Shown here one piece after another: positions 1-64,000 of a stretch of DNA of 64,000 bases; positions within the stretch are counted from its first letter, which is position 1; each line of letters opens with the position of its first letter. A model generated the notes under the pieces. The model worked only from the letters and a program-made list of their open reading frames with translations, searched no databases and was not told where the DNA came from. Made by a program: the position numbers and the translations under genes. The stretch comes from Palleronia pontilimi (GTDB taxonomy: Bacteria > Pseudomonadota > Alphaproteobacteria > Rhodobacterales > Rhodobacteraceae). The stretch lies in the NCBI RefSeq assembly GCF_016412875.1, contig NZ_JAEKPD010000007.1, positions 124,001 through 188,000 on the forward strand. The letters run 5' to 3'.

Positions 1-1406
1 GCCGCACCCAGCACGTTCAGGATCTTGCCCCGGAGCGGCAGCAGGGCCTGCGTCTTGCGCTCGCGCGCCATCTTAGCCGACCCGCCCGCTGAATCGCCTT
101 CGACGATGAACAGCTCGGTGCCGTCGCGGGTGGCGGTCGAGCAATCCACCAGCTTGCCCGGCAGGCGCAGCTTCTTGGTGGCGGTCTTGCGCTGGGTTTC
201 CTTTTCCTGGCGGCGGCGCAGGCGTTCCTCGGCCCGCAGGATCAGGTAGTCCAGGATCGCGCCCGCCGCCTTGGTGTCAGACGCAAGCCAGTTGTCGAAA
301 TGGTCGCGCACGGCCTTTTCCACCAGCCCCTGCGCGGCCGAGGTCGCCAGCCGGTCCTTGGTCTGGCCCACGAATTCCGGCTCGGCGATGAAGCACGACA
401 CCAGCGCGCAGCCGCCCGCCAGCATATCCTCGCGCGTGATGTCTTTGGCCTTCTTCATCCCCGAGCGTTCGCCGTGGGCCTTGATGCCCTTCAGGATCGC
501 GGCCCAGAACCCGGCCTCGTGCGTGCCGCCCTCAGGTGTGGGGACCGTGTTGCAGTAGGATTGCACGAAGCCGTCGCGCGCGGGGGTCCAGTTGATCGCC
601 CATTCCACCTTGCCCGGCGCGTCGCGGAAATCGACGGTGCCCGCGAAGGGGCTGTCGGCATAGGTGGCCGCCCCGCCCAGGGATTCCTTCAGGTAATCGG
701 CCAGACCGCCGGGGAAGTGGAACGTGGCCTCGGTCGGGGTGTCGCCGTCTTCGATCGCGGATTTCCAGCGGATCTCGACGCCCGAGAACAGGTACGCCTT
801 GGAACGGACCATCTTCATCAGCCGCGCGGGCTTGAACTTCAGTGGCCCGAAGATCTGCGCGTCGGGGTGGAACGTGACGGACGTGCCCTTGCGGTTGGGG
901 GCCGCGCCCGCATCGACGACGCCGCCTTGGGGGATGCCGCGCGAAAACTCCTGCGCCACCAGCTTGCGGTCGCGGGCGACCTCGACCCGGACGTGGTCGG
1001 AAAGCGCGTTGACCACCGAGATGCCCACGCCGTGCAGGCCGCCCGAGGTCTGGTAGGCTTTCCCTGAGAACTTGCCGCCCGCGTGCAGGGTACACAGGAT
1101 CACTTCCAGCGCGGACTTGTCGGGGAACTTGGGGTGCGGATCGGTGGGGATGCCGCGGCCGTTGTCGCGCACGGTGACGCTGTAGTCGGCGTGCAGCTCG
1201 ACCTCGATCCGGGTGGCGTGGCCCGCCACGGCCTCGTCCATGGAATTGTCCAGCACCTCGGCCACCAGGTGATGCAGCGCGCGCTCGTCGGTGCCGCCGA
1301 TATACATGCCGGGGCGCTTGCGCACGGGCTCCAACCCTTCCAGCACCTCGATGCTGGACGCGTCATAGGCGGGGGCGGCGCTGCCCTTCAGAAGATCGTC
1401 GGCCAT
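1..1406 (-). CDS. parE: DNA topoisomerase IV subunit B (ParE), C-terminal part outside the window
   Basis: This is the ATPase subunit of topoisomerase IV, which with ParC decatenates daughter chromosomes. About 468 N-terminal residues are visible and the frame runs off the left edge. The GHKL ATPase motifs are present: EVLDNSMDEAV (N box), DNGRGIP, and the GGLHGVG loop. The transducer domain follows, and the Toprim motif IVEGDSAGGSAK lies at about window position 75-110. The start ATG at 1406 gives the normal ParE beginning (MADDLLKG, then EVLEGLEPVRKRPGMYIG). GyrB is the close alternative. The short N-terminus before EVLEGLEPVRKRPGMY favours ParE, but the distinction is made by eye. Confidence 0.9.
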   Translation of the reverse strand, partial: MADDLLKGSAAPAYDASSIEVLEGLEPVRKRPGMYIGGTDERALHHLVAEVLDNSMDEAVAGHATRIEVELHADYSVTVRDNGRGIPTDPHPKFPDKSALEVILCTLHAGGKFSGKAYQTSGGLHGVGISVVNALSDHVRVEVARDRKLVAQEFSRGIPQGGVVDAGAAPNRKGTSVTFHPDAQIFGPLKFKPARLMKMVRSKAYLFSGVEIRWKSAIEDGDTPTEATFHFPGGLADYLKESLGGAATYADSPFAGTVDFRDAPGKVEWAINWTPARDGFVQSYCNTVPTPEGGTHEAGFWAAILKGIKAHGERSGMKKAKDITREDMLAGGCALVSCFIAEPEFVGQTKDRLATSAAQGLVEKAVRDHFDNWLASDTKAAGAILDYLILRAEERLRRRQEKETQRKTATKKLRLPGKLVDCSTATRDGTELFIVEGDSAGGSAKMARERKTQALLPLRGKILNVLGA

Positions 1407-1517
1407 GGTGCTGCTCGCTTTTTCATTGGTTGGCCGCGAATGTCGCAAGAATAGCGGGCCGGGGCAATGCCACAGGACGTTCACGCTATTGTCGTGATTG
1501 TGTGTCATACTGCCCTC

Positions 1518-1700
1518 ATGGACCAGGACGATCACATGACTCACCTGCTCGACCGCGCCCGCCGGGGCCGGGTGTCCGCGCTGCGCGACACCGGTTGCCC
1601 CGAAGGCTTCTACGCGCCGCCGCCCGGTGCCGGGCCCGTTCCGCCCGTCACGCGGGAGGTGGTGGAGCGCCTGATGGCGCGCGGGCCGCGCGAAGGCTAG
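1518..1700 (+). CDS. small hypothetical protein, possibly leaderless
   Basis: This 60-residue frame begins MDQDDHMTHLLDRARRG and is rich in Arg and Pro. It lies divergently from parE. A CATACT hexamer at 1506-1511 sits seven bases before the ATG, so the transcript could begin at or next to the start codon. An upstream in-frame ATG at 1467 would lie outside that transcript. No family is recognised and no signal peptide or membrane segment is visible. Codon use is GC-rich like the neighbours. It is a plausible but unproven gene. Confidence 0.4.
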   Translation: MDQDDHMTHLLDRARRGRVSALRDTGCPEGFYAPPPGAGPVPPVTREVVERLMARGPREG

Positions 1701-2017
1701 GGCGCGCCATAGGCCCGACCGGCCGATCGCTTCGGGCGAATCCGCCCCGAAGGAGCCTTCCCCCTGTCACCGTTCCGGGGCCCGTCGGCCCTTCCCCTCC
1801 CGCCCGTGGATGCGGACGGCACGCTGGACGCCGTCGCCACTGGCCGGTTGCTCGCGTGGCTGCGGCAACCCCTGGGTGTCCCACGCCATCGCTCGGGTCA
1901 CGGGGGCTTGCCGATGCGCTGCCGCCGGACGGCCCCGCGATGGACGCGGCGGCGTGACTGGCCTCGGCCGCGCGCCGCTCTAGCCTTGTGAGGCAGGGCA
2001 AACGCGAAAGGCAGACC
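1701..2017. other. 317-base intergenic stretch without a convincing gene
   Basis: No frame here looks like a conserved protein. A short hairpin near 1730-1760 is formed by CTTCGGG and CCCGAAG. A CTAGCCT element at 1980-1986 stands 38 bases before the epimerase ATG and is a candidate -10 element. Short open frames in this stretch switch frame without keeping any recognisable domain. Confidence 0.5.
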
Positions 2018-2905
2018 ATGCGCATTCTTTTCACCGGCGGCAGCGGCAAGGCGGGGCGGCACGTGGTGCCGTACCTGATCGAACGGGGCCATTACGTCAC
2101 CAACCTGGACCTTGAGCCGCTGGAGGCCGAAGGCGTGCACAACCTGCAGGCCGACTTGACCGATCCCGGCCAAGTCTGGGGCGCGCTCACCCAGCCGTCC
2201 AGCTGGGACGACCTGGAAGCCCCGCGCGGCTTTCCCGCCTACGACGCCGTGGTGCATTTCGCGGCCGTCCCGCGGATCATGATCACCACCGACAACGAGA
2301 CGTTCCGCACCAACACCATGGGGACCTACAACGTGATCGAGGCGGCGCTGGGGCTGGGCATCCGCAAGGTGATCTTCGCGTCATCCGAGACGACCTACGG
2401 CATCTGTTTCGCCGATGGTGAGCGCAAGCCCGACTACATCCCCGTGGACGAGGATCACCCCACGCTGCCCGGCGACAGCTACGCCATGTCGAAGGTCTGC
2501 AACGAGGATACCGCGCGCTGCTTCCAGCACCGCTCGGGCGCCGACATCTACGGGTTGAGGATCAACAACGTGATCGAGCCCCATGAATACGCGGACATGT
2601 TTCCCGATTTCGTGGCCGATCCGGCGCTACGGCGGCGCAACATCTTCGCCTACATCGACGCGCGGGACCTGGGCCACATGGTCGATTGCTGCCTGAAGAC
2701 CGACGGGCTGGGCTACGAGGTGTTCAACGTCGCCAACCCGAATATGTCCGTGGATATAACCACCGACGAGGTGATCGCGCGCTTCTACCAGGGCGTCGAG
2801 AAACGCCGCGACATGGGCGCCGACGAGACGTTCTACAGCATCGACAAGGCGCGCCGGATGGTGGGTTTCGCGCCGCAGCACGACTGGCGCAACTACGTCA
2901 AATAA
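2018..2905 (+). CDS. NAD-dependent epimerase/dehydratase (extended SDR)
   Basis: This is an extended short-chain dehydrogenase/reductase of 295 residues, of the kind that modifies nucleotide sugars or related polyols. The N-terminal Rossmann motif TGGSGKAG is at residues 6-13, DLTD at about 47-50, and the active-site pair Y155-xxx-K159 lies in SYAMSK. The ATG at 2018 is preferred over a GTG at 1988 because it starts directly with the Rossmann strand and follows an AAAGGCAG ribosome site. The MATE gene starts 41 bases downstream on the same strand. The substrate cannot be told from sequence. Confidence 0.85.
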   Translation: MRILFTGGSGKAGRHVVPYLIERGHYVTNLDLEPLEAEGVHNLQADLTDPGQVWGALTQPSSWDDLEAPRGFPAYDAVVHFAAVPRIMITTDNETFRTNTMGTYNVIEAALGLGIRKVIFASSETTYGICFADGERKPDYIPVDEDHPTLPGDSYAMSKVCNEDTARCFQHRSGADIYGLRINNVIEPHEYADMFPDFVADPALRRRNIFAYIDARDLGHMVDCCLKTDGLGYEVFNVANPNMSVDITTDEVIARFYQGVEKRRDMGADETFYSIDKARRMVGFAPQHDWRNYVK

Positions 2906-2946
2906 CGTGGCTTGCCCTGCAACCCTGGCGAGCATATCGCAGGGGG

Positions 2947-4323
2947 ATGGGGTATCGGGAACACTTGCAGCGGGTTCTGTCCTTGGGCCTGCCGCTGATC
3001 GGCAGCCACGTGGCGCAATTCGCGATCCAGCTGACCGACACGGTGATGCTGGGCCGCTACGACGTGACCGTGCTGGCGGGACAGATCCTGGGCGGCACGC
3101 TGTTCTTCATCCTGCTGCTGTTCGGGTCGGGCTTCGCCTTTGCCGTGACCCCGCTGGTGGCCGAGGCCGAGGCGCGCGGCGACAGCGCCCCGGTGCGCCG
3201 CGCCACGCGCATGGCGATTTGGCTGACCACCGGGTTCGGGGTGCTGTGCCTGCCCGCGCTGCTGCTGGTCCGCCCGATCATGCTGGCGCTGGGGCAAGAG
3301 GCCGCCCTGTCCGAGCTGGCGCGCGACTACCTGGTGATCCAGGGCTGGTCGATCTTCCCGGCGCTGGGGGTGATGGTGCTGAAATCCACGCTGGCGGGCG
3401 TCGGGCGGACGCAGGCCGTGCTCTGGGCCACGCTGGTGGCTGTGGCGATGAACGTGCTTTGCAACTACGCGCTGATCTTCGGGCATTGGGGCTTCCCCGA
3501 GCTGGGCATCCGCGGGGCGGCGATCGCGTCGCTGGTGTCGACCCTGGCGTCGGCGGCGGTGCTCTGGGCCTATTGCGCGCGGGCGCTGGCCGAACATGCG
3601 CTTTTCGCCAAGCTCTGGAGCCCCGATGCCGAGGCCCTGGCGCAGGTGTTCCGGCTGGGCTGGCCCATCGGCATCACGCTGCTGGCCGAGATCGGCATGT
3701 TCTCGGCGTCGTCGGTGATGATGGGCTGGCTGGGCGCGGTGCCGCTGGCCGCGCACGGGATCGTGCTGAACATCGCGTCGGTGGTCTTCATGGTGCATCT
3801 GGGCCTGTCGAACGTGGCCACGATCCGGGCCGGAAACGCCATGGGCGCGGGGGATCGCGCGGCGTTGGTGCGGGGGGCCGCGGTGGTGTGCGGGCTGTCC
3901 TTGTGCACGGCGCTGGCGACCATTGCCGTGATGTGGGCCGCGCCCGAAGCACTGGTGCGGCTGTTTCTGGATACGGGCGATCCGGATTTCGCCGCCGTTG
4001 TGGCCCTGGGGTCCACCCTGCTTCTGGCGGCGGCGCTGTTCCAGCTGGTCGATGCCGCGCAGGTCATGGCGATCGGGCTGCTGCGCGGGTTGCACGACAC
4101 GCGGGTGCCGATGATCTACGCGGTGGTCAGCTACTGGATCGTCGGCCTGCCGGTGGCCTATTGGCTGGGCTTCGGGCTGGACTGGGGCGGGCTGGGGGTC
4201 TGGCTGGGGCTGGCCAGCGGGCTGGCGCTGGCCGCCGTCACCATGAGCACGCGCTTCGTGCTGCGCGGGGTTCAGTCGGTGGGCGCGAACGGATTGTCGG
4301 GATATTCCACGGCCATCAGATAA
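2947..4323 (+). CDS. MATE family efflux transporter
   Basis: This integral inner-membrane protein of 458 residues has about twelve hydrophobic segments, the length and pattern of NorM-like multidrug and toxin extrusion antiporters that use Na+ or H+ gradients. The N-terminus [20 protein letters not shown] with DTVMLGRYD is the typical first MATE helix pair. The ATG at 2947 follows a purine-rich GCAGGGGG site. Its last 52 bases overlap the 3' end of truA on the opposite strand. The substrate is unknown. Confidence 0.9.
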
Positions 4324-5048
4324 AGCCCCTGGGGCGGCGCCACCGGCCCGCAGCGGGTGCGGTCGCGCGCCTCGAGCGCCGCCTTCACGTCGTCCGGGTC
4401 CCACGCGCCGCTGCCCACGCGTTCGAGCGTGCCCGCGAAGCTGCGCACCTGGTGGTGCAGGAAGCTGCGCGCCTGGACGTGCAGGTGGATCTCGCGGCCG
4501 TGGTCGGTGTCGACGGATTCGACCTCCAGCCGGTCCAGCGTCTTGACGGGCGACGCAGCCTGGCAGAGGGCGGCGCGGAAGGTCGTGAAATCGTGCCGCC
4601 CCAGCAGGTGCCGCGCGGCGGCGCCCATGGCGGCCGCGTCCAGCGGCTGCTTCACGTGCCACGCCAGCCCCGCATCCAGCACCAGCGGCGCCCGGCGCGC
4701 GATGATGCGGAAAAGATAGCGCCGGGACGTGGCGGTGAAGCGCGCGTGCCAGTCGCCCGACACGCGCGCGCAGGCGGTGATCGCCACCGGGGCGGGTTTC
4801 AGGTGGTAGTTCAGCGCCTCGGACAGGCGGAACGGGTCCCAGTCCCGGCCCAGGTCGCAGTGGGCGACCTGGCCGCGCGCGTGTACCCCCGCATCGGTGC
4901 GACCCGCGGCGGCGATGGTGTGCGGGCCGGGCTCGAGCTTGGCGAGCGCGTCCTCGATCGCGCCTTGGACCGACGGCTGGCTGGACTGCCGCTGCCACCC
5001 CGCGAAGGGCGCGCCGTGGTATTCGATTTTCAGCGCGAAGCGGGGCAT
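4272..5048 (-). CDS. truA: tRNA pseudouridine(38-40) synthase TruA
   Basis: TruA converts uridines 38-40 of the tRNA anticodon arm to pseudouridine. The 258-residue protein has the conserved start [12 protein letters not shown] and FAGWQRQ. The catalytic aspartate is D52 in the [12 protein letters not shown] motif. Length matches the family. The gene runs convergently into the MATE gene and shares 52 bp with it, so both stops lie inside the other coding sequence. Its start is divergent from ycjX, and the intervening 154 bp hold a pair of perfect palindromes. Confidence 0.96.
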
Positions 5049-5082
5049 GCCGCCCGGTAGCACGCAGCGGTCGGACGGGGAA

Positions 5083-5125
5083 CGTTTTCCTGCAGGAAAA
5101 CGGAACGGATTTGTCGACAAATCCG
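5083..5125. repeat. paired perfect palindromes
   Basis: There are two adjacent 20-bp perfect palindromes. CGTTTTCCTGCAGGAAAACG is at 5083-5102 and CGGATTTGTCGACAAATCCG at 5106-5125, three bases apart. They sit in the divergent truA/ycjX promoter region. The same arrangement recurs at 17076-17139 and 23897-23939, so this looks like a dispersed element and not a locus-specific operator. Confidence 0.8.
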
Positions 5126-5202
5126 GGCCCCGGGGCGGGCGGACGCTCTGGAAGGGGGCGGGGGGTGCGCCTATGTTCAGGGCTGGCAAGGGAGCGCGGG
5201 AC

Positions 5203-6612
5203 GTGATCATCGGCGATATAGCAGACGGCGTCAGCCGCCAGGTCGAGCGCGCGGGCTCGGTCGTGTCGGGCGCGTTCTTCGAGCCGGTGATCCGGCTGGG
5301 CGTGACGGGCCTGAGCCGCGCGGGCAAGACCGTCTTCATCACGTCGCTGTTGGCCAACCTGATGAACCGCGCCCGCATGGGCCAGCTGCGCGCCGCCGCC
5401 GACGGCACGATCCGGACGGCCTATCTGCAGCCCCAGCCCGACGACACGCTGCCGCGCTTCGACTACGAGACGCACCTGGCCGCGCTGATCGGTCCCGCGC
5501 CGCACTGGCCCGACAGCACCCGTGCGATCTCCGAGCTGCGCCTGTCGCTGCGCGTCCAGCCCACCGGCCTGATCGCGGGGATGCGCGGGCCGCGCAACGT
5601 GCACCTGGATATCGTGGACTATCCCGGCGAATGGCTGCTGGATCTGTCGCTGCTGGAAAAGTCCTTCCCCGACTGGTCCGCCGAGACGCTGCAGCGGATC
5701 CGCGGCCGCGACCAGGCGCGCGACTTCCTGGCGCTGCTGGACGGCACCGACCCCGACGCCAGGCTCGACGAGCCGCAGGCCCAGGCGCTGGCCGCCGCCT
5801 TCACCGGCTACCTGCGCCAGGCCCGCGAGGACGGGTTCAGCGATTGCACACCGGGCCGCTTTTTGTTGCCGGGCGACCTGGCGGGCAGCCCGGTGCTGAC
5901 CTTCGCGCCGCTGCCGCCGGGGGGCGGTCGCGGGTCGCTCGGCCGCGAATTCGCGCGGCGCTACGATGCCTACAAGCGCGAGGTGGTGAAGCCGTTCTTC
6001 CGCGATCACTTCGCGCGCATCGACCGGCAGGTGGTGCTGGTGGACGCGCTGGGCGCCATCCACGCGGGGCCCCGCGCGGTCGAGGACATGCGCCGCGCCA
6101 TGGGCGACATCCTGTCCGCCTTCCAGCCCGGCCGGAACAGCTTCCTGAGCCAGATCTTTCGCGGACGACGGGTCGAGCGGATCCTGTTCGCCGCCACCAA
6201 GGCCGACCACCTGCACCACGCGCAGCACGCCAAGCTGACCGCGATCATGGAGGCGCTGGTCGGCGACGCCAAGTCCCGCGCCGATTACGCGGGTGCCCGG
6301 ACCGCCGCCATGTCCATCGCCGCGCTGCGCGCCACCACCGAGGACCGCGTCGAGCACGCGGGCGAGACGCTGGACGTGGTGCGCGGCGTGTTGCTGGAGG
6401 GCGGCAAGCGGGCGGCGTTCTATCCCGGCGCGCTGCCCGAGGATCCATCGCATCTGCTGGTTCCCGCGCGCAGCGGGGCCGAGGGCTGGCTGGATGCCGA
6501 TTACGAGATCATGCGCTTCGCGCCGCAGCCCCTGAGCCTGAAGCCCGGCGAGGGACCGCCCCATATCCGGCTGGACCGCGCCGCCGAGTTCCTGATCGGG
6601 GACCGGTTGTGA
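5203..6612 (+). CDS. ycjX: YcjX-like P-loop protein (DUF463 family)
   Basis: This is a cytoplasmic nucleotide-binding protein of the YcjX/DUF463 family, found in many proteobacteria beside YcjF and linked in E. coli to stress and phage-shock type responses. The Walker A-like motif GLSRAGKT lies about 35 residues in, and a G3-like element IVDYPGEW follows. The GTG at 5203 has a GGAG site at proper spacing. An ATG at 5173 in frame is the alternative start and adds ten residues. It is co-directional with ycjF and the cNMP/TrxR gene. Molecular function is not established. Confidence 0.85.
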
Positions 6613-6656
6613 GCGGGGGGCATCACGCGGGCTCGGCGCGTGTGGCGGGCGGTCGG

Positions 6657-6680
6657 CCGGGATATTTGGAAAAAGGTGAA
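6657..6680 (+). repeat. dispersed 24-bp repeat, diverged copy
   Basis: The sequence CCGGGATATTTGGAAAAAGG followed by TGAA lies between ycjX and ycjF. It resembles four other intergenic copies in this window (21640, 46122, 48004 and 54833) with the common core GGTATTT/GATATTT, then GGAAA and GATGAAG. This copy has GGTGAAG where the others have GATGAAG. Confidence 0.55.
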
Positions 6681-6768
6681 GGTAGGGGCGTGGCGCGCCG
6701 GCGGCGTCCAGGCCGCGCGTGGCTGAGTGCGGCGCGGGTCGCGGCCCCGGGGTCGGGGAGCGGACGGC

Positions 6769-7779
6769 ATGGCTGAGCGGCGCGGACCGGTCCTGATCGA
6801 GGACGTGGATGGGCCGCGCGTGTCGCCCGGCGACGCGCCGCAGGTGCCCGACACGATGGATGATCGGCCCGACGGCCAGGCGATGCGCACCATGGCGGCG
6901 CTGGCGGCGCGGCGCGGCTCGGCGCTGGGGCGGTGGTTCTGGCGCAGCGCCGGGGCGCTCTTCGTCTTCGTGCTGTCGGTCAGCGCGTGGCAGGCGCTGG
7001 ACGCGCTGTTGGCGACCTATCCGCTGCTGGGATGGGTCGCGGTCGTGCTGGTGGGCACCTTCACCGTGCTCTTGCTGCTGATCTGCCTGCGCGAATTGGC
7101 GGCATTGGCGCGGCTGGCGCGGATGGGGCGGCTTCATGCCGAGGCCGAGGCGGCGATCGCCAGCGGCGAGCTCAGCCGCGCGCGCAAGGTCGCCGACCGG
7201 ATCGCGGGGCTTTACGCGGGGCGCGAGGCACTCAGGTGGGGCCTGGCGCGCTTCGACGAGCGGCGCGGCGACGTGTTCGACGGCGACGCCCTGTTCGCGC
7301 TGGCCGAGGACGAGTTGCTGGCGCCGCTGGACGCCGCCGCCCGGATCGAGATCGAGGCGGCGGCGCGGCAGGTGGCCACCGTCACGGCCGTGGTGCCGCT
7401 GGCCTTCGCCGACGTGGCGGCCGCGCTGACCAGCAACCTGCGGATGATCCGCCGCATCGCCGAGATCTATGGCGGGCGCGCGGGCACGCTGGGCTCGTGG
7501 CGGCTGACGCGCGCGGTGCTGACGCACCTGGTGGCCACGGGCGCCGTGGCGGTGGGCGACGACATGATCGGGTCCGTCGCGGGCGGATCGGTGCTGAGCC
7601 GGGTGTCCCGGCGCTTCGGCGAAGGCGTGGTGAACGGCGCGCTGACCGCGCGGGTGGGCATCGCGGCCATGGAAGTGTGCCGACCGCTGCCGTTCTCGGC
7701 CCAGCCCAAGCCACAGGTGCACCGGGTCATCGGGCGCGCGTTGTCGGGTCTGTTTTCGGGCGGCAAGGGGGGCGAGTGA
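6769..7779 (+). CDS. ycjF: YcjF family membrane protein (DUF697, TIGR01620)
   Basis: This inner-membrane protein of 336 residues is the usual partner of YcjX. A polar N-terminus of about 45 residues is followed by two membrane helices, within GALFVFVLSVSAWQALDALL and PLLGWVAVVLVGTFTVLLLL. The C-terminal DUF697 domain has conserved VVPLAFADVAAALTSNLRMI and HLVATGAVAVGDD. The ATG at 6769 gives the normal MAERRGPVLIED start. A GTG at 6727 is in frame but lacks support. The stop overlaps the ATG of the next gene by one base, which indicates translational coupling. Confidence 0.85.
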   Translation: MAERRGPVLIEDVDGPRVSPGDAPQVPDTMDDRPDGQAMRTMAALAARRGSALGRWFWRSAGALFVFVLSVSAWQALDALLATYPLLGWVAVVLVGTFTVLLLLICLRELAALARLARMGRLHAEAEAAIASGELSRARKVADRIAGLYAGREALRWGLARFDERRGDVFDGDALFALAEDELLAPLDAAARIEIEAAARQVATVTAVVPLAFADVAAALTSNLRMIRRIAEIYGGRAGTLGSWRLTRAVLTHLVATGAVAVGDDMIGSVAGGSVLSRVSRRFGEGVVNGALTARVGIAAMEVCRPLPFSAQPKPQVHRVIGRALSGLFSGGKGGE

Positions 7780-9404
7780 TGGAAAGCCTGGCGCGCGATC
7801 TGGCGGAAATGCAGCGCATTCCCCTGCACGACAGCCACGTGGAGGCCCTGCGCCGCGCGGGGCGCGTGGTGCGGTTCGCGCCGGGCGACCTGGTCGTCAC
7901 GGCGGGCGCGCCTCAGGGCGATTTCGTCTACCTGGAAGAGGGCGAGATCGAGGTGGTGAACGCCTGGACCGGCGCGCGGCATCTGCCGCACACGCTGGGC
8001 CCCACGCAGTTCGTGGGCGAGATCGGGTTCCTGACCGGGGCGGCTGCGTCCATGTCTTTGCGCGCCTGTGCGCCCTGCCGTGCCATCGCGGTGCCCCGCG
8101 TCCGGATGATGGAGCTGATGTCGAAGATCCCCGAGATGAGCGACATCGTCATCACCGTCTTCGCCGCGCGGCGGCGGCGCCAGATCGAGCAGGGCGACAG
8201 CTCGCTGAAGCTGATCGGCGCCGACGTGGACAAGCGCGTGCGCGAGATCGCCAGTTTCGCGGCGCGCAACCGCATCCCCTATGACGAACTGCCGCTGGGC
8301 AGCGCCGCGGCCACTGCCGAGGCCGCGGCCTGCGCGCTGGGCCACGACCAGCCCGCCGTGATCTTCGGGCGCGACCGGGTGATCGAGGATCCGACGCCGC
8401 GCAAGCTGGCGCAGGTGCTGGGGCTGGCGTTGCAGATCGCCGAGTGCGAGGTGCTGGACGTGCTGATCGTCGGCGGCGGCCCGGCCGGGGTGGCGGCGGC
8501 GGTCTATGCGGGCGCGGAAGGGCTGAGCGCCGTGGTGGTCGAGGATACCGCCATCGGCGGGCAGGCGGGCACGTCCAGCCGGATCGAGAATTACATGGGC
8601 TTTCCCACCGGCATCTCGGGCGGCGACCTGGTCTGGCGGGGCGAGGTGCAGGCGATGAAGTTCGGCACCCGCTTCGCCATGCCCGCCCGGGTCGAGCGGA
8701 TCGAGCGGCGCGGGGACGAGTTCTGCGCGACGCTCGACGACGGCACCGAGCTCTGCGCGCGCGCCGTCGTGGTGGCCACCGGGGTGCAGTATCGCCGCCT
8801 GCCCATCGACCGGCTGGACGCGTTCGAGGGCGCGGGCATCTACTACGCCGCCACCGACAGCGAGGCGCGCTGGTGCCGCGACAAACCGGCGGTGGTGATC
8901 GGCGGCGGCAATTCGGCGGGGCAGGCGGCGATGTTCCTGTCGCGCTCGGCCAGCCACGTGCACGTGCTGATCCGGGGCGACAGCCTGGCCGCCAGCATGT
9001 CCGATTACCTGTCGTCGCGGCTAGAGGCCGATCCCGCCATCACCCTGCATTTCGGCTGCGAGATGACGGGCCTGCACGGCGACGACAGCTTGCAGGCCAT
9101 CGACGTGCGGAACAGGACCGACGGCACCGTCACGCGGCTGGACGTGGGCGGCGTCTTCATCATGGTCGGGGCCGCGCCCAATACGGGCTGGCTCTGCGGG
9201 CTGGCCGAGCTGGACGCCAAGGGCTTCGTCGTGACCGGGCAGGCCACCGGCGGGCGCTCGACCTTCGAGACTTCGACGCCGGGCATCTTCGCGGTGGGCG
9301 ACGTGCGCGCGGGATCGGTCAAGCGCGTGGCGTCGGGCGTCGGCGAAGGCTCGGTCGTGATCAGCGACGTCTGGGCCCATGTGGACGGGATAAAACACGG
9401 CTGA
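7779..9404 (+). CDS. cNMP-binding / thioredoxin-fold / thioredoxin reductase-like flavoprotein
   Basis: This three-domain protein of 541 residues has a Crp-type cyclic-nucleotide-binding fold at about 10-130, a glutaredoxin-like segment at about 145-220 (FAARNRIPY), and a thioredoxin-reductase-like flavoprotein from about 226. The FAD motif GGGPAG is at 232-237, and the second dinucleotide motif VVIGGGNSAGQAA and FAVGDVRAGSVKR follow. The redox CxxC of classical TrxR is missing; that place reads YYAATDSEARWC. Such fusions are known, but their substrate and ligand are not settled. It overlaps ycjF by one base, so its function may be tied to the YcjX/YcjF pair. Confidence 0.88.
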   Translation: MESLARDLAEMQRIPLHDSHVEALRRAGRVVRFAPGDLVVTAGAPQGDFVYLEEGEIEVVNAWTGARHLPHTLGPTQFVGEIGFLTGAAASMSLRACAPCRAIAVPRVRMMELMSKIPEMSDIVITVFAARRRRQIEQGDSSLKLIGADVDKRVREIASFAARNRIPYDELPLGSAAATAEAAACALGHDQPAVIFGRDRVIEDPTPRKLAQVLGLALQIAECEVLDVLIVGGGPAGVAAAVYAGAEGLSAVVVEDTAIGGQAGTSSRIENYMGFPTGISGGDLVWRGEVQAMKFGTRFAMPARVERIERRGDEFCATLDDGTELCARAVVVATGVQYRRLPIDRLDAFEGAGIYYAATDSEARWCRDKPAVVIGGGNSAGQAAMFLSRSASHVHVLIRGDSLAASMSDYLSSRLEADPAITLHFGCEMTGLHGDDSLQAIDVRNRTDGTVTRLDVGGVFIMVGAAPNTGWLCGLAELDAKGFVVTGQATGGRSTFETSTPGIFAVGDVRAGSVKRVASGVGEGSVVISDVWAHVDGIKHG

Positions 9405-9463
9405 CGGCGGAACCATCGCGGCCGATCCGGGTTGGGCGGCGTTAGACTTAGGGATGCGCCAAA

Positions 9464-10636
9464 ATGTCGCCCTTGCCTCCGATCGACGAGATCGACCCAG
9501 ACAAGCTGAGCGTGGAAAGCTACCGCGCCGAATCCGTGCGACAGTTGACCAAGATCCGTCACCTGCTGGCGTTCCTGTCGCTGCTGGCCGCCACTCTGGC
9601 GTGCTTTTTCGCCAAGGACGTGCTGCTGCCGTTGATCCTGGGGGTGATGCTGGCGCTGACGCTCAGCCCGATCGTGCGCAGCGCCGGGCGGGTCGGCATC
9701 CCGGCGGCTCTGAGCGCGGCGGTGCTGGTCCTGGGGCTCGGGGTCGGCATCGTCATGGCGGGCTACGCGGCCAGCGGCCCGGTGGCGGGCTGGATGGAGC
9801 AGGCCCCGGAAATGGGCGACCGGCTGCGCGACAAGCTGCGCGGCGTCAGCGAATCCGTCGAAAAGGTGAAGGAAGCCAGCGCCGAGGTGGAAGAGATCGC
9901 CGACCAGACGGGCGATCTGCGGGTGCAGAAGGTGGCCATCCAGCAGCCCGGCATCCTGAACTCGGCCGTCAGCAACGCGGCCAGCGCGGTCACCACCCTG
10001 GCCGTCGCACTGGTCTTCGCGCTGTTCCTGCTGGCGTCGGGCGACATGTTCCGCGCCAAGCTGGTCGAGGTGATGCCGAAACTGTCGGACAAGAAACGCG
10101 CCCTGAAGATCATGTCGGGGGTCGAGCGCGCGATTTCGCGCTACCTGCTGACCATCACGCTGATCAATGCGGGGCTGGGCCTGGCGGTCTTCGCGCTGAT
10201 GGCGGCGGCGGGGCTGCCCAAACCCTATGTCTGGGGGCTTGTGGCCTTCGTGTTCAACTTCCTGCCGTTCCTGGGCGCCATCGCGGGCGTGATCCTGGTG
10301 GCGATGTTCTCGATCCTCAGCTTCGACACGCTGGGCCAGGCCACGATCCCGCCGCTGCTGTTCCTGGCGGCGACCAGCGTGGAAGGGCAGTTCGTGACCC
10401 CCGCCATCCTGGGCCGCAGGCTGGAGCTGAACACGGTGTCGGTCTTCGTCACGGTGGTGTTCTGGGGCTGGCTCTGGGGCATTCCGGGCGCGCTGATGGC
10501 GGTGCCGTTCCTGGTGATCGTCAAGGTGATCTGCGACAACCTGGACAGCCTGTCCACGCTGGGCCATTTCCTGGGCGCGTCCGACATGCGGGTGCGGGTG
10601 GACGAGCCGGTCGAGCCGGGGGTCAGGCCCGCCTGA
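9464..10636 (+). CDS. AI-2E family transporter (PerM-like permease)
   Basis: This polytopic inner-membrane protein of 390 residues belongs to the AI-2E/PerM family, whose members carry out varied export or ion-transport roles. About eight hydrophobic segments flank a soluble, charged and helical insertion at residues 110-165 (SVEKVKEASAEVEEIADQ), as expected for the family. A TTAGACT element at 9442-9448 lies 22 bases before the ATG and could be its -10 box. It follows the flavoprotein gene by 59 bp. The transported substrate cannot be inferred. Confidence 0.88.
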   Translation: MSPLPPIDEIDPDKLSVESYRAESVRQLTKIRHLLAFLSLLAATLACFFAKDVLLPLILGVMLALTLSPIVRSAGRVGIPAALSAAVLVLGLGVGIVMAGYAASGPVAGWMEQAPEMGDRLRDKLRGVSESVEKVKEASAEVEEIADQTGDLRVQKVAIQQPGILNSAVSNAASAVTTLAVALVFALFLLASGDMFRAKLVEVMPKLSDKKRALKIMSGVERAISRYLLTITLINAGLGLAVFALMAAAGLPKPYVWGLVAFVFNFLPFLGAIAGVILVAMFSILSFDTLGQATIPPLLFLAATSVEGQFVTPAILGRRLELNTVSVFVTVVFWGWLWGIPGALMAVPFLVIVKVICDNLDSLSTLGHFLGASDMRVRVDEPVEPGVRPA

Positions 10637-10642
10637 GCGCGC

Positions 10643-10671
10643 TTGCCGCCCGCCCTTCGCCTGCCTATAAG
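10643..10671 (+). promoter_or_regulatory. probable ileS promoter
   Basis: TTGCCG at 10643-10648 and TATAAG at 10666-10671 are separated by 17 bases, an almost ideal sigma70-type promoter for this GC-rich genome. Initiation about seven bases further, near 10678, would place the leader-peptide ATG (10681) within about three bases of the mRNA end. Confidence 0.7.
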
Positions 10672-10680
10672 GCGCGCAAC

Positions 10681-10728
10681 ATGGCCCATCTTTCGCTGAC
10701 CAGACGAATTATCCGCCCGGTTGTCTGA
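10681..10728 (+). CDS. candidate ileS leader peptide (15 residues, Ile-Ile)
   Basis: The 15-codon frame encodes MAHLSLTRRIIRPVV and stops at 10726-10728. It begins within a few bases of the predicted transcription start, so it would be translated as a nearly leaderless mRNA. Two consecutive isoleucine codons, ATT ATC at 10708-10713, come immediately before the left arm of a 14-bp hairpin, and the last codons lie inside that arm. It precedes the isoleucyl-tRNA synthetase gene, so this is the architecture of a ribosome-mediated attenuator. In Sinorhizobium the trpL leader is known to begin at its AUG, which is a precedent for the leaderless form. The peptide itself is inferred. Confidence 0.6.
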   Translation: MAHLSLTRRIIRPVV

Positions 10729-10748
10729 CATCGTGTCGGACGGCCGGG
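10716..10748 (+). terminator. 14-bp hairpin in the ileS leader, probable attenuator
   Basis: The left arm CCCGGTTGTCTGAC (10716-10729) pairs along its whole length with GTCGGACGGCCGGG (10735-10748), counting three G-U pairs, around a five-base loop. It is followed by ATTTCGG, a weak U tract. An alternative five-base pairing of CAGAC (10701-10705) with GTCTG (10723-10727) could compete with it. A ribosome stalled on the Ile codons would cover the left arm. Whether the stem terminates transcription or controls translation is not visible. Confidence 0.6.
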
Positions 10749-10821
10749 ATTTCGGCGCTTCGAGCCACGCTCGCGCCCCCTTCACCCCCGAAGACCTCCG
10801 ATTTGCAAGGGATCTTGCCCC

Positions 10822-13821
10822 ATGTGCGCCGATACGCCCGCCGACACTTCGCCCGACTACAAAGCCACGCTGAACCTGCCCAAGACCGATTTCCCCATGC
10901 GCGCGGGCCTGCCCAAGCGCGAGCCCGACTGGCTGGCCCGCTGGGACGCCATCGGCATCTACGACCGGCTGCGCGAGAAAGAGGGCCGCACCCCCTTCAC
11001 GCTGCATGATGGACCGCCCTACGCCAACGGGCACCTGCATATCGGGCATGGCCTCAACAAGACGATCAAGGACATGATCGTGCGCTCGCGCCAGATGATG
11101 GGGTTCGACGCGCGCTATATCCCCGGCTGGGACTGTCACGGCCTGCCCATCGAGTGGAAGATCGAAGAGAAATACCGCGCCAAGGGCCGCGACAAGGACG
11201 CCGTGGATGTCGTTGAATTCCGCCGCGAATGTCGCGAGTTCGCCGCCGGTTGGGTGGATATCCAGCGCGACGAGTTCAAGCGGCTGGGTATCACTGGCAA
11301 CTGGGCCGATCCCTATCTGACCATGGACTACCACGCGGAAGCGGTGATCGCGGCCGAGTTCCAGAAATTCCTGATGAACGGGACGCTGTATCAAGGCTCG
11401 AAGCCGGTCATGTGGTCGCCGGTGGAAAAGACCGCTTTGGCCGAGGCCGAGGTGGAATACCACGACCGCCAGGTGGACGCGATCTGGGTGAAGTTCCCGG
11501 TCGTCAACGCCACGTCGGCGGCCTATGACGCCGAGCTCGACATCGCGCACGAGGAAGGCACCGTCGAAGAGCGCGAGGCGGCGAACGCGGCCAACGCCCG
11601 GCGCGAGGCGCAGTTGCGCGCGGCCACGGTGGTGATCTGGACCACGACCCCCTGGACGATCCCGCAGAACCGGGCGATCTGCTTCGGCCCCGAGATTTCA
11701 TACGGGCTTTATGAGGTCACGGACACGCCCGACGAGTGCTGGGCGGCGAAGGGCGACACCTACCTGCTGGCCGATGCGCTGGCCGGGCAGGTGATGGAAG
11801 CGGCGCGGCTCGAGGACGGGATGTTCACCCGCCTGCGCGGCGTCCAGCCCGAGGAACTGCGCGAAGTGACCTGCGCGCATCCGCTGCGCGGGGCCGAGGG
11901 TGCGGCGGGCGAATGGGATTTCGACGTGCCGCTGCTGCCGGGCGATCACGTCACCGACGACGCGGGCACCGGCTTCGTGCACACGGCCCCCAGCCACGGC
12001 GACGACGACTTCGCCATCGGGCGCGCGCATGGCCTGCCGATGACCTACAATGTGCTGGACGATTCCAGCTACCGCGCCGACCTGCCGTTCTTCGCGGGCG
12101 AGCAGATCATCAGGCCCAACGGCAAGCCCGGCGGCGCCAACAAGGCGGTGATCGCCAAGCTGGTCGACACCGGCGCGCTGCTGGCCCGGTCGCGCATCAC
12201 CATCTCCGACGCGCATTCGTGGCGCTCGAAGGCGCCGGTGATCCGGCTGAACCGCCCGCAATGGTTCGCCGCCATCGACAAACCCGTGGGCGACGGGCAG
12301 GACACCTACGGCAAGACGATCCGGCAGCGCGCGCTGACCTCGATCGACGAGCTGGTGGAATGGACGCCCAAGCGCGGCCGCAACCGCCTGCACGCCATGA
12401 TCGAACAGCGCCCCGACTGGGTGCTGAGCCGCCAGCGCGCCTGGGGAGTGCCCATGACCTGCTTCGTGAAGGCGGGCGCGAAACTGGACGATTCCGACTT
12501 TCTGCTGCGCGATCCGGCCGTCAATGCCCGGATCATTGACGCTTTCGAACAAGAGGGCGCGGATGCCTGGTATGCCGACGGCGCCAAGGCGCGCTTCATC
12601 GGCGACGCCGCCAACCCCGACGACTACGAGCAGGTGTTCGACATCCTGGACGTGTGGTTCGATTCAGGCTCGACCCATGCCTTCGTGCTGCGCGACCGGC
12701 CCGACGGGACCGAGGACGGCATCGCCGACGTCTACATGGAAGGCACCGACCAGCACCGCGGCTGGTTCCATTCGTCGCTGTTGCAGGCCTGCGGGACCAT
12801 CGGGCGCGCGCCCTATCGCGCGGTCGTGACCCATGGCTTCACGCTGGACGAGAAGGGCATCAAGATGTCCAAGTCGCTGGGCAACACCATCGTGCCCGAC
12901 GAGGTCGTGAAGCAATACGGCGCCGACATCCTGCGGCTATGGGTGGCGCAGACCGACTATACCGCCGACCAGCGGATCGGCCCCGAGATCCTGAAGGGCG
13001 TGGCCGACAGCTACCGGCGGCTCCGCAACACCATGCGCTTCCTGCTGGGATCTCTGCCCGACGACGTGCCCGCGCTGCCGGACGAGCTGCCCGAGCTGGA
13101 ACGCTTGATCTTGCACCGCCTGCACGAGATCGACGGACAGGTGCGCGCGGCCTACACGGCCTACGATTTCCAGCGGGTCTGGCGCACGGTCTTCGACTTC
13201 GCCACGCTGGACCTGTCGGCCTTCTATTTCGACGTGCGCAAGGACGCGCTCTACTGCGACGCCGCGGACAGCCCGCGCCGCGTGGCCTGCGAGGCCGTGC
13301 TGGGCGAGATCTACCAGCGGCTGGTCACGTGGCTGGCGCCGATCCTGGTCTTCACCATGGAAGAGGTCTGGCTGGAGCGGTTCCCCGAGGACGGCAGCTC
13401 GGTCCACCTGCAGGACCTGCCCGACGCGCCGGCCGACTGGGCCGACACCGCGCTGGCCGAGCGGACGCACACCATGCGCGCGGCCCGCCGCGTGGTGCTG
13501 GGCGCGCTGGAGGAAGCGCGCCGCGACAAGACCATCGGATCCAGCCTGGAAGCCGCGCCGGTGGTGCATCTTTCCGGCAAGTTCGCCGATACGATCCGGG
13601 ATCCGGACCTGTTCGCGGATCTGTGCATCACGTCGCACGTGACCCTGACGACCGATCCCGCGCCGGGCGATGCGTTCACGCTGGACGACGTGCCGGGCGT
13701 GGCGGTGGTGTTCGCGCGGGCGCAGGGCGGCAAGTGCGCGCGGTGCTGGAAGGTGCTGCCGGACGTGGGCACCCATCGCCACGACGGCGTCTGCGGGCGC
13801 TGCGACAGCGCGCTGGGCTAG
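10822..13821 (+). CDS. ileS: isoleucyl-tRNA synthetase
   Basis: This class I synthetase charges tRNA-Ile and edits valine. At 999 residues it has the usual length for alphaproteobacteria. The HIGH motif is at residues 73-76 in NGHLHIGHG, the CP1 editing domain follows, and KMSKS is at 681-685. A C-terminal zinc-binding module CARCWKVLPDVG ... CGRCDSALG ends the protein. The start MCADTP is typical of the order. The site AAGGGA at 10807-10812 lies partly within a small hairpin (GCAAG-GGAT-CTTGC, 10805-10818), which could dampen initiation. The 144-base leader upstream appears to be an attenuator. Confidence 0.98.
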   Translation: MCADTPADTSPDYKATLNLPKTDFPMRAGLPKREPDWLARWDAIGIYDRLREKEGRTPFTLHDGPPYANGHLHIGHGLNKTIKDMIVRSRQMMGFDARYIPGWDCHGLPIEWKIEEKYRAKGRDKDAVDVVEFRRECREFAAGWVDIQRDEFKRLGITGNWADPYLTMDYHAEAVIAAEFQKFLMNGTLYQGSKPVMWSPVEKTALAEAEVEYHDRQVDAIWVKFPVVNATSAAYDAELDIAHEEGTVEEREAANAANARREAQLRAATVVIWTTTPWTIPQNRAICFGPEISYGLYEVTDTPDECWAAKGDTYLLADALAGQVMEAARLEDGMFTRLRGVQPEELREVTCAHPLRGAEGAAGEWDFDVPLLPGDHVTDDAGTGFVHTAPSHGDDDFAIGRAHGLPMTYNVLDDSSYRADLPFFAGEQIIRPNGKPGGANKAVIAKLVDTGALLARSRITISDAHSWRSKAPVIRLNRPQWFAAIDKPVGDGQDTYGKTIRQRALTSIDELVEWTPKRGRNRLHAMIEQRPDWVLSRQRAWGVPMTCFVKAGAKLDDSDFLLRDPAVNARIIDAFEQEGADAWYADGAKARFIGDAANPDDYEQVFDILDVWFDSGSTHAFVLRDRPDGTEDGIADVYMEGTDQHRGWFHSSLLQACGTIGRAPYRAVVTHGFTLDEKGIKMSKSLGNTIVPDEVVKQYGADILRLWVAQTDYTADQRIGPEILKGVADSYRRLRNTMRFLLGSLPDDVPALPDELPELERLILHRLHEIDGQVRAAYTAYDFQRVWRTVFDFATLDLSAFYFDVRKDALYCDAADSPRRVACEAVLGEIYQRLVTWLAPILVFTMEEVWLERFPEDGSSVHLQDLPDAPADWADTALAERTHTMRAARRVVLGALEEARRDKTIGSSLEAAPVVHLSGKFADTIRDPDLFADLCITSHVTLTTDPAPGDAFTLDDVPGVAVVFARAQGGKCARCWKVLPDVGTHRHDGVCGRCDSALG

Positions 13822-13836
13822 GGGCCGACCGCGGGC

Positions 13837-13850
13837 TTGATCTGCGTCAA
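13837..13850 (+). promoter_or_regulatory. FNR/FnrL-type binding site
   Basis: TTGATCTGCGTCAA matches the Fnr/FnrL palindrome TTGAT-N4-ATCAA with one mismatch. It is also the loop of a GC-rich inverted repeat (CCGCGGGC / GCCCGCGG type). A CTAGCGT element at 13871-13877 could be the -10 box. With initiation near 13885 the site would be centred near -41, the position of a directly activating FNR site. The target is the exported protein gene at 13913. Confidence 0.65.
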
Positions 13851-13912
13851 GTGCCCGCGGCCCCACCGCGCTAGCGTTCCGCCCATGCGGATCACAAGGG
13901 CGGACCGAAGCG

Positions 13913-14365
13913 ATGGCACAGACATGGACATTTCCGACGATCGCGGCCGCGTGCCTTCTGGCAACGTCGGCCTCGGCGCATGACGCGGGCGGATGGCAGC
14001 AGGGCTGGGGCGGCAACCACATGATGGGGCCCGGCTGGGGCATGGGCCAGATGATGGGGCGGGGCCATGGGCCCGGTCCGATGATGGGTCCGGGCTATGG
14101 CTCCGGCCCGCAACCCGACTGGCGCGGCGGGGCGGGTCCCGGATACGGATACGGCCAGCCGCTGCAACAGGACCTGGGCACCGACGACGTGCTGCGGATG
14201 ATCGAGCAACGGCTGGCCTGGATGAACAATCCCAACCTCAAGCCCGGACAGATCGACGAACGGGACGCCGACACGATCATCGCCGAGATCGTGACCCAGG
14301 ACGGATCGCTGGTCGAACGGCTGGCCGTGGACCGTCACACCGGCTGGATGCAGCCGATCCGCTAG
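13913..14365 (+). CDS. exported Gly/Met-rich protein, unknown function
   Basis: This 150-residue protein has a signal peptide (FPTIAAACLLATSASA followed by HDAGG). Residues 30-65 are a low-complexity region built from GxGMGQMMGRG and PGPMMGPG units with many Met, Gly and His. The acidic helical C-terminal part (DDVLRMIEQRLAWMN) resembles a folded domain. Met/His-rich exported proteins often bind copper or other metals, but that is only an inference here. The upstream FNR-type site suggests expression at low oxygen. No family name can be given with confidence. Confidence 0.75.
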   Translation: MAQTWTFPTIAAACLLATSASAHDAGGWQQGWGGNHMMGPGWGMGQMMGRGHGPGPMMGPGYGSGPQPDWRGGAGPGYGYGQPLQQDLGTDDVLRMIEQRLAWMNNPNLKPGQIDERDADTIIAEIVTQDGSLVERLAVDRHTGWMQPIR

Positions 14366-14460
14366 GCCGCGCCTTCGTCTTTGCGCGCGTCACGCGGGCC
14401 GCGGCTGGTGTTTTCCGCGGCGCCCGCTAGGCTGAGTCCCGACACGTTTGGGAGGACGCC

Positions 14461-16011
14461 ATGACCATCATCCAAAGCCCGTACCCGGAGATCGACATCG
14501 CCGAGATCTCGATCACCGAACGCCTGTTCCGGGGGCTGGACGGGCAGGGCGATGCGGTCGTTCTGACCGACGGGCCGACGGGACGGACCCTGACCGCGGC
14601 CGGGCTGGAACAGGCGATCCGCAGGCTTGCGGGCGGGCTGAAGGCGCACGGCCTGCAGAAGGGCGACGTGGTCGCGCTGATGGCGCCCAACATTCCCGAA
14701 TATGCCGTGGTGTTCCACGCCGTCGCCTTCGCGGGCGGGATCGTGACGACCATCAACCCGACCTACACGGCCTACGAGGTCGAAAAGCAGCTGAAGGCGT
14801 CGGGCGCCAAGATGCTGATCACGGTGCCGGCCTTCGTCGACACCGCCGAGGAAGCGGCGTCGGGCACAAAGGTCGGCCGCATCGCCGTGATCGGCGGCGC
14901 GGGCGACATGGGGCTGGACGCGCTGATGGGCGATCCGCTGGACGCCCAGGTGCCGGTCGATCTGGAGCGCGACGTGGTGGTGCTGCCCTATTCGTCGGGC
15001 ACGACGGGCCTGCCCAAGGGCGTGATGCTCAGCCACCGCAACATGGTGGCCAACGTGGACCAGACGCTGGCCGTGCTGCCCATCGCGCGGGGCGAGGCGA
15101 CGGTGGCCTTCCTGCCGTTCTTTCACATCTACGGCATGAACGTGCTGATGAACGCGTTCCTCGCCGGGGGCGGCGCGCTGGTCACCATGCCGCGCTTCGA
15201 CCTGGAGATGTTCCTGACGCTGGTCGCCCGGCACGCGACGCCCAAGCTTTACACCGTGCCGCCCGTGGTGCTGGCGCTGGCCAAGCACCCGATGGTGGAC
15301 GCCCATGACATGTCGGCGGTGGCCCAGCTGATCTGCGGCGCGGCGCCCTTGGGCGGCGATGTGGCCGATGCGGCGGCGGCCCGGCTGGGTGCGGTCACCA
15401 CGCAGGCCTACGGCATGACCGAGCTGTCGCCCGTCAGCCACGCGACGCCGATCGAGACGCCCCGCTCGGGCGCGTCGGGGGTCCCGCTGCCCAACACCGC
15501 CTGCCGGATCGTGAATTTCGAAACCGGGGCCGATTGCGCGCCCGGCGACGAGGGCGAGCTGTGGGTGAAGGGCCCGCAGGTCATGCTGGGCTACCTGGAC
15601 AACGACGCCGCGACGCGGGCGACAATCACGGATGACGGCTGGCTCAGGACGGGCGATCTGACCGTCGCCGACAAGGACGGCTTCTTCTTCATCCGCGAGC
15701 GGGTGAAAGAGCTGATCAAGGTGAAGGGCTTCCAGGTCGCGCCCGCCGAGCTGGAGGCCGAGCTGCTGGCCCATCCCGAGATCACCGACGTGGCCGTGGT
15801 TGGCAAGCCCGACGACGAGGCGGGCGAGGTGCCGATGGCCTTCGTCGTGCGCGCCGCGGGCAGCACGCTGGACGCCGACGCGGTCTCGGCCTTCATCGCC
15901 GCGCGGCTGTCGTCCTACAAGGTGCCCCGGGACGTACGCTTCGTGGACGAGGTGCCGAAATCGGCGTCGGGCAAGATCCTGCGCCGCGTGCTGCGCGACC
16001 AGATTGCCTGA
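14461..16011 (+). CDS. AMP-binding acyl-CoA ligase (4-coumarate-CoA ligase-like)
   Basis: This 516-residue adenylate-forming enzyme activates a carboxylic acid with ATP and joins it to CoA. The P-loop motif YSSGTTGLPKGVMLSH, the A5 motif AYGMTE, the hinge LRTGDL, and the C-terminal catalytic lysine in PKSASGKILRR are all present. The 4-coumarate-CoA ligase and medium/long-chain acyl ligase subfamilies are closest by eye, and the substrate is not certain. A CTAGGCT element at 14427-14433 and a GGGAGG ribosome site precede the ATG. The DUF3253 gene begins inside its stop region. Confidence 0.9.
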   Translation: MTIIQSPYPEIDIAEISITERLFRGLDGQGDAVVLTDGPTGRTLTAAGLEQAIRRLAGGLKAHGLQKGDVVALMAPNIPEYAVVFHAVAFAGGIVTTINPTYTAYEVEKQLKASGAKMLITVPAFVDTAEEAASGTKVGRIAVIGGAGDMGLDALMGDPLDAQVPVDLERDVVVLPYSSGTTGLPKGVMLSHRNMVANVDQTLAVLPIARGEATVAFLPFFHIYGMNVLMNAFLAGGGALVTMPRFDLEMFLTLVARHATPKLYTVPPVVLALAKHPMVDAHDMSAVAQLICGAAPLGGDVADAAAARLGAVTTQAYGMTELSPVSHATPIETPRSGASGVPLPNTACRIVNFETGADCAPGDEGELWVKGPQVMLGYLDNDAATRATITDDGWLRTGDLTVADKDGFFFIRERVKELIKVKGFQVAPAELEAELLAHPEITDVAVVGKPDDEAGEVPMAFVVRAAGSTLDADAVSAFIAARLSSYKVPRDVRFVDEVPKSASGKILRRVLRDQIA

Positions 16012-16237
16012 CGACGCCGCCATCGCCCACGCGCTGATGACGCTGGCGCGGGAGCGCGGGCCGGACAAGTCCTTCTGCCCGTCCGAGGCGGCGCGCGCGG
16101 TGGCTCAGGACTGGCGCCCGCTGATGGACGACGTGCGGCGCGTGGCGGCGACACTGCCGCTCAGCGCCACCCAGGGCGGGGAGCCGGTCGATCCCGAAAC
16201 CGCCAAGGGCCCGATCCGGCTGTCGCTGGCCCCGTGA
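16004..16237 (+). CDS. DUF3253 domain protein
   Basis: This small cytoplasmic protein of 77 residues has the DUF3253 pattern: LARERGPDKSFCPSEAARAV, then WRPLMDDVRR and a C-terminal KGPIRLSL. I start it at the TTG at 16004, which overlaps the ligase stop by eight bases, because this gives the usual short lead-in (MPDDAAIAHALM). The next gene starts four bases before its stop. The three genes look translationally coupled. Function is unknown. The fold is predicted to be a small winged-helix type from the family description, which I have not tested. Confidence 0.75.
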   Translation: MPDDAAIAHALMTLARERGPDKSFCPSEAARAVAQDWRPLMDDVRRVAATLPLSATQGGEPVDPETAKGPIRLSLAP

Positions 16238-17070
16238 GCACGGGCGTTTTCCTCGCGGTGCTGGCCGCGGCGTTCCTGCACGCCGCGTGGAACAGCCTGG
16301 TCAAGCTGGGCGCGAACAAGCTGACGGCCATGCTGATCCTGACCATCGTGCAGGGCTGCGCGGGGCTGGCCATCCTGCTGACGCGGCCCTTTCCCACCGT
16401 CGACTGGGTGCCGTGGCTGGCCATGAGCGGGGCGTTCCACGCGGGCTACAAGCTGTTCCTGGCGCTGGCCTACGAGAACGGCGATCTGAGCCGGGTCTAT
16501 CCCATCGCGCGGGGCGCCGCGCCGCTGATCGTGCTGGGATCCAGCGGGATTTTCCTGTCCGATCCGCTGGACGGCCGGGACATCGTGGGAATTCTCGTGC
16601 TGGGCGCGGGGATCCTGGGGATGGCACGGGGCGTCTTCGGCGCGGGCGAGGCGGTGGCGCTGGTGCCGCTGGCGCTGGGCTCGGCGGCGATGACGGCGGG
16701 CTATTCCATCGTCGACGGTCTGGGCGCGCGGGTGTCGGGCGACGCGGTGGCCTATGTGGGGTGGCTGTTCTTCCTCGACATGGCGCTCTTCACGCCGGTC
16801 TGCCTGGCGCTGCGGGGACGCGACGTCCTGCGCGCCGACGCCCGGGCCTGGCGCGTGGGCGCGCTGGCCGCCACCGCATCCTACGCCGCCTACGCGATCG
16901 CGGTCTGGGCGATGACCGTCGCCCCCATCGCGCTGGTCGCGGCGCTGCGCGAGACGTCGATCCTGTTCGCGGTGCTGATCGGCTGGCTGGCCATGGGCGA
17001 ACGGATGGACACCGGCAAGGCGGTGGCCGCGCTGCTGATCGTCAGCGGCGTCGCGCTGACGCGGCTCTAA
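16234..17070 (+). CDS. EamA/DMT family transporter
   Basis: This inner-membrane protein of 278 residues has about ten hydrophobic helices in two EamA halves (AAFLHAAWNSLVKLG early, ALRETSILFAVLIGWL late). Members export amino acids, nucleotides or other metabolites. The GTG start overlaps the DUF3253 stop in a GTGA arrangement. It is similar in organisation to the EamA protein at 53313, including the CALRETS/VLRETS and YPxxRG motifs, so the two may be paralogues. Substrate unknown. Confidence 0.88.
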   Translation: MSTGVFLAVLAAAFLHAAWNSLVKLGANKLTAMLILTIVQGCAGLAILLTRPFPTVDWVPWLAMSGAFHAGYKLFLALAYENGDLSRVYPIARGAAPLIVLGSSGIFLSDPLDGRDIVGILVLGAGILGMARGVFGAGEAVALVPLALGSAAMTAGYSIVDGLGARVSGDAVAYVGWLFFLDMALFTPVCLALRGRDVLRADARAWRVGALAATASYAAYAIAVWAMTVAPIALVAALRETSILFAVLIGWLAMGERMDTGKAVAALLIVSGVALTRL

Positions 17071-17075
17071 GGGCG

Positions 17076-17139
17076 CGAATTTTCGCAGGAAAATTCGGCG
17101 TTGCCGCGGGCGGTGGGCAAATTTTCGTCGAAAATTTGC
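17076..17139. repeat. paired palindromes between convergent genes
   Basis: The first inverted repeat has arms CGAATTTTC and GAAAATTCG around GCAG (17076-17097). The second has arms GCAAATTTTCG and CGAAAATTTGC around a single T (17117-17139). They fill the 76-bp gap between the EamA gene and pcs, which end towards each other. The paired layout matches 5083-5125 and 23897-23939. Here it could act as a bidirectional terminator, though it lacks U tracts. Confidence 0.8.
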
Positions 17140-17146
17140 GCGCCGG

Positions 17147-17842
17147 TCAGAGCGGGTCGCCGTAGATCAATTGCTGCGCGATGCCCGCGAAGCCCAGGTA
17201 GAGCGACAGCACGATCAGCGCACCCTCCAGCAGGTCGGGCGTCGCGAAGTTCTGCCACGCCGCGAGCGCCGCCAGCGCCGTCCACGCCATCGCCGCCGGA
17301 AGCGTCACCGCCCGCCAGCGCATGGTGCGGATGGGGTGGACGAATTTCAGCGGCACGAACATGGCCGCGGCCAGCAGCACGGTGATGACCAGGATCGTCC
17401 ACCACTCGGGCTCGACCGCGAAGAACACCAGCACCGCCATGTTCCAGCACCCCGGGAATCCCGCGAAGCTGTAATCGGTCGTCTTCATCCGGGTGTCCGC
17501 GAAATACACGACCGAGGTATAGGTGATCACGATGATCGCGATCCAGCCGGTCCAGCCCGGCAGCAGGTCCGAGCGGAACAGCGCGTAGGCCGGGATGAAC
17601 ACGTATGTCAGGTAGTCGATGATCAGGTCCATCAACACGCCGTCGTATTCCGGCGCGTTCTTCTGCACATCGTATTTGCGCGCCAGCGGCCCGTCGATGC
17701 CGTCCACGAAGAACGCCACCACCAGCCACAGCCACATCAGGTCCCACTTTTCGTCCACCGCGGCCAGCATGGCCAGCATGGCGAACACGGCACCGGTGGC
17801 GGTCAGCAGGTGGACGGACAGGGCTTTGAGATAGGTGTTCAT
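17147..17842 (-). CDS. pcs: phosphatidylcholine synthase
   Basis: This integral membrane enzyme of 231 residues condenses CDP-diacylglycerol with choline to give phosphatidylcholine, a route typical of alphaproteobacteria. The CDP-alcohol phosphotransferase signature is visible as DGIDGPLARKYD, then YDGVLMDLIIDY. About eight membrane helices cover the rest. It is first of three reverse-strand genes with short gaps (pcs, SRPBCC, nudC). Length and motif arrangement fit Pcs better than PssA or PgsA. Confidence 0.93.
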   Translation of the reverse strand: MNTYLKALSVHLLTATGAVFAMLAMLAAVDEKWDLMWLWLVVAFFVDGIDGPLARKYDVQKNAPEYDGVLMDLIIDYLTYVFIPAYALFRSDLLPGWTGWIAIIVITYTSVVYFADTRMKTTDYSFAGFPGCWNMAVLVFFAVEPEWWTILVITVLLAAAMFVPLKFVHPIRTMRWRAVTLPAAMAWTALAALAAWQNFATPDLLEGALIVLSLYLGFAGIAQQLIYGDPL

Positions 17843-17877
17843 CCCCCGGTCATGGCCGAGGCGGCGCAGCGGCGCAA

Positions 17878-18348
17878 TCAGGCACGCGCGGGTCCGTGTT
17901 TTTGCTCGAGCGTCTTGGCAAATTTGCCAAGCCGCTTGTCCAGCCGCCGGGTCAGGGCCGATTTCGCCAGTTTCAGCGATTGCACCAGCAGCCGCCCGGT
18001 GATCGAGCGGGGCCGCAGGTCGATCGACACGAACAGCCGCGTCAGGTTCGGCGCGACCTCGAGCAGCTCGACATTGAACATCATGTCGACGCCGTCGGTT
18101 TCCCCCTTCATGGCCAGCTGCTTGTCGGTGTCGTAGGTCACCACGCGCGCCTCGGCCAGGCGGCGGCGGCCGCGGAACTCGAAGCCGATCCGCCAGCGGG
18201 CCTGCGCCTTGCCCTCGCGGCCATCGTCCAGCCGCGCGACCGATGCGCCCTTGTCCCGCGCCCGCTCTTCGAACGTGTCGAAATCGCTGATCGCGTCAAA
18301 CACCTGGTCGGCGGGCAGATCGACATCGCGGCGGGTGGAAATCTTCAT
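17878..18348 (-). CDS. SRPBCC family protein
   Basis: This 156-residue protein has the START/Bet v1-like (SRPBCC) pattern: an N-terminal strand MKISTRRDVDLPAD with VFDAISDFDTFE and later strands ending in LTRLFVSIDLRPR. The C-terminal helix is Lys/Arg-rich. Members bind hydrophobic ligands or serve as polyketide cyclase-like folds, and no specific role can be assigned. An 18-bp perfect palindrome (17914-17931) falls within the codons for the last residues. It lies between nudC and pcs on the same strand. Confidence 0.8.
   Translation of the reverse strand: MKISTRRDVDLPADQVFDAISDFDTFEERARDKGASVARLDDGREGKAQARWRIGFEFRGRRRLAEARVVTYDTDKQLAMKGETDGVDMMFNVELLEVAPNLTRLFVSIDLRPRSITGRLLVQSLKLAKSALTRRLDKRLGKFAKTLEQKHGPARA
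17914..17931. repeat. 18-bp perfect palindrome inside a coding sequence
   Basis: CTTGGCAAATTTGCCAAG is perfectly self-complementary and encodes part of the C-terminal LGKFAK stretch of the SRPBCC protein. Its GCAAATTTG-like core resembles the second palindrome at 17117-17139. Confidence 0.7.
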
Positions 18349-18381
18349 GGGATATGCTCGTATTCACCGCCGTCGAATTCG

Positions 18382-19338
18382 TCAATCCAGCGTATCGGCC
18401 AACCAGTTACGAATCAGGAAATGCGCGATCGCCCCTTCCCGTGCGGGCGAGATGTCGGGATGGTCGCCCGCGAAAGCGCGCACCATCTCCTCGCGCGAGA
18501 CCCAGATCGCGTGTTCGATTTCGGCGGGGTCGATGGTGATGTCGCGGCTGGTCGCGTCGCCGTGGCAGCCCAGCATCAGCGACGCGGGGAAGGGCCAGGG
18601 CTGGCTGGCGAGATAGCGGACCCGGCCGACCCGCACGCCCGCCTCTTCGAAGGTTTCGCGGCGCACGGCGGCTTCCAGCGTCTCGCCCGGCTCGACGAAG
18701 CCCGCCAGCAGCGAATACATCCGCTCGGGCCAGCCGGGCGAGCGGCCCAGCAGCAGGTCGTTGCCATGGGTGATCAGCATGATCGCCACCGGGTCGGTGC
18801 GGGGGAAGTGATGCGCGCCGCACTCCGGACAGCTGCGTTGCCAGCCGGCCTGGGCGGGTTCGGACGCGACGCCGCAGCGGGCGCAGAAGCGGTGGATCCG
18901 GTGCCATTCCAGAAGCGCGCGCGCCGTCGCCGCCAGCTCGCAGGCGCGCGCGTCGAGCCGGGTCATCACCGCGCGCAGTTCGTGAAAGCCATCGGTGTCG
19001 GGCAGGGCGGGGTGGTGCTGGACGGACGGGTCGCGAAACGCATCCAGCGTGTCGGGCAGGGTGTCGGGCTGCCACCCGCTCAGATCGGCGGCAAAGACGG
19101 GACCGTGGGCGTCGCGGCCCAAAAACACCACCAGCCCGCGCGCCGCCAGCACCGCCTCGTCGCTCGGCAAAAGGCAGAGCGCGCAGCCATCGCCCTGCTG
19201 GCGGACCAGCGGCTTGCCCCGCCAGAGCGGCAGCACGCGGGCCCCGGGCGCGGACCAGAGCCGATCGGCCCCCGCACGCTCGTGGGCGGCGCGATCCAGT
19301 CCCGATCCGCCGAATGTCACCTCTTCCGCGTGTCTCAT
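18382..19338 (-). CDS. nudC: NAD+ diphosphatase / RNA deNADding enzyme NudC
   Basis: This Nudix hydrolase cleaves NADH/NAD+ to NMN(H) and AMP and, in the known family, removes 5'-NAD caps from RNA. The 318-residue protein has an N-terminal NUDIX-like domain, a zinc ribbon (FCARCG and CPECGAHHFPR), the Nudix box GFVEPGETLEAAVRRE ending EEAG, and the NudC-specific SQPWPFPASLM signature. The start MRHAEEVTFGGSGLDRAA is typical in this order. It is divergent from the CpdB-like gene. Confidence 0.95.
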   Translation of the reverse strand: MRHAEEVTFGGSGLDRAAHERAGADRLWSAPGARVLPLWRGKPLVRQQGDGCALCLLPSDEAVLAARGLVVFLGRDAHGPVFAADLSGWQPDTLPDTLDAFRDPSVQHHPALPDTDGFHELRAVMTRLDARACELAATARALLEWHRIHRFCARCGVASEPAQAGWQRSCPECGAHHFPRTDPVAIMLITHGNDLLLGRSPGWPERMYSLLAGFVEPGETLEAAVRRETFEEAGVRVGRVRYLASQPWPFPASLMLGCHGDATSRDITIDPAEIEHAIWVSREEMVRAFAGDHPDISPAREGAIAHFLIRNWLADTLD

Positions 19339-19461
19339 GTCGTCCCCGGCTTTTGGCCGGATCCTTGCGGCATGACGATAAGATTTGCAACGCGAGACGT
19401 TTTCTGACTACGCTCAACCCAAGGTGGAGTGCTGAAACATCCGCCATAGGGATTGACGGGA

Positions 19462-21516
19462 ATGGATACGCGGGACGCGGGGGCGGCCGTGGTCGCACCT
19501 GATGGTGCGTCCGCGTCGTCCGAAAAAGACGGGAGCATTGTGTCTTTGCGGTTGCTGGCCACCAGCGATCTGCATGGCCACGTGCGCGCCTTCGACTACG
19601 CCGCGGGCCGCCCGAAGCCGGGCCGGGGGCTGGAGGCCGCCGCCGAGCTTGTCGCACAACTCAGGCGCGAGGCCGCCAACAGCCTGCTCTTCGATGCGGG
19701 CGATTTCCTGTTCGGCTCGGAGTTGACGGATCCGGTGGGTGGGCCCGATGCGGACGCGCCCGCGGCGCAGGTCCAGCCGCATCCGATGGTCGCCGCGATG
19801 AACGCGCTCGATTTCGACGCGGTCGCGCTGGGCAATCACGATTTCGATTTCGGCACGGCCCCGCTGAGGGCGGCGCTGCGCGCGGCGCGGTTCCCGGTGC
19901 TGGCCTCGAACCTCTATACCATGCGCGATCCGGCATCGGGCGCCACGCTGTCGCAGCAGGCGGCGCTGCTGACCCGCAAGCTGACGGACCGGGCCGGCGC
20001 CAGCCACGTGGTGCGGATCGGCGTACTGGCCTTCCTGCCCCGCGCGCTGCTGTCCCAGACCGCGCAGCGATACCCCGACGTGGCCGACCTGGCCCTGTGC
20101 GAGGTGGCGCAGGTGGCGGCCCTGCGGGTGGCGCGGTTGCGGGCGCGGGGCGCCGACCTGGTGGTGGCGCTGTGCCACGACGGTCTGCGCGACAGGACCG
20201 CGTCGGAGGCGGGCGGGCCGCTTTGGCTGGCCCGGCACGGCGGGGTCGATGCCATCGTGATGGGCCACGAGCATGGCGTCTTCCCGCGCCCCCAGGCGCG
20301 CAGGCCGTGCGAAAGCCCGGTGGCGGGCGTGGATGCCGATGCGGGCCTTCTGGCGGGCGTGCCCGCGGTCATGCCGGGCAGCCAGGGCCAGCACGTGGGC
20401 CGGATCGACCTGGAGATCGCGCGCGATGCCGCCGGAAGCTGGCGGGTCGTGTCCCGCCACGTGGCCACGCTGAGCACCGCGGGCCTGGGCGGCCGACCCC
20501 ATCCCCCGGCCCGCGGCAGGGTCCTGCAGGACCTGACGGCCACCGCCCATGCGCGCGCCTGCGCCATCGCCGCCCGCCCCATCGCCAACCTGCCGCAATG
20601 CGCGTCCACCTATCTGGCGCGGCTGGGGCGCTGCCCGCTGACCATGCTGGTGGCGCGGGTCATGGCCCGGACCGTGGCCGAGCGGATGCCCGGCCACGCC
20701 TCGGCGCCGGTCATCGGCCTGGCCGCGCCGTTCCGCAGCGGCGGGCTGGGCGGGCCCGAGAATTTCGTGGCGATCCCCGAAGGACCGCTGAGCTTGGGCC
20801 ACCTGAACGACATCTTCCCCTTCCCCGACCGTATCTGCGCGGTCGAGGTCACCGGCGCCGAGCTGTGGGACTGGGTCGAGCGCACGGCCGCGGGCTTCCG
20901 CCGGATCGAGGCCCATGGCGGCCCGCAACCCCTGGTCGAGCCCGCGATGCCGGGGTCGGATTTTCACCTGAGCCCGGATCTGTCGATCACGCTGGACCTG
21001 TCCCGGCCCGCGCGGTTCACGCCCGCGGGTGCGGCGGTGCCCGGGCAGCCGGGGCGGGTGATCGACCTGGTGCTGCGCGGGCGGCGCGTGGCGCTCGACG
21101 GGCGATTCGTGCTGGCGCTGACCGAATACCGCGCGGGCGGGGGCGGCGCCTTTCCGGGCTGCGCGCCCGACCGGTTGCGGTGGACCAGCGAGATCTCGGT
21201 GCGTGCGGCGCTGGAACGCAGCGCGGGCGCCTGCATGTCCGGCGCGCTTTACGAGCCGGGCGTGAAACTGCACGTCCCCGAAGGCGCGGTGCCGCTTTTC
21301 ACCACCGGTCCGGGCGCCATCGGCGATGCCGCGGCCCTGCGCGCCGCGCGGCTCGAAGCGGTCTGGCCCGCGGGAAGCGACTGGCTGGAATGCCGCCTGA
21401 CCGGGGATGCGCCGCCCCTTGAATTCGGAAGCGCGGGGGCATATTTGAGCCCTCGAGAGGTTGGCGCGGGCAGGCACCTCGCCAACCCGGTCAGATCCGG
21501 AAGGAAGCAGCCGTAA
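19462..21516 (+). CDS. CpdB/UshA-like metallophosphoesterase (2',3'-cyclic nucleotide phosphodiesterase type)
   Basis: This 684-residue phosphoesterase has the calcineurin-like metal motifs SDLHGHV, DAGDFLFGSE, LGNHDFDFG, ALCHDG and MGHEHG, followed by a 5'-nucleotidase C-terminal domain (FPFPDRICAVEVTG; LTEYRAGGGGAFPG). This is the architecture of periplasmic 2',3'-cyclic nucleotide phosphodiesterase/3'-nucleotidase. Unusually, no signal peptide is visible: the first 30 residues are polar. The ATG at 19462 has a weak site, and a TTG at 19453 is in frame. Its last 64 bases are also the 5' part of the SRP RNA gene, so the C-terminal tail is probably not under protein-level selection. Confidence 0.85.
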   Translation: MDTRDAGAAVVAPDGASASSEKDGSIVSLRLLATSDLHGHVRAFDYAAGRPKPGRGLEAAAELVAQLRREAANSLLFDAGDFLFGSELTDPVGGPDADAPAAQVQPHPMVAAMNALDFDAVALGNHDFDFGTAPLRAALRAARFPVLASNLYTMRDPASGATLSQQAALLTRKLTDRAGASHVVRIGVLAFLPRALLSQTAQRYPDVADLALCEVAQVAALRVARLRARGADLVVALCHDGLRDRTASEAGGPLWLARHGGVDAIVMGHEHGVFPRPQARRPCESPVAGVDADAGLLAGVPAVMPGSQGQHVGRIDLEIARDAAGSWRVVSRHVATLSTAGLGGRPHPPARGRVLQDLTATAHARACAIAARPIANLPQCASTYLARLGRCPLTMLVARVMARTVAERMPGHASAPVIGLAAPFRSGGLGGPENFVAIPEGPLSLGHLNDIFPFPDRICAVEVTGAELWDWVERTAAGFRRIEAHGGPQPLVEPAMPGSDFHLSPDLSITLDLSRPARFTPAGAAVPGQPGRVIDLVLRGRRVALDGRFVLALTEYRAGGGGAFPGCAPDRLRWTSEISVRAALERSAGACMSGALYEPGVKLHVPEGAVPLFTTGPGAIGDAAALRAARLEAVWPAGSDWLECRLTGDAPPLEFGSAGAYLSPREVGAGRHLANPVRSGRKQP
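21419..21445 (+). promoter_or_regulatory. candidate ffs promoter inside the upstream coding sequence
   Basis: TTGAAT at 21419-21424 and CATATT at 21440-21445 are 15 bases apart. Initiation about seven bases later would fall at the predicted 5' end of the SRP RNA. Both hexamers lie within the last codons of the CpdB-like gene. Confidence 0.5.
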
Positions 21517-21550
21517 CGAGCCTCGCTTGGGTCGTTGTCCAGCCTCTCAC
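21453..21550 (+). ncRNA. ffs: signal recognition particle RNA (4.5S type)
   Basis: The universally conserved SRP domain IV sequence GGTCAGATCCGGAAGGAAGC is present at about 21489-21508. The ends pair: GAGAGGTTGG at 21455-21464 with CCAGCCTCTC at 21539-21548 (one G-U pair). Size is near 95 nt, as for small bacterial SRP RNAs. It binds Ffh and directs membrane-protein targeting through FtsY, whose gene is also in this window. A strong hairpin follows. Exact ends are estimated. Confidence 0.93.
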
Positions 21551-21560
21551 CTTCCGAAAG

Positions 21561-21590
21561 CGCCGCCCCCGACCCTGGGGGCGGCGTTTC
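21561..21590 (+). terminator. ffs terminator
   Basis: The arms CGCCGCCCCC and GGGGGCGGCG surround GACCCT, followed by TTTC. This ten-base GC stem sits 13 bases after the end of the SRP RNA. Confidence 0.8.
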
Positions 21591-21639
21591 ACGTTTGGGC
21601 CCCGCTGCGGGCGGCGGTCCGGCTGGCGGTCGACGGATT

Positions 21640-21663
21640 CCAGGTATTTATGGAAAGATGAAG
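21640..21663 (+). repeat. dispersed 24-bp repeat
   Basis: CCAGGTATTTATGGAAAGAT followed by GAAG lies between the ffs terminator and the DUF202 gene. It differs at two positions from the reverse-strand copy at 46122-46145 and is close to the copy at 54833-54857. Confidence 0.75.
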
Positions 21664-21723
21664 CAGGGGGTGGCGCGCCACGGCGGCTTGGCGCTGGCGG
21701 CGCGGGGCGTTAAATCTGTTTCC

Positions 21724-22107
21724 ATGAGCGACAAGAACAAGCTGGCGCAGGACCGCACCCAATGGGCCGAGGACCGCACCGACTGGGCCGAGGATCGCAC
21801 GATCCTGGCGGCCGAGCGGACCTATGCGGGCTGGGTGCGCACCGGGTTGACCACCATGGTCGTGGCCATCGCCTTGCAGGGCGTGTTCGGCCCCGCCGAG
21901 CCCGACTGGCTGCCCAAGGCGGTGGCCACGATCTTCATCTTCGCGGCACTCTGCATCTTCGTCGCCGGTTGGGCCGAGGCCATCATCAACCGGCGCAATT
22001 TTTCCACCTGGGACGCCCGCTGCCAGCCGCTGTGGCGGCTGCACCTGCTGACGGTCGTCCTGTGCTGCGGCACGGTGTTCACCGGCGTGGTGCTCTGGCT
22101 GCTGTGA
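21724..22107 (+). CDS. DUF202 family membrane protein
   Basis: This small inner-membrane protein of 127 residues has three hydrophobic helices. Before them is a striking charged repeat with DRTxWAE units (DRTQWAEDRTDWAE, then DRTILAAERT), typical of the YidH/DUF202 family. The ATG at 21724 is chosen because the longer upstream frame would run back into the ffs terminator region. It precedes dnaX on the same strand by 45 bp. Function is unknown. Confidence 0.85.
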   Translation: MSDKNKLAQDRTQWAEDRTDWAEDRTILAAERTYAGWVRTGLTTMVVAIALQGVFGPAEPDWLPKAVATIFIFAALCIFVAGWAEAIINRRNFSTWDARCQPLWRLHLLTVVLCCGTVFTGVVLWLL

Positions 22108-22152
22108 TCGAAGGGCGCTAGGCTGACGGCTGTCCGAATCGTCCGAGGTGCC

Positions 22153-23886
22153 ATGTCCGACCAGCCCGCCTACCAGGTGCTTGCCCGCAAGTATCGCCCC
22201 CAGACCTTCGCCGACCTGATCGGCCAGGACGCCATGGTGCGCACGCTGGAAAACGCGTTCAAGGCCGACCGCATCGCGCAGGCCTTCATGATGACGGGCA
22301 TCCGCGGCACCGGCAAGACGACCACCGCGCGGATCATCGCCAAGGGCATGAATTGCGAAGGCCCCGACGGGCAGGGCGGGCCGACCACGACCCCCTGCGG
22401 GCAGTGCGCGCCCTGCATCGCCATCGCCAAGGGGCAGCACGTGGACGTGATGGAGATGGACGGCGCGTCGCAGACCGGCATCAACGACATCCGCGACAAC
22501 GTCCTGAACTCGGTGCAGTACGCGCCCGCCTCGGCGCGCTACAAGATCTACATCATCGACGAGGTGCACATGCTGTCCACGGCGGCGTTCAACGCGCTAC
22601 TGAAGACTCTGGAAGAGCCGCCTGCCCACGTGAAGTTCATCTTCGCCACCACCGAGATCCGCAAGGTGCCGGTCACGGTTCTGTCGCGCTGCCAGCGGTT
22701 CGACCTGCGCCGGATCGAGCCCGAGGTGATGCTGGAGCATCTGCGCGGCATCGCAGGGCAGGAGCGGGCCGAGATCGCCGAAGACGCGCTGGCGCTGATC
22801 GTGCGGGCCGCCGAAGGATCGGTGCGCGACGCGCTGTCGCTGATGGACCAGGCGATTTCCCACGGCGCGGGCGAGACGACGGCAGACCAGGTGCGCGCCA
22901 TGCTGGGGCTGGCGGACCGGGGCCGGGTGCTGGACCTGTTCGACATGGTGATGAAGGGCGACGCGGGCGGCGCGCTGGCCGAGCTGTCGGGGCAATACGC
23001 CGACGGGGCCGACCCGCTGGCGGTGCTGCGCGACCTGGCCGAGATCACGCATTGGCTGTCGGTCATCAAGATCACGCCCGATGCCGCCGACGATCCCACC
23101 ATCGGCCCGGACGAGCGGGACCGCGGGCGGCGGATGGCCGAGGCGCTGTCGATGCGGGTGCTGACGCGGACCTGGCAGATGCTGCTGAAGGCGCTGGAGG
23201 AAGTGGCCGCGGCGCCGAACGCCATGATGGCGGCCGAGATGGCGGTGATCCGGCTGACCCACGTGGCGGACTTGCCACCGCCCGAGGACCTGTTGCGCAA
23301 GCTGGCCGACGGCCCGCCCGCGGGCGGCGCGCTCGCCCCGCGCGCGCCGTCGCCCGCGTCCTCGGGCAACGCTCCGGTCGCGCAGGGGGGCGGCAGCGGC
23401 GGCGCGAGCGGCGGGGCGGTGACGGCGCTGGCCGAGGCGCCCGACGCGCTGGCGCGATTCGCGACCTTCGAGCAGGTGGTGGCGCTGATCCGCTTCAACC
23501 GCGACGCCAAGCTGCTGATCGACGTGGAAACGGGCGTGAAGCTGGTCAGCTACCGCCCGGGCCGGATCGAGTTCGAGCCGTCGCACGAGGCGCCGCGCGA
23601 CCTGGCGGCCCGGCTCTCGGCCCGGTTGCAGACCTGGACCGGCGTGCGCTGGGCGGTCTCGGTCGTCTCGGAGGGCGGGGCCGCGACCATCGCCGACGAG
23701 CGCGACGCCGAGCGGCGCGCGCTCGAAGCCCAGGCCGAAGGCCATCCGCTGATGCAGGCGGTGCGCGCCACCTTCCCGGATGCCAAGATCCTGGAAATCC
23801 GGTCGCTGGCCCAGATCGCGGCCGCGGCGGCGGCCGAGGCGTTGCCGGAAGTCGAGGATGAATGGGATCCCTTCGCCGACGACTGA
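22153..23886 (+). CDS. dnaX: DNA polymerase III subunit gamma/tau
   Basis: This clamp-loader ATPase assembles the replisome. The 577-residue protein has the Walker A motif GIRGTGKTTTAR, a Cys-rich zinc module (MNCEG ... PCGQCAPC), the DEVHMLS Walker B box and the SRC arginine-finger motif LSRCQRFDLRR. A Gly/Ala-rich linker near residues 395-425 separates the tau-type C-terminal domain. A CTAGGCT element stands 35 bases before the ATG. The order dnaX-ybaB-recR is conserved widely in bacteria. No slippery A-tract like that of E. coli was seen. Confidence 0.96.
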   Translation: MSDQPAYQVLARKYRPQTFADLIGQDAMVRTLENAFKADRIAQAFMMTGIRGTGKTTTARIIAKGMNCEGPDGQGGPTTTPCGQCAPCIAIAKGQHVDVMEMDGASQTGINDIRDNVLNSVQYAPASARYKIYIIDEVHMLSTAAFNALLKTLEEPPAHVKFIFATTEIRKVPVTVLSRCQRFDLRRIEPEVMLEHLRGIAGQERAEIAEDALALIVRAAEGSVRDALSLMDQAISHGAGETTADQVRAMLGLADRGRVLDLFDMVMKGDAGGALAELSGQYADGADPLAVLRDLAEITHWLSVIKITPDAADDPTIGPDERDRGRRMAEALSMRVLTRTWQMLLKALEEVAAAPNAMMAAEMAVIRLTHVADLPPPEDLLRKLADGPPAGGALAPRAPSPASSGNAPVAQGGGSGGASGGAVTALAEAPDALARFATFEQVVALIRFNRDAKLLIDVETGVKLVSYRPGRIEFEPSHEAPRDLAARLSARLQTWTGVRWAVSVVSEGGAATIADERDAERRALEAQAEGHPLMQAVRATFPDAKILEIRSLAQIAAAAAAEALPEVEDEWDPFADD

Positions 23887-23896
23887 CGCCGGGCCA

Positions 23897-23939
23897 CGTT
23901 TTCCGCGCGGAAAACGGTACGGAATTCGTGAGAATTCCG
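23897..23939. repeat. paired perfect palindromes
   Basis: CGTTTTCCGCGCGGAAAACG (23897-23916) is a perfect 20-bp palindrome. It is followed three bases later by CGGAATTC-GTGA-GAATTCCG (23920-23939). The first half is nearly the same as the 5083-5102 palindrome (CGTTTTCC...GGAAAACG). It lies between dnaX and ybaB, 11 bases after the dnaX stop. Confidence 0.82.
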
Positions 23940-24011
23940 CCCCGCGCTTGCGAAGGGGCGCGACGCTTCGTATCTGATGACGAACAATGCGTCGAGGCAG
24001 GAGAGAACGAG

Positions 24012-24356
24012 ATGTTCAAGGGATTGGGCGGAATGGGCGACATGGCCAAGATGATGGCCGCCGCCAAGGACATGCAGGGCAAGATGGAAGGGCTTCAGGA
24101 CGAGCTGCGCTCCATCACCGTCACCGGCGAGTCCGGCGCGGGGCTGGTCAAGGCCACCGCCACCGCCAAGGGCGAGCTGACCGCGCTGGATATCGACCCG
24201 TCGATCTTCAACGCCGACGAGAAGGAAGTCGTCGAGGACCTGATCCTGGCCGCCATCAAGGATGCCCAGATCAAGGCATCCGAGCGGTCGCAGCAGGAAA
24301 TCCAGAAGCTGACCGAGGGCCTGGGCCTGCCGCCCGGCATGAAGCTGCCGTTCTGA
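24012..24356 (+). CDS. ybaB: YbaB/EbfC family nucleoid-associated protein
   Basis: This DNA-binding protein of 114 residues belongs to the YbaB/EbfC family, dimeric proteins with a role in nucleoid organisation and linked by context to recombinational repair. The start [21 protein letters not shown], the core [10 protein letters not shown], and the C-terminal [12 protein letters not shown] are typical. An AGGAGA site lies about ten bases before the ATG. The recR GTG follows after four bases. Confidence 0.95.
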
Positions 24357-24360
24357 ATTC

Positions 24361-24960
24361 GTGGCTCAGGGCCAGGACGATGTTCAGGCGCTCATCGACC
24401 TGATGGCGCGGCTGCCGGGTTTGGGTCCACGCTCGGCCCGGCGCGCGGTGCTGCACCTGATCAAGAAGCGCGGCCAGCTGATGCGCCCGCTGGCGCAGGC
24501 GCTGGCGGACGTGGCCGACCGGGTGAAGCCTTGCGTCAATTGCGGCAATATCGGCACCGGTGAAGTCTGCGACATCTGCCAGTCCGAAAAGCGCGCCACC
24601 GGCGAGATCTGCGTGGTCGAAGACGTGGCCGACCTGTGGGCCATGGAGCGCGCGCAGGTCTTCCGGGGCCGCTACCATGTGCTGGGCGGCACGCTGTCGG
24701 CGCTGGATGCGGTCGGACCCGACGATCTTCGGATCCCGCACCTGCTCGAGCGGATCGGTCGCGAAGAGATCGCCGAGGTCATCCTGGCGCTGAACACCAC
24801 AGTGGACGGCCAGACGACGGCCCATTACATCGCCGACCAGCTGGAAGGGCGCGGCGTGGCCGTCACGTCGCTGGCCCAGGGGGTGCCCATTGGCGGCGAG
24901 CTCGACTACCTGGACGATGGCACCATCGGCGCGGCGCTGAAGGCGCGAAAGTCGGTTTAG
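24361..24960 (+). CDS. recR: recombination mediator RecR
   Basis: RecR acts with RecF/RecO to load RecA on gapped DNA. The 199-residue protein has the helix-hairpin-helix [20 protein letters not shown], a four-cysteine zinc finger (CVNCG ... CDICQ), and a Toprim domain with [13 protein letters not shown]. It starts with GTG and follows ybaB by four bases, so the two are almost certainly co-transcribed. Confidence 0.96.
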
Positions 24961-24984
24961 GCCCGAAAGACCGGCGTCCCCGGT

Positions 24985-25028
24985 TTATCCACCTAGATCT
25001 TGTGGCTGACGCTTGTCTGTCCACAAGA
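24985..25028. other. DnaA-box-like sequence and inverted repeat
   Basis: TTATCCACC at 24985-24993 is one base from the DnaA box TTATCCACA. It is followed by an inverted repeat with arms TCTTGTGG (24998-25005) and CCACAAGA (25021-25028). This lies in the 218-bp gap between recR and the YbjN gene. The gap also holds a CTAGCGC element (25138) that may be the -10 box of the YbjN gene. Only one good box is present, so an origin is not claimed. Confidence 0.35.
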
Positions 25029-25178
25029 ACCTGCAACCCCGGGCAAAATAAGGACTGGACAGGTCCAGCCCCTTCCCACACCATATCTTGTAAGGACGAA
25101 CGCAGAACGCCGCTTGTCCTTGAGCAGCCACCAAGCCCTAGCGCCATCAAGGCCGGGGCGCAAAAAACGAGGCCGCGC

Positions 25179-25682
25179 ATGTCGCTGACCGAGCAGTATT
25201 TCCAAACCGACGATTTGGATCCGATCGACATCGTCGAACATCTTGCCGAGTACCACGACTGGGAATTCGACCGGGTCGCCGAGGACCAGATCGCCATGAT
25301 GGTGCAGGGCCAATGGCGCAACTACTCGCTGACGCTGGCCTGGGCGCCGCAGGACGAAACGCTCCGGCTGATCTGCACCTTCGAGATGGAGCCGCCCCAG
25401 GATCGGCTGCAGTCGATCTACGAGGTGCTGAACGGCGCCAACGACAATGTCTGGGCGGGTGCTTTCACCTACTGGGCCGAGCCGCGGCTGATGGTCTATC
25501 GCTACGGGCTGGTGCTGGCGGGTGGCCAGATCGCGAGCCCCGAGCAGATCGACCGGATGATCGCGGCGGCCGTGGGCGCGGCCGAGCGGTTCTACCCGGC
25601 CTTCCAACTGGTGGGCTGGGGCGGACGCACCCCCGACGAGGCGCTTCAGGTCGCCATCGCCGAGGCTTACGGACGCGCCTAG
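25179..25682 (+). CDS. YbjN domain protein
   Basis: This cytoplasmic protein of 167 residues has a YbjN-type domain, a type III secretion-chaperone-like fold of unsettled role. Features include DPIDIVEHLAEYHDWEFDR, WRNYSLTLAW, and NVWAGAFTYW. The ATG at 25179 starts MSLTEQYFQTDD, typical for the order. Its stop overlaps the 3' end of the MFS gene by four bases on the opposite strand. Confidence 0.82.
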   Translation: MSLTEQYFQTDDLDPIDIVEHLAEYHDWEFDRVAEDQIAMMVQGQWRNYSLTLAWAPQDETLRLICTFEMEPPQDRLQSIYEVLNGANDNVWAGAFTYWAEPRLMVYRYGLVLAGGQIASPEQIDRMIAAAVGAAERFYPAFQLVGWGGRTPDEALQVAIAEAYGRA

Positions 25683-26917
25683 GCGTGCGCCGTCCCCTGG
25701 GCCTTGGCCGGGCGCGCATGTTCGGCCCTTAGCCACAGGGCAGCCAAGGCCGGGAACGCCGCGCTGCCCAGGAACAGCGCGGCGGGACCGAAGCTGTCTG
25801 AAACGATCCCGCCAAGGGCCGGGCCCAGAACGCTGCCGATCGCCGTGACGACAAGGGCGGCGGTGAAGCCCAGCGAGGGCAGGGCCGGAAAGATCCGCGC
25901 GCACCAGAAGGACAGCACGGCACTGACCATCATCACGTGGATTCCCTGCAGGCCCGCGGAGGCGACGAAGCCCCACCAGGTCCCCGGCGCCAGGACCACC
26001 AGCGCCAGCGATACCGCCCCCGACACCATCAGGGCGCGCAGCAGCCAGGTCTGGCCGACGCGGCGCGTCACGGATTCGGTCAGAAGGCCCGACAAGCCGA
26101 ACAGCCCGTAGGTCACGAAGATGGCGGCGGGGATGGCCTTGACCGGCAGGCCGGGCGGGCCGCCCCGGCTGCGCATGTGGTCCGCGGCGAAGGACAGGTA
26201 ATTGGCCGACACGATGCCGAAGACAAAGCCGACCACGTAAAGGGGGATCGCGTCGCGGCGCAGGACCGTCCGCCAGTCGATGGCGGTGTCGGCCGCGCGT
26301 TCGACTTGGCGCAGGGCCGCCCAGTTGCCGATCAGGACCAGCGCCGCGGCCACGGCGAAGCCAGCCCAGACGATGCGCCACGACAGGCCAAACAGCACCA
26401 TGCCCAATGCGCAGGTGCCAGCCAGCGCGATGCCGATGGCGGTGCCGCTGCTGATGCCCGACAGCGCCACCGGCTGCCATCCCGCCTGCACCTTGCGGCT
26501 GACCGCGTCGTTGAACGGGGTCCAGTCGAAGCCCGCGCTGGATGCCGCGAGACAAACGCCGAGCGCAAGGACCCATACGTTCGGAGCCAGGGCCACCAGC
26601 GCGATGCCCAGCGTCGCGCAGGTCAATCCCGTCAGCACGGGCGCTTCCGGACCTCGGCGCAGCAACAGGAGCTGGGCGAAGACCAGGCCCAGAAGGAACC
26701 CGAAGAAGCCGACGCTGGACACGATGCCGACCAGCGTCGTGGACAGGGCGAAGTCGTCTCGGAACTCGGGCACGAACAGACCGAACCCCATGCGGGCGGG
26801 GCCGAACGCGATGGCGGTCGCGGCGAAACCGGCGGCGGAAAGGCTTTTGAAATAGGTGATGGCGCGTCTCCGTTTCGCCCGAAACTCAGGGCGCGCCGGA
26901 CCGGATCCATGTCCCAC
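25679..26917 (-). CDS. MFS transporter, YbfB/YjiJ-like
   Basis: This twelve-helix major facilitator protein of 412 residues resembles the YbfB/YjiJ group by its first helix (FAATAIAFGPARMGFGLFVP) and overall layout. It has no visible soluble domain. It is divergent from the unknown gene at 27051, with two CtrA-type boxes between them. Together these two genes separate the YbjN gene from proC. The start 26917 gives a polar N-tail of about 20 residues; a shorter start at an internal codon is possible. Substrate unknown. Confidence 0.82.
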   Translation of the reverse strand: MGHGSGPARPEFRAKRRRAITYFKSLSAAGFAATAIAFGPARMGFGLFVPEFRDDFALSTTLVGIVSSVGFFGFLLGLVFAQLLLLRRGPEAPVLTGLTCATLGIALVALAPNVWVLALGVCLAASSAGFDWTPFNDAVSRKVQAGWQPVALSGISSGTAIGIALAGTCALGMVLFGLSWRIVWAGFAVAAALVLIGNWAALRQVERAADTAIDWRTVLRRDAIPLYVVGFVFGIVSANYLSFAADHMRSRGGPPGLPVKAIPAAIFVTYGLFGLSGLLTESVTRRVGQTWLLRALMVSGAVSLALVVLAPGTWWGFVASAGLQGIHVMMVSAVLSFWCARIFPALPSLGFTAALVVTAIGSVLGPALGGIVSDSFGPAALFLGSAAFPALAALWLRAEHARPAKAQGTAHA

Positions 26918-26969
26918 ACCATTTGTCGCAGGCCCGCAGCGCGCCCCCTCGGTCCGCGCAAATCGCCCG

Positions 26970-26995
26970 TTAACTTTTCGTTAACCTTTTGTTAA
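26970..26995 (+). promoter_or_regulatory. two overlapping CtrA-type boxes
   Basis: TTAA-CTTTTCG-TTAA-CCTTTTG-TTAA gives two perfect TTAA-N7-TTAA motifs sharing the middle half-site. This is the binding pattern of the alphaproteobacterial regulator CtrA. The element lies 55 bases before the gene at 27051 and 53 bases before the MFS start on the other strand, so it could control either or both. Confidence 0.65.
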
Positions 26996-27050
26996 GGTTT
27001 ACACCGGTTTCACCAAGACGCGCGGCCCGCGTCCGATGTAGCGGGTGTGC

Positions 27051-27443
27051 ATGGCATACGAAACGGAACTGGCGGCGATCCTGTGTTCGCTCATCCTGGG
27101 GGGTGAGGCCGAAGTCTCGCACCCCTATTCCGTGGGCTACGACCTGCACCGCATAAGGGTCGATTGCGAAACCGACACCCAAGTGGTCGAGGTCGGCAAG
27201 GACAAGCGCTCGTCGCTCGATTCGGTCCAGCAGGCCCTGTTCGCGTCCGAGCTGACGGGCAAGACGCCCATGGTCGTGATGATCGACACCGACGGGCGCG
27301 AAGGGCCCTTCGAGCTGCGGGTGCGCACGGTCGCGCAATCGCTCGGGGTGCCCTACCGGACATATACGCAGGACTACCTGATCCGCTGGAAGATGACCTC
27401 GTGGCTGCGCGAGATGGCACGCCCGGTCAAACCCAACTCTTGA
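27051..27443 (+). CDS. unknown small protein, possibly restriction-endonuclease-like fold
   Basis: I do not recognise a named family for this 130-residue protein. A helix with E6, then strands RVDCE and TQVVEVGK, give D38, E47 and K50. This spacing resembles the D...(E)xK core of PD-(D/E)XK nuclease-like proteins, although it reads ExxK instead of ExK. A long amphipathic helix (SSLDSVQQALFASELTG) follows, then a strand PMVVMIDTDG. There is no signal peptide or membrane segment. Tandem CtrA boxes upstream suggest cell-cycle or motility-type control. The nuclease idea is inference only. Confidence 0.7.
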   Translation: MAYETELAAILCSLILGGEAEVSHPYSVGYDLHRIRVDCETDTQVVEVGKDKRSSLDSVQQALFASELTGKTPMVVMIDTDGREGPFELRVRTVAQSLGVPYRTYTQDYLIRWKMTSWLREMARPVKPNS

Positions 27444-27493
27444 TTGCCGGGCGCGTGGCTGCATGTTTGCCTTAGGCAGACAGGGGGACGCGC

Positions 27494-28297
27494 ATGGATA
27501 TGGACGATCTGAAAGACCGGGGGCTGGTGCTTCTGGGCTGCGGCAAGATGGGCTCGGCCATGCTGGAAGGCTGGCTGGCGGGAGCGCTCGAGCCGCACCA
27601 TGTCTGGGTGCGCGATCCGAAACCGTCCGACTGGCTGCAGGGCCTCGACGGGCTGCACCTGAACCAAAGCCTGCCCGACGCCCCCGCCATGGTGCTGGTT
27701 GCCGTGAAGCCGCAGATGATGGACGACGCGCTGCCCGAATTGCGGGCGCTCGGCAACGGCAAGACCGTGTTCCTGTCGGTGGCCGCGGGCACGGCCATCG
27801 CGAAATACGAAGCGCTCCTGGGCGACGCGACGCCGGTGATCCGCGCCATGCCCAACACGCCCGCCGCGGTGGGCCGGGGCATCACCGCGCTGGTCGCCAA
27901 TGCCAAGGGCGCACCGTCGCTGCCGCTGGCCGAAAAGCTGCTACAGGCGGTGGGCCAGACCGTGCGGCTGGACAGCGAAGACCAAATGGACGCGGTGACG
28001 GCGGTGTCGGGCTCGGGGCCTGCCTACGTGTTTCACATGATCGAATGCCTGGCGCAGGCGGGCGAGGCGCAGGGCCTCGACGCCGAGCTGGCGCTTGCGC
28101 TGGCCAAGGCCACGGTCGGCGGCGCGGGTCACCTGGCCGAGAATTCCCCCAAGGATCCCGGGCAGTTGCGGGTCGACGTTACATCGCCCAACGGCACCAC
28201 CGAGGCGGGGCTGAAGGTGCTGATGGCGGACCTGCCGGACCTGGTGAAGCGGACCGTGGCCGCGGCGGCTGATCGGTCGCGGGAACTCAAGGGATGA
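27494..28297 (+). CDS. proC: pyrroline-5-carboxylate reductase
   Basis: ProC carries out the last step of proline synthesis, reducing pyrroline-5-carboxylate with NAD(P)H. The 267-residue protein has the N-terminal dinucleotide motif LLGCGKMGSAM, the MPNTPAAVGRGITAL segment and the signature VSGSGPAYVFHMIE, then VTSPNGTTEAGL. The next gene starts within its stop codon (ATGA overlap). It heads a three-gene operon with the CsaA-like and dehydrogenase genes. Confidence 0.95.
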   Translation: MDMDDLKDRGLVLLGCGKMGSAMLEGWLAGALEPHHVWVRDPKPSDWLQGLDGLHLNQSLPDAPAMVLVAVKPQMMDDALPELRALGNGKTVFLSVAAGTAIAKYEALLGDATPVIRAMPNTPAAVGRGITALVANAKGAPSLPLAEKLLQAVGQTVRLDSEDQMDAVTAVSGSGPAYVFHMIECLAQAGEAQGLDAELALALAKATVGGAGHLAENSPKDPGQLRVDVTSPNGTTEAGLKVLMADLPDLVKRTVAAAADRSRELKG

Positions 28298-28629
28298 CAG
28301 TTACTTACGACGACTTCTTAAAGCTGGACATCAGGGTCGGCACCGTCACCCGCGCCGAGCCGTTCCCCGAGGCGCGCAAGCCCGCCATCAAGCTCTGGGT
28401 CGATTTCGGCGGCGATCTGGGCGAGCGGCGCAGCTCGGCCCAGGTCACCGCGCATTACACGCCCGACGCGCTGGTGGGCCGACAGGTGCTGGCGGTGGTG
28501 AACTTCCCGCCGCGACAGATCGGCCCGGTGAAATCCGAGGTGCTGGTGCTGGGCCTGCCCGACCCGGATGGCGAGGTCGTGCTGATCGCGCCAGACCAGC
28601 GCGTGCCGGACGGGGGGCGGATGCATTGA
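28294..28629 (+). CDS. csaA: tRNA-binding (CsaA-like) protein
   Basis: This 111-residue protein consists of a single tRNA-binding OB-fold domain as in CsaA and the C-terminus of MetRS. Visible pieces are LDIRVGTVTRAEPFPEARKP, NFPPRQIGPVKSEVLVLGL, and a C-terminal VVLIAPDQ. CsaA has been described as a tRNA-binding protein with chaperone-like activity in Bacillus. It overlaps proC by four bases and the next gene by four bases. Confidence 0.88.
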   Translation: MTVTYDDFLKLDIRVGTVTRAEPFPEARKPAIKLWVDFGGDLGERRSSAQVTAHYTPDALVGRQVLAVVNFPPRQIGPVKSEVLVLGLPDPDGEVVLIAPDQRVPDGGRMH

Positions 28630-29570
28630 AGACGCTTTTCGTCAGCCGCTGGGTGCCCGACCAGACCTTCGCCGCGTTGCGCGAGATCTACGACGTCACG
28701 CACGAGGACAAGCCGCTGAGCGCCGCCGAGGCGCGCCACCGGATGGCCGACTACGACGCGATGCTCTGCTGCATCGGCGACGACCTGTCCGAAGACGCGT
28801 TCGAGGGCGATCCGCGCTGCGGGCTGATCGCCAATTACGGCGTCGGCTACAACCACATCGCCGTCGAGGCCGCGCGCGCCAAGGGCGTCGCCGTGACCAA
28901 CACGCCGGGCGCCGTGACCGACGGGACGGCCGACATCGCCCTGACGCTGATCCTGGCGGCCCGCCGCCGCGCGGGCGAGGGCGAGCGCCGCCTGCGCGCG
29001 GGCGACTGGGACGGCTGGCATCCGGGCGACCTGCTGGGCGGGCACGTCACGGGCGCGCATCTGGGCGTAGTCGGCATGGGCCGCATTGGCCGCGCCATCG
29101 CCGCGCGGTGCCACCACGGCTTCGGCATGGAGGTGTCGTTCTTCAACCGCTCGCGGGTCGATGACCTGGATTTCCCGGCGCGGCAGGTTGACGACCTGCG
29201 AAAACTGGCCGCGGCGGTCGACATTCTTGTCCTGGCCGTCCCGGCCTCGCCCGAGACGCATCACATGATCGACGCGCAGGTGCTGGCGGCCATGCGGCCC
29301 GACGCGCATCTGGTCAACATCGCGCGCGGCGACGTGGTGGACGAGACGGCGCTGATCGCGGCCCTGCAGGATGGCACCATCGCGGGCGCGGGGCTGGACG
29401 TCTACGAGCACGAGCCGCACGTGCCCGACGCGCTGAAGGCGATGGAAAACGTGGTGCTGCTGCCGCATATGGGCACGTCGGTGATGGATGTGCGGGTGCT
29501 GATGGGCGAGGTGATCCTGGAAGACCTGCGCGCCTTCGCGAAGGACGCGCCGCTGCCGCACCAGCTTTAG
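28626..29570 (+). CDS. D-2-hydroxyacid dehydrogenase (glyoxylate/hydroxypyruvate reductase type)
   Basis: This NAD(P)-dependent D-isomer 2-hydroxyacid dehydrogenase has 314 residues. The Rossmann motif GVVGMGRIGRA is central. The catalytic triad is seen as Arg in NIARGDVVDE, Glu in DVYEHEP and His in LLPHMGT. The N-terminal NYGVGYNHI is typical of D-glycerate dehydrogenase/glyoxylate reductase. The TTG at 28626 overlaps the previous stop and gives MKTLFVSRW. The 3' end meets tdk stop-to-stop with a four-base overlap. Confidence 0.88.
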   Translation: MKTLFVSRWVPDQTFAALREIYDVTHEDKPLSAAEARHRMADYDAMLCCIGDDLSEDAFEGDPRCGLIANYGVGYNHIAVEAARAKGVAVTNTPGAVTDGTADIALTLILAARRRAGEGERRLRAGDWDGWHPGDLLGGHVTGAHLGVVGMGRIGRAIAARCHHGFGMEVSFFNRSRVDDLDFPARQVDDLRKLAAAVDILVLAVPASPETHHMIDAQVLAAMRPDAHLVNIARGDVVDETALIAALQDGTIAGAGLDVYEHEPHVPDALKAMENVVLLPHMGTSVMDVRVLMGEVILEDLRAFAKDAPLPHQL

Positions 29571-30157
29571 ACCGGGCTGGCCCCGTTCATGGCATCGCGC
29601 CAGTGGCGGCGGCAGAGCGACACGTAGGTCTCGTTCCCGCCCACCTGCACCTGCGCGCCTTGGGTCAGCACCCGGCCCTCGGCGTCGCGCCGCACCACCA
29701 TGGTGGCCTTGCGCCCGCAATGGCAGATCGTGCGCACCTCGCGCAGGTCGTCGGCCCAGGCCAGAAGCGCGGCCGAGGCCGGGAACAGCCGCCCCTGGAA
29801 GTCCACGCGCAGCCCGTAGCACATGACGGGCACGCCCAGGTCGTCGGTCACGCGGGCCAGCTGCCAGACCTGATCGGGCGTCAGGAACTGCGCCTCGTCC
29901 ACGAAAATGCAAGCGATGTCAGCGTCTTGCAGCCACATCTTCGCGCGGTCGAACAAATCGTCCCCGGGCCCGCAGGTGTCGGCCTCGGCCGAGATGCCGA
30001 TGCGGCTGCCGATCCGGCCATCGCCCGCGCGGTTGTCGGTGCGGGTCGTCAGCAGGCGGGTTTCCATGCCGCGTTCGCGGTAGTTGTGCGACGCCTGCAA
30101 AAGCAGCGTCGATTTGCCCGCGTTCATGGTGGAATAGTGGAAATAGAGCTTGGCCAT
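29567..30157 (-). CDS. tdk: thymidine kinase
   Basis: This type II thymidine kinase of 196 residues phosphorylates thymidine in pyrimidine salvage. The P-loop STMNAGKSTLLLQ, the DEAQFLT box, and the zinc-binding CHCGRKA with a C-terminal CRRHW are present. I use the ATG at 30157 (MAKLYFHYS), which begins the first strand. A longer frame to 30193 adds 12 residues without support. Confidence 0.95.
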   Translation of the reverse strand: MAKLYFHYSTMNAGKSTLLLQASHNYRERGMETRLLTTRTDNRAGDGRIGSRIGISAEADTCGPGDDLFDRAKMWLQDADIACIFVDEAQFLTPDQVWQLARVTDDLGVPVMCYGLRVDFQGRLFPASAALLAWADDLREVRTICHCGRKATMVVRRDAEGRVLTQGAQVQVGGNETYVSLCRRHWRDAMNGASPV

Positions 30158-30200
30158 GGCGCCGGAATTAGCGCCATGGCCGGACCGCTTCAACCGCGGA

Positions 30201-30695
30201 TCAGTTCGGCAGCAGCACCGTGTCGATCACGTGGATCACGCCGTTCGTGGCCATGATATCGGCGGTCGTGACCGCCGCGTCGTTGACCAGCACGCCGTTG
30301 GTGCCGTCGATGGTCACGGTCTGGCCCTGCACGGTCGCCACGGCCGCGCGCTGACCGGCCAGCTGGTCCGAGGTCACGGCGCCGGGCACCACGTGGTAGG
30401 TCAGCACCTTTACCAGCTGGTCCTTGTTCTCGGGCAGAAGCAAATTGTCGACCGTGCCCGCGGGCAGGGCCGCGAAGGCGGCGTTGGTCGGCGCGAACAC
30501 GGTGAAGGGGCCGGGGCCCTGCAGCGTGCCGACCAGGTCGGCGGCGTCCAGGGCGGCCACGAGGGTCGAGAAATCGGGGTTCGCCGACGCGACATCGACG
30601 ATGTCATCGCCGCCGGCGGTGGTCACGCAGGCGGACAGGCCGAAGGCGGCGACGGTGCCGAGCGCGAGCGTTTTCAGGGTCTGACGTCTGTTCAT
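30201..30695 (-). CDS. fasciclin domain lipoprotein
   Basis: This exported protein of 164 residues has one fasciclin (FAS1) domain, an adhesion-type fold. The N-terminus carries a twin-arginine-like NRRQTLK motif and a lipobox-like LSAC, so a lipoprotein is likely. FAS1 motifs are FTVFAPTNAAFAALP and HVVPG, and a final GVIHVIDTVLLP. It stands alone between tdk and carB. Confidence 0.9.
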   Translation of the reverse strand: MNRRQTLKTLALGTVAAFGLSACVTTAGGDDIVDVASANPDFSTLVAALDAADLVGTLQGPGPFTVFAPTNAAFAALPAGTVDNLLLPENKDQLVKVLTYHVVPGAVTSDQLAGQRAAVATVQGQTVTIDGTNGVLVNDAAVTTADIMATNGVIHVIDTVLLPN

Positions 30696-30832
30696 GGTGC
30701 ATCCTTTCGAGTTGAAAAGGCGCGCCTTCTATCTCCCGGCACGCAACGTGACGCTAGGTAAACTGGTCACGGGCAGGGTCGAACGGACCCACGGGATTGT
30801 CATGAATGTTACAGCGACCCCGTATCACAGGG

Positions 30833-33800
30833 TCACTGGAGCGATCGCACCTCGATATCGCCGTGGACCCGCGCGCGCATGGCCTGGGCGGCCGCGTGGC
30901 AGCCCGCAAGCGTCGTGTAATAAGGGATTCTGTCCATCAGCGCGACGTTGCGCATGGACCGGCTATCTTCCACGGCCTGCGCACCTTCGGTGGTGTTCAT
31001 GACCAGCGAGATTCCGCCGTCCTTCATCACGTCGACGATGGTGCGACCGCCCTCATAGACCTTGTTGACCACGTTCGACGCGATCCCGGCCTCCTTCAGG
31101 AAGGCCGCGGTGCCGCGCGTGGCGGTGATCGTCAGGCCCAGGTCGGTCAGGATGCGGGCGGTGTCCAGAAGCTGGTCGGTCTTGTCGGCCTCCTTGATCG
31201 ACAGGAAGGCGCAGCCGTCGGTGGGCAGGTGCACGCCCGCGCCCATCTGCGCCTTCAGGAAGGCGGTGGGGAAGTCGCGGTCCCAGCCCATCACCTCGCC
31301 GGTCGAGCGCATTTCGGGGCCGAGCAGCGTGTCGACGCCGGGGAAGCGCGCGAAGGGCAGCACCGATTCCTTGACCGAGAACCACGGCATCGCCGGGTTG
31401 GCCAGGGTCAGCGGATCGGCGATGGGCACGGTTTCGCCCGGGCCCGTACCATCGGGGTAGGGGTCGCGGTGCGGGAAATCGCTGAGCTTTTCGCCCGCCA
31501 TCAGCCGCGCCGCGATGGACGCGATAGCTGAGTCAGTGGCCTTGGCGACGAAGGGCACGGTGCGCGACGCGCGGGGGTTCACTTCCAGCACGAAGATCTC
31601 GCCGTCCTTGATGGCGAATTGCACGTTCATCAGGCCCACGACGCCCAGTTTCAGGGCCATGGCCTTGGTCTGGCGCTCCATCTCGGCGATGGTCTCGGCC
31701 GCCAGCGTGTAGGGCGGCAGCGAGCACGCGCTGTCGCCGGAATGCACGCCCGCCTCTTCGATATGCTGCATGACGCCTGCCACGTGGACGTCCGTGCCGT
31801 CGCTCAGGCAATCCACGTCCACCTCGACCGCGCCGGTCAGGTAGCTGTCCAGCAGCACCGGGTTCTTGCCCGACACGTTCACCGCGTCGCGGATGTAGCG
31901 GGCCAGGTGGTCGTCGTCGCGCACGATTTCCATGGCGCGGCCGCCCAGCACGTAGGACGGGCGGATCACCAGCGGATAGCCCACCTGGGCCGCGATGGCC
32001 TTCGCTTCCTCGTCCGAGCGGGCCAGCCCGTTGGTCGGCTGGCGCAGCCCGAGCTCGTGCAGCATGGCCTGGAACCGCTCGCGGTCCTCGGCCAGGTCGA
32101 TGGCGTCGGGCGACGTGCCGAGGATCGGGATATTCGCGTCCTGCAAGGCATTGGCCAGCTTCAGCGGGGTCTGGCCGCCGAACTGCACGATGACGCCGTG
32201 CAGCGTGCCATTGTCCTGTTCGACGCGCAGGATTTCCATGACGTGCTCAAAGGTCAGCGGCTCGAAATAAAGCCGGTCCGAGGTGTCGTAATCGGTGCTG
32301 ACCGTCTCGGGGTTGCAGTTGACCATGATCGTCTCGTAGCCCGCGTCGGTCAGCGCGAAACAGGCGTGACAGCAGCAATAGTCGAACTCAATCCCCTGGC
32401 CGATCCGGTTGGGGCCACCGCCCAGGATCACGACCTTCTTGGCGTCGGTGGGGCGCGATTCGCATTCCACGTCGCCCATGACGGGATGCTCGTAGGTCGA
32501 ATACATGTAGGGCGTCTGCGCCTCGAACTCGGCGGCGCAGGTGTCGATGCGCTTGAAGACGGCGTGGACGCCCAGGTTGCGGCGCGCGCGGCGGACGTTT
32601 TCCTCGTCGCGGCCCGTCAGCGTGGCCAGCCGCGCGTCGGTGAAGCCCATCATCTTCAGCGCGCGCAGACCGTCCTCGTCCGTGGGCAGCCCACCGGCCT
32701 TCACCCGCGCCTCGGTGTCGACGATCTCGCGGATGCGGGCCAGGAACCACGGATCGAAATGGGTCACGGCATTGATGTCGTCGTCGGGCAGGCCGTGGCG
32801 CATGGCCTGGGCGATGACGCGGATGCGGTCGGGGGTCTGCTGGCTGAGCGCCGCCATGATCGACGCGCGGTCGGGCGCGCCGTCGATATGGATGTCATCG
32901 AGGCCGGTCAGCCCCGATTCCATGGACGCCAGCGCCTTTTGCAGCGATTCGTGGAAGCTGCGGCCGATGGCCATGGCCTCGCCCACGGATTTCATGGCGG
33001 TGGTCAGGTCGGGGGTCGCGCCGGGGAATTTCTCGAACGCGAATTTCGGGATCTTGGTGACCACGTAGTCGATGCTCGGCTCGAAGGACGCGGGCGTCAC
33101 GCCGGTGATGTCGTTGTCGAGCTCGTCCAGCAGGTAGCCCACGGCCAGCTTGGCGGCGATCTTGGCGATGGGAAACCCGGTGGCCTTGGACGCCAGCGCC
33201 GACGAGCGCGACACCCGCGGGTTCATCTCGATCACCACCATGCGGCCGTCGGCGGGGTTCACGGCCCATTGCACGTTGGATCCGCCCGTCTCGACCCCGA
33301 TTTCGCGCAGCACGGCGATGCTGGCCGAGCGCATCATCTGGTATTCCTTGTCCGTCAGCGTCAGCGCCGGGGCCACGGTGATGCTGTCGCCGGTATGCAC
33401 GCCCATGGGGTCGATGTTTTCGATGGCGCAGACGATGATGGCGTTGTCGGCGCGGTCGCGCACGACTTCCATCTCGAATTCCTTCCAGCCCAGCAGCGAC
33501 TCGTCGATCAGGATCTGGCTGACCGGCGACGCGTCCAGACCGCCCTTGCAGATCCGCGCGTAGTCGTCGCGGTTATAGGCCACGCCGCCGCCGGTGCCGC
33601 CCAGCGTGAAGGCGGGGCGGATGATCGCGGGCAGGCCCACGTGTTCCAGCGCGGCCATGCATTCGTCCATGGTGTTGGCGATGGTGGCTTTCGGGTTTTC
33701 CAGCCCCAGCCGGTCCATCGCCTCGCGGAAGAGCTTGCGGTCCTCGGCCATCTGGATCGCCTCGCGGCGCGCGCCGATCATCTCGACCCCGTGCTCGGCC

Positions 33801-34123
33801 AGCACGCCCATTTCCTCCAGCGCCAGGGCGGTGTTCAGCCCGGTCTGCCCGCCCATGGTGGGCAGCAGCGCGTCGGGCTTTTCCTTGGCGATGATCTTGG
33901 CGACGATTTCGGGGGTGATCGGCTCGATATAGGTGGCGTCGGCCAGGCCCGGATCGGTCATGATCGTCGCCGGGTTCGAGTTCACCAGGATCACCCGGTA
34001 GCCTTCTTCGCGCAGCGCCTTGCAGGCTTGCGCGCCCGAGTAGTCGAATTCGCAGGCCTGCCCGATGACGATGGGCCCCGCGCCGATGATCATGATGGAC
34101 TGGATATCGGTGCGTTTGGGCAT
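30833..34123 (-). CDS. carB: carbamoyl-phosphate synthase large chain
   Basis: CarB makes carbamoyl phosphate from bicarbonate, ATP and ammonia supplied by CarA, for pyrimidine and arginine synthesis. The 1096-residue protein has two tandem ATP-grasp halves ([17 protein letters not shown] near the N-terminus, [17 protein letters not shown] in the middle) and a C-terminal MGS-like regulatory domain (FLSIKEADK ... [18 protein letters not shown]). A GAGGAG ribosome site precedes the ATG. carA is not in the window. Confidence 0.98.
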
Positions 34124-34152
34124 GGCGCAGCTCCTCGGGCAAATCGTCCGGG

Positions 34153-34180
34153 GTTATAGCCATGGGCCGAAGGGGCGCAA
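34153..34180 (-). promoter_or_regulatory. probable carB promoter
   Basis: On the reverse strand TTGCGC (34180-34175) and TATAAC (34158-34153) are 16 bases apart, about 30 bases before the carB ATG. This lies just after the stop of the upstream glycosyltransferase gene. Confidence 0.55.
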
Positions 34181-34183
34181 GCG

Positions 34184-35464
34184 CTATCGGGGCTGGGCCG
34201 CGGGAAGACGGCGGCCGGTCGGGACGGGCCGCCAGAGACAGGCCAGCGCGAACAGGGTCATGGCCACCGCGCCGATGACGGACAGGTGGCGCAGGAGGGG
34301 CACGGCCAGCGCGTCGATCTGCAACAAACTCACCGAGAGCGGAGCGAACAACAGCAGCACCGGCGCGACGCCCCAACGCGGGATCAGAGCGGGCGCGAAG
34401 GCCAGCGCGGCCAGGAAGTGATAGCCCCAGGCCAGCGGCGCCAGCAGCGATACGCCCACCATCATCGCGGGCCAGAGCATCACGTCGCCGGGCCTTCGGC
34501 GGAACGCCAGCGCGGCGGCGGCCAGCACCGCTAGCAGCGCCGCCTTGCCAATTAATCCCCAGAGCGGAGGTTTCGCGGTGACGCCGATGCCGCCATTGGG
34601 GCCGATATGGCCGGGCGTAAGCACGGTCTCGACCATCTTTCCCGCCCCCAGCGCATGGGCGACGATGCCGTCCAGCGCGAAATTCAGCGGCAGCGTGATC
34701 GCGGTTTGCGATACGGCGGCGATCTGGCCCAGAAACGCCGCGTGCAGTGCGGGGCCGCCCAGCGCCAGCGACAGAAGGCCCAGCGCCCCGCCCGTCACGG
34801 CAAAGCTGCCAAGCGCGCGCCAGTCGCCCCGCGCCAGATAGGCGACCGTGAAGACCAGCGGATAGAGCTTCAGCGCCGTGGCCACCGCCAGCGCCGCGCC
34901 CGAGGCGGCCTGCCGTCCGGCGCCCAGCCGCTCGATGGCCAGCACCGTCAGGAACGCCACCCAGATCTGCGGCTGACCCACCGACAGAGCGATGGCGCCC
35001 GCATAGCTTAAATGGATGATCGCGAGGCCCGCGAAAAGAAACCCGGCCAGCGGCAGCACGCGGCCCGCGGCGCGCCAGGCAAGCCACACCATCGCCGCGA
35101 TCAGCGCCACATGCACCGCGTGCATCGCGCCCGCGAAGGCCGTGAAGGACACGAGCGAAGTAAACGGGGCCAGCAGCGCGGCCCAGAGCGGCGGGTAGAG
35201 ATAGGGATAGACCGGTCCGGCATAGCCCGCAGCGACCGCCATGGCGGTCCAGTCGGGCGGCGGGCGCAGGGTGAAAAGGTCGCCAGAGGCATAGACCAGC
35301 TCGGGCGCGCCATCGGCCAGCGCCGAGGCTGCCAGCCACAGCGCCAGCAGGTCGGCAGAGGTCGGCTGCATCATGGCCGCCTGCAAGCAAAGCCACGCCA
35401 CCCCGGCGAGCAGGACGAGATGGACAAGGCGGCGGTCGCCGGGGGGCGCGGTCGGGCGTATCAT
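34184..35464 (-). CDS. GT87-like polyprenyl-phosphate mannosyltransferase (DUF2029)
   Basis: This polytopic membrane protein of 426 residues has about ten helices and resembles glycosyltransferase family 87 (DUF2029), which uses polyprenyl-phosphate sugars. A large periplasmic first loop includes YASGDLFTLRPPPDW and YPYLYPPLWAALLAP, the typical YxPP motif of the family. The ATG at 35464 has a better site than the one at 35485. It sits between cfa and carB, all on the reverse strand. The acceptor is unknown. Confidence 0.75.
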   Translation of the reverse strand: MIRPTAPPGDRRLVHLVLLAGVAWLCLQAAMMQPTSADLLALWLAASALADGAPELVYASGDLFTLRPPPDWTAMAVAAGYAGPVYPYLYPPLWAALLAPFTSLVSFTAFAGAMHAVHVALIAAMVWLAWRAAGRVLPLAGFLFAGLAIIHLSYAGAIALSVGQPQIWVAFLTVLAIERLGAGRQAASGAALAVATALKLYPLVFTVAYLARGDWRALGSFAVTGGALGLLSLALGGPALHAAFLGQIAAVSQTAITLPLNFALDGIVAHALGAGKMVETVLTPGHIGPNGGIGVTAKPPLWGLIGKAALLAVLAAAALAFRRRPGDVMLWPAMMVGVSLLAPLAWGYHFLAALAFAPALIPRWGVAPVLLLFAPLSVSLLQIDALAVPLLRHLSVIGAVAMTLFALACLWRPVPTGRRLPAAQPR

Positions 35465-35547
35465 GTTCTCGCCCCTTTCGCCCATCACCGTGTCCACTTC
35501 GTGGCCAAAGCGGTGCGGTTCGGGGGCAGAGTTGCCGGAACGGGCGC

Positions 35548-36744
35548 TCAGGCCGGGCAGAGATAGTCGCGGGTGATCGGCACCGCGTCCTTGCGGTGGC
35601 TCAGCTGCGCCTGGAAGACGGATTGCTGGCCGTGCAGGAACGTCAGTTCGGACGCGATCAGGTAGTAGCGCCACATCCGGCAGAACCGGTCGTCGTAAAG
35701 CGCGCGGGCGCGGTCGATGCCCGCGTTGAACCGCTCTTCCCAGTGGCGCAGGGTCTTGGCGTAGTGCAGCCGCCACACTTCCAGGTCGGTCAGCCCCAGG
35801 CCCTGCCGCTCGAACGCGGCTGCCATTTCCGACAGGGCGGGCACGTAGCCGCCCGGGAAGATGTACTTCGCGATCCAGGGCGACGTGGCGCCGGGCGGCT
35901 CGGTCCGACCGATCGTGTGGATCAGCGCGACGCCGTCGGGGCGCAGCATGTCGTGGACGCGGGCGAAATATTCGTCGTAATGGGGCACGCCCACGTGTTC
36001 GAACATGCCCACCGACACGATCCGGTCGAAGCTGCGGTCCAGCGCGCGGTAGTCGCGCAGCTCGATGGTCACGCGGTCCTCGAGGCCCGCGTCGCCGATG
36101 CGGGCCCGGGCATAGGCCGCCTGCTCTTCGGACAGGGTCACGCCGGTCACTTGCGCGCCGAAATCCTGCGCCAGCGTCAGCGCCATGCCGCCCCAGCCAC
36201 AGCCGATATCCAGCACCTCCATCCCCGGCTCGAGCAGCAGCTTGCGCGCGATATGGGCCTTCTTCTGGGCCTGGGCCTGTTCCAGCGTGTCGTCGTCGGA
36301 CTTGAAATAGGCGCAGCTGTATTGCCGGTCGTCGTCCAGGAACAGGCCGTAAAGCTCGGACGACAGGTCGTAATGATGCGCCACGTTGGCCTTGGCGCGG
36401 GCGGCCGGGTTCAGCTGGCCGATGGGGCGCAGCACGCGACGCACCTTGTTCTGCAGCCGGTGGGTCCAGACGTCGTGGCCATTCCAGACATTGCGCAGCC
36501 CCAGGTCCAGAAGCCCGCGCAGGTCGTCGCCCTCGATGGTCAGCCCGCCATCCATGTAGCCTTCGCCGAGCCCCATGTCGGGATTGACGACGATCCGGCG
36601 GGGCAGGCTGGGATCGGACAGGGTGACGGCGATCTCGGGCGTGCCGGACCCGGCGGTGAAGCGGTGCCCCGAGGGCAGCGTCACGTGCAGGGTTCCGTCG
36701 TGGAAAATGTCGCGCACCAGCTGTTCGAACATCCGATCCCACAT
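35548..36744 (-). CDS. cfa: cyclopropane-fatty-acyl-phospholipid synthase
   Basis: This SAM-dependent enzyme of 398 residues methylenates unsaturated acyl chains of membrane lipids. The SAM-binding motif VLDIGCGWGGMA is central, preceded by NVAHHYDLSSELY and DRQYSCAYF and followed by SVGMFEHVG, all typical of CFA synthases. A GGAGG-containing site lies before the ATG at 36744. The divergent gap to aspS holds promoter elements for both genes. Confidence 0.94.
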   Translation of the reverse strand: MWDRMFEQLVRDIFHDGTLHVTLPSGHRFTAGSGTPEIAVTLSDPSLPRRIVVNPDMGLGEGYMDGGLTIEGDDLRGLLDLGLRNVWNGHDVWTHRLQNKVRRVLRPIGQLNPAARAKANVAHHYDLSSELYGLFLDDDRQYSCAYFKSDDDTLEQAQAQKKAHIARKLLLEPGMEVLDIGCGWGGMALTLAQDFGAQVTGVTLSEEQAAYARARIGDAGLEDRVTIELRDYRALDRSFDRIVSVGMFEHVGVPHYDEYFARVHDMLRPDGVALIHTIGRTEPPGATSPWIAKYIFPGGYVPALSEMAAAFERQGLGLTDLEVWRLHYAKTLRHWEERFNAGIDRARALYDDRFCRMWRYYLIASELTFLHGQQSVFQAQLSHRKDAVPITRDYLCPA

Positions 36745-36884
36745 GCGCTTGCCTCCGATGTCTGCCCGTCCTGCGGGCGCAGCCTTACCTTTACCTATAG
36801 GGTTAACGTGCTGGAAAATTGCGCGAAATCAAGGGGTGCCGCGCGGGGCCGCGGCGGATCGGCGGCCGGACCCCGGGGTTCGGG

Positions 36885-36913
36885 TTGACTTCCCGCTTGC
36901 GGGCGGGTCAATG
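36885..36913 (+). promoter_or_regulatory. possible aspS promoter
   Basis: TTGACT at 36885-36890 is a good -35 element. Seventeen bases later TCAATG is a poor -10 match. The short run to the ATG at 36946 would leave a leader of about 25 bases. Confidence 0.4.
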
Positions 36914-36945
36914 CCGCAAACCGTTTCGACAAGAGTGAGGACGCC

Positions 36946-38883
36946 ATGCACGCCTATCGCAGCCATACCTGTGCCGACCTGGGCAAGGCCAATGTGGGTG
37001 AGGACGTGCGCCTGGCGGGCTGGGTGCACCGGGTGCGCGACCATGGCGGCGTGCTGTTCGTCGACCTGCGCGACCATTACGGCATGACCCAGGTGATCTG
37101 CGATTCCGACAGCCCGGCTTTCGCCGACATGGAAAAGGTGCGCGCCGAATGGTGCATCCGCATCGACGGGACGGTGAAGGCGCGCGACCCCGAGCTGGTG
37201 AACCCCAAGATCCCCACCGGCGAGATCGAGGTCTTCGCCCGCGGGCTGGAAGTGTTGGGCAAGGCCGGCGAGTTGCCGCTGCCGGTCTTCGGCGAACAGG
37301 ACTACCCCGAGGAAACGCGCCTGAAATACCGCTTCCTGGACCTGCGCAGGCAGGGCCTGCACGACAACATGATCCTGCGCTCGGACGTGGTGCGCGACCT
37401 GCGCGAGCGGATGTGGGCGCAGGGCTTCAACGAGTTCCAGACGCCGATCATCACCGCGTCGTCGCCCGAGGGCGCGCGCGACTTCTTGGTGCCGTCGCGC
37501 CTGCATCCGGGCCGGTTCTACGCGCTGCCCCAGGCGCCCCAGCAGTTCAAGCAGCTCATCATGGTGTCGGGCTTCGACAAGTATTTCCAGATCGCGCCCT
37601 GCTTCCGCGACGAAGACCCGCGCGCCGACCGCTCGCCCACCGATTTCTACCAGCTCGACATGGAGATGTCCTTCGTCGAGCAGGAAGACGTCTTCGCCAC
37701 CATCGAGCCGGTCATCAAGGGCTGCTTCGAGCGGTTCGGCGGCGGCCACACGGTCGACCAGGTGTGGAAGCGGATCAGCTACCGCGACGCGGCTTTGTGG
37801 TACGGCACCGACAAGCCCGACCTGCGCAACCCGATCAAGATGCAGGTGGTCAGCGACCATTTCCGCGACTCGGGCTTCGCCATCTTCGCCAACCTGCTGA
37901 ACAACGCGGGCACCGAGATCCGCGCCATCCCCGCGCCCGGCGGCGGGTCGCGCAAGTTCTGCGACCGGATGAACAAGTTCGCGCAGGAACAGGGGCTGCC
38001 CGGCATGGGCTATATCTTCTGGCGGGAAAAGCCTGAAAACGCTGAAAATCTTCGGAAAATTGAAGCATTGATGGAAGGCGGGAGCGATAACCTCGTACTA
38101 GAAGATGCGAAACTAGAAGCCGCAAAGACCCGCATTCTATCTGCGGTTGAGAATGGTGATATAGAAACGGCAAAATTCCTAAAGTCCGCCTTCTTCGGTC
38201 ACCACGAGGCCGCCGGGCCGCTGGCCAAGAATATCGGCCCCGAACGGACCGAGGCGATCCGTCAGCAGCTGCACCTCGACGTGGGCGACGCGGCCTTCTT
38301 CCTGGGCGGCAAACCGGCGGATTTCGAAGGTGTTGCGGGCCGCGCCCGGGTGGTGATCGGCAACGAGCTGGGCCTGACCCAGAATGACCGCTTCGCCTTT
38401 TGCTGGGTCGTCGATTTCCCGATGTACGAGCGGGACGACGAGGGCCGCATCGACTTCTCGCACAACCCGTTTTCCATGCCGCAGGGCGGGATGGACGCGC
38501 TGGACGGCGATCCGCTCGACGTGCTGGGCTACCAGTACGACCTGGCCTGCAACGGCTACGAGCTGGTGTCGGGCGCGATCCGGAACCACCGCCCCGAGAT
38601 CATGTTCAAGGCCTTCGAGATCGCGGGCTACGACGAGTCCGAGGTCCGCAAGCGCTTCGGCGGCATGGTCAACGCGTTCCAGTACGGCGCGCCGCCCCAC
38701 GGGGGCTGCGCGGCGGGCATCGACCGCATGGTGATGCTGCTGGCCGACGAGCAGAACATCCGCGAAGTCATCATGTTCCCGATGAACCAGCAGGCGCAGG
38801 ACCTGATGATGGACGCGCCGTCCGAAGCGACCCCCGCCCAGCTGCGCGACCTGCACCTGCGCGTCCTGCCGCCCGAACGCTGA
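36946..38883 (+). CDS. aspS: aspartyl-tRNA synthetase with an inserted segment
   Basis: This class IIb synthetase is of the bacterial type. The N-terminal OB fold ([20 protein letters not shown]), motif 2 ([19 protein letters not shown]) and motif 3 ([14 protein letters not shown]) flank a GAD insertion domain. At 645 residues it is about 55 longer than usual AspRS. The excess is residues 362-420, placed in the GAD domain between GYIFWRE and [17 protein letters not shown]. Those codons are AT-rich and unlike the rest of the gene. The frame stays open and all catalytic motifs are intact, so the enzyme is probably functional. Confidence 0.96.
38029..38205 (+). other. AT-rich in-frame insertion within aspS
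   Basis: About 59 codons encode a charged, helix-prone peptide ([18 protein letters not shown] ... [20 protein letters not shown]). By hand count bases 38029-38187 are about 45% G+C, and 21 of 53 codons end in G or C. The flanking aspS codons end in G or C almost always. Rare codons such as CTA (four times), GTA and ATA occur. No terminal inverted repeat, target duplication or intein motif was seen. Confidence 0.85.
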
Positions 38884-38979
38884 CGGCGCGCGGCGTTCCG
38901 CCACGGGGGCGGGACAGCTCTGGGCCGCGGCGCTCGGCGCGGCTAGACTGGGCGCCATCCGCTGAAGGACCCCGCCCGC

Positions 38980-40344
38980 GTGACGCCCGAGTTGAAGACC
39001 AGCATCGCCGCCATCCGGTTCGGCTACGGGCTTGGCCCCGACGCGCCGTCCGCGCCCGAAATCGCGTTGGCCCAGCTGACCGCACCCGACGGCATGGACG
39101 ACGCCCACCCGGTGCCGCGCATGGACCTGGCGCTGGACCAGATGAACGCCCTGATCCGCGCCCGCAAGGGCGCAAAGAAGGGCGATGCCGCGGCTGAGGA
39201 GTCCGCGAAAGAGCACGAACGCGCGCTGAAGCGCCTGGGCAGGCAGGCGCGGACCGCCATCATCCTGCGCGCGCTGGACACGCCGCATCCGCTGCGCGAG
39301 CGGATGATCCATTTCTGGGCCGATCATTTCGCCATCCGCATCGGCAACGGCAACCTGACATCGACGCTGGGCGATTACGTTTATGGCGCGATCGGCCGCA
39401 ACGTGGGTGGGCGCTTCGCGGACATGCTGAAGGTCGTCGCGCGCCATCCGCTGATGCTGAGCTACCTCGATCAGGTCAGCTCGGTCGGGCCGAACTCGCC
39501 CGTGGGGCAGAAACGCGGTGTCGGGCTGAACGAGAACTACGCGCGCGAGCTGCTGGAGCTGCACACGCTGGGCGTCGACGCGGCCTACACCCAGCGCGAC
39601 GTGCGCCAGATGGCCGAATTGCTGGCGGGGATGCGCTTTTCGCCCGCCAAGGGGTTCTTCTACGATCCAAGACTGTCCGAGCCGGGCCCCGAAACCGTGC
39701 TCGGCCGAAGCTACGGCGCGGCGGGTCCGGGGAAGCTGGCCGAGGTCGACGCGGCGCTCGAGGATCTGGCCATCGCCCCCGACACTGCGCGCCACATGGC
39801 GCGCAAGCTGGCGGTGCATTTCGTCGGCGCCCCGGCCGATCCGGACCTCGTGGCGCATCTTGCGGGGATCTGGATGCGCAGCGGCGGCGATCTGCTGGCG
39901 GTGACGGCCGGGCTGCTCGACCACCCCGCGGCCGTCGCGCCGCCGGTGGGCAAGGTGAAGCCGCCCTTCGACTACATCATCTCGGCGCTGCGCGGGCTCG
40001 GCGTGGGCTCGGACCGGCTTCTGGCGATCAAGAACGGCCTGTCGCGGGTGGTCGAACGCCCCATGAGCGGCATGGGCCAGGTGCCGTTCCGCGCCGTCAG
40101 CCCCGCCGGACTGCCCGAAGATCCCGCCGCGTGGATCACCCCGCAAGGGCTGGCCACGCGTATCCGCTGGGCGATGGCGCAGCCGGGCCAGGTGCTGGAC
40201 GCGCTGCCCGATCCGCGGGACTTCGTCGGTCGGGTCCTGGGGCCGATCGCGGATGACCGCCTGGTCTGGGCGGTTTCGGCGGCCGAGACGCGGGCGCAGG
40301 GGGTCGGCCTGGTGCTGGCCTCGCCCGCCTTCATTCGCAGGTAG
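38980..40344 (+). CDS. DUF1800 family protein
   Basis: This 454-residue protein shows the DUF1800 pattern: RFGYGLGPDA at the N-terminus, MIHFWADHFAIR, and the strongly conserved NENYARELLELHTLGVD in the middle, with a C-terminal RPPFDY-like KPPFDYIISALR. The family is almost always paired with DUF1501, as here. No signal peptide is obvious at the GTG start, 31 bases after the end of a CTAGACT element. Function is unknown. Confidence 0.9.
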   Translation: MTPELKTSIAAIRFGYGLGPDAPSAPEIALAQLTAPDGMDDAHPVPRMDLALDQMNALIRARKGAKKGDAAAEESAKEHERALKRLGRQARTAIILRALDTPHPLRERMIHFWADHFAIRIGNGNLTSTLGDYVYGAIGRNVGGRFADMLKVVARHPLMLSYLDQVSSVGPNSPVGQKRGVGLNENYARELLELHTLGVDAAYTQRDVRQMAELLAGMRFSPAKGFFYDPRLSEPGPETVLGRSYGAAGPGKLAEVDAALEDLAIAPDTARHMARKLAVHFVGAPADPDLVAHLAGIWMRSGGDLLAVTAGLLDHPAAVAPPVGKVKPPFDYIISALRGLGVGSDRLLAIKNGLSRVVERPMSGMGQVPFRAVSPAGLPEDPAAWITPQGLATRIRWAMAQPGQVLDALPDPRDFVGRVLGPIADDRLVWAVSAAETRAQGVGLVLASPAFIRR

Positions 40345-40353
40345 GGGACTGGC

Positions 40354-41553
40354 ATGGCTTCGACACGACGCGCGTTTCTGAAATCCGTCGCCTGCTCGGC
40401 GGCGGCGCATCCCTGGATGACATCGGTGTCGCTGGCCGCGGCACCCTGGGACGCGCGGCTGGTGGTGATCGTGCTGCGCGGCGCGATGGACGGGCTCGAC
40501 ATCGTGCGCCCGGTGGGCGATCCGGCCTATGCGGGCTTGCGCGCCGGGTTGATCGACAGGACCGGTCCGGGCCTTCCGCTGGACGGGTATTTCGAGCTGC
40601 ATCCCTACCTGTCGGACCTGATGCCGCTCTGGCGCGCGGGTCAGCTGGGCTTCGCCCACGCGGTCAGCACCCCCTACCGCGACAAGCGCAGCCATTTCGA
40701 CGGGCAGGACCTGCTGGAAGCGGGCAGCGCGGAGCCCGCGCCCGACGGCCGGGTGCGCGACGGGTGGTTGAACCGGCTCTTGCAGGTCAGCGCGGGCACC
40801 GAGGGCGAGACGGCATATGCCATCGGGCGGGACCAGTTGCGGATCCTGCGCGGATCCGCCGAGGTGGCCCAATGGTCGCCTGATGCCGCGCTCGATGTCT
40901 CGGCCCAGAGCCGCCTGCTGCTCGAGCACGTCTATCACGACGATCCGCTGTTTCGCGACACGGCGGATCAGGCCATCGCGCTGGCCGAGCTGGCGGCGAC
41001 CGACATGGACAGCGCGCGGGGCCGCGCGGTGGCGGCGCGGCTGGGCGAGACGGGCGCGCGCCGGGTACAGGGCCTTGCGGCCTTCGCGGCCGAACGGCTC
41101 TATGGCGACACACGCATCGCGTCGTTTTCGGTGCCCGGCTGGGACAGCCATCGCAACCAGGACCGCGCCCTGGTGGGCACGCTCGGCCGTCTTGCGGACG
41201 TGATCCTGGTGCTGCGGGACGGATTGGGGCCGGTCTGGGACAAGACCTGCGTGCTGGCCATGACCGAGTTCGGGCGCACGGTGGCGCTGAACGGATCCTT
41301 CGGAACGGATCACGGCACCGGGGGCGCGATGCTGCTGGCGGGGGGCGCGGTCCGGGGCGGCAGGGTGCTGGGCGACTGGCCGGGCCTTGACGAGGCGGCG
41401 CTGTACGACCGGCGCGACCTGATGCCCACGCGGGACGTGCGCGCGCATGCGGCCTGGGCGATGCGGGGGCTCTTCGGGATCGAGCGCAGCGCGCTCGAAC
41501 GGACCGTGTTTCCCGGCCTCGACATGGGGGCCGATCCGGGGGCGATTCTGTAG
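40354..41553 (+). CDS. DUF1501 family protein with Tat signal
   Basis: This 399-residue protein is exported by the Tat pathway, judging from TRRAFLKSVACSAAA at the N-terminus. The DUF1501 (sulfatase-like fold) core shows VVIVLRGAMDGLD, RSHFDGQDLLEAG, and TEFGRTVALNGSFGTDHGTG. The gene starts ten bases after the DUF1800 stop, so the two form an operon. Tat export suggests a folded, perhaps metal-containing product. The activity of the pair has not been established to my knowledge. Confidence 0.9.
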   Translation: MASTRRAFLKSVACSAAAHPWMTSVSLAAAPWDARLVVIVLRGAMDGLDIVRPVGDPAYAGLRAGLIDRTGPGLPLDGYFELHPYLSDLMPLWRAGQLGFAHAVSTPYRDKRSHFDGQDLLEAGSAEPAPDGRVRDGWLNRLLQVSAGTEGETAYAIGRDQLRILRGSAEVAQWSPDAALDVSAQSRLLLEHVYHDDPLFRDTADQAIALAELAATDMDSARGRAVAARLGETGARRVQGLAAFAAERLYGDTRIASFSVPGWDSHRNQDRALVGTLGRLADVILVLRDGLGPVWDKTCVLAMTEFGRTVALNGSFGTDHGTGGAMLLAGGAVRGGRVLGDWPGLDEAALYDRRDLMPTRDVRAHAAWAMRGLFGIERSALERTVFPGLDMGADPGAIL

Positions 41554-41557
41554 CACG

Positions 41558-41629
41558 CCTTTGCGCGGCGCGCGGCGGTCGGCTCAGGCCTTTAGCGCGC
41601 CCTTGCGGCGCGCGACGGTCGGATCAGGC
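41558..41629. repeat. two imperfect direct repeats of about 28 bp
   Basis: GGCGCGCGGCGGTCGGCTCA and GGCGCGCGACGGTCGGATCA, each continuing with GGC, recur about 40 bases apart. They lie after the DUF1501 stop, and the second copy includes the stop codon of the small reverse-strand gene. There may be an inverted GCGCGGCGCGC component. No function is apparent. Confidence 0.6.
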
Positions 41630-41755
41630 GTAGATCAGGACCGTTCCGGCAAGCGACAGGGCCAGCGAAAAGACACCGACGCTCAGCATGGCGCGGTCCA
41701 GGAAGGGCGCGCTTTGTTCCATCTTCAGCACTTGGTCCACCAATCTGTCCATCAT
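41624..41755 (-). CDS. small single-pass membrane protein
   Basis: This 43-residue protein begins MMDRLVDQVLKMEQSAPFLD and ends in one hydrophobic helix (MLSVGVFSLALSLAGTVLIY). I start at 41755 because GAAAGG at 41765-41770 is nine bases upstream. An ATG at 41764 would touch the site, and a longer frame to 41863 has no site. No family is recognised. It lies between DUF1501 and a response-regulator gene. Confidence 0.6.
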   Translation of the reverse strand: MMDRLVDQVLKMEQSAPFLDRAMLSVGVFSLALSLAGTVLIYA

Positions 41756-41895
41756 CGTCGTCATCCTTTCGTGGTCGCGAGGGCCTCGGGCTTCCGGGTC
41801 AAGATCGAACATCGCGGCGAATTGTGGCGGCGTCGGGGTGAGAATCGCGAAATGGTGCGGCAATTCCCCCGCAATCGGGTCCGATCCGGGGGGTG

Positions 41896-42609
41896 TCAGA
41901 TCGCGATGGCGCTTTGGCTCAGGCGTTTCTGAACAAGGCCCGCCAGCGCCGCGCAGCCGCGCGCGTCGGTCAGCCCCTTGATCCGCAGCGCATCGGCGGC
42001 CGACAGCAGCTCGGCATCGCCGGTGCTGCGCGCCAGGTTGGACGTGAAGCTGATCGCGTAGCGCAGGGACTGGGTGTCGTCCTGGCTGTCCAGGAGGTCG
42101 CCGATCAGCGAATAGTCGTCGATCAGCGCGGCATCGCCCGCCTCGACGCTTTCGTCGCTGACACTGCGCAGGCCGCTGGGTTGCTTGTCGGCGGGCAGGC
42201 GGTTCAGGATCGCGGCGTGGAATTGCGCCACCGAACCGAAGGGCTTTTCCATGAAGTCATCCGCGCCCGCCTTCAGCGCCTCGGCCCGGTTGGAGGGATC
42301 GCCCGACAGCGCCATCAGCACCGGCACCCGCGGGATCGAGCCCGAGAGCTGCCGGATCAGGTCCAGCCCCGATCCGTCCGGCAGCCCCAGATCCACCAGG
42401 ATCACGCTGGGGCGATAGGTCGACAGGTGGCGGGCGGCGGCGCGCAGGCTGTCGGCACGCCGGATCCGGGCCCCCCCGCGCAGGCACATGAGGCGCATGG
42501 TTTCGCCCGCGTAGCGGCTGTCTTCCACCACCAGGATCGTCTGCCCCAGAAGCGGGCGTTCGGCCGTGGGGCGGCGGGGAAACAGGAACTCATCAAGGAT
42601 GTCGGTCAT
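41896..42609 (-). CDS. response regulator with an unassigned helical output region
   Basis: This 237-residue protein has a receiver domain at about 24-140: acidic pocket E29/D30, phospho-acceptor D73 in ILVDLGLPDGSG, S102 and K122 (FMEKPFG). The C-terminal 90 residues are helical (DYSLIGDLLDSQDDTQSLRY, later LVQKRLSQ) and match no DNA-binding or enzymatic domain I know. No histidine suits an HPt role. The start at 42609 follows GGAG. A CtrA-like half-site pair lies 43-57 bases upstream. Confidence 0.8.
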   Translation of the reverse strand: MTDILDEFLFPRRPTAERPLLGQTILVVEDSRYAGETMRLMCLRGGARIRRADSLRAAARHLSTYRPSVILVDLGLPDGSGLDLIRQLSGSIPRVPVLMALSGDPSNRAEALKAGADDFMEKPFGSVAQFHAAILNRLPADKQPSGLRSVSDESVEAGDAALIDDYSLIGDLLDSQDDTQSLRYAISFTSNLARSTGDAELLSAADALRIKGLTDARGCAALAGLVQKRLSQSAIAI

Positions 42610-42651
42610 CGCATTCTCCGATTCGGCTGTCATAATTAAGATCGGTCGATC

Positions 42652-42666
42652 CTAAGGTAAGGTTAA
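42652..42666 (-). promoter_or_regulatory. CtrA-type box upstream of the response regulator
   Basis: On the reverse strand TTAA-CCTTACC-TTAG matches TTAA-N7-TTAA with one mismatch. A TAATTATG element at 42631-42638 downstream could be the -10 box, placing the CtrA motif over the -35 region, as in known CtrA-activated promoters. Confidence 0.5.
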
Positions 42667-42756
42667 CGGCGTCGCTGTTGCGGCAATCGCGCCGGTTGCG
42701 GGCGCTGGCCGCACCGCTTATTCGGACGACGGTTTTCAACGACAAGGACGCGCCCC

Positions 42757-43161
42757 ATGATCGGACGCCTCAACCACATCGCCATCGCCGTGCCCGACCT
42801 GGAGGCCGCCGCCGCGCAATACCGCGACACGCTGGGCGCCGATGTGGGCCCGCCCCAGGACGAGCCCGATCACGGCGTGACGGTGATCTTCATCACCCTG
42901 CCCAACACCAAGGTCGAGCTGCTCTATCCGCTGGGCGACAACTCTCCGATCCGCGGATTCCTGGACAAGAACCCGTCGGGCGGCATCCACCACATGTGCT
43001 ACGAGGTCGACGACATCCTGGCCGCGCGCGACAAGCTGCAGGCCACGGGCGCGCGGGTGCTGGGCGACGGCAGCCCCAAGATCGGCGCCCATGGCAAGCC
43101 GGTCCTGTTCCTGCATCCCAAGGATTTCAACGGCTGCCTGATCGAGTTGGAAGAGGTATGA
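42757..43161 (+). CDS. mce: methylmalonyl-CoA epimerase
   Basis: This VOC-superfamily enzyme of 134 residues interconverts (2R)- and (2S)-methylmalonyl-CoA in propionyl-CoA metabolism. The paired beta-alpha-beta-beta-beta units show metal ligands in LNHIAIAVPDL, GGIHHMCYEVDD and a C-terminal CLIELEEV. The start MIGRLNHIAIAV is standard. The DUF1467 gene starts within its stop codon (ATGA). Confidence 0.92.
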   Translation: MIGRLNHIAIAVPDLEAAAAQYRDTLGADVGPPQDEPDHGVTVIFITLPNTKVELLYPLGDNSPIRGFLDKNPSGGIHHMCYEVDDILAARDKLQATGARVLGDGSPKIGAHGKPVLFLHPKDFNGCLIELEEV

Positions 43162-43454
43162 GCATCACCTCCGCCATCGTGCTGTTCGCCGTGATCTGGT
43201 TCATGGTGCTCTTCGTGCTGCTGCCCGTGGGGCTGAGCACCCAGGGCGACGAAGGCCGCGTCCTGAAGGGCACCCATGCGGGCAGCCCGGCGCGCACCGA
43301 CATGTGGCGCAAGGCGCGGCAGGTCACCGTGATCTCGGTGGTGCTCTGGGCGCTGATCGCGGGCGTGATACAGTTCGGCGGAATCAGCGTGCGCGATATC
43401 GACTGGTTCCAGCGGATGGATCCGGTCCCGGCAGCCGGTGAAACAGATGGGTGA
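43158..43454 (+). CDS. DUF1467 family membrane protein
   Basis: This 98-residue protein has two hydrophobic helices (AIVLFAVIWFMVLFVLLPVG and VISVVLWALIAGVIQF) flanking a loop with LSTQGDEGRVLKGTHAGSPA, the DUF1467 signature. It is common next to mce in alphaproteobacteria. It overlaps mce by four bases, and its last 71 bases overlap the convergent EI24 gene. Confidence 0.88.
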   Translation: MSITSAIVLFAVIWFMVLFVLLPVGLSTQGDEGRVLKGTHAGSPARTDMWRKARQVTVISVVLWALIAGVIQFGGISVRDIDWFQRMDPVPAAGETDG

Positions 43455-44112
43455 AGGTCGCCGCCCCCAGCACCGGCACCACTAGCCCCAAGAGCGGCAC
43501 CACCAGCGGCACCGCCATCAGGCAGCCCGCCGCCCAGATCTTTCCCGCGTGGCGGCGGCGCATCTGGCGCGCGCCCTTGGGACCCAGGCGGCGCGCCGCG
43601 ATCAGCTGGAAATACTCGCGCCCCAAAAGGTAGCCGTTCAGGGCGAAGAAGATCAGCGGCGCGAAGGGCGGAAACACCAGGTAAAGCACGAAGGCCGCCA
43701 GGTTCGCCCCCAGCAGGACGCCCAGGAATTTCAGCGCGTCCGTCGCGCCCTCGGACAGCGACAGGCGCGGGGCAGGGGCCAGCGCGGGGTAGTGCCGCGC
43801 CTCGACCGCGTCGGTCACGTCGTCCAGAAAGAGCCCCGTGAAGGCCGAGGCCGTGGGGATCATCAGGAAGCTCGACAGGAACAGCAGCAGCGGCACGGAC
43901 GACCACGACACCACGTCGTCCACCCAGGTGATCGGCCCGATCCAGGGCAGGCTCAGCGTGTCGGGGATCAGCCACGCCACGCCCCAGAAGAAGGCCGCGA
44001 TGAAGCCCGCCAGCAGCGCCAGGGTCAGCCCGACCCCCAGCAGCAGCACCCGCCGGAAGGCCGGATCGCCCATCTGGCCGATGGCGCGGGCGGCGTCGGC
44101 GACGACCCTCAT
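43384..44112 (-). CDS. EI24 domain (CysZ-like) membrane protein
   Basis: This inner-membrane protein of 242 residues has four to five long hydrophobic segments and the EI24/CysZ pattern (LSSFLMIPTASAFTGLFLDD, LVFPPFAPLIFFALNGYLLG, then GREYF). CysZ imports sulfate in some bacteria, but that role cannot be assumed here. The ATG at 44112 overlaps the nitroreductase stop by four bases. The 3' end overlaps the DUF1467 gene by 71 bases. Confidence 0.85.
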   Translation of the reverse strand: MRVVADAARAIGQMGDPAFRRVLLLGVGLTLALLAGFIAAFFWGVAWLIPDTLSLPWIGPITWVDDVVSWSSVPLLLFLSSFLMIPTASAFTGLFLDDVTDAVEARHYPALAPAPRLSLSEGATDALKFLGVLLGANLAAFVLYLVFPPFAPLIFFALNGYLLGREYFQLIAARRLGPKGARQMRRRHAGKIWAAGCLMAVPLVVPLLGLVVPVLGAATFTHLFHRLPGPDPSAGTSRYRAR

Positions 44113-44687
44113 GCGCTGATCCAGCTCACCTTGGCGTCCATGTCGGGGCGCGGGCGCTCGGGCGGGGCGCTGGTCTCGGTGCCCATGTGGATGAAGCCCG
44201 CGATCCATTCGCCGTCGGCCAGGCCCAGCCCGTCGCGCGCGAAGACCGGATCGTGCGACGCCCAGCCGCTCAGCCAGTTGGCGCCCCACCCGGCGGCAAG
44301 TGCCGCGTTCAGAAGCTGCAGGCAGACGGCACCCGCCGACAGCGCCTGCTCGCGCTCGGGCACCTTGGGCGACGGTGCGGGGCAGGCGATGACGGCGACC
44401 GCCAACATCGCATCCGCGTATTGCTTCACCTGCTTGGCGATTTCCTCTGGCGTCTTTTGCAGCGCCAGGCCACGGTCGGGCACCAGCTGCGCCAGGCGCA
44501 TCAGCGCGGCCCCCTCCAGCACGAGCAGGCGCCAGGGCTCGAGCTTGCCGTGATCCGGGCTGCGCAAACCCGCCTGCAGGATCGGCTCCAGCGCCGCGCG
44601 GTCGGGCACCGGCAGACCCAGCGTCTTGGCGGGGCGCGAGCGGCGCGTCAGAAGGAAGTCGAGCGCGGCGGGGTTCGGGTCGGGCAT
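44109..44687 (-). CDS. nitroreductase family protein (YdjA-like)
   Basis: This FMN-dependent oxidoreductase of 192 residues has the N-terminal motif TRRSRPAKTLG, the LRSPDHGKLEPWRLLVLEG segment and the C-terminal GFIHMGTETS, close to the single-domain YdjA group. The start at 44687 gives MPDPNPAALDFLL. It is translationally coupled to the EI24 gene. Substrate unknown. Confidence 0.9.
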   Translation of the reverse strand: MPDPNPAALDFLLTRRSRPAKTLGLPVPDRAALEPILQAGLRSPDHGKLEPWRLLVLEGAALMRLAQLVPDRGLALQKTPEEIAKQVKQYADAMLAVAVIACPAPSPKVPEREQALSAGAVCLQLLNAALAAGWGANWLSGWASHDPVFARDGLGLADGEWIAGFIHMGTETSAPPERPRPDMDAKVSWISA

Positions 44688-44778
44688 CGGTGTCGTGTCC
44701 TCGGTCCTGGCGTCCCGGCTGCGGGGCGTGGGTATCATGTCGGGCCGCGCGTGGGGCGGGTCAAGCCCACCGACGCGC

Positions 44779-46047
44779 CTAGCCGTCCAGCGCCCGCCAG
44801 CCGATATCGCGGCGGAAGAAGCCGCCCGGCCAGTCGATGGCGTCGCACATGGCATAGGCCCGCGCGCGCGCCTGCTGCAGATCCTGGCCCCGCGCGGTCA
44901 CGTTCAGCACGCGCCCGCCGCTGGCGACGAGCTTGCCGTCCCGCAAAGCCGTGCCCGCGTGGAACACCATCTGCGACGAGGTGCCGGTCAGCGCCTCGAG
45001 CCCGCCGATGGGCGTGCCCTTCTCGTAGCTGCCGGGATAGCCCTCGGCCGCCATCACCACCGTCAGCGCGTGATCGTCGGCCCAGTTCACGCGCGCCTCG
45101 GCCAGCCTGCCTTCGGCGCAGGCCTGCATCAGGTCCAGCGCCTGCGCACCCAGCCGCATCATCAGCACCTGCGCCTCGGGATCGCCGAACCGGGCGTTGA
45201 ACTCCACCAGCCGTGGCTGGCCGTCCGCGATCATCAGCCCCGCGTAAAGCACCCCGCTGTAGGGCGTGCCGCGCCGGGCCAGCTCGTCGACGACGGGACG
45301 GATGATCCGGTCGAGCGCGCGCTCGGCCACCGCGTCCGTCATCACCGGCGCCGGGGAATAGGCCCCCATGCCGCCCGTGTTCGGACCGGTGTCGCCTTCG
45401 CCCACGCGCTTGTGGTCTTGCGCGGTGCCGATGGGCAGCACGTCCGTCCCGTCCACCAGAACGAAGAACGACGCCTCTTCGCCCTGCATGAACTCCTCGA
45501 TCACCACCGACGCGCCCGCCGCGCCGAACTGGCCGCCCAGGATGTCGTCGATGGCGGCGTGGGCCGCGTCCACCGTCTCGGCCACGATGACGCCCTTGCC
45601 CGCGGCCAGCCCGTCGGCCTTCACGACGATGGGCGCGCCCTGGGCCGTCACGTAGTCGCGCGCAGCATCCGCATCGTCGAAGCGCGCCCAGGCGGCGGTG
45701 GGCGCGCCCGCCACGTCGCAGAGCTCCTTGGTGAAGGTCTTCGAGGTCTCGACCATGGCCGCGTCGGCATTGGGCCCGAAGACCGTCACGCCCGAAGCGC
45801 GCAGCAGGTCCGCCACGCCCTTGGCCAGCGGCGCCTCGGGCCCGATGATGACGAAATCGACGGCATTCTCGGCCACGAACCACGCCACCGTCTCGGCGTC
45901 CTCGATGTCGAGCTTGGCGACCTCGGCGATCCCGGCGATGCCCGCATTGCCCGGCGCCACGATCAGCCTGTCGCATTTGGGATTCTGCAGCGCCGCCCAG
46001 GCCAGCGCATGCTCGCGCCCGCCGCTGCCAAGGATCAGGATGTTCAT
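44779..46047 (-). CDS. purD: phosphoribosylamine-glycine ligase
   Basis: PurD performs the second step of purine synthesis, forming glycinamide ribonucleotide with ATP. The 422-residue ATP-grasp protein starts MNILILGSGGREHALAWA and has VVKADGLAAGKGVIVA, HKRVGEGDTGPNTGGMGAYS and FNARFGDPE, all standard. The ATG at 46047 leaves a gap to the divergent small gene that holds a copy of the dispersed 24-bp repeat. Confidence 0.97.
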   Translation of the reverse strand: MNILILGSGGREHALAWAALQNPKCDRLIVAPGNAGIAGIAEVAKLDIEDAETVAWFVAENAVDFVIIGPEAPLAKGVADLLRASGVTVFGPNADAAMVETSKTFTKELCDVAGAPTAAWARFDDADAARDYVTAQGAPIVVKADGLAAGKGVIVAETVDAAHAAIDDILGGQFGAAGASVVIEEFMQGEEASFFVLVDGTDVLPIGTAQDHKRVGEGDTGPNTGGMGAYSPAPVMTDAVAERALDRIIRPVVDELARRGTPYSGVLYAGLMIADGQPRLVEFNARFGDPEAQVLMMRLGAQALDLMQACAEGRLAEARVNWADDHALTVVMAAEGYPGSYEKGTPIGGLEALTGTSSQMVFHAGTALRDGKLVASGGRVLNVTARGQDLQQARARAYAMCDAIDWPGGFFRRDIGWRALDG

Positions 46048-46121
46048 CGCGCCGCCCCCCAAATCGCCGTCGCCGACCGAATACGCGCGCCACGCCGCGA
46101 TTGGAAGCGCCTCGTCCCGGG

Positions 46122-46145
46122 CTTCATCTTTCCCCAAATACCTGG
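46122..46145 (-). repeat. dispersed 24-bp repeat, reverse orientation
   Basis: On the reverse strand the copy reads CCAGGTATTTGGGGAAAGAT followed by GAAG. It lies between purD and the small Cys-rich gene, which are divergently transcribed. Confidence 0.75.
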
Positions 46146-46215
46146 ACCCCGTCGCGAGCGACCGGCGCAACCACCGGCAGGACTCGCGCGTTCGACCCCG
46201 AAACGGAGATCCCAG

Positions 46216-46416
46216 ATGAAATACTACGTCAACACCGACGAGCGCGACGACGGCAGCCACGCCATGCATTCCGAGGCCTGCCAGTTCCTGCCCAACCCCG
46301 AGAACCGCAAGGCGCTGGGCGACTACGCCAATTGCGACACCGGGCTGAAGCACGCGCGCGAACAGTACGACAAGGTGACGCCCTGCCAGACCTGCTGCGC
46401 GGACTGCTCGGATTGA
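46216..46416 (+). CDS. small Cys-rich cytoplasmic protein, widespread unknown family
   Basis: This 66-residue protein begins MKYYVNTDERDDGSHAMHSE and ends CQTCCADCSD. Six cysteines include a CxxCC..C cluster that could bind a metal, together with the earlier H and C residues (MHSEACQFLP; LGDYANCDTG). I recall the same MxYYVN...LGDY...C..CC..C pattern in unnamed short proteins of many bacteria. A GGAG site precedes the ATG. Function unknown. Confidence 0.8.
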   Translation: MKYYVNTDERDDGSHAMHSEACQFLPNPENRKALGDYANCDTGLKHAREQYDKVTPCQTCCADCSD

Positions 46417-46453
46417 GCTTTTCGTGCCCCGGGCGCCCCGCTAGAACGGTCCC

Positions 46454-48001
46454 ATGGACCTGATCGACGACCCGCAACCGGGCGAGAACGCGCACGAATA
46501 CACCGTCTCGGAAATCTCGAGCGCGGTAAAGCGCGTGCTCGAAGGCGAATTCGGCCGCGTCCGGGTGCGTGGCGAGGTGGGGCGCGTCTTCGTCGCACGC
46601 TCGGGGCATCTCTACTTCGACATCAAGGACGACCGGAACGTGCTGGCCTCAGTCGCGTGGAAGGGGCAGGTCGCGTCACTCGCCACCAAGCCCGAAGAGG
46701 GGATGGAGGTCGTCGCCACCGGTCGGCTGACCACCTTCGGCTCGCAGTCGAAATACCAGCTGAACGTGGACGATCTGCGGCCCGCGGGCGTCGGCGCACT
46801 GATGGCGATGCTCGAGCAGCGCAAGAAGGCCCTGGCCGCCGAAGGGCTCTTCGACGAGTCGCGCAAGCGCCCGCTGCCCTTCCTACCAGACGTGATCGGC
46901 GTCGTCACCTCGCCCTCGGGGGCGGTGATCCGCGACATCCTGCACCGCCTGCGCGACCGCTTTCCGCGCAAGGTGCTGGTCTGGCCCGTGGCCGTGCAGG
47001 GCCGCGACTGCGCCCCCCAGGTCGCCCGCGCCATCGCCGGGTTCAATGCGCTCACCCCCGGCGGCCCGCTGCCGCGGCCCGACCTCATCATCGTGGCCCG
47101 CGGCGGCGGCTCGATCGAGGATCTGTGGGGCTTCAACGAGGAAGCCGTCACCCGCGCGGCGGCGGCCAGCGACATCCCCCTGATCTCGGCCGTGGGGCAC
47201 GAAACCGACACCACGCTGATCGACTACGCCTCGGACAAGCGCGCGCCCACCCCCACCGCCGCCGCCGAGCTGGCGGTGCCGGTGCGGCTGGAACTGCAGG
47301 CCTGGCTCGACGGGCAGGGCGCCCGCCTGTCGCGCGGCCTGAGCCGGACGATAACCGACCGCCGCCAGCGCGTGGCCGACCTGGCCCGCGCCCTGCCGCG
47401 GCCCGAGACGCTGCTGTCGGCCGCGCGCCAACGGCTCGACCTGGCCGAGCACCGGCTCGACGCGGGCCTGCGCGGCACCGTGGCGCTGCGCCGCGCGCGC
47501 CTGTCGGAACTGTCGGGCGGGCTGCGCCCCGCGACCCTGCGCCAGGGGCTCGCCGACAAGCGCCGTCGCGCGGACCAGACCGCCGCGCGCCTGGGCCCGC
47601 TGCTGCGCCGCGCGGCCGCCCAGCGACGCGAGCGGCTGGACCAGCTGACGCGGCAACTGGCCCGTCTCGCCCCCACCCGTGACGCGGCACGGCAGCGCCG
47701 ACACTTGGACGACCTGCAAACCCGCATGGCCCGCGCCACCCAGCGCCGCCTCGACACCGAGCGCCGCCGCTTGGGCACTCTCGACCGGCTGCATGCCAGC
47801 CTGGGCTACCAGGCGACGCTCGAACGGGGCTACGCGGTGGTCCGCGGCGACGGCGCCGTCGTCACCACCGCGAAATCCGCGAAGAAAGCCCGCGCCATCG
47901 AGATCGAGTTCCGCGATGGCCGCATGACACCCGGCGCCGCGCCCGATCCCAAACCCGCCCGCAAGAAGACCCCGCCCCCCGAACAGGGCACGCTTCTCTA
48001 G
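46454..48001 (+). CDS. xseA: exodeoxyribonuclease VII large subunit
   Basis: XseA, with the small subunit XseB, degrades single-stranded DNA. The 515-residue protein has an N-terminal OB fold ([20 protein letters not shown]), the catalytic region with [33 protein letters not shown] and [11 protein letters not shown], and a long Arg-rich coiled coil (residues about 280-440). The C-terminus is basic. CTAGAAC stands 13 bases before the ATG. Confidence 0.95.
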
Positions 48002-48003
48002 TC

Positions 48004-48028
48004 CTTCATCTTTTCACAAATATCCCGG
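48004..48028 (-). repeat. dispersed 24-25 bp repeat, reverse orientation
   Basis: On the reverse strand the copy reads CCGGGATATTTGTGAAAAGA followed by TGAAG. It starts three bases after the xseA stop, between two convergent genes. Confidence 0.65.
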
Positions 48029-48062
48029 GGAGCGCGAGGGGCAGCGCCCCTCGCTCCGCCGC

Positions 48063-48455
48063 TCAAACCCCCAGGGCCGGTCCCGGACATTTCAGCGGCT
48101 CGTCGCTGGCGCGGGTCTCATACAGGTCCGCTCCGGGCGGATCGTCGCCGAATCGCGCCCGCAATCCGCCGTCGTCCAGGAAGAACGTCCAGCATTGCGG
48201 GCCCGTGCCGTCGGTGTATTCGAAACAGATCTGGTCGCCCTGCGGATACCAGGTGCCTTCCTTGCACTCGTCGTCCAGGAACGACCAGCGGACTTCGCGG
48301 CCCGGATGGTATTCCTCGATCCCGTAGGACACGCCGCCCGACGCGTAATAAAGCGTCTTGCCCTCCACGTAGGCTTCGAATTCGGCCGCGGTCATGGGCG
48401 TTTCGGCCAGGGCGGGCGCGGCGCAGAGCAGCAGGGACAGGATCAAGTGTTTCAT
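48063..48455 (-). CDS. exported protein of unknown function
   Basis: This 130-residue protein has a clear signal peptide (MKHLILSLLLCAAPALAE). The mature part carries MTAAEFEAYVEGKTLYY, a Trp-containing core (VRWSFLDDECKEGTWY; CWTFFLDDGGLRARF) and about three cysteines, likely forming a disulfide. I recall similar short exported proteins in Rhodobacteraceae without an assigned role. It converges with xseA. Confidence 0.8.
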   Translation of the reverse strand: MKHLILSLLLCAAPALAETPMTAAEFEAYVEGKTLYYASGGVSYGIEEYHPGREVRWSFLDDECKEGTWYPQGDQICFEYTDGTGPQCWTFFLDDGGLRARFGDDPPGADLYETRASDEPLKCPGPALGV

Positions 48456-48498
48456 AGCACTCAGGATGCCACAGGGGCGCGCGCGATGCCAGTCGCCG

Positions 48499-49548
48499 TC
48501 AGGCCGCATCGGCCGATGCGCGCGCGGCCCAGGCCTGCGCGCGCCGGTCCATCATCCGCCGCCACAGCGGCGGCACGCAGGCCACGCAGGCCATCACCGG
48601 CAGCGAGCGGGGCAGGCGCGGCGCCACGTCCCGCGGTGGCAGCGTCAGTTGCGGGAACGGGCGCGCGGGATGGGCGTGGTGGTCGGAATGGCGCGGCGCG
48701 TGCAGCATCAGCGCGCCCGAATACCAATGCGGCGCGTTCCAGCTATGGGCCGAGCCCACCGGCGCATAGCGGCCCGGCGCGATCTCGGCGCGCTGCAGCC
48801 CGTAATGCTGGACGTAATCCGACATCAGCAATTGCAGCTGCGCGCAGGCGGCCAGCGCCAGGTAGACCAGCACCCCGCCGGGGCCCGCCACCCAGGCCGC
48901 CAGCGCGCAGAAGCCCAGCGCGCCGCCCACGTAGAAGATATAGGGATCGTGCCGCCACCAGCCCGCGCCGTGGCGCGCCTGCAGCATCCGCGCCTCGGCC
49001 CGTTGGCCCGCGACGAAGCCGCCGATCCAGGCGCGCGGCACGTAGGCGAAGAAGCTTTCGCCCAGCCTAGCCGTCGCGGGATCCTTCGGCGTCGCCACGT
49101 GGGTGTGGTGCACCTTCGGATGGGCCGAGGCGTGGTGGCCGTAAAGCACCGACACGAACAGCAGCTTGCCCAAGCTCCGCAACCCGCGCTGCGGCCTGTG
49201 GATCAGCTCGTGGGCGTTGGAATTGCCGACCTGCCCCAGCCAAAGCGCCGCGGCGGCGAACAGCAGCGCCCGGTCGGCGACGGGCGTGGTGGCGCGCGAC
49301 AGGTGCCAGACCATGGCCGCCAGAAGCACCAGCTGTCCCACGCCCAGCACGACGGCCAGACCCGTGTCGGCGGGAAACTCGACACCCTCGTCGCTGTCCA
49401 AATCGGCCCCCAGCCGGTCCAGCAGTCGGACCACCAGCGTCATGCTCAGTAGCGCCAGCACCGGCCAGGCGCCCGACCAGATCACCCCGGCACAAAGACA
49501 GATCAGCGGCAGCAGCGTGGCCACCCAGAAGGCCGGTTTCGGACCCAT
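48499..49548 (-). CDS. AlkB-like membrane di-iron monooxygenase/desaturase
   Basis: This 349-residue integral membrane protein carries the histidine boxes of alkane 1-monooxygenase-type enzymes: NSNAHELIHR, then GHHASAHPKVHHTHVATP with KDPATARLGESFFA, and LHAPRHSDHHAHP. About six hydrophobic helices flank them. Such enzymes hydroxylate alkanes, xylenes or fatty acyl chains with a rubredoxin partner. No rubredoxin gene is nearby. The start at 49548 (MGPKPAFWVATLL) is chosen over longer frames. Substrate unknown. Confidence 0.85.
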   Translation of the reverse strand: MGPKPAFWVATLLPLICLCAGVIWSGAWPVLALLSMTLVVRLLDRLGADLDSDEGVEFPADTGLAVVLGVGQLVLLAAMVWHLSRATTPVADRALLFAAAALWLGQVGNSNAHELIHRPQRGLRSLGKLLFVSVLYGHHASAHPKVHHTHVATPKDPATARLGESFFAYVPRAWIGGFVAGQRAEARMLQARHGAGWWRHDPYIFYVGGALGFCALAAWVAGPGGVLVYLALAACAQLQLLMSDYVQHYGLQRAEIAPGRYAPVGSAHSWNAPHWYSGALMLHAPRHSDHHAHPARPFPQLTLPPRDVAPRLPRSLPVMACVACVPPLWRRMMDRRAQAWAARASADAA

Positions 49549-49742
49549 CCGAACTCTCCCGGTTGCAAACCGCGCGACCATGCCACGAAAGGCCGGGCCG
49601 GGATAGTCCGCGCGACATCGTGGCCGCGCGGGATGATTTCGCCGACCCCCGCCTTTTGTGATCGCCCATGCGTCGCTTTTGGGTGGAGCGTGCAGCCCAT
49701 GGCGCGCTATCCCTTGGGCCACGGCAGCAGAAAGGCGGCACC

Positions 49743-51425
49743 ATGCTCGACAACAAGGACGGCGTCTGGAAACGCGGGCGGGGCAAGGGCCGGGTCACGC
49801 CGAAGGGGCGCCAGCTCGACGACGACGCCTGGTCGCAAGTGCGCGCGCTGCTGGGCGACCGGCCCCGCGACCGCGACATGCTGATCGAGTTCCTGCATCT
49901 CATCCAGGATGAATACGGCCACTTGAGCGCCGCGCACCTGCGCGCGCTGGGCGAAGAGATGAAGCTGCCCCAGGCCGAGCTGTGGGAGGTCGCGAGCTTC
50001 TACGCCCATTTCGACCTGGTGAAGGAAGGCGAGGCACCGCCGCCCGCGCTGACCGTGCGGGTCTGCGATTCGCTGGCCTGCGAGCTGGCCGGGGCGCAGG
50101 CGCTGAAACAGGCGCTGAAAGACGGGTTCGATCCGTCCGAGCTGCGCGTGCTGCGCGCGCCCTGCATGGGCCGCTGCGACACCGCCCCGGTGGTCGAGCT
50201 GGGCCACAACCACCTGGACTTCGCGACCCCCGAAATGGTGCGCGACGCCATCGCCACCGGCGACACCCATGTGCACATTCCCGACTATGAAGGGCTGGAT
50301 GCCTACCGCCAAGACGGCGGTTACAGCACTTATGCGACATTGCGCGATAGCGGCGACTGGGAAGAGGTGCAGCAGAGCCTGCTCGATGCGGGCGTGCGCG
50401 GACTGGGCGGCGCGGGCTTTCCCACGGGCAAGAAATGGGGCTTCGTGCGCGCCAATGCGGGCCCGCGCCTGATGGCCGTCAACGCCGACGAGGGCGAGCC
50501 GGGCACCTTCAAGGACCGCGCGGTGATGGAGACCGCGCCGCACCTGATGTTCGAAGGCATGCTGATCGCCGCCTGGGCGGTCGAGGCCGAGCGGATCTAC
50601 ATCTATATGCGCGACGAATACCCGGCCTCGGTCGAGATCCTGCGCCGCGAGATCGCCGCGCTGGAAGACGCCGGCATCGTCGAGCCTGGCTACCTGGTCC
50701 TGCGCCGCGGCGCGGGCAGCTATATCTGCGGCGAAGAAAGCGCGATGATCGAATCGCTGGAAGGCAAGCGCGGCTATCCGCGCCACCGCCCGCCCTATGT
50801 CGCGCAAGTGGGCCTGTTCGGGCGGCCGACGCTCGTGAACAATGTCGAAACGCTCTACTGGGTCACCCGCGTGCTGCGCGAGGGCAAGAAGATCCTGACC
50901 GGCGTGGAAAAGAACGGCCGCAAGGGGCTGCGCAGCTATTCGGTGTCGGGCCGCGTCGCCAAGCCCGGCGTCCATGTCCTGCCCGCGGGATCGACGATCA
51001 CCGACATCATCGCCGCGGCGGGCGGCATGGCCGAGGGCCATATATTCAAGGCCTACCAGCCGGGTGGCCCGTCCTCGGGCCTGCTGCCCGCGTCGATGGA
51101 CGACATCCCCATGGATTTCGACTGCCTGCAGGAGCACGGCACCTTCATCGGCTCGGCCGCCGTGGTGGTGCTGTCGGACCAGGATAGCGCCCGCGCCGCC
51201 GCGCTGAACATGCTGCGCTTCTTCGAGGATGAAAGCTGCGGCCAGTGCACGCCGTGCCGCAACGGCTGCGAAAAGGCCGTCAAGCTGATGCAGGCGGATC
51301 GCTGGGACACCGAGCTTCTGGACGATCTGTGCACCGTGATGACCGACGCGTCGATCTGCGGGCTGGGGCAGGCGGCGCCGAACCCGATTCGGCTGGTGAT
51401 GAAGCACTTCCCCGACGAGATCTGA
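49743..51425 (+). CDS. NuoE-NuoF-like fusion, formate dehydrogenase beta-type (FdsG-FdsB)
   Basis: This 560-residue diaphorase-type protein has an N-terminal NuoE/FdsG domain with [2Fe-2S] ligands C108, C113, C141 and C145. A NuoF/FdsB domain follows with GLGGAGFPTGKKWGF (NADH site), NADEGEPGTFKDR (FMN site) and ESCGQCTPCRNGC ... ICGLG for a [4Fe-4S] cluster. Fused forms are known as the beta subunit of NAD-dependent formate dehydrogenase. No alpha (Mo) subunit gene is adjacent: an AlkB-like gene is divergent upstream and ftsY follows. It may serve a complex encoded elsewhere. Confidence 0.9.
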   Translation: MLDNKDGVWKRGRGKGRVTPKGRQLDDDAWSQVRALLGDRPRDRDMLIEFLHLIQDEYGHLSAAHLRALGEEMKLPQAELWEVASFYAHFDLVKEGEAPPPALTVRVCDSLACELAGAQALKQALKDGFDPSELRVLRAPCMGRCDTAPVVELGHNHLDFATPEMVRDAIATGDTHVHIPDYEGLDAYRQDGGYSTYATLRDSGDWEEVQQSLLDAGVRGLGGAGFPTGKKWGFVRANAGPRLMAVNADEGEPGTFKDRAVMETAPHLMFEGMLIAAWAVEAERIYIYMRDEYPASVEILRREIAALEDAGIVEPGYLVLRRGAGSYICGEESAMIESLEGKRGYPRHRPPYVAQVGLFGRPTLVNNVETLYWVTRVLREGKKILTGVEKNGRKGLRSYSVSGRVAKPGVHVLPAGSTITDIIAAAGGMAEGHIFKAYQPGGPSSGLLPASMDDIPMDFDCLQEHGTFIGSAAVVVLSDQDSARAAALNMLRFFEDESCGQCTPCRNGCEKAVKLMQADRWDTELLDDLCTVMTDASICGLGQAAPNPIRLVMKHFPDEI

Positions 51426-51491
51426 GGCCCGCGCGGCTTTTCACCGGCGCAAGGGTGTCCTAAGTGACACCCAAGCCCGGAGGCCACGCCC

Positions 51492-52724
51492 ATGTCATTC
51501 TTCAACAAGCTGAAATCGAAGCTGTTCAAGTCGTCGTCCAAACTGGACGAAGGCATCGACGCCATCGTCGAGGAACAGGGCGAGATCGCGCCGCCCGAGG
51601 CCGACGCGCCCGCGCCGGCACCCGATCGGGCGCCGCCCCCGCCCCCCGAAAGCCCGCCGGTCGAGCCGGGACCGGGCCCGCGCCCCGAGCTGGCGCCCGA
51701 GCCCTTCCCGGCGCCGCAGGACCCCGAACCCGCCCCGGCGCCGCCCGAGGTGCCGCAGGATACGCCGCCCGAGACGCCGCCTGAGCCCCCCGCAACGGTC
51801 GAGACCGAGACGCCGCCGCCCGCCCCCGAGCCCAAGCGCGGCGTCATCGGGCGCCTGATCGGACGGACTCCGCCCGCGGCGCCGGTCATGCGGCGGCCGC
51901 TGGACGACGCCATGCTCGAACAGCTCGAAGACCTGCTTATATCCGCGGATATGGGCGTGGACACCGCCGCCCGCGTCACCGCCAATATGGCCGAGGGCCG
52001 CTTCGGCAAGCGCCTGAGCACCGGCGAGATCAAGGCGCTCATGGCCGCCGAGATCGCCCGCATCATGGAGCCCGTCGCCAAGCCCCTGCCGATCTACGCC
52101 AAGAAGCCGCAGGTCGTGCTGATCGTGGGCGTCAACGGCTCGGGCAAGACGACGACCATCGGCAAGCTGGCCGCGCAATTCCGCGCGGCGGGCAAATCGG
52201 TGGTGATCGCGGCGGGCGACACGTTCCGCGCGGCGGCCGTCGAGCAGTTGCAGGTCTGGGGCGAGCGGGCGGGCGTGCCGGTGCTGACCGCGCCGCAAGG
52301 CAGCGATCCCGCGTCGCTGGCCTTCGACGCCATGGGCAAGGCCGAAGCCGACGGCGCCGACCTGCTGATGATCGACACGGCGGGCCGCCTGCAGAACCGC
52401 GCCGACCTGATGGAAGAGCTGGCCAAGATCGTCCGCGTGATCCGCAAGAAGGATCCTGACGCGCCGCACAACACCGTGCTGGTGCTGGACGCGACCACGG
52501 GCCAGAACGCGCTGAGCCAGGTCGAGATCTTCCAGAAGATCTCGGACGTGTCGGGGCTGGTGATGACCAAGCTCGACGGCACCGCGCGCGGCGGCGTCCT
52601 GGTGGCGCTGGCCGACAAGTTCGGGCTGCCGATCCACGCCATCGGCGTGGGCGAGCAGATCGACGACCTGGCCCCCTTCGACCCCGAGGAATTCGCCGCC
52701 GCGCTGACCGGCGCGGATGCCTGA
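51492..52724 (+). CDS. ftsY: signal recognition particle receptor FtsY
   Basis: FtsY is the membrane-associated GTPase receptor of SRP. The 410-residue protein has a 17-residue basic start (MSFFNKLKSKLFKSSSKLDE), a long Pro/Glu-rich linker (residues about 35-115), then the NG domain with GVNGSGKTTTIGKLA (G1), DTFRAAAVEQL (G2), DTAGRLQN (G3) and TKLDGTARGG (G4/G5). It follows the fused dehydrogenase gene by 66 bp. The SRP RNA gene is at 21453. Confidence 0.97.
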   Translation: MSFFNKLKSKLFKSSSKLDEGIDAIVEEQGEIAPPEADAPAPAPDRAPPPPPESPPVEPGPGPRPELAPEPFPAPQDPEPAPAPPEVPQDTPPETPPEPPATVETETPPPAPEPKRGVIGRLIGRTPPAAPVMRRPLDDAMLEQLEDLLISADMGVDTAARVTANMAEGRFGKRLSTGEIKALMAAEIARIMEPVAKPLPIYAKKPQVVLIVGVNGSGKTTTIGKLAAQFRAAGKSVVIAAGDTFRAAAVEQLQVWGERAGVPVLTAPQGSDPASLAFDAMGKAEADGADLLMIDTAGRLQNRADLMEELAKIVRVIRKKDPDAPHNTVLVLDATTGQNALSQVEIFQKISDVSGLVMTKLDGTARGGVLVALADKFGLPIHAIGVGEQIDDLAPFDPEEFAAALTGADA

Positions 52725-52849
52725 CCGGCCCGGCCCGTGGCGGCGCGCGGCACCGACCGGCACGATCACGCACACGTCATCGCGGGCCACCTACGCCGCC
52801 CCACCGGCGCGCCCTAGATCCATGGCAACATCAACAGGAGTTGCCGCAC

Positions 52850-53272
52850 ATGGCCCGTCCCAAGCCTGGTTTCCCGATCGTCGTCGCCCTGGCCCTGGCG
52901 TTCACGATCGCCTCGCTCAACCTGCTTTACGCCCAGGGCGAGACGCCGCCCGCGCCGCGGCCCGATCCGGCCGCCAGCGGCGCGCAGATGACGGACGGCC
53001 CCATGGCCGACGGACACATGGCGGGCATGGCGCAGGGCGACGGCGCGCATGGGACGATGGCCGATGGCATGGGGATGACGCCGACGGGCGATCCGGACGT
53101 GGATTTCGCGCGCGGGATGATCGTGCATCACCAGGGCGCCATCGACATGGCCCGGACGGTGCTGGACAGCGGATCGGACCCCGAGATCCGCGAGCTCGCC
53201 GAAGCCATCGTGGCCGCGCAGCAGGCCGAGATCGCGTTTCTCACCGACTGGCTGGACCGGCACGGCGGCTGA
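52850..53272 (+). CDS. DUF305 exported protein
   Basis: This 140-residue protein has an N-terminal signal or anchor helix (FPIVVALALAFTIASLNLLYA), a Met/Gly/His-rich linker (MADGHMAGMAQGDGAHGT) and one DUF305 repeat with FARGMIVHHQGAIDMARTVL and IVAAQQAEIAFL. The family is a ferritin-like helical fold, often found near copper genes, so metal binding is possible. The ATG at 52850 follows CAGGAG at the right spacing; a TTG at 52841 does not. Confidence 0.88.
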   Translation: MARPKPGFPIVVALALAFTIASLNLLYAQGETPPAPRPDPAASGAQMTDGPMADGHMAGMAQGDGAHGTMADGMGMTPTGDPDVDFARGMIVHHQGAIDMARTVLDSGSDPEIRELAEAIVAAQQAEIAFLTDWLDRHGG

Positions 53273-53312
53273 GCCGCGGGCATGGACGTGACGCGCCCGC
53301 CCGGCGCGCGGC

Positions 53313-54218
53313 GTGAGCGGCTGGCTCACGTCCCTCGAGGGCACGGCGACCGGGCACACCCTGGCGCTTATCCTCGCGCTGACGGCGGCGATCCTGCACG
53401 CCGTCTTCGGGGCTTTGCAGAAGGGCCGTCACGACCCGTGGATCAGCCGCATGGCCATCGACGCCAGCTACGGCACCATGGCGCTGCCCTTCGCGCTGTT
53501 CGTCGTGCCCTGGCCCGAGCCGCATATGTGGCCGATCTTCGCGGGCGCCTACGCGATCCACGTCACCTACAAGCTGCTGCAGGGCTATTGCTACACCAAG
53601 GGCGCGTTCACCGTGGTCTATCCGGTGGTGCGGGGCACCGGGCCGCTCTTTGCCGTGATCGGTGCCAGCGTCGTCTTCAGCGAGACCTTCACCGCGCCGC
53701 AATGGGCGGGCGTGGCGGTGCTGCTGGCGGGGATCTACGGGCTTGCCATCTACAACCTGCGCCACGTCACGATCGACCGCGAGACCATGCCGCTGGCTTT
53801 GGGGCTTGCGGTGCTGACGGGTCTGTTCGTGGCGCTCTACACCACCTACGACGCCTACGGCATCCGCGCGACGGCCGATCCGTTCACGTTCCTGGCGTGG
53901 TTCTTCCTGATCGACGGTCTGGGATTCGCGCCGCTGGTGGCGTTCTTCCACCGACGCAAGGTCGCGCAGATCGCCGATTGGGGCGCGCTGGCGCGGCGCG
54001 GGATCACCGGCGGGCTGGTGGCGTTCGGCAGTTTCGGGTCGATCATGCTGGCCACGCGGCTGGACAAGGTGGGCGAGGCGGCGGTGTTGCGCGAAACCTC
54101 GACCGTGTTCGCGGCGCTGATCGGCTGGCTGATGCTGGGCGAGAAAACCGGCCCGCGCAGGCTGGTGCTCATGGCGCTGATCGCGCTAGGAGCTGTCATC
54201 GTGGAAATCGGCGGATAA
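53313..54218 (+). CDS. EamA/DMT family transporter
   Basis: This ten-helix drug/metabolite transporter of 301 residues starts at a GTG. Features include ILHAVFGALQKGRHDPW, YPVVRGTGPLFAV and EAAVLRETSTVFAALIGWL. It resembles the EamA protein at 16234 in arrangement. yciB follows after nine bases, so the two are probably co-transcribed. Substrate unknown. Confidence 0.88.
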   Translation: MSGWLTSLEGTATGHTLALILALTAAILHAVFGALQKGRHDPWISRMAIDASYGTMALPFALFVVPWPEPHMWPIFAGAYAIHVTYKLLQGYCYTKGAFTVVYPVVRGTGPLFAVIGASVVFSETFTAPQWAGVAVLLAGIYGLAIYNLRHVTIDRETMPLALGLAVLTGLFVALYTTYDAYGIRATADPFTFLAWFFLIDGLGFAPLVAFFHRRKVAQIADWGALARRGITGGLVAFGSFGSIMLATRLDKVGEAAVLRETSTVFAALIGWLMLGEKTGPRRLVLMALIALGAVIVEIGG

Positions 54219-54227
54219 GGGCACCCC

Positions 54228-54824
54228 ATGTCTGACACATCGAAAAAGGGATTGGTGACCGCGCTGGAGCTTGGCCCCGTGGCGCTGTTCTTCCTGGGCT
54301 ACCTGCTGCTGCGCGAGCGCACCTTCACCGTGGCGGGGCAGGAATATTCCGGCTTCATCCTGATGACCGCGCTGTTCGTGCCGATCCTGGTCGTGTCCAT
54401 GGCGCTGATCCGGAAGATCACCGGCGCGCTGTCGAAGATGCAGGTGGTCACGCTGGTGCTGGTGGTGGTGTTCGGCGGGCTGACCGTGTGGCTGAACGAC
54501 GAGCGGTTCTTCAAGATGAAGCCCACGCTGATCTACCTGATCTTCGGCGTGATCCTGGGTTTCGGCCTGCTGCGCGGGCAAAGCTACCTGAGGGCCGTCA
54601 TGGGCGGCGTGCTGCCGCTGGACGATGCGGGCTGGATGATCCTGACGCGCCGCTTCTGCGCGTTCTTCTTCGGGCTGGCGGCCCTGAACGAGCTTGTCTG
54701 GCGCACCATGTCCACGGATGCCTGGGTGAACTTCAAGACATTCGGGCTGACCGGCGCGATCTTCGTGTTCTTCCTACTCCAAAGCCGCCTGTTCCGCGAC
54801 CACGGCACCGGCGACGCCGACTGA
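54228..54824 (+). CDS. yciB: inner membrane-spanning protein YciB (septation protein A family)
   Basis: This 198-residue membrane protein has five hydrophobic helices. The IspZ/YciB motifs are ELGPVALFFLGY at the start, VWLNDERFFKMKPTLIYLIF, and LTRRFCAFFFGLAALNE followed by W. YciB is linked to cell-envelope integrity and division. It follows the EamA gene by nine bases. Confidence 0.93.
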   Translation: MSDTSKKGLVTALELGPVALFFLGYLLLRERTFTVAGQEYSGFILMTALFVPILVVSMALIRKITGALSKMQVVTLVLVVVFGGLTVWLNDERFFKMKPTLIYLIFGVILGFGLLRGQSYLRAVMGGVLPLDDAGWMILTRRFCAFFFGLAALNELVWRTMSTDAWVNFKTFGLTGAIFVFFLLQSRLFRDHGTGDAD

Positions 54825-54832
54825 CGGCGCAA

Positions 54833-54857
54833 TTCAGGTATTTGTGGAAAGATGAAG
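54833..54857 (+). repeat. dispersed 24-25 bp repeat
   Basis: TTCAGGTATTTGTGGAAAGA followed by TGAAG lies eight bases after the yciB stop and is followed by GC-rich sequence, as with the copy at 21640. Confidence 0.75.
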
Positions 54858-55000
54858 CCGGGGCGGGGGGTCCGAACGGGTCCCGGGCGCGTCCGTTTCG
54901 CGGTCGGGGCGTCGCGCGCGGAGTCTCTGGGTCTTGCGCCGCGCGCGGATCTTTCGTAAGTCCGGCCCGTCGAAGGGGCGGAACAGCCCCGGGCATGAGC

Positions 55001-55028
55001 AGGGTCGGTCATCCACCGACCCTTTTTG
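55001..55028 (+). terminator. intrinsic terminator upstream of rpsA
   Basis: The arms GGGTCGGT and ACCGACCC (55002-55022) surround CATCC and are followed by five T's. It is a textbook terminator 93 bases before the rpsA ATG and 177 bases after yciB. A smaller GGGGC/GCCCC hairpin lies just upstream. It may end the yciB transcript, end an unrecognised small RNA, or attenuate rpsA. Confidence 0.75.
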
Positions 55029-55120
55029 CCATACCCGGACCCGTGCCCAAGACCAACCCAAAGACCGGCGGAGACAACCGCGCGGCCCGTATAAACCGCT
55101 AAAAGGAACTCATAGGCCAC

Positions 55121-56797
55121 ATGGCTCAAAACGCATCCATGGAGGAATTCGAAGCCCTCCTGAACGAAAGCTTCGACATCGACACGCCCGACGAAGGGTC
55201 TGTCGTCAAAGGTCGGGTCCTCGCCATCGAGGCAGGACAGGCCATCATCGACGTCGGCTACAAGATGGAGGGCCGCGTCGATCTGAAAGAATTCGCCGAA
55301 CCCGGACAAGCCCCTGAAATCGCTGTCGGCGACGAGGTCGAAGTGTATCTGCGCCAGGTCGAGAACGCCCGCGGCGAAGCCGTCATCAGCCACGAGATGG
55401 CCCGTCGCGAAGCCGCGTGGGACCGTCTGGAAAAGGCCTATGCCGACGAGAACCGCGTCGAAGGCGCGATCTTCGGCCGCGTCAAGGGTGGCTTCACCGT
55501 GGATCTGGGCGGCGCGGTCGCGTTCCTGCCCGGCTCTCAGGTGGATGTGCGCCCGGTGCGCGATGCGGGCCCGCTCATGGGTCTGAAGCAGCCGTTCCAG
55601 ATCCTGAAGATGGATCGCCGCCGCGGCAACATCGTCGTGTCGCGCCGCGCCATCCTGGAAGAGTCCCGCGCCGAGCAGCGCGCTGAGGTCATCGGCAACC
55701 TGGCCGAGGGTCAGGCCGTGGACGGTGTGGTCAAGAACATCACCGAATACGGTGCCTTCGTGGACCTGGGCGGCGTCGACGGCCTGCTGCACGTCACCGA
55801 CATGGCGTGGCGCCGGGTCAACCACCCGTCCGAGATCGTCACCATCGGCGAGACGATCAAGGTGCAGGTCATCAAGATCAACAAGGAAACCCACCGTATC
55901 AGCCTGGGCATGAAGCAGCTGCAGGACGATCCGTGGGACAGCGTGGAAGCCAAGTTCCCGCTGAACTCGGTGCATACCGGTCGCGTCACGAACATCACCG
56001 ATTACGGTGCGTTCGTCGAGCTCGAGCCGGGCGTCGAGGGCCTTGTGCACGTCTCGGAAATGTCGTGGACGAAGAAGAACGTCCATCCCGGCAAGATCGT
56101 GTCGACCAGCCAAGAGGTCGAGGTCATGGTGCTGGAGATCGACACCCAGAAGCGCCGCGTGTCGCTTGGTCTGAAGCAGACCATGCGCAACCCGTGGGAA
56201 GTCTTCGCCGAAACCCATCCCGAGGGCACCCAGGTCGAGGGCGAGGTGAAGAACATCACCGAATTCGGTCTGTTCGTCGGTCTCGAAGGCGATATCGACG
56301 GCATGGTGCACCTTTCCGACATCAGCTGGGACCAGCGCGGCGAAGAGGCGATCCAGTCCTTCCAGAAGGGCGACACCGTGCAGGCCGTCGTCACCGAGGT
56401 GGATGTCGAGAAAGAGCGCATCAGCCTCAGCATCAAGGCGCTGGATGACAGCTTCACCGGGGCGACCGAGGGCGTGAAACGCGGCTCGATCATCACCGTG
56501 GAAGTCACCGCGATCGAGGATGGCGGCATCGAGGTGGAATACGAGGGCGCCAAGTCCTTCATCCGCCGCTCCGACCTGTCGCGCGACCGCTCCGAGCAGC
56601 GCCCCGAGCGCTTCGGGGTGGGCGACAAGGTCGACGTGCGCGTCACCAACGTGGACCAGAAGACGCGCCGCCTGGGCCTGTCGATCAAGGCCCGCGAGAT
56701 CGCCGAAGAGAAAGAGGCGGTCGAACAATACGGCTCGTCCGACTCGGGTGCGTCGCTGGGCGACATCCTGGGCGCCGCTCTGAAGGGCGACGAGTGA
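55121..56797 (+). CDS. rpsA: 30S ribosomal protein S1
   Basis: S1 binds mRNA on the 30S subunit and is needed for initiation on most mRNAs. The 558-residue protein has six S1/OB repeats, seen by recurring KNITEYGAFVDLGGVDGLLH, KNITEFGLFVGLEGDIDGMV and similar units. The start MAQNASMEEFEALLNESFD is typical. Codon use includes more GGT/CGT/CAT codons than neighbours, as expected for a highly expressed gene. AAAGGAA precedes the ATG and a terminator follows. Confidence 0.98.
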   Translation: MAQNASMEEFEALLNESFDIDTPDEGSVVKGRVLAIEAGQAIIDVGYKMEGRVDLKEFAEPGQAPEIAVGDEVEVYLRQVENARGEAVISHEMARREAAWDRLEKAYADENRVEGAIFGRVKGGFTVDLGGAVAFLPGSQVDVRPVRDAGPLMGLKQPFQILKMDRRRGNIVVSRRAILEESRAEQRAEVIGNLAEGQAVDGVVKNITEYGAFVDLGGVDGLLHVTDMAWRRVNHPSEIVTIGETIKVQVIKINKETHRISLGMKQLQDDPWDSVEAKFPLNSVHTGRVTNITDYGAFVELEPGVEGLVHVSEMSWTKKNVHPGKIVSTSQEVEVMVLEIDTQKRRVSLGLKQTMRNPWEVFAETHPEGTQVEGEVKNITEFGLFVGLEGDIDGMVHLSDISWDQRGEEAIQSFQKGDTVQAVVTEVDVEKERISLSIKALDDSFTGATEGVKRGSIITVEVTAIEDGGIEVEYEGAKSFIRRSDLSRDRSEQRPERFGVGDKVDVRVTNVDQKTRRLGLSIKAREIAEEKEAVEQYGSSDSGASLGDILGAALKGDE

Positions 56798-56832
56798 CCT
56801 GAAGCCAGACCTTTTCACGGGTCGCAGAACAA

Positions 56833-56865
56833 CCCCGCGCACCTTGGTGTCGCGGGGCTTTTCTT
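56833..56865 (+). terminator. rpsA terminator
   Basis: CCCCGCG (56833-56839) pairs with CGCGGGG (56851-56857) and is followed by CTTTTCTT. It lies 35 bases after the rpsA stop. Confidence 0.8.
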
Positions 56866-57019
56866 GTCCGGGTGCGGCGCTGTCGGGGCTTGCGAATCGC
56901 TTTGGCGCGGGCGGGCCCATGGCTCGACGGGCGCTGCCCGGTTTCCCAACCTCCTTGATAATACGGCATCTTTGCGCATGACCTGAGTGCGGATTGCCGC
57001 GATTCCCGCCGATGGATGG

Positions 57020-57047
57020 TTTCGTAAATCGAATTTCCCGCTATAGT
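57020..57047 (+). promoter_or_regulatory. probable ihfB promoter
   Basis: TATAGT at 57042-57047 is a good -10 box. The -35 region near 57020 reads TTTCGT, a weak match. The surrounding 40 bases are clearly AT-richer than the flanks. The rest of the 305-base gap between rpsA and ihfB holds only the rpsA terminator and sequence in which I see nothing. Confidence 0.5.
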
Positions 57048-57102
57048 CGGTGTGTTGCCGAATGCGCCGGACGTGCGTGAGTTACAGGGGGGATAGTTGC
57101 CG

Positions 57103-57384
57103 ATGATCCGGTCTGAATTGATTCAGAAGATCGCGGACGAAAATCCGCATTTGACCCAGCGTGACGTGGAACGCATCGTCGGGACCATCTTCGACGAAAT
57201 CATCAGCGCCATGTCCCGTGGCGATCGTGTCGAGCTGCGGGGCTTCGGCGCGTTCTCGGTGAAGAAAAGAGATGCGCGACAGGGGCGGAACCCTAGGACC
57301 GGCGAGTCGGTTCATGTAGAAGAGAAGCACGTGCCGTTCTTCAAGACCGGCAAGCTTCTCAGGGACCGCTTGAACGAAGGATGA
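57103..57384 (+). CDS. ihfB: integration host factor beta subunit
   Basis: IHF-beta forms a heterodimer with IHF-alpha that bends DNA. The 93-residue protein starts [20 protein letters not shown], has the HU/IHF core [17 protein letters not shown] and the intercalating loop [10 protein letters not shown]. The ATG at 57103 is preferred over a TTG at 57097 because family members start M(T/I)RSELI. It is followed eight bases later by the lapA gene. Confidence 0.96.
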
Positions 57385-57391
57385 ACTGCGA

Positions 57392-57757
57392 ATGAGCCTG
57401 GTGAAATACGTCTTCCTCGCGGTGCTGGCCGTCCTGCTGATCGTGGTGGCGCTCGCCAATTCCATGGCGGTGACGCTGCGCGTGCTGCCCGAAACGATGG
57501 CGGGCTTCCTGGGCTGGTCGTGGCAGATCACGCTGCCCATGTTCGTGGTCATCCTGGGCGCGGTCATCCTGGGGCTGCTGATCGGGTTCCTGTGGGAATG
57601 GCTGCGCGAGCACAAGCACCGCGTCGCCGCCCGCAACGAGCGCCGCGAGAGGGAAGCGCTGCAGCGCGAGAACGAGCAGCTGAAGACCGACCGCCGGGGC
57701 GCGTCGCGCAACGACGACATCCTGGCCCTGCTGGAAGACGGCAGCGTTCCGCGCTGA
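57392..57757 (+). CDS. lapA: LapA domain membrane protein
   Basis: This 121-residue inner-membrane protein has two helices ([20 protein letters not shown] and [20 protein letters not shown]) and a cytoplasmic coiled-coil tail ([18 protein letters not shown]), the layout of LapA/YciS, which helps control LPS amount with LapB. Position after ihfB is a conserved arrangement in proteobacteria. LapB is not visible nearby. Confidence 0.85.
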
Positions 57758-57761
57758 TCCC

Positions 57762-58406
57762 ATGACCGACATTCGCGTGAAGATCTGCGGGCTCTCGACC
57801 CCCGAGGGCGTGGAGGCGGCCGTTCAGGCGGGCGCGTCCTATCTTGGCTTCGTGTTCTTTCCCAAATCGCCCCGCAACGTGGCGCTGCCGCTGGCCGCGA
57901 TGCTGGCGAGCTCGGCGCCGCCCGGCGTGGCCAAGGTGGCGCTGACGGTGGATGCGGATGACGCGGCGCTGGACCGGATCGTCTGCGCCGTGCCGCTGGA
58001 CATGATCCAGCTGCACGGTGCGGAATCGCCCGCGCGCGTGGCCGAGATCCGCAGCCGTTATGGCCTGCCGGTGATGAAGGCCGTGGGGGTGGCGTCCGAG
58101 GCCGACCTGGCGGCGCTGGACGCCTATGCCCGGGTGTCGGACCAGCTTCTGGTGGACGCGAAGCCGCCGCCGGACGCGGACCTGCCGGGCGGCAACGGGC
58201 TGGCCTTCGACTGGCGCCTGATCGCGGGCCGCCGCTGGTCCGTGCCGTGGATGCTGGCGGGCGGGCTGACGCCCGACACGGTGGCCGAGGCGGTGCGGCT
58301 GACGGGGGCGGCGCAGCTGGATGTGAGCTCGGGCGTCGAAAGCGCGCCGGGCGTGAAGGATCCTGCGCGGATCGGCGCCTTCCTGCGCGCGGCCCGCGAG
58401 GCGTAA
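57762..58406 (+). CDS. trpF: phosphoribosylanthranilate isomerase
   Basis: TrpF is the third step of tryptophan synthesis from anthranilate. This TIM-barrel enzyme of 214 residues has the start [15 protein letters not shown] with the catalytic Cys, [21 protein letters not shown] and LLVDAKPP with the catalytic Asp, then a phosphate-binding [11 protein letters not shown] and DVSSGVE. It precedes trpB with one small gene between. Confidence 0.96.
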
Positions 58407-58478
58407 GGCAAGGGCGGCGGCACCCGGGAACCGGCCGGGTTCACGGTTTCTTAATCAAGTTCGGGTGTGGTCGAAGCC

Positions 58479-58757
58479 ATGTCCCTTATGCCCGATCACG
58501 TGACCCCCGAACGCTGGCTGGCGCAGATCTTCGCGTCCGGCGAAGCGCGGCGCGGCGGCGTGGTCAAGCGCCAGGTCAGCGATGTGGAACGGCTGGTGGG
58601 CCGCAGCGCCTTCGCGGCCGAAGTGGCGCGCCGCGGCTACCAGGCAGTCGAGAACGGCCGCCATTTCGTGATCTTCTGCAATGGCAGTCCCGTCCTGCGC
58701 GTCCGGGCCGAAGGGCCTGTGAAGGCCCTTCCCGAACGCTCTTGCAAGAGCGTTTGA
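58479..58757 (+). CDS. small protein between trpF and trpB
   Basis: This 92-residue protein starts MSLMPDHVTPERWLAQIFAS; a GTG at 58467 adds four residues. The core GGVVKRQVSDVERLVGR and RRGYQAVENGRHFVIFCN looks conserved, and I recall similar small proteins at this position in Rhodobacteraceae, sometimes named after the neighbouring isomerase without cause. The last 12 codons overlap two palindromes (58710-58731 and 58735-58754), so the C-terminus (PVKALPERSCKSV) may derive from the repeat. Function unknown. Confidence 0.75.
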   Translation: MSLMPDHVTPERWLAQIFASGEARRGGVVKRQVSDVERLVGRSAFAAEVARRGYQAVENGRHFVIFCNGSPVLRVRAEGPVKALPERSCKSV

Positions 58758-58801
58758 CCGCCGCGGGGCCGCGGCGGTCGGAAGGCGTTTCAAACGCCTT
58801 C
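58710..58801. repeat. cluster of four consecutive hairpin palindromes
   Basis: Four inverted repeats stand side by side. They are GAAGGGCC/GGCCCTTC (58710-58731), AACGCTCTTG/CAAGAGCGTT (58735-58754), GACCGCCGCGG/CCGCGGCGGTC (58756-58779), and GAAGGCGTTT/AAACGCCTTC (58781-58801). All arms are perfect. The cluster spans the end of the small gene and the approach to trpB. Confidence 0.85.
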
Positions 58802-58882
58802 GGTCTGCGTCCATACGGGTGCTTGCCCTCGACCGCCCGCGGGGCTACCCCCAAGGCGTGATCCCGCTGCGGAGTGAGCGCC

Positions 58883-60115
58883 ATGCCCAACGACCTGTTC
58901 AATTCCTTCATGACCGGCCCGGACGAGAAGGGCCGCTTCGGCCAGTTCGGCGGCCGCTTCGTGTCCGAAACGCTGATGCCGCTGATCCTGGAGCTGGAAC
59001 GCCAATACGAGCACGCCAAGACCGACGACAGTTTCTGGGCCGAGATGCACCACCTCTGGACCCATTACGTCGGGCGGCCCAGCCCCATGTATTTCGCCGA
59101 GCGGATGACCGACGCGCTGGGCGGCGCCAAGATCTACCTGAAGCGCGACGAGCTGAACCACACCGGCGCGCACAAGATCAACAACGTGCTGGGCCAGATC
59201 ATCCTGGCCCGCCGCATGGGCAAGACCCGCATCATCGCCGAGACGGGGGCGGGCCAGCACGGCGTGGCCACCGCCACGGTCTGCGCCAAGTTCGGGCTGA
59301 AATGCATGGTCTACATGGGCGCGCATGACGTCGAGCGGCAGAAGCCCAACGTCTTCCGCATGCGCCTGCTGGGCGCCGAGGTCGTGCCGGTGACCAGCGG
59401 CCGCGGCACCCTGAAGGACGCCATGAACGACGCGCTGCGCGACTGGGTGACCAACGTGCGCGACACGTTCTACTGCATCGGCACCGTCGCGGGCCCGCAT
59501 CCCTATCCGGCCATGGTGCGCGATTTCCAGGCGATCATCGGCAAGGAAGCGAAAGAGCAGATGCAGGCCGCCGAGGGCCGTCTGCCCGACACCCTGATCG
59601 CCGCGATCGGCGGCGGGTCGAACGCCATGGGCCTGTTCTATCCTTTCCTGGACGACAAGGACGTGCAGATCATCGGGGTCGAGGCCGGCGGCAAGGGCGT
59701 CAACGCCAAGATGGAGCATTGCGCGTCCCTGACCGGGGGCCGTCCCGGCGTGCTGCACGGAAACCGGACCTACCTGCTGCAGGACGATGACGGGCAGATC
59801 CTGGAAGGGTTCTCGATCAGCGCGGGGCTGGATTATCCCGGCATCGGGCCCGAACATTCGTGGCTGCACGATATCGGCCGCGCCGAATACGTGGCGATCA
59901 CGGACCGCGAGGCGCTGGAGGCGTTCCAGTTCTGCTGCGAGAAAGAGGGGATCATCCCCGCTTTGGAGCCCAGTCACGCGCTGGCCCACGTGATGAAGAT
60001 CGCGCCGGACCTGCCGAAGGATCACATCATCTGCATGAACATGTGCGGTCGCGGCGACAAGGACATCTTCACCGTGGCCAAGGCGCTGGGGTTCGACATG
60101 GACACCGGCGGCTGA
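58883..60115 (+). CDS. trpB: tryptophan synthase beta subunit
   Basis: This PLP enzyme of 410 residues joins indole and serine to give tryptophan, in complex with TrpA. Visible are [17 protein letters not shown], the PLP lysine in [19 protein letters not shown] and the phosphate-binding GGGSNAMG. The ATG at 58883 follows GGAG by eight bases; a GTG at 58874 lies inside that site. trpA is not found directly downstream, where two small reverse genes follow. Confidence 0.97.
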
Positions 60116-60208
60116 TCCACCCGCGGCGGTGCTGCCGAGCCTGCGGATTTGTCAAGGCGTCCGGTTGGTGTGCGGGGTCCGATCCCGGCGCTGCGCGGTC
60201 CGTTGTCG

Positions 60209-60787
60209 CTAGCGGGTCAGGTACAGGATGTCGAAATCCGATTCGAGCAGCGGATAGGGAAACATGAGCCGCGCGGTCGTGTCCGAGGTCTGCTCGAACA
60301 CGGCGACCTGCGGGATGGTCTGGTTGGGCTCAAGGGGCTCCTGACCGGCGGGAAGGGCGGCGTAGTCCATGGCGGGCGCATCGCCCGTGTAGCCGACGCC
60401 GCGATAGACCGCGCGGCCTTCTTGAAATGCGATGGTGCCTTCGGTCTGCTGCGATCCGGTCAGCTTCTCGAAGGTCCATTCGGTCGGCCCGATGCCGCGG
60501 ATGCGGCAGTCGAAATCGGTGTAGACCACAAGCCCGACCGCGCCGCCCAGCTTCAGCGTGCGGCAGTTCCAGTCGCCCGAGGGCGTGGGCGGCACCGGCG
60601 CGCCCGAGAGCGCCCGGGTCAGGATGGCGACATCCGCGTCGGCCCCGGTCGACAAAGCCTGCAACAGCGCGTCGCCCGCCGCCGTCTCGAAGCGCGCCAG
60701 CCGGTCGAGATCCGCATCGCGCAGGGGCGGTGCCGCCAGGGCGGGCAGGGCGCCCAGCAGCAGCGCCAGGCCGCTAGCGCGCAGCAT
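60209..60787 (-). CDS. DUF4893-like exported protein
   Basis: This 192-residue protein has a signal peptide (MLRASGLALLLGALPALAAP) and a mature domain with LRDADLDRLARFETAAGDAL, GDWNCRTLKLGGAVGLVVY and FDCRIRGIGP, the DUF4893 pattern as I recall it. Two cysteines may form a disulfide. Its start lies within the DUF2237 gene's 3' end (14-base overlap). Function unknown. Confidence 0.75.
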   Translation of the reverse strand: MLRASGLALLLGALPALAAPPLRDADLDRLARFETAAGDALLQALSTGADADVAILTRALSGAPVPPTPSGDWNCRTLKLGGAVGLVVYTDFDCRIRGIGPTEWTFEKLTGSQQTEGTIAFQEGRAVYRGVGYTGDAPAMDYAALPAGQEPLEPNQTIPQVAVFEQTSDTTARLMFPYPLLESDFDILYLTR

Positions 60788-61145
60788 GGCGGGTCAGAAG
60801 GTCCAGCGAGACCACGTCGAGTGCGCGGATATGGGTGGATTCCAGGTGCACGCGGGGACCTGCGTTTTCTTCGGCGGCTTGCAGGAAGCGGCTGGCGCAC
60901 AGGCACCAGCGGTCGCCGGGCTTCAGTCCCGCGAAGCCGAATTCGGGGCGCGGGGTGCTCAGGTCGTTGCCGAGATACTTGGAGAACGCCAGGAACTCGG
61001 CCGTCATCACCGCGCAGACGGTATGCGAGCCTTCATCCGCGGCGCAGGTGTTGCAATGCCCGTCGCGGAAGAAACCGGTGACGGGGTCGGTCGAGCAGGG
61101 TTCCAGATCGGTCCCCAGCACGTTGATCGAAGGCTCTTGTTCCAT
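60774..61145 (-). CDS. DUF2237 family protein
   Basis: This 123-residue cytoplasmic protein has the DUF2237 pattern: NVLGTDLEPCSTDPVTGFFR at the start, DGHCNTCAADEGSHTVCAVM, and GDRWCLCASRFLQA. Many conserved cysteines suggest a metal or redox role, not shown. It overlaps the DUF4893-like gene by 14 bases and follows pth on the reverse strand. Confidence 0.88.
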   Translation of the reverse strand: MEQEPSINVLGTDLEPCSTDPVTGFFRDGHCNTCAADEGSHTVCAVMTAEFLAFSKYLGNDLSTPRPEFGFAGLKPGDRWCLCASRFLQAAEENAGPRVHLESTHIRALDVVSLDLLTRHAAR

Positions 61146-61163
61146 GGGGCCACCCTATGCCGC

Positions 61164-61862
61164 TCAGCGGAAGCGGTCCACGAGCTTCTGCATGGCGCTG
61201 CGGGTATCGTCGGGCGCGGGGGCGGGCTTCGGGTCGGGCTTGGGCTCGGTCGTGTCGGCTTTCGCGGGGCCCTTCGTGCCGGTCGAGGGGCGCTGCGGGC
61301 TGAGCCGCAGGGCCACGGCGTTCAGGAATTTCGCGGTGTCGCCCTGGGCCAGCGCGGGCGCGCCGTCGGACACGCCGCGCAGCATGTCGTCCAGCCAGTC
61401 CTGGTCGGCCTTGGCGAAATCGCGCAGCACGTAGCCCGGCACCGCGTCCTTGTGGCCGGGATGGCCCACGCCCATGCGCACGCGGGCGTAGTCCGGCCCG
61501 ATATGGGCGTGCAGCGAGCGCAGGCCGTTATGGCCCGCGTGACCGCCGCCGGTCTTGGCCTTCAGCTTGCCGGGCGCCAGGTCGATTTCATCGTGGAACA
61601 CCACCACGTCCGACGGGTCGAGCTTGTGGAAGCGCATGGCTTCGCCCACCGATTGGCCGGACTTGTTCATGAACGTGTCGGGCTTCAGCAGGACCACCTT
61701 CTGCCCGCCCAGCCGCCCTTCCGAGACGTGGCCCTGGAACTTGGCGCGGAAGGGGGGAAAGCCGTGATCTTCGGCGATCCGGTCCACGGCCATGAAGCCG
61801 ATATTGTGCCGGTTGGCCGCGTATTTCCCGCCGGGATTGCCCAGGCCCACGAACAGACGCAT
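61164..61862 (-). CDS. pth: peptidyl-tRNA hydrolase
   Basis: Pth frees tRNA from peptidyl-tRNA that drops off the ribosome. The 232-residue protein has the start MRLFVGLGNPGGKYAANRHN with catalytic His, FMNKSGQSV, VVFHDEIDLAPGKLK and GGGHAGHNGLRS. A C-terminal Pro/Lys-rich tail (about residues 190-220) extends beyond the usual domain. It is downstream of rplY in the same direction, a common pairing, with a terminator between. Confidence 0.96.
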   Translation of the reverse strand: MRLFVGLGNPGGKYAANRHNIGFMAVDRIAEDHGFPPFRAKFQGHVSEGRLGGQKVVLLKPDTFMNKSGQSVGEAMRFHKLDPSDVVVFHDEIDLAPGKLKAKTGGGHAGHNGLRSLHAHIGPDYARVRMGVGHPGHKDAVPGYVLRDFAKADQDWLDDMLRGVSDGAPALAQGDTAKFLNAVALRLSPQRPSTGTKGPAKADTTEPKPDPKPAPAPDDTRSAMQKLVDRFR

Positions 61863-61957
61863 GGCTGTCTCCGATTTGTTGCGCGGTTCCTGACTGGCGC
61901 ATCCGGGGGCTTTGCGCAAGGTGACGCGACCGGCGCGGGTTTGCGGGACGCGGGATG

Positions 61958-61996
61958 CGGAAACGAAAACAGGGCCCGGTTAGGACCGGACCCTGT
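61958..61996 (-). terminator. rplY terminator
   Basis: On the reverse strand ACAGGGTCCGGT pairs with ACCGGGCCCTGT around CCTA with one mismatch, followed by TTTCGTTTCC. It lies 28 bases after the rplY stop and before pth. Confidence 0.75.
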
Positions 61997-62023
61997 CGCA
62001 TTCCGCGGTGAGGCGCAGGACGA

Positions 62024-62698
62024 TCAGCTTTCGCTGTCGCCCTCTTCGCCATCGGGCGGGCCCATCTCGGTGGTGGGCACCTCGTCGACGGCGACCTCTT
62101 CTTCGTCGTCTTCGGCTTGGCTGGCCAGGCCGGACGGCGGCTGGATGTTGGCGATCACGAAGTTGCGGTCAATGGTCGGACGCGTGCCCGCGGGCAGGTC
62201 GATCATCGATATGGTCAGCGTATCGCCGACCTCGAGACCCGCGACCGAGCCCACCAGCTTTTCGGGGATGTCGCCCGCGGTGCAGCGCAGCTCGACTTCC
62301 GGGCGCACCATGGTCAGCACGCCGCCGGACTTCAGGCCGGGGCTGTCTTCTTCGCCCTCGATCTCGACCGGGATGAACAGCGACACGCGGCTGTTGCGGT
62401 TCAGGCGCATGAAGTCCACGTGGGTCGGCAGGTCCTTCACCACGTCGCGCTGGACGCTGCGGCAGATAACGCGCACGTCGTCCTGGCCTTCGACCTTCAT
62501 GTTGAAGAGCGTCGCCAGGAAGCGTCCGGCCTTCAGCTGCTTGATCAGCGCGTTGTAGGGCACGTTGATGGCAAGGGGGTCCTTGCCGCCGCCATAGACG
62601 ATGCCGGGCACAAGGTTGTCGCGACGAGCTTGACGGGCGGCCCCCTTGCCTGTCCCCGTGCGTTCCATCGCGATGATGTCAGGTGTTTCGCCTGCCAT
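62024..62698 (-). CDS. rplY: 50S ribosomal protein L25 (Ctc/TL5 form)
   Basis: This 5S rRNA-binding protein is in the long general-stress (Ctc/TL5) form, 224 residues. The N-terminal L25 domain has [20 protein letters not shown] and VYGGGKDP. The C-terminal TL5 domain includes [20 protein letters not shown]. An acidic tail ends the protein ([11 protein letters not shown]). An AGGAG-like site precedes the ATG. Confidence 0.95.
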
Positions 62699-62899
62699 GA
62701 TCTTAATCTCCTAAGGTTGCAAATTCCCGCCGCCTCCAAGGGTGGGCACACGGGACAAGCGGCGCGTTTAAGGCAGGGCCGGGCGATTGGCAAGTCCGAA
62801 GCGGGCGCGCCGGGGGGCGGGGGCCCATTTCCGGCCCGTAGCCGCGTTGATATGCTGGGCGGCCGCCATCGCGCACCGCTTTCGCAGCAGGTCGCGCGC

Positions 62900-64000
62900 C
62901 TACCAGATCGGCTGGCGCAGCCAGAGGCAGGCGAGCGGCGGGACGACGATCCGGCCCCCCTGCATCTGCGGCAGCGCGTCGCCGTTCAGCACGTCCGTGG
63001 GGCGCGCGTCTTCGGGGATTGCCAAGTCGGCGGGAGGGATGCTTTGCGCGTCCTCGCTGAAATTGCAGACCATCCAGAGCGTGGCGTTGGTGCCGGGGCG
63101 GATCATGGAAAAGAGCCGCCCGTGCCCGGTGTGCAGGATGCGCGACGGCACGTCGCCGCCCAGCTCGGGGCAGGCGGCGCGGACCTTCAGGATATGGCGC
63201 AGCGCGCGCCAGATTCGGCCATGGGGCGCGTCCGAGGTCTCGGCCGTCTCTGCCCGGTCCCAGTCCATGGCGGGGCGCTGCATCCAGCGCCCGTCGCCCG
63301 CGCGGTCGGGGTCGGTCGCGTAGGCGCGGTCGTTCAGAAGCCCCAGCTCGTCGCCCATGTAGATCAGCGGCACGCCCCCGAAGCCCGCGATCAGCGCGTG
63401 GCCCAGGTTGATCCGCTTGATGGCTAGGTCGATCAGCGCGTCGTCCCCCGCCTCGAGCGCGGCTTCGAGCCCGGCTAGCGACGCGAAGCTGCCATTGGTG
63501 CGCTTGTCGCCGGTGACTTCGTTGACCTGGAAATCCGCGCCGCGCGCGAAGCTGCCGTCGAACCGGCCCGCGTAGAAATCCGCCAGGAAGCCGCGGTGCC
63601 CCGGCCCGGAAACGCCGTGCGCCTCGGCGTCGTCTTCGGTGATCGCCCAGCCGATATCGTCGTGGCAGCGGATATAGGTGGCCCATTCGGCGTTGATGAA
63701 GCGGTCGGGGAAGTAATGCGACAGCACGTCGGTCATCAGCTGCGTCTCGCGCGTGGCCAGCGCCGACCAGAACTGCACCATCAGGCTGTTGTGATAGGCC
63801 AGGTTGCAGACCTTGCCCGTATGCCGCCCGGCGCCGAGATAGGGGACCAGCTGGTGCGGGCCGACGATGGCCTCGGCCTTGAAGATGGTGGCGGGTGCGG
63901 CGACGGACGCGGCCTGGTTGATCGCCTGCAGGATGTCGTGGACTTCGGGCAGGTTCTGGCAATCGGTGCCGAGCCGCTTCCACATGAAGGCCACGGCGTC
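62900..64000 (-). CDS. amylosucrase (GH13), 5' end outside the window
   Basis: The C-terminal 366 or so residues of a GH13 alpha-glucanotransferase/hydrolase are visible, closest to amylosucrase, which makes glucan from sucrose or cleaves it. The frame enters from the right edge with DAVAFMWKRLGTDCQNLPE (the nucleophile Asp region), then FKAEAIVG (acid/base Glu), IRCHDDIGW (transition-state Asp) and FDGSFARG, which are amylosucrase hallmarks. Trehalose synthase-like GH13 enzymes are the alternative. Confidence 0.85.
   Translation of the reverse strand, partial: DAVAFMWKRLGTDCQNLPEVHDILQAINQAASVAAPATIFKAEAIVGPHQLVPYLGAGRHTGKVCNLAYHNSLMVQFWSALATRETQLMTDVLSHYFPDRFINAEWATYIRCHDDIGWAITEDDAEAHGVSGPGHRGFLADFYAGRFDGSFARGADFQVNEVTGDKRTNGSFASLAGLEAALEAGDDALIDLAIKRINLGHALIAGFGGVPLIYMGDELGLLNDRAYATDPDRAGDGRWMQRPAMDWDRAETAETSDAPHGRIWRALRHILKVRAACPELGGDVPSRILHTGHGRLFSMIRPGTNATLWMVCNFSEDAQSIPPADLAIPEDARPTDVLNGDALPQMQGGRIVVPPLACLWLRQPIW

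Follow-up and report, generated by a model that had tools for sequence, protein, structure and literature searches.

What is the function of the very short reading frame and hairpin that precede the isoleucyl-tRNA synthetase gene (ileS) of Palleronia pontilimi, and do they sense isoleucine? The locus lies in a window of 64,000 nucleotides, which is the whole stretch of DNA that was analysed, and its parts are as follows.

10643-10671, + strand: putative promoter, TTGCCG (10643-10648), 17 nt, TATAAG (10666-10671), by sequence reading
10678-10680, + strand: predicted transcript start, about 3 nt 5' of the leader ATG and thus nearly leaderless, placed from the -10 position
10681-10728, + strand: leader ORF MAHLSLTRRIIRPVV, 15 codons, ATG at 10681, stop TGA within HP1
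10705-10711, + strand: core CGA-ATT-A (an Arg-Ile codon pair plus A)
10716-10748, + strand: HP1, GC hairpin, its first base at position 12 when the C of CGA is numbered 1
10754-10777, + strand: HP2, second hairpin, GGCGC...GCGCC
10778-10821, + strand: C-rich stretch reaching ileS, from the sequence and the composition of relatives
10822-13821, + strand: ileS, isoleucyl-tRNA synthetase (TIGR00392, 752 bits, cut-off 621)

A first-pass annotation had described TTGCCG-N17-TATAAG, the 15-codon ORF and the stop inside the stem at 10716-10748, and all of these were confirmed in the sequence. Folding of 10678-10840 was stronger than in 200 of 200 dinucleotide shuffles (z -3.13). In the genome itself, the CGAATTA-type core had seven matches at one mismatch or fewer (control 5), and the only exact one is the leader copy. 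The near-invariant CGAATTA-N4-CCCGG and HP2 (10754-10777) were overlooked in the first-pass annotation. Rfam gave no match to the element at the curated score, T-box included, in the window and 20 loci. The Rfam match of the window is an SRP RNA located elsewhere in it, and at E values up to 10 a CRISPR repeat was matched once, at chance level.

The short ORF, predicted to be nearly leaderless, is with its hairpin a real feature, and it recurs more widely than had been reported: it was found in 110 of 385 alphaproteobacterial genomes, chiefly before ileS and genes of ACT-domain proteins. The 112 sites were grouped by downstream gene through ORF clustering, and L167, L168 and L206, where an ACT-like ORF and ileS are both present, were counted under ileS. 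Downstream of the ACT gene, a small number of loci carry citramalate synthase, threonine ammonia-lyase or ileS. One search across groups detected the element in 14 of 15 genomes of the family, in 33 of 71 from other families of the class, and in 3 of 213 from other classes of the phylum, with one control match; downstream of the three matches outside the class no isoleucine gene was recognised. The search patterns required CGAATTA and CCCGR, so that core conservation among sites found in this way is by selection.

The fixed part in relatives is the codon pair CGA-AUU, followed by A-N4-CCCGG, which is the start of HP1. It is neither of the pairs to which the first-pass annotation had drawn attention: adjacent Ile-Ile is not constant, and the Val-Val pair, suggested as a second signal, is not retained, as the leader peptides of relatives mostly end in PAL. 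The start, the frame, the Ile enrichment, the stop in the stem and a covarying stem were all kept when the 5' regions of ileS relatives were compared. In samples not selected for it, the exact core plus CCCG was carried by 77 of the 80 named Rhodobacterales ileS loci and by 54 of the 58 loci that came from a 60-genome sample of the family, and an even survey of the class, likewise unselected, found the exact core in 8 of 32 ileS upstream regions, together with two variants (L140, L148). Both codons are uncommon in the Rhodobacterales sample: CGA accounts for 2.0% of all codons for Arg, and ATT for 10.5% of those for Ile. By eye, ATT was the sole strong recurrence between CGA and A among the matches listed for 100 Rhodobacteraceae genomes, and in those matches no equivalent grammar for other amino acids was apparent.

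Conservation of the frame was counted in 126 Rhodobacteraceae rows, 50 other ileS rows and 47 ACT rows. The Rhodobacteraceae set merges two samples, so that its rows are not all independent, and its rows for the composition, frame, stop, folding, U-tract and HP2 counts were chosen by exact CGAATTA, which means that core conservation there is by selection. An ATG in frame with CGA was present in 124, 48 and 46 rows of the three groups; other frames gave 4 and 14 in Rhodobacteraceae, at most 9 in other ileS rows and at most 3 in ACT rows. The first stop fell within HP1 in 121, 42 and 21 rows, respectively (other frames, at most 13, 2 and 2), and outside HP1 in the remaining 26 of 47 ACT leaders. 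Of the residues before CGA, Ile accounted for 28.7% in Rhodobacteraceae, 10.9% in other ileS rows and 10.7% in ACT rows.

Of 124 Rhodobacteraceae rows, 115 have a -10 box that matches at least four of six positions and lies before the leader ATG. The gap from its end to the ATG was 6-7 nt in 90 of these 115 rows and is 9 nt in the window. A gap of 6-7 nt is what is expected of leaderless mRNA, and from this spacing the transcript is predicted to start at or next to the leader AUG. A simple consensus scan of 10500-11000 detected neither promoter nor terminator, and Alphaproteobacteria reportedly have T at -7 with low frequency (PMC8407463). These features bear on the idea that CGAAUUA and HP1 are an RNA site to which a protein binds, for instance IleRS itself, and that the reading frame is incidental. 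CGAAUUA and CCCGG are indeed fixed more than a peptide requires, but frame, ATG, promoter spacing and stop are all conserved in the CGA frame and Ile codons are enriched upstream, and we regard this idea as very improbable.

The position of HP1 was taken from the longest stem, which begins at position 12 in 58 of the 80 CGAATT occurrences that precede named ileS loci. In alignment A1, which has 67 rows (17 of 84 non-redundant rows were excluded, several for lacking HP2), double-change cells of HP1 numbered 58 against 4-27 in slid controls, and pairing was also above controls; the count of doubly changed pairs, 7, was not above them (4-9). HP2 was assessed in 121 Rhodobacteraceae rows, because 5 of 126 had no called HP1 end. 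Its core GGYG/CRCC was found in 90 of them against 3.5 expected from shuffles and was absent in 31, and the HP2 types comprised 89 compensated and 4 uncompensated. In the 40 nt after HP1 the mean z of structure against shuffles was -0.34 in Rhodobacteraceae, 0.09 in other ileS rows, which means no excess, and 0.88 in the ACT group, which is below shuffles.

The mechanism proposed by the first-pass annotation was that a ribosome stalled on Ile codons covers the left arm of HP1, itself a transcription terminator, and so permits read-through. This is unlikely in our view. In a few loci a T run does come after HP1 and the HP2 core is missing (for example L003, L021 and L111), but at least five T in the 9 nt after HP1 occurred in only 5 of 121 Rhodobacteraceae, 8 of 50 other ileS and 2 of 47 ACT rows, and with U tracts so rare HP1 was rejected as a general intrinsic terminator for most loci. 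Moreover, HP1 starts outside the mRNA channel when AUU is in the A site, and by this geometry a ribosome at UGA would also cover the left arm. After the second stem a T run was found in 6 of 115 Rhodobacteraceae rows.

Alternative pairings were also considered. The competing CAGAC/GTCTG pairing noticed in the window does not extend to relatives, as CAGAC occurs in 3 of 121 leaders. For a switch of the GGG of HP1 into an extended HP2 the first count of 90/121 looked good, but when the mask was lengthened and the downstream sequence was shuffled as a control the counts were 116/119, 44/50 and 42/43 (119 Rhodobacteraceae rows entered this test) against 108.9, 40.5 and 38.0 expected, and the switch is therefore unsupported. 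For pairing of CGAAT with ATTCG around HP1, RTTCG was present in the 45 nt after HP1 in 23 of 47 ACT rows (4.9 expected) and in 10 of 50 ileS rows (4.4 expected); because the enrichment is weaker in the ileS rows, this pairing was not taken as general.

We think that the 5' leader of ileS probably contains a ribosome-mediated sensor of isoleucine. An Ile-sensing leader, as the first-pass annotation had suspected, is well supported by the comparison, and the element also stands before other isoleucine genes in the class. The reading frame is conserved across the aligned loci, as are the codon pair with its spacing, both hairpins and the link with isoleucine genes. Charging as the signal, the pause, and the sign and output of regulation are what we infer. 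RNA polymerase would start at the leader AUG or beside it, and the leader would be about 15 codons long. Once a translating ribosome has its P site on CGA and its A site on AUU, it would meet HP1 exactly at the mRNA entrance, where HP1 would slow the entry of Ile-tRNA, so that the wait at a single AUU would depend strongly on charged tRNA-Ile. When Ile-tRNA is scarce the ribosome would wait; as the stem lies just outside the channel at this point, HP1 should remain folded. When Ile-tRNA is plentiful the ribosome would enter HP1 and translation would end at the UGA within the stem. Expression of ileS would differ between the two states, most likely being higher when Ile-tRNA is scarce, and HP2 may help to convert the state of the ribosome into transcription attenuation in most Rhodobacteraceae. 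Charging alone does not account for the fixed CCCGG or for the fixed A after AUU, in the tally of which L139-L150 are counted twice.

The output might instead lie in translation of the next gene, through re-initiation, coupling or occlusion, but we consider this improbable. The commonest ACT-group stops after +24 lie at 90-105, past the start region of the gene, and the region after HP1 in this group is less structured than shuffles, as this possibility would have it. However, ileS starts 93 nt past the leader stop in the window, with similar distances usual in relatives, which is long for simple coupling, and open frames are common in such GC-rich DNA.

If the isoleucine sensor is real, it may be part of something larger. 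We suggest tentatively a class-wide isoleucine regulon, in which the P-site CGA and a hairpin competing with Ile-tRNA would make a single AUU a gauge, and the module would serve repeatedly, in front of ileS, of ACT-domain genes associated with citramalate synthase or threonine dehydratase, and of a P-loop kinase that is uncharacterised. There would then be an isoleucine leader family across Alphaproteobacteria, which would connect the control of isoleucine with an ACT-domain protein and a kinase that are both unnamed.

Like attenuators in general, the ileS leader has a short ORF with predicted translation before the gene and contains codons of the pathway amino acid (AUU, and Ile enrichment). 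In the trpL (peTrpL) leader, translation reads tRNA charging. Trp-type attenuators such as this one of Sinorhizobium meliloti (PMC10117765) have a leaderless leader ORF, as is predicted for the ileS leader. The ileS leader has one fixed codon pair with constant spacing to a single hairpin, and a canonical terminator is unrecognised in most loci. Among the literature matches listed there was no ileS attenuator in Alphaproteobacteria, and excerpts of PMC4833913, PMC10117765 and PMC2965389 do not mention ileS; the 2010 paper of Lopatovskaya and co-workers on attenuation of aminoacyl-tRNA synthetase operons may hold related predictions. In Caulobacter crescentus, of the same class, CCNA_03934 was named an ileS leader CDS and used as a negative control, and the excerpt of that paper gives no motif, regulation or family (PMC4117421).

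The cysS leader uORFC-8-2 (PMC8632094) is similar in being a short ORF of Rhodobacterales that precedes an aminoacyl-tRNA synthetase gene and carries codons for the amino acid of that synthetase, with two prominent stems and proposed ribosome-mediated attenuation. As excerpted, it differs in two conserved tandem Cys codons inside the first stem, a terminal U run and restriction to cysS and Rhodobacterales, whereas the ileS leader has one fixed AUU before the stem, rare U runs and a class-wide distribution before several isoleucine-related genes.

In geometry HP1 resembles the frameshift-type pausing stem-loops of dnaX and HIV (PMC7282821, PMC8861025). Stem-loops are reported to inhibit A-site tRNA binding when they lie 11-12 nt past the first nucleotide of the P site, an effect that is relieved at 13 nt (PMC7282821); from the first nucleotide of CGA to the start of HP1 the distance is 11 nt. 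It has 10-11 pairs with one bulge in Rhodobacteraceae and about 10 in the other groups, against 11-12 reported as best for the dnaX and HIV stem-loops (PMC7282821, PMC8861025). Unlike in those systems, no slippery sequence was recognised in the ileS leader, and the codon at the predicted pause is an Ile codon before isoleucine genes. If our reading is true, a single codon could report tRNA charging by means of a hairpin at the ribosome entrance, and the published hindrance of A-site tRNA binding by stem-loops would have a natural regulatory role.

The leader region in front of ileS in the window contains the following features:

9464-10636, AI-2E family transporter gene (PF01594), 5' neighbour of the leader region
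Between this gene and ileS, promoter-like TTGCCG-N17-TATAAG
10681-10728, leader ORF MAHLSLTRRIIRPVV, with its ATG at 10681
10705-10711, core CGA-ATT-A
10716-10748, hairpin HP1, from sequence and folding
10754-10777, second hairpin HP2
10822-13821, ileS (TIGR00392)

The promoter-like sequence, ATG, short ORF and hairpin reported by the first-pass annotation are all present in the window sequence, and folding of the leader stretch (z -3.13) beats 200 of 200 shuffles. No Rfam family matched the leader at curated scores, and with the limit relaxed to E = 10 the search brought up just a match at chance level. Elsewhere in the window, a Bacterial small signal recognition particle RNA was found at 21455-21551 (+, 50.7 bits).

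Alignment of the ileS 5' regions of relatives showed that the start, an Ile codon and the stem are kept as had been proposed, but the fixed codon pair is CGA-ATT (Arg-Ile) and not Ile-Ile. The fixed DNA part, CGAATTA-N4-CCCG, was found at 77 of 80 named Rhodobacterales ileS loci, with typical leader peptides MTHRAAIIIRIISPAL and MSHRAAIIIRIISPAL, and at 54 of 58 loci in a sample of 60 genomes from the family of the window (exceptions L128, L132, L134 and L137). The three exceptions among the 80 loci carry AGC-ATT-A (L039), GTC-ATT-A (L040) and CGA-ATA-A (L050), and all have an Ile codon at the core position. Because CGA accounts for 2.0% of Arg codons and ATT for 10.5% of Ile codons in the 80 ileS genes, and the remaining Ile codons of the leaders vary (ATC 82, ATT 82, ATA 26), codon usage argues that CGA and ATT themselves are selected, beyond mere Arg-Ile. 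The residue after Arg-Ile in Rhodobacteraceae is Ile, Thr, Ser, Met or Lys, with A as first codon base. There is also a variant core, CGAATTC-N4-CCCGG (C at position 7, Arg-Ile-Arg), in some families (genomes G073, G206 and G093, locus L148).

On sequence evidence, the element (core, N4 and HP1) is probably a class-wide isoleucine leader of Alphaproteobacteria. The pattern CGAATTANNNNCCCGR-N(6,36)-YCGGG matched in 110 of 385 alphaproteobacterial genomes, with at most 3 matches per genome, and the reversed pattern used as control gave 4 matches. Among 213 genomes from beyond the class, 3 matched against one control match, which is chance level. Clustering of downstream ORFs was used to group the 112 sites in 110 loci: 50 lie before ileS, 47 before a family of small ACT-like genes, and 15 elsewhere, at least five of which (L162, L165, L208, L235 and L257) were apparently intragenic and accidental by eye. 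Among 16 further sites picked from match listings, 10 lie before ileS, two before a P-loop kinase gene, and four had no isoleucine gene recognised downstream. In a class-wide survey upstream of ileS with one genome per family (n=32), the exact core was found in 8 and a variant in 2; about 14 of the other 22 genomes, with no core before ileS, are at most 2.5 Mb. Genomes G098 and G091 have no element before ileS but carry it elsewhere.

Of the small protein family after the element (for example at L158, L159, L166, L219 and L227), 13 members were scanned; none matched Pfam or NCBIfam above cut-off, and the weak matches below it were mainly acetolactate synthase small subunits. For one member a structure prediction (pLDDT 89.5) matches ACT domains, with IlvN (5ypp) among the best, so the family is predicted to have an ACT fold. 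Downstream of the ACT gene lie a piece of citramalate synthase (cimA) at L159 and L160 (at L159 TIGR00977, 437 bits, slightly under cut-off in a truncated ORF), a threonine ammonia-lyase (ilvA) piece at L227, and ileS at L167. In genomes G023 and G018 of the window's family, the element precedes a small P-loop kinase gene (L288, L289), with relatives of this gene after the element at L197, L231, L251 and L252; one member scanned matched AAA_33 (PF13671), and in-frame leader ORFs such as MKTHMPVPMIRITRPA occur before the kinase gene. Two element copies about 180-200 nt apart lie upstream of an ACT-like gene at L250 and L253 (G319, G221; also G091). At L177-L180 the element is upstream of a conserved ORF, with no Pfam match in one example scanned.

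The leader reading frame is conserved, judging from the following counts. An ATG in the CGA frame, within 66 nt and with no stop between, is present in 124 of 126 Rhodobacteraceae rows (loci chosen by exact CGAATTA), 48 of 50 ileS rows from elsewhere in the Alphaproteobacteria and 46 of 47 ACT rows, against 4 and 14, 9 and 3, and 3 and 3 in the other two frames. The first CGA-frame stop lies within HP1 in 121/126, 42/50 and 21/47 rows, and in other frames in at most 13, 2 and 2. Among the residues preceding CGA, 28.7% are Ile in Rhodobacteraceae, compared with about 11% in the other two groups. Promoter spacing in relatives fits the proposed nearly leaderless start: of the 115 Rhodobacteraceae rows whose -10 box was scored, 90 have the end of the box 6-7 nt before the leader ATG, a spacing as for leaderless transcripts. 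A -10 box of equal score was found in 34/48 other ileS and 17/46 ACT rows. From PMC4117421 we infer that the Caulobacter ileS leader CDS is one of the CDSs mapped there.

Covariation of HP1 and HP2 was analysed in a selection of 67 from 84 Rhodobacteraceae rows, with 17 omitted. Conservation of the hairpins as covarying stems was borne out, HP1 and HP2 together giving 58 cells changed on both sides (shuffles 20.3, slid controls 4-27) and 90.9% of cells paired (slid controls 35-44%); the number of pairs with double changes, 7, is no excess over slid controls (4-9). The HP2 core GGYG/CRCC is present in 90 of 121 Rhodobacteraceae rows against 3.5 expected from shuffled sequence (missing in 31), and with the first such pair of each row counted, 52 are C-G, 37 U-A and 4 uncompensated, so by these counts HP2 is a real hairpin. 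HP1 had been suggested as a terminator stem; the relatives do not support this in general, as U runs follow it in only 5/121 Rhodobacteraceae, 8/50 other ileS and 2/47 ACT rows. At ACT loci the 40 nt 3' of HP1 show less structure than their shuffles, which makes a second structure unlikely there. RTTCG is enriched within 45 nt after HP1 in this group (23/47 vs 4.9 expected, often 9-13 nt after); it may signal polymerase pausing or be the partner of CGAAT.

According to PMC7282821, the mRNA channel takes up 11 nt, counted downstream from the first nucleotide in the P site. If CGA occupies the P site and AUU the A site, HP1 would start exactly at the channel end, and the longest stem does start from position 12 (C of CGA = 1) in 58 of 80 CGAATT occurrences upstream of named ileS loci. 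From this start we infer that HP1 would slow the decoding of AUU and make it depend on Ile-tRNA. CGA is a rare codon read through an inosine pair, which may add to the slowness. When Ile-tRNA is scarce, HP1 would remain folded ahead of the ribosome; when it is plentiful, the ribosome would move into HP1 and terminate at the UGA inside it. HP2 could act as transcription-stopping partner in most Rhodobacteraceae. Since the proposed HP1-HP2 overlap pairing is little above shuffles, U runs follow the second stem in only 6 of 115 Rhodobacteraceae rows and the tract 3' of HP2 is C-rich, output through Rho or a translational effect is possible. More ileS expression when Ile-tRNA is short would be expected from homeostasis.

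Among the matches listed from a literature collection that lacks most subscription papers, no description of the ileS element was found; a 2010 study that compares attenuation of synthetase genes is known here from a citation. The nearest described element found is uORFC-8-2, a cysS uORF of Rhodobacterales (PMC8632094, main text, with no mention there of isoleucyl, ilvA or ileS). It shares its taxonomic order and type of gene with the ileS leader, but its Cys codons stand in tandem within the stem and it has a U run. The ileS element seems to act in the manner of an attenuator leader and is probably a form of ribosome-mediated leader regulation, but the terminator defining classical attenuators was not found in general in the leaders of relatives.
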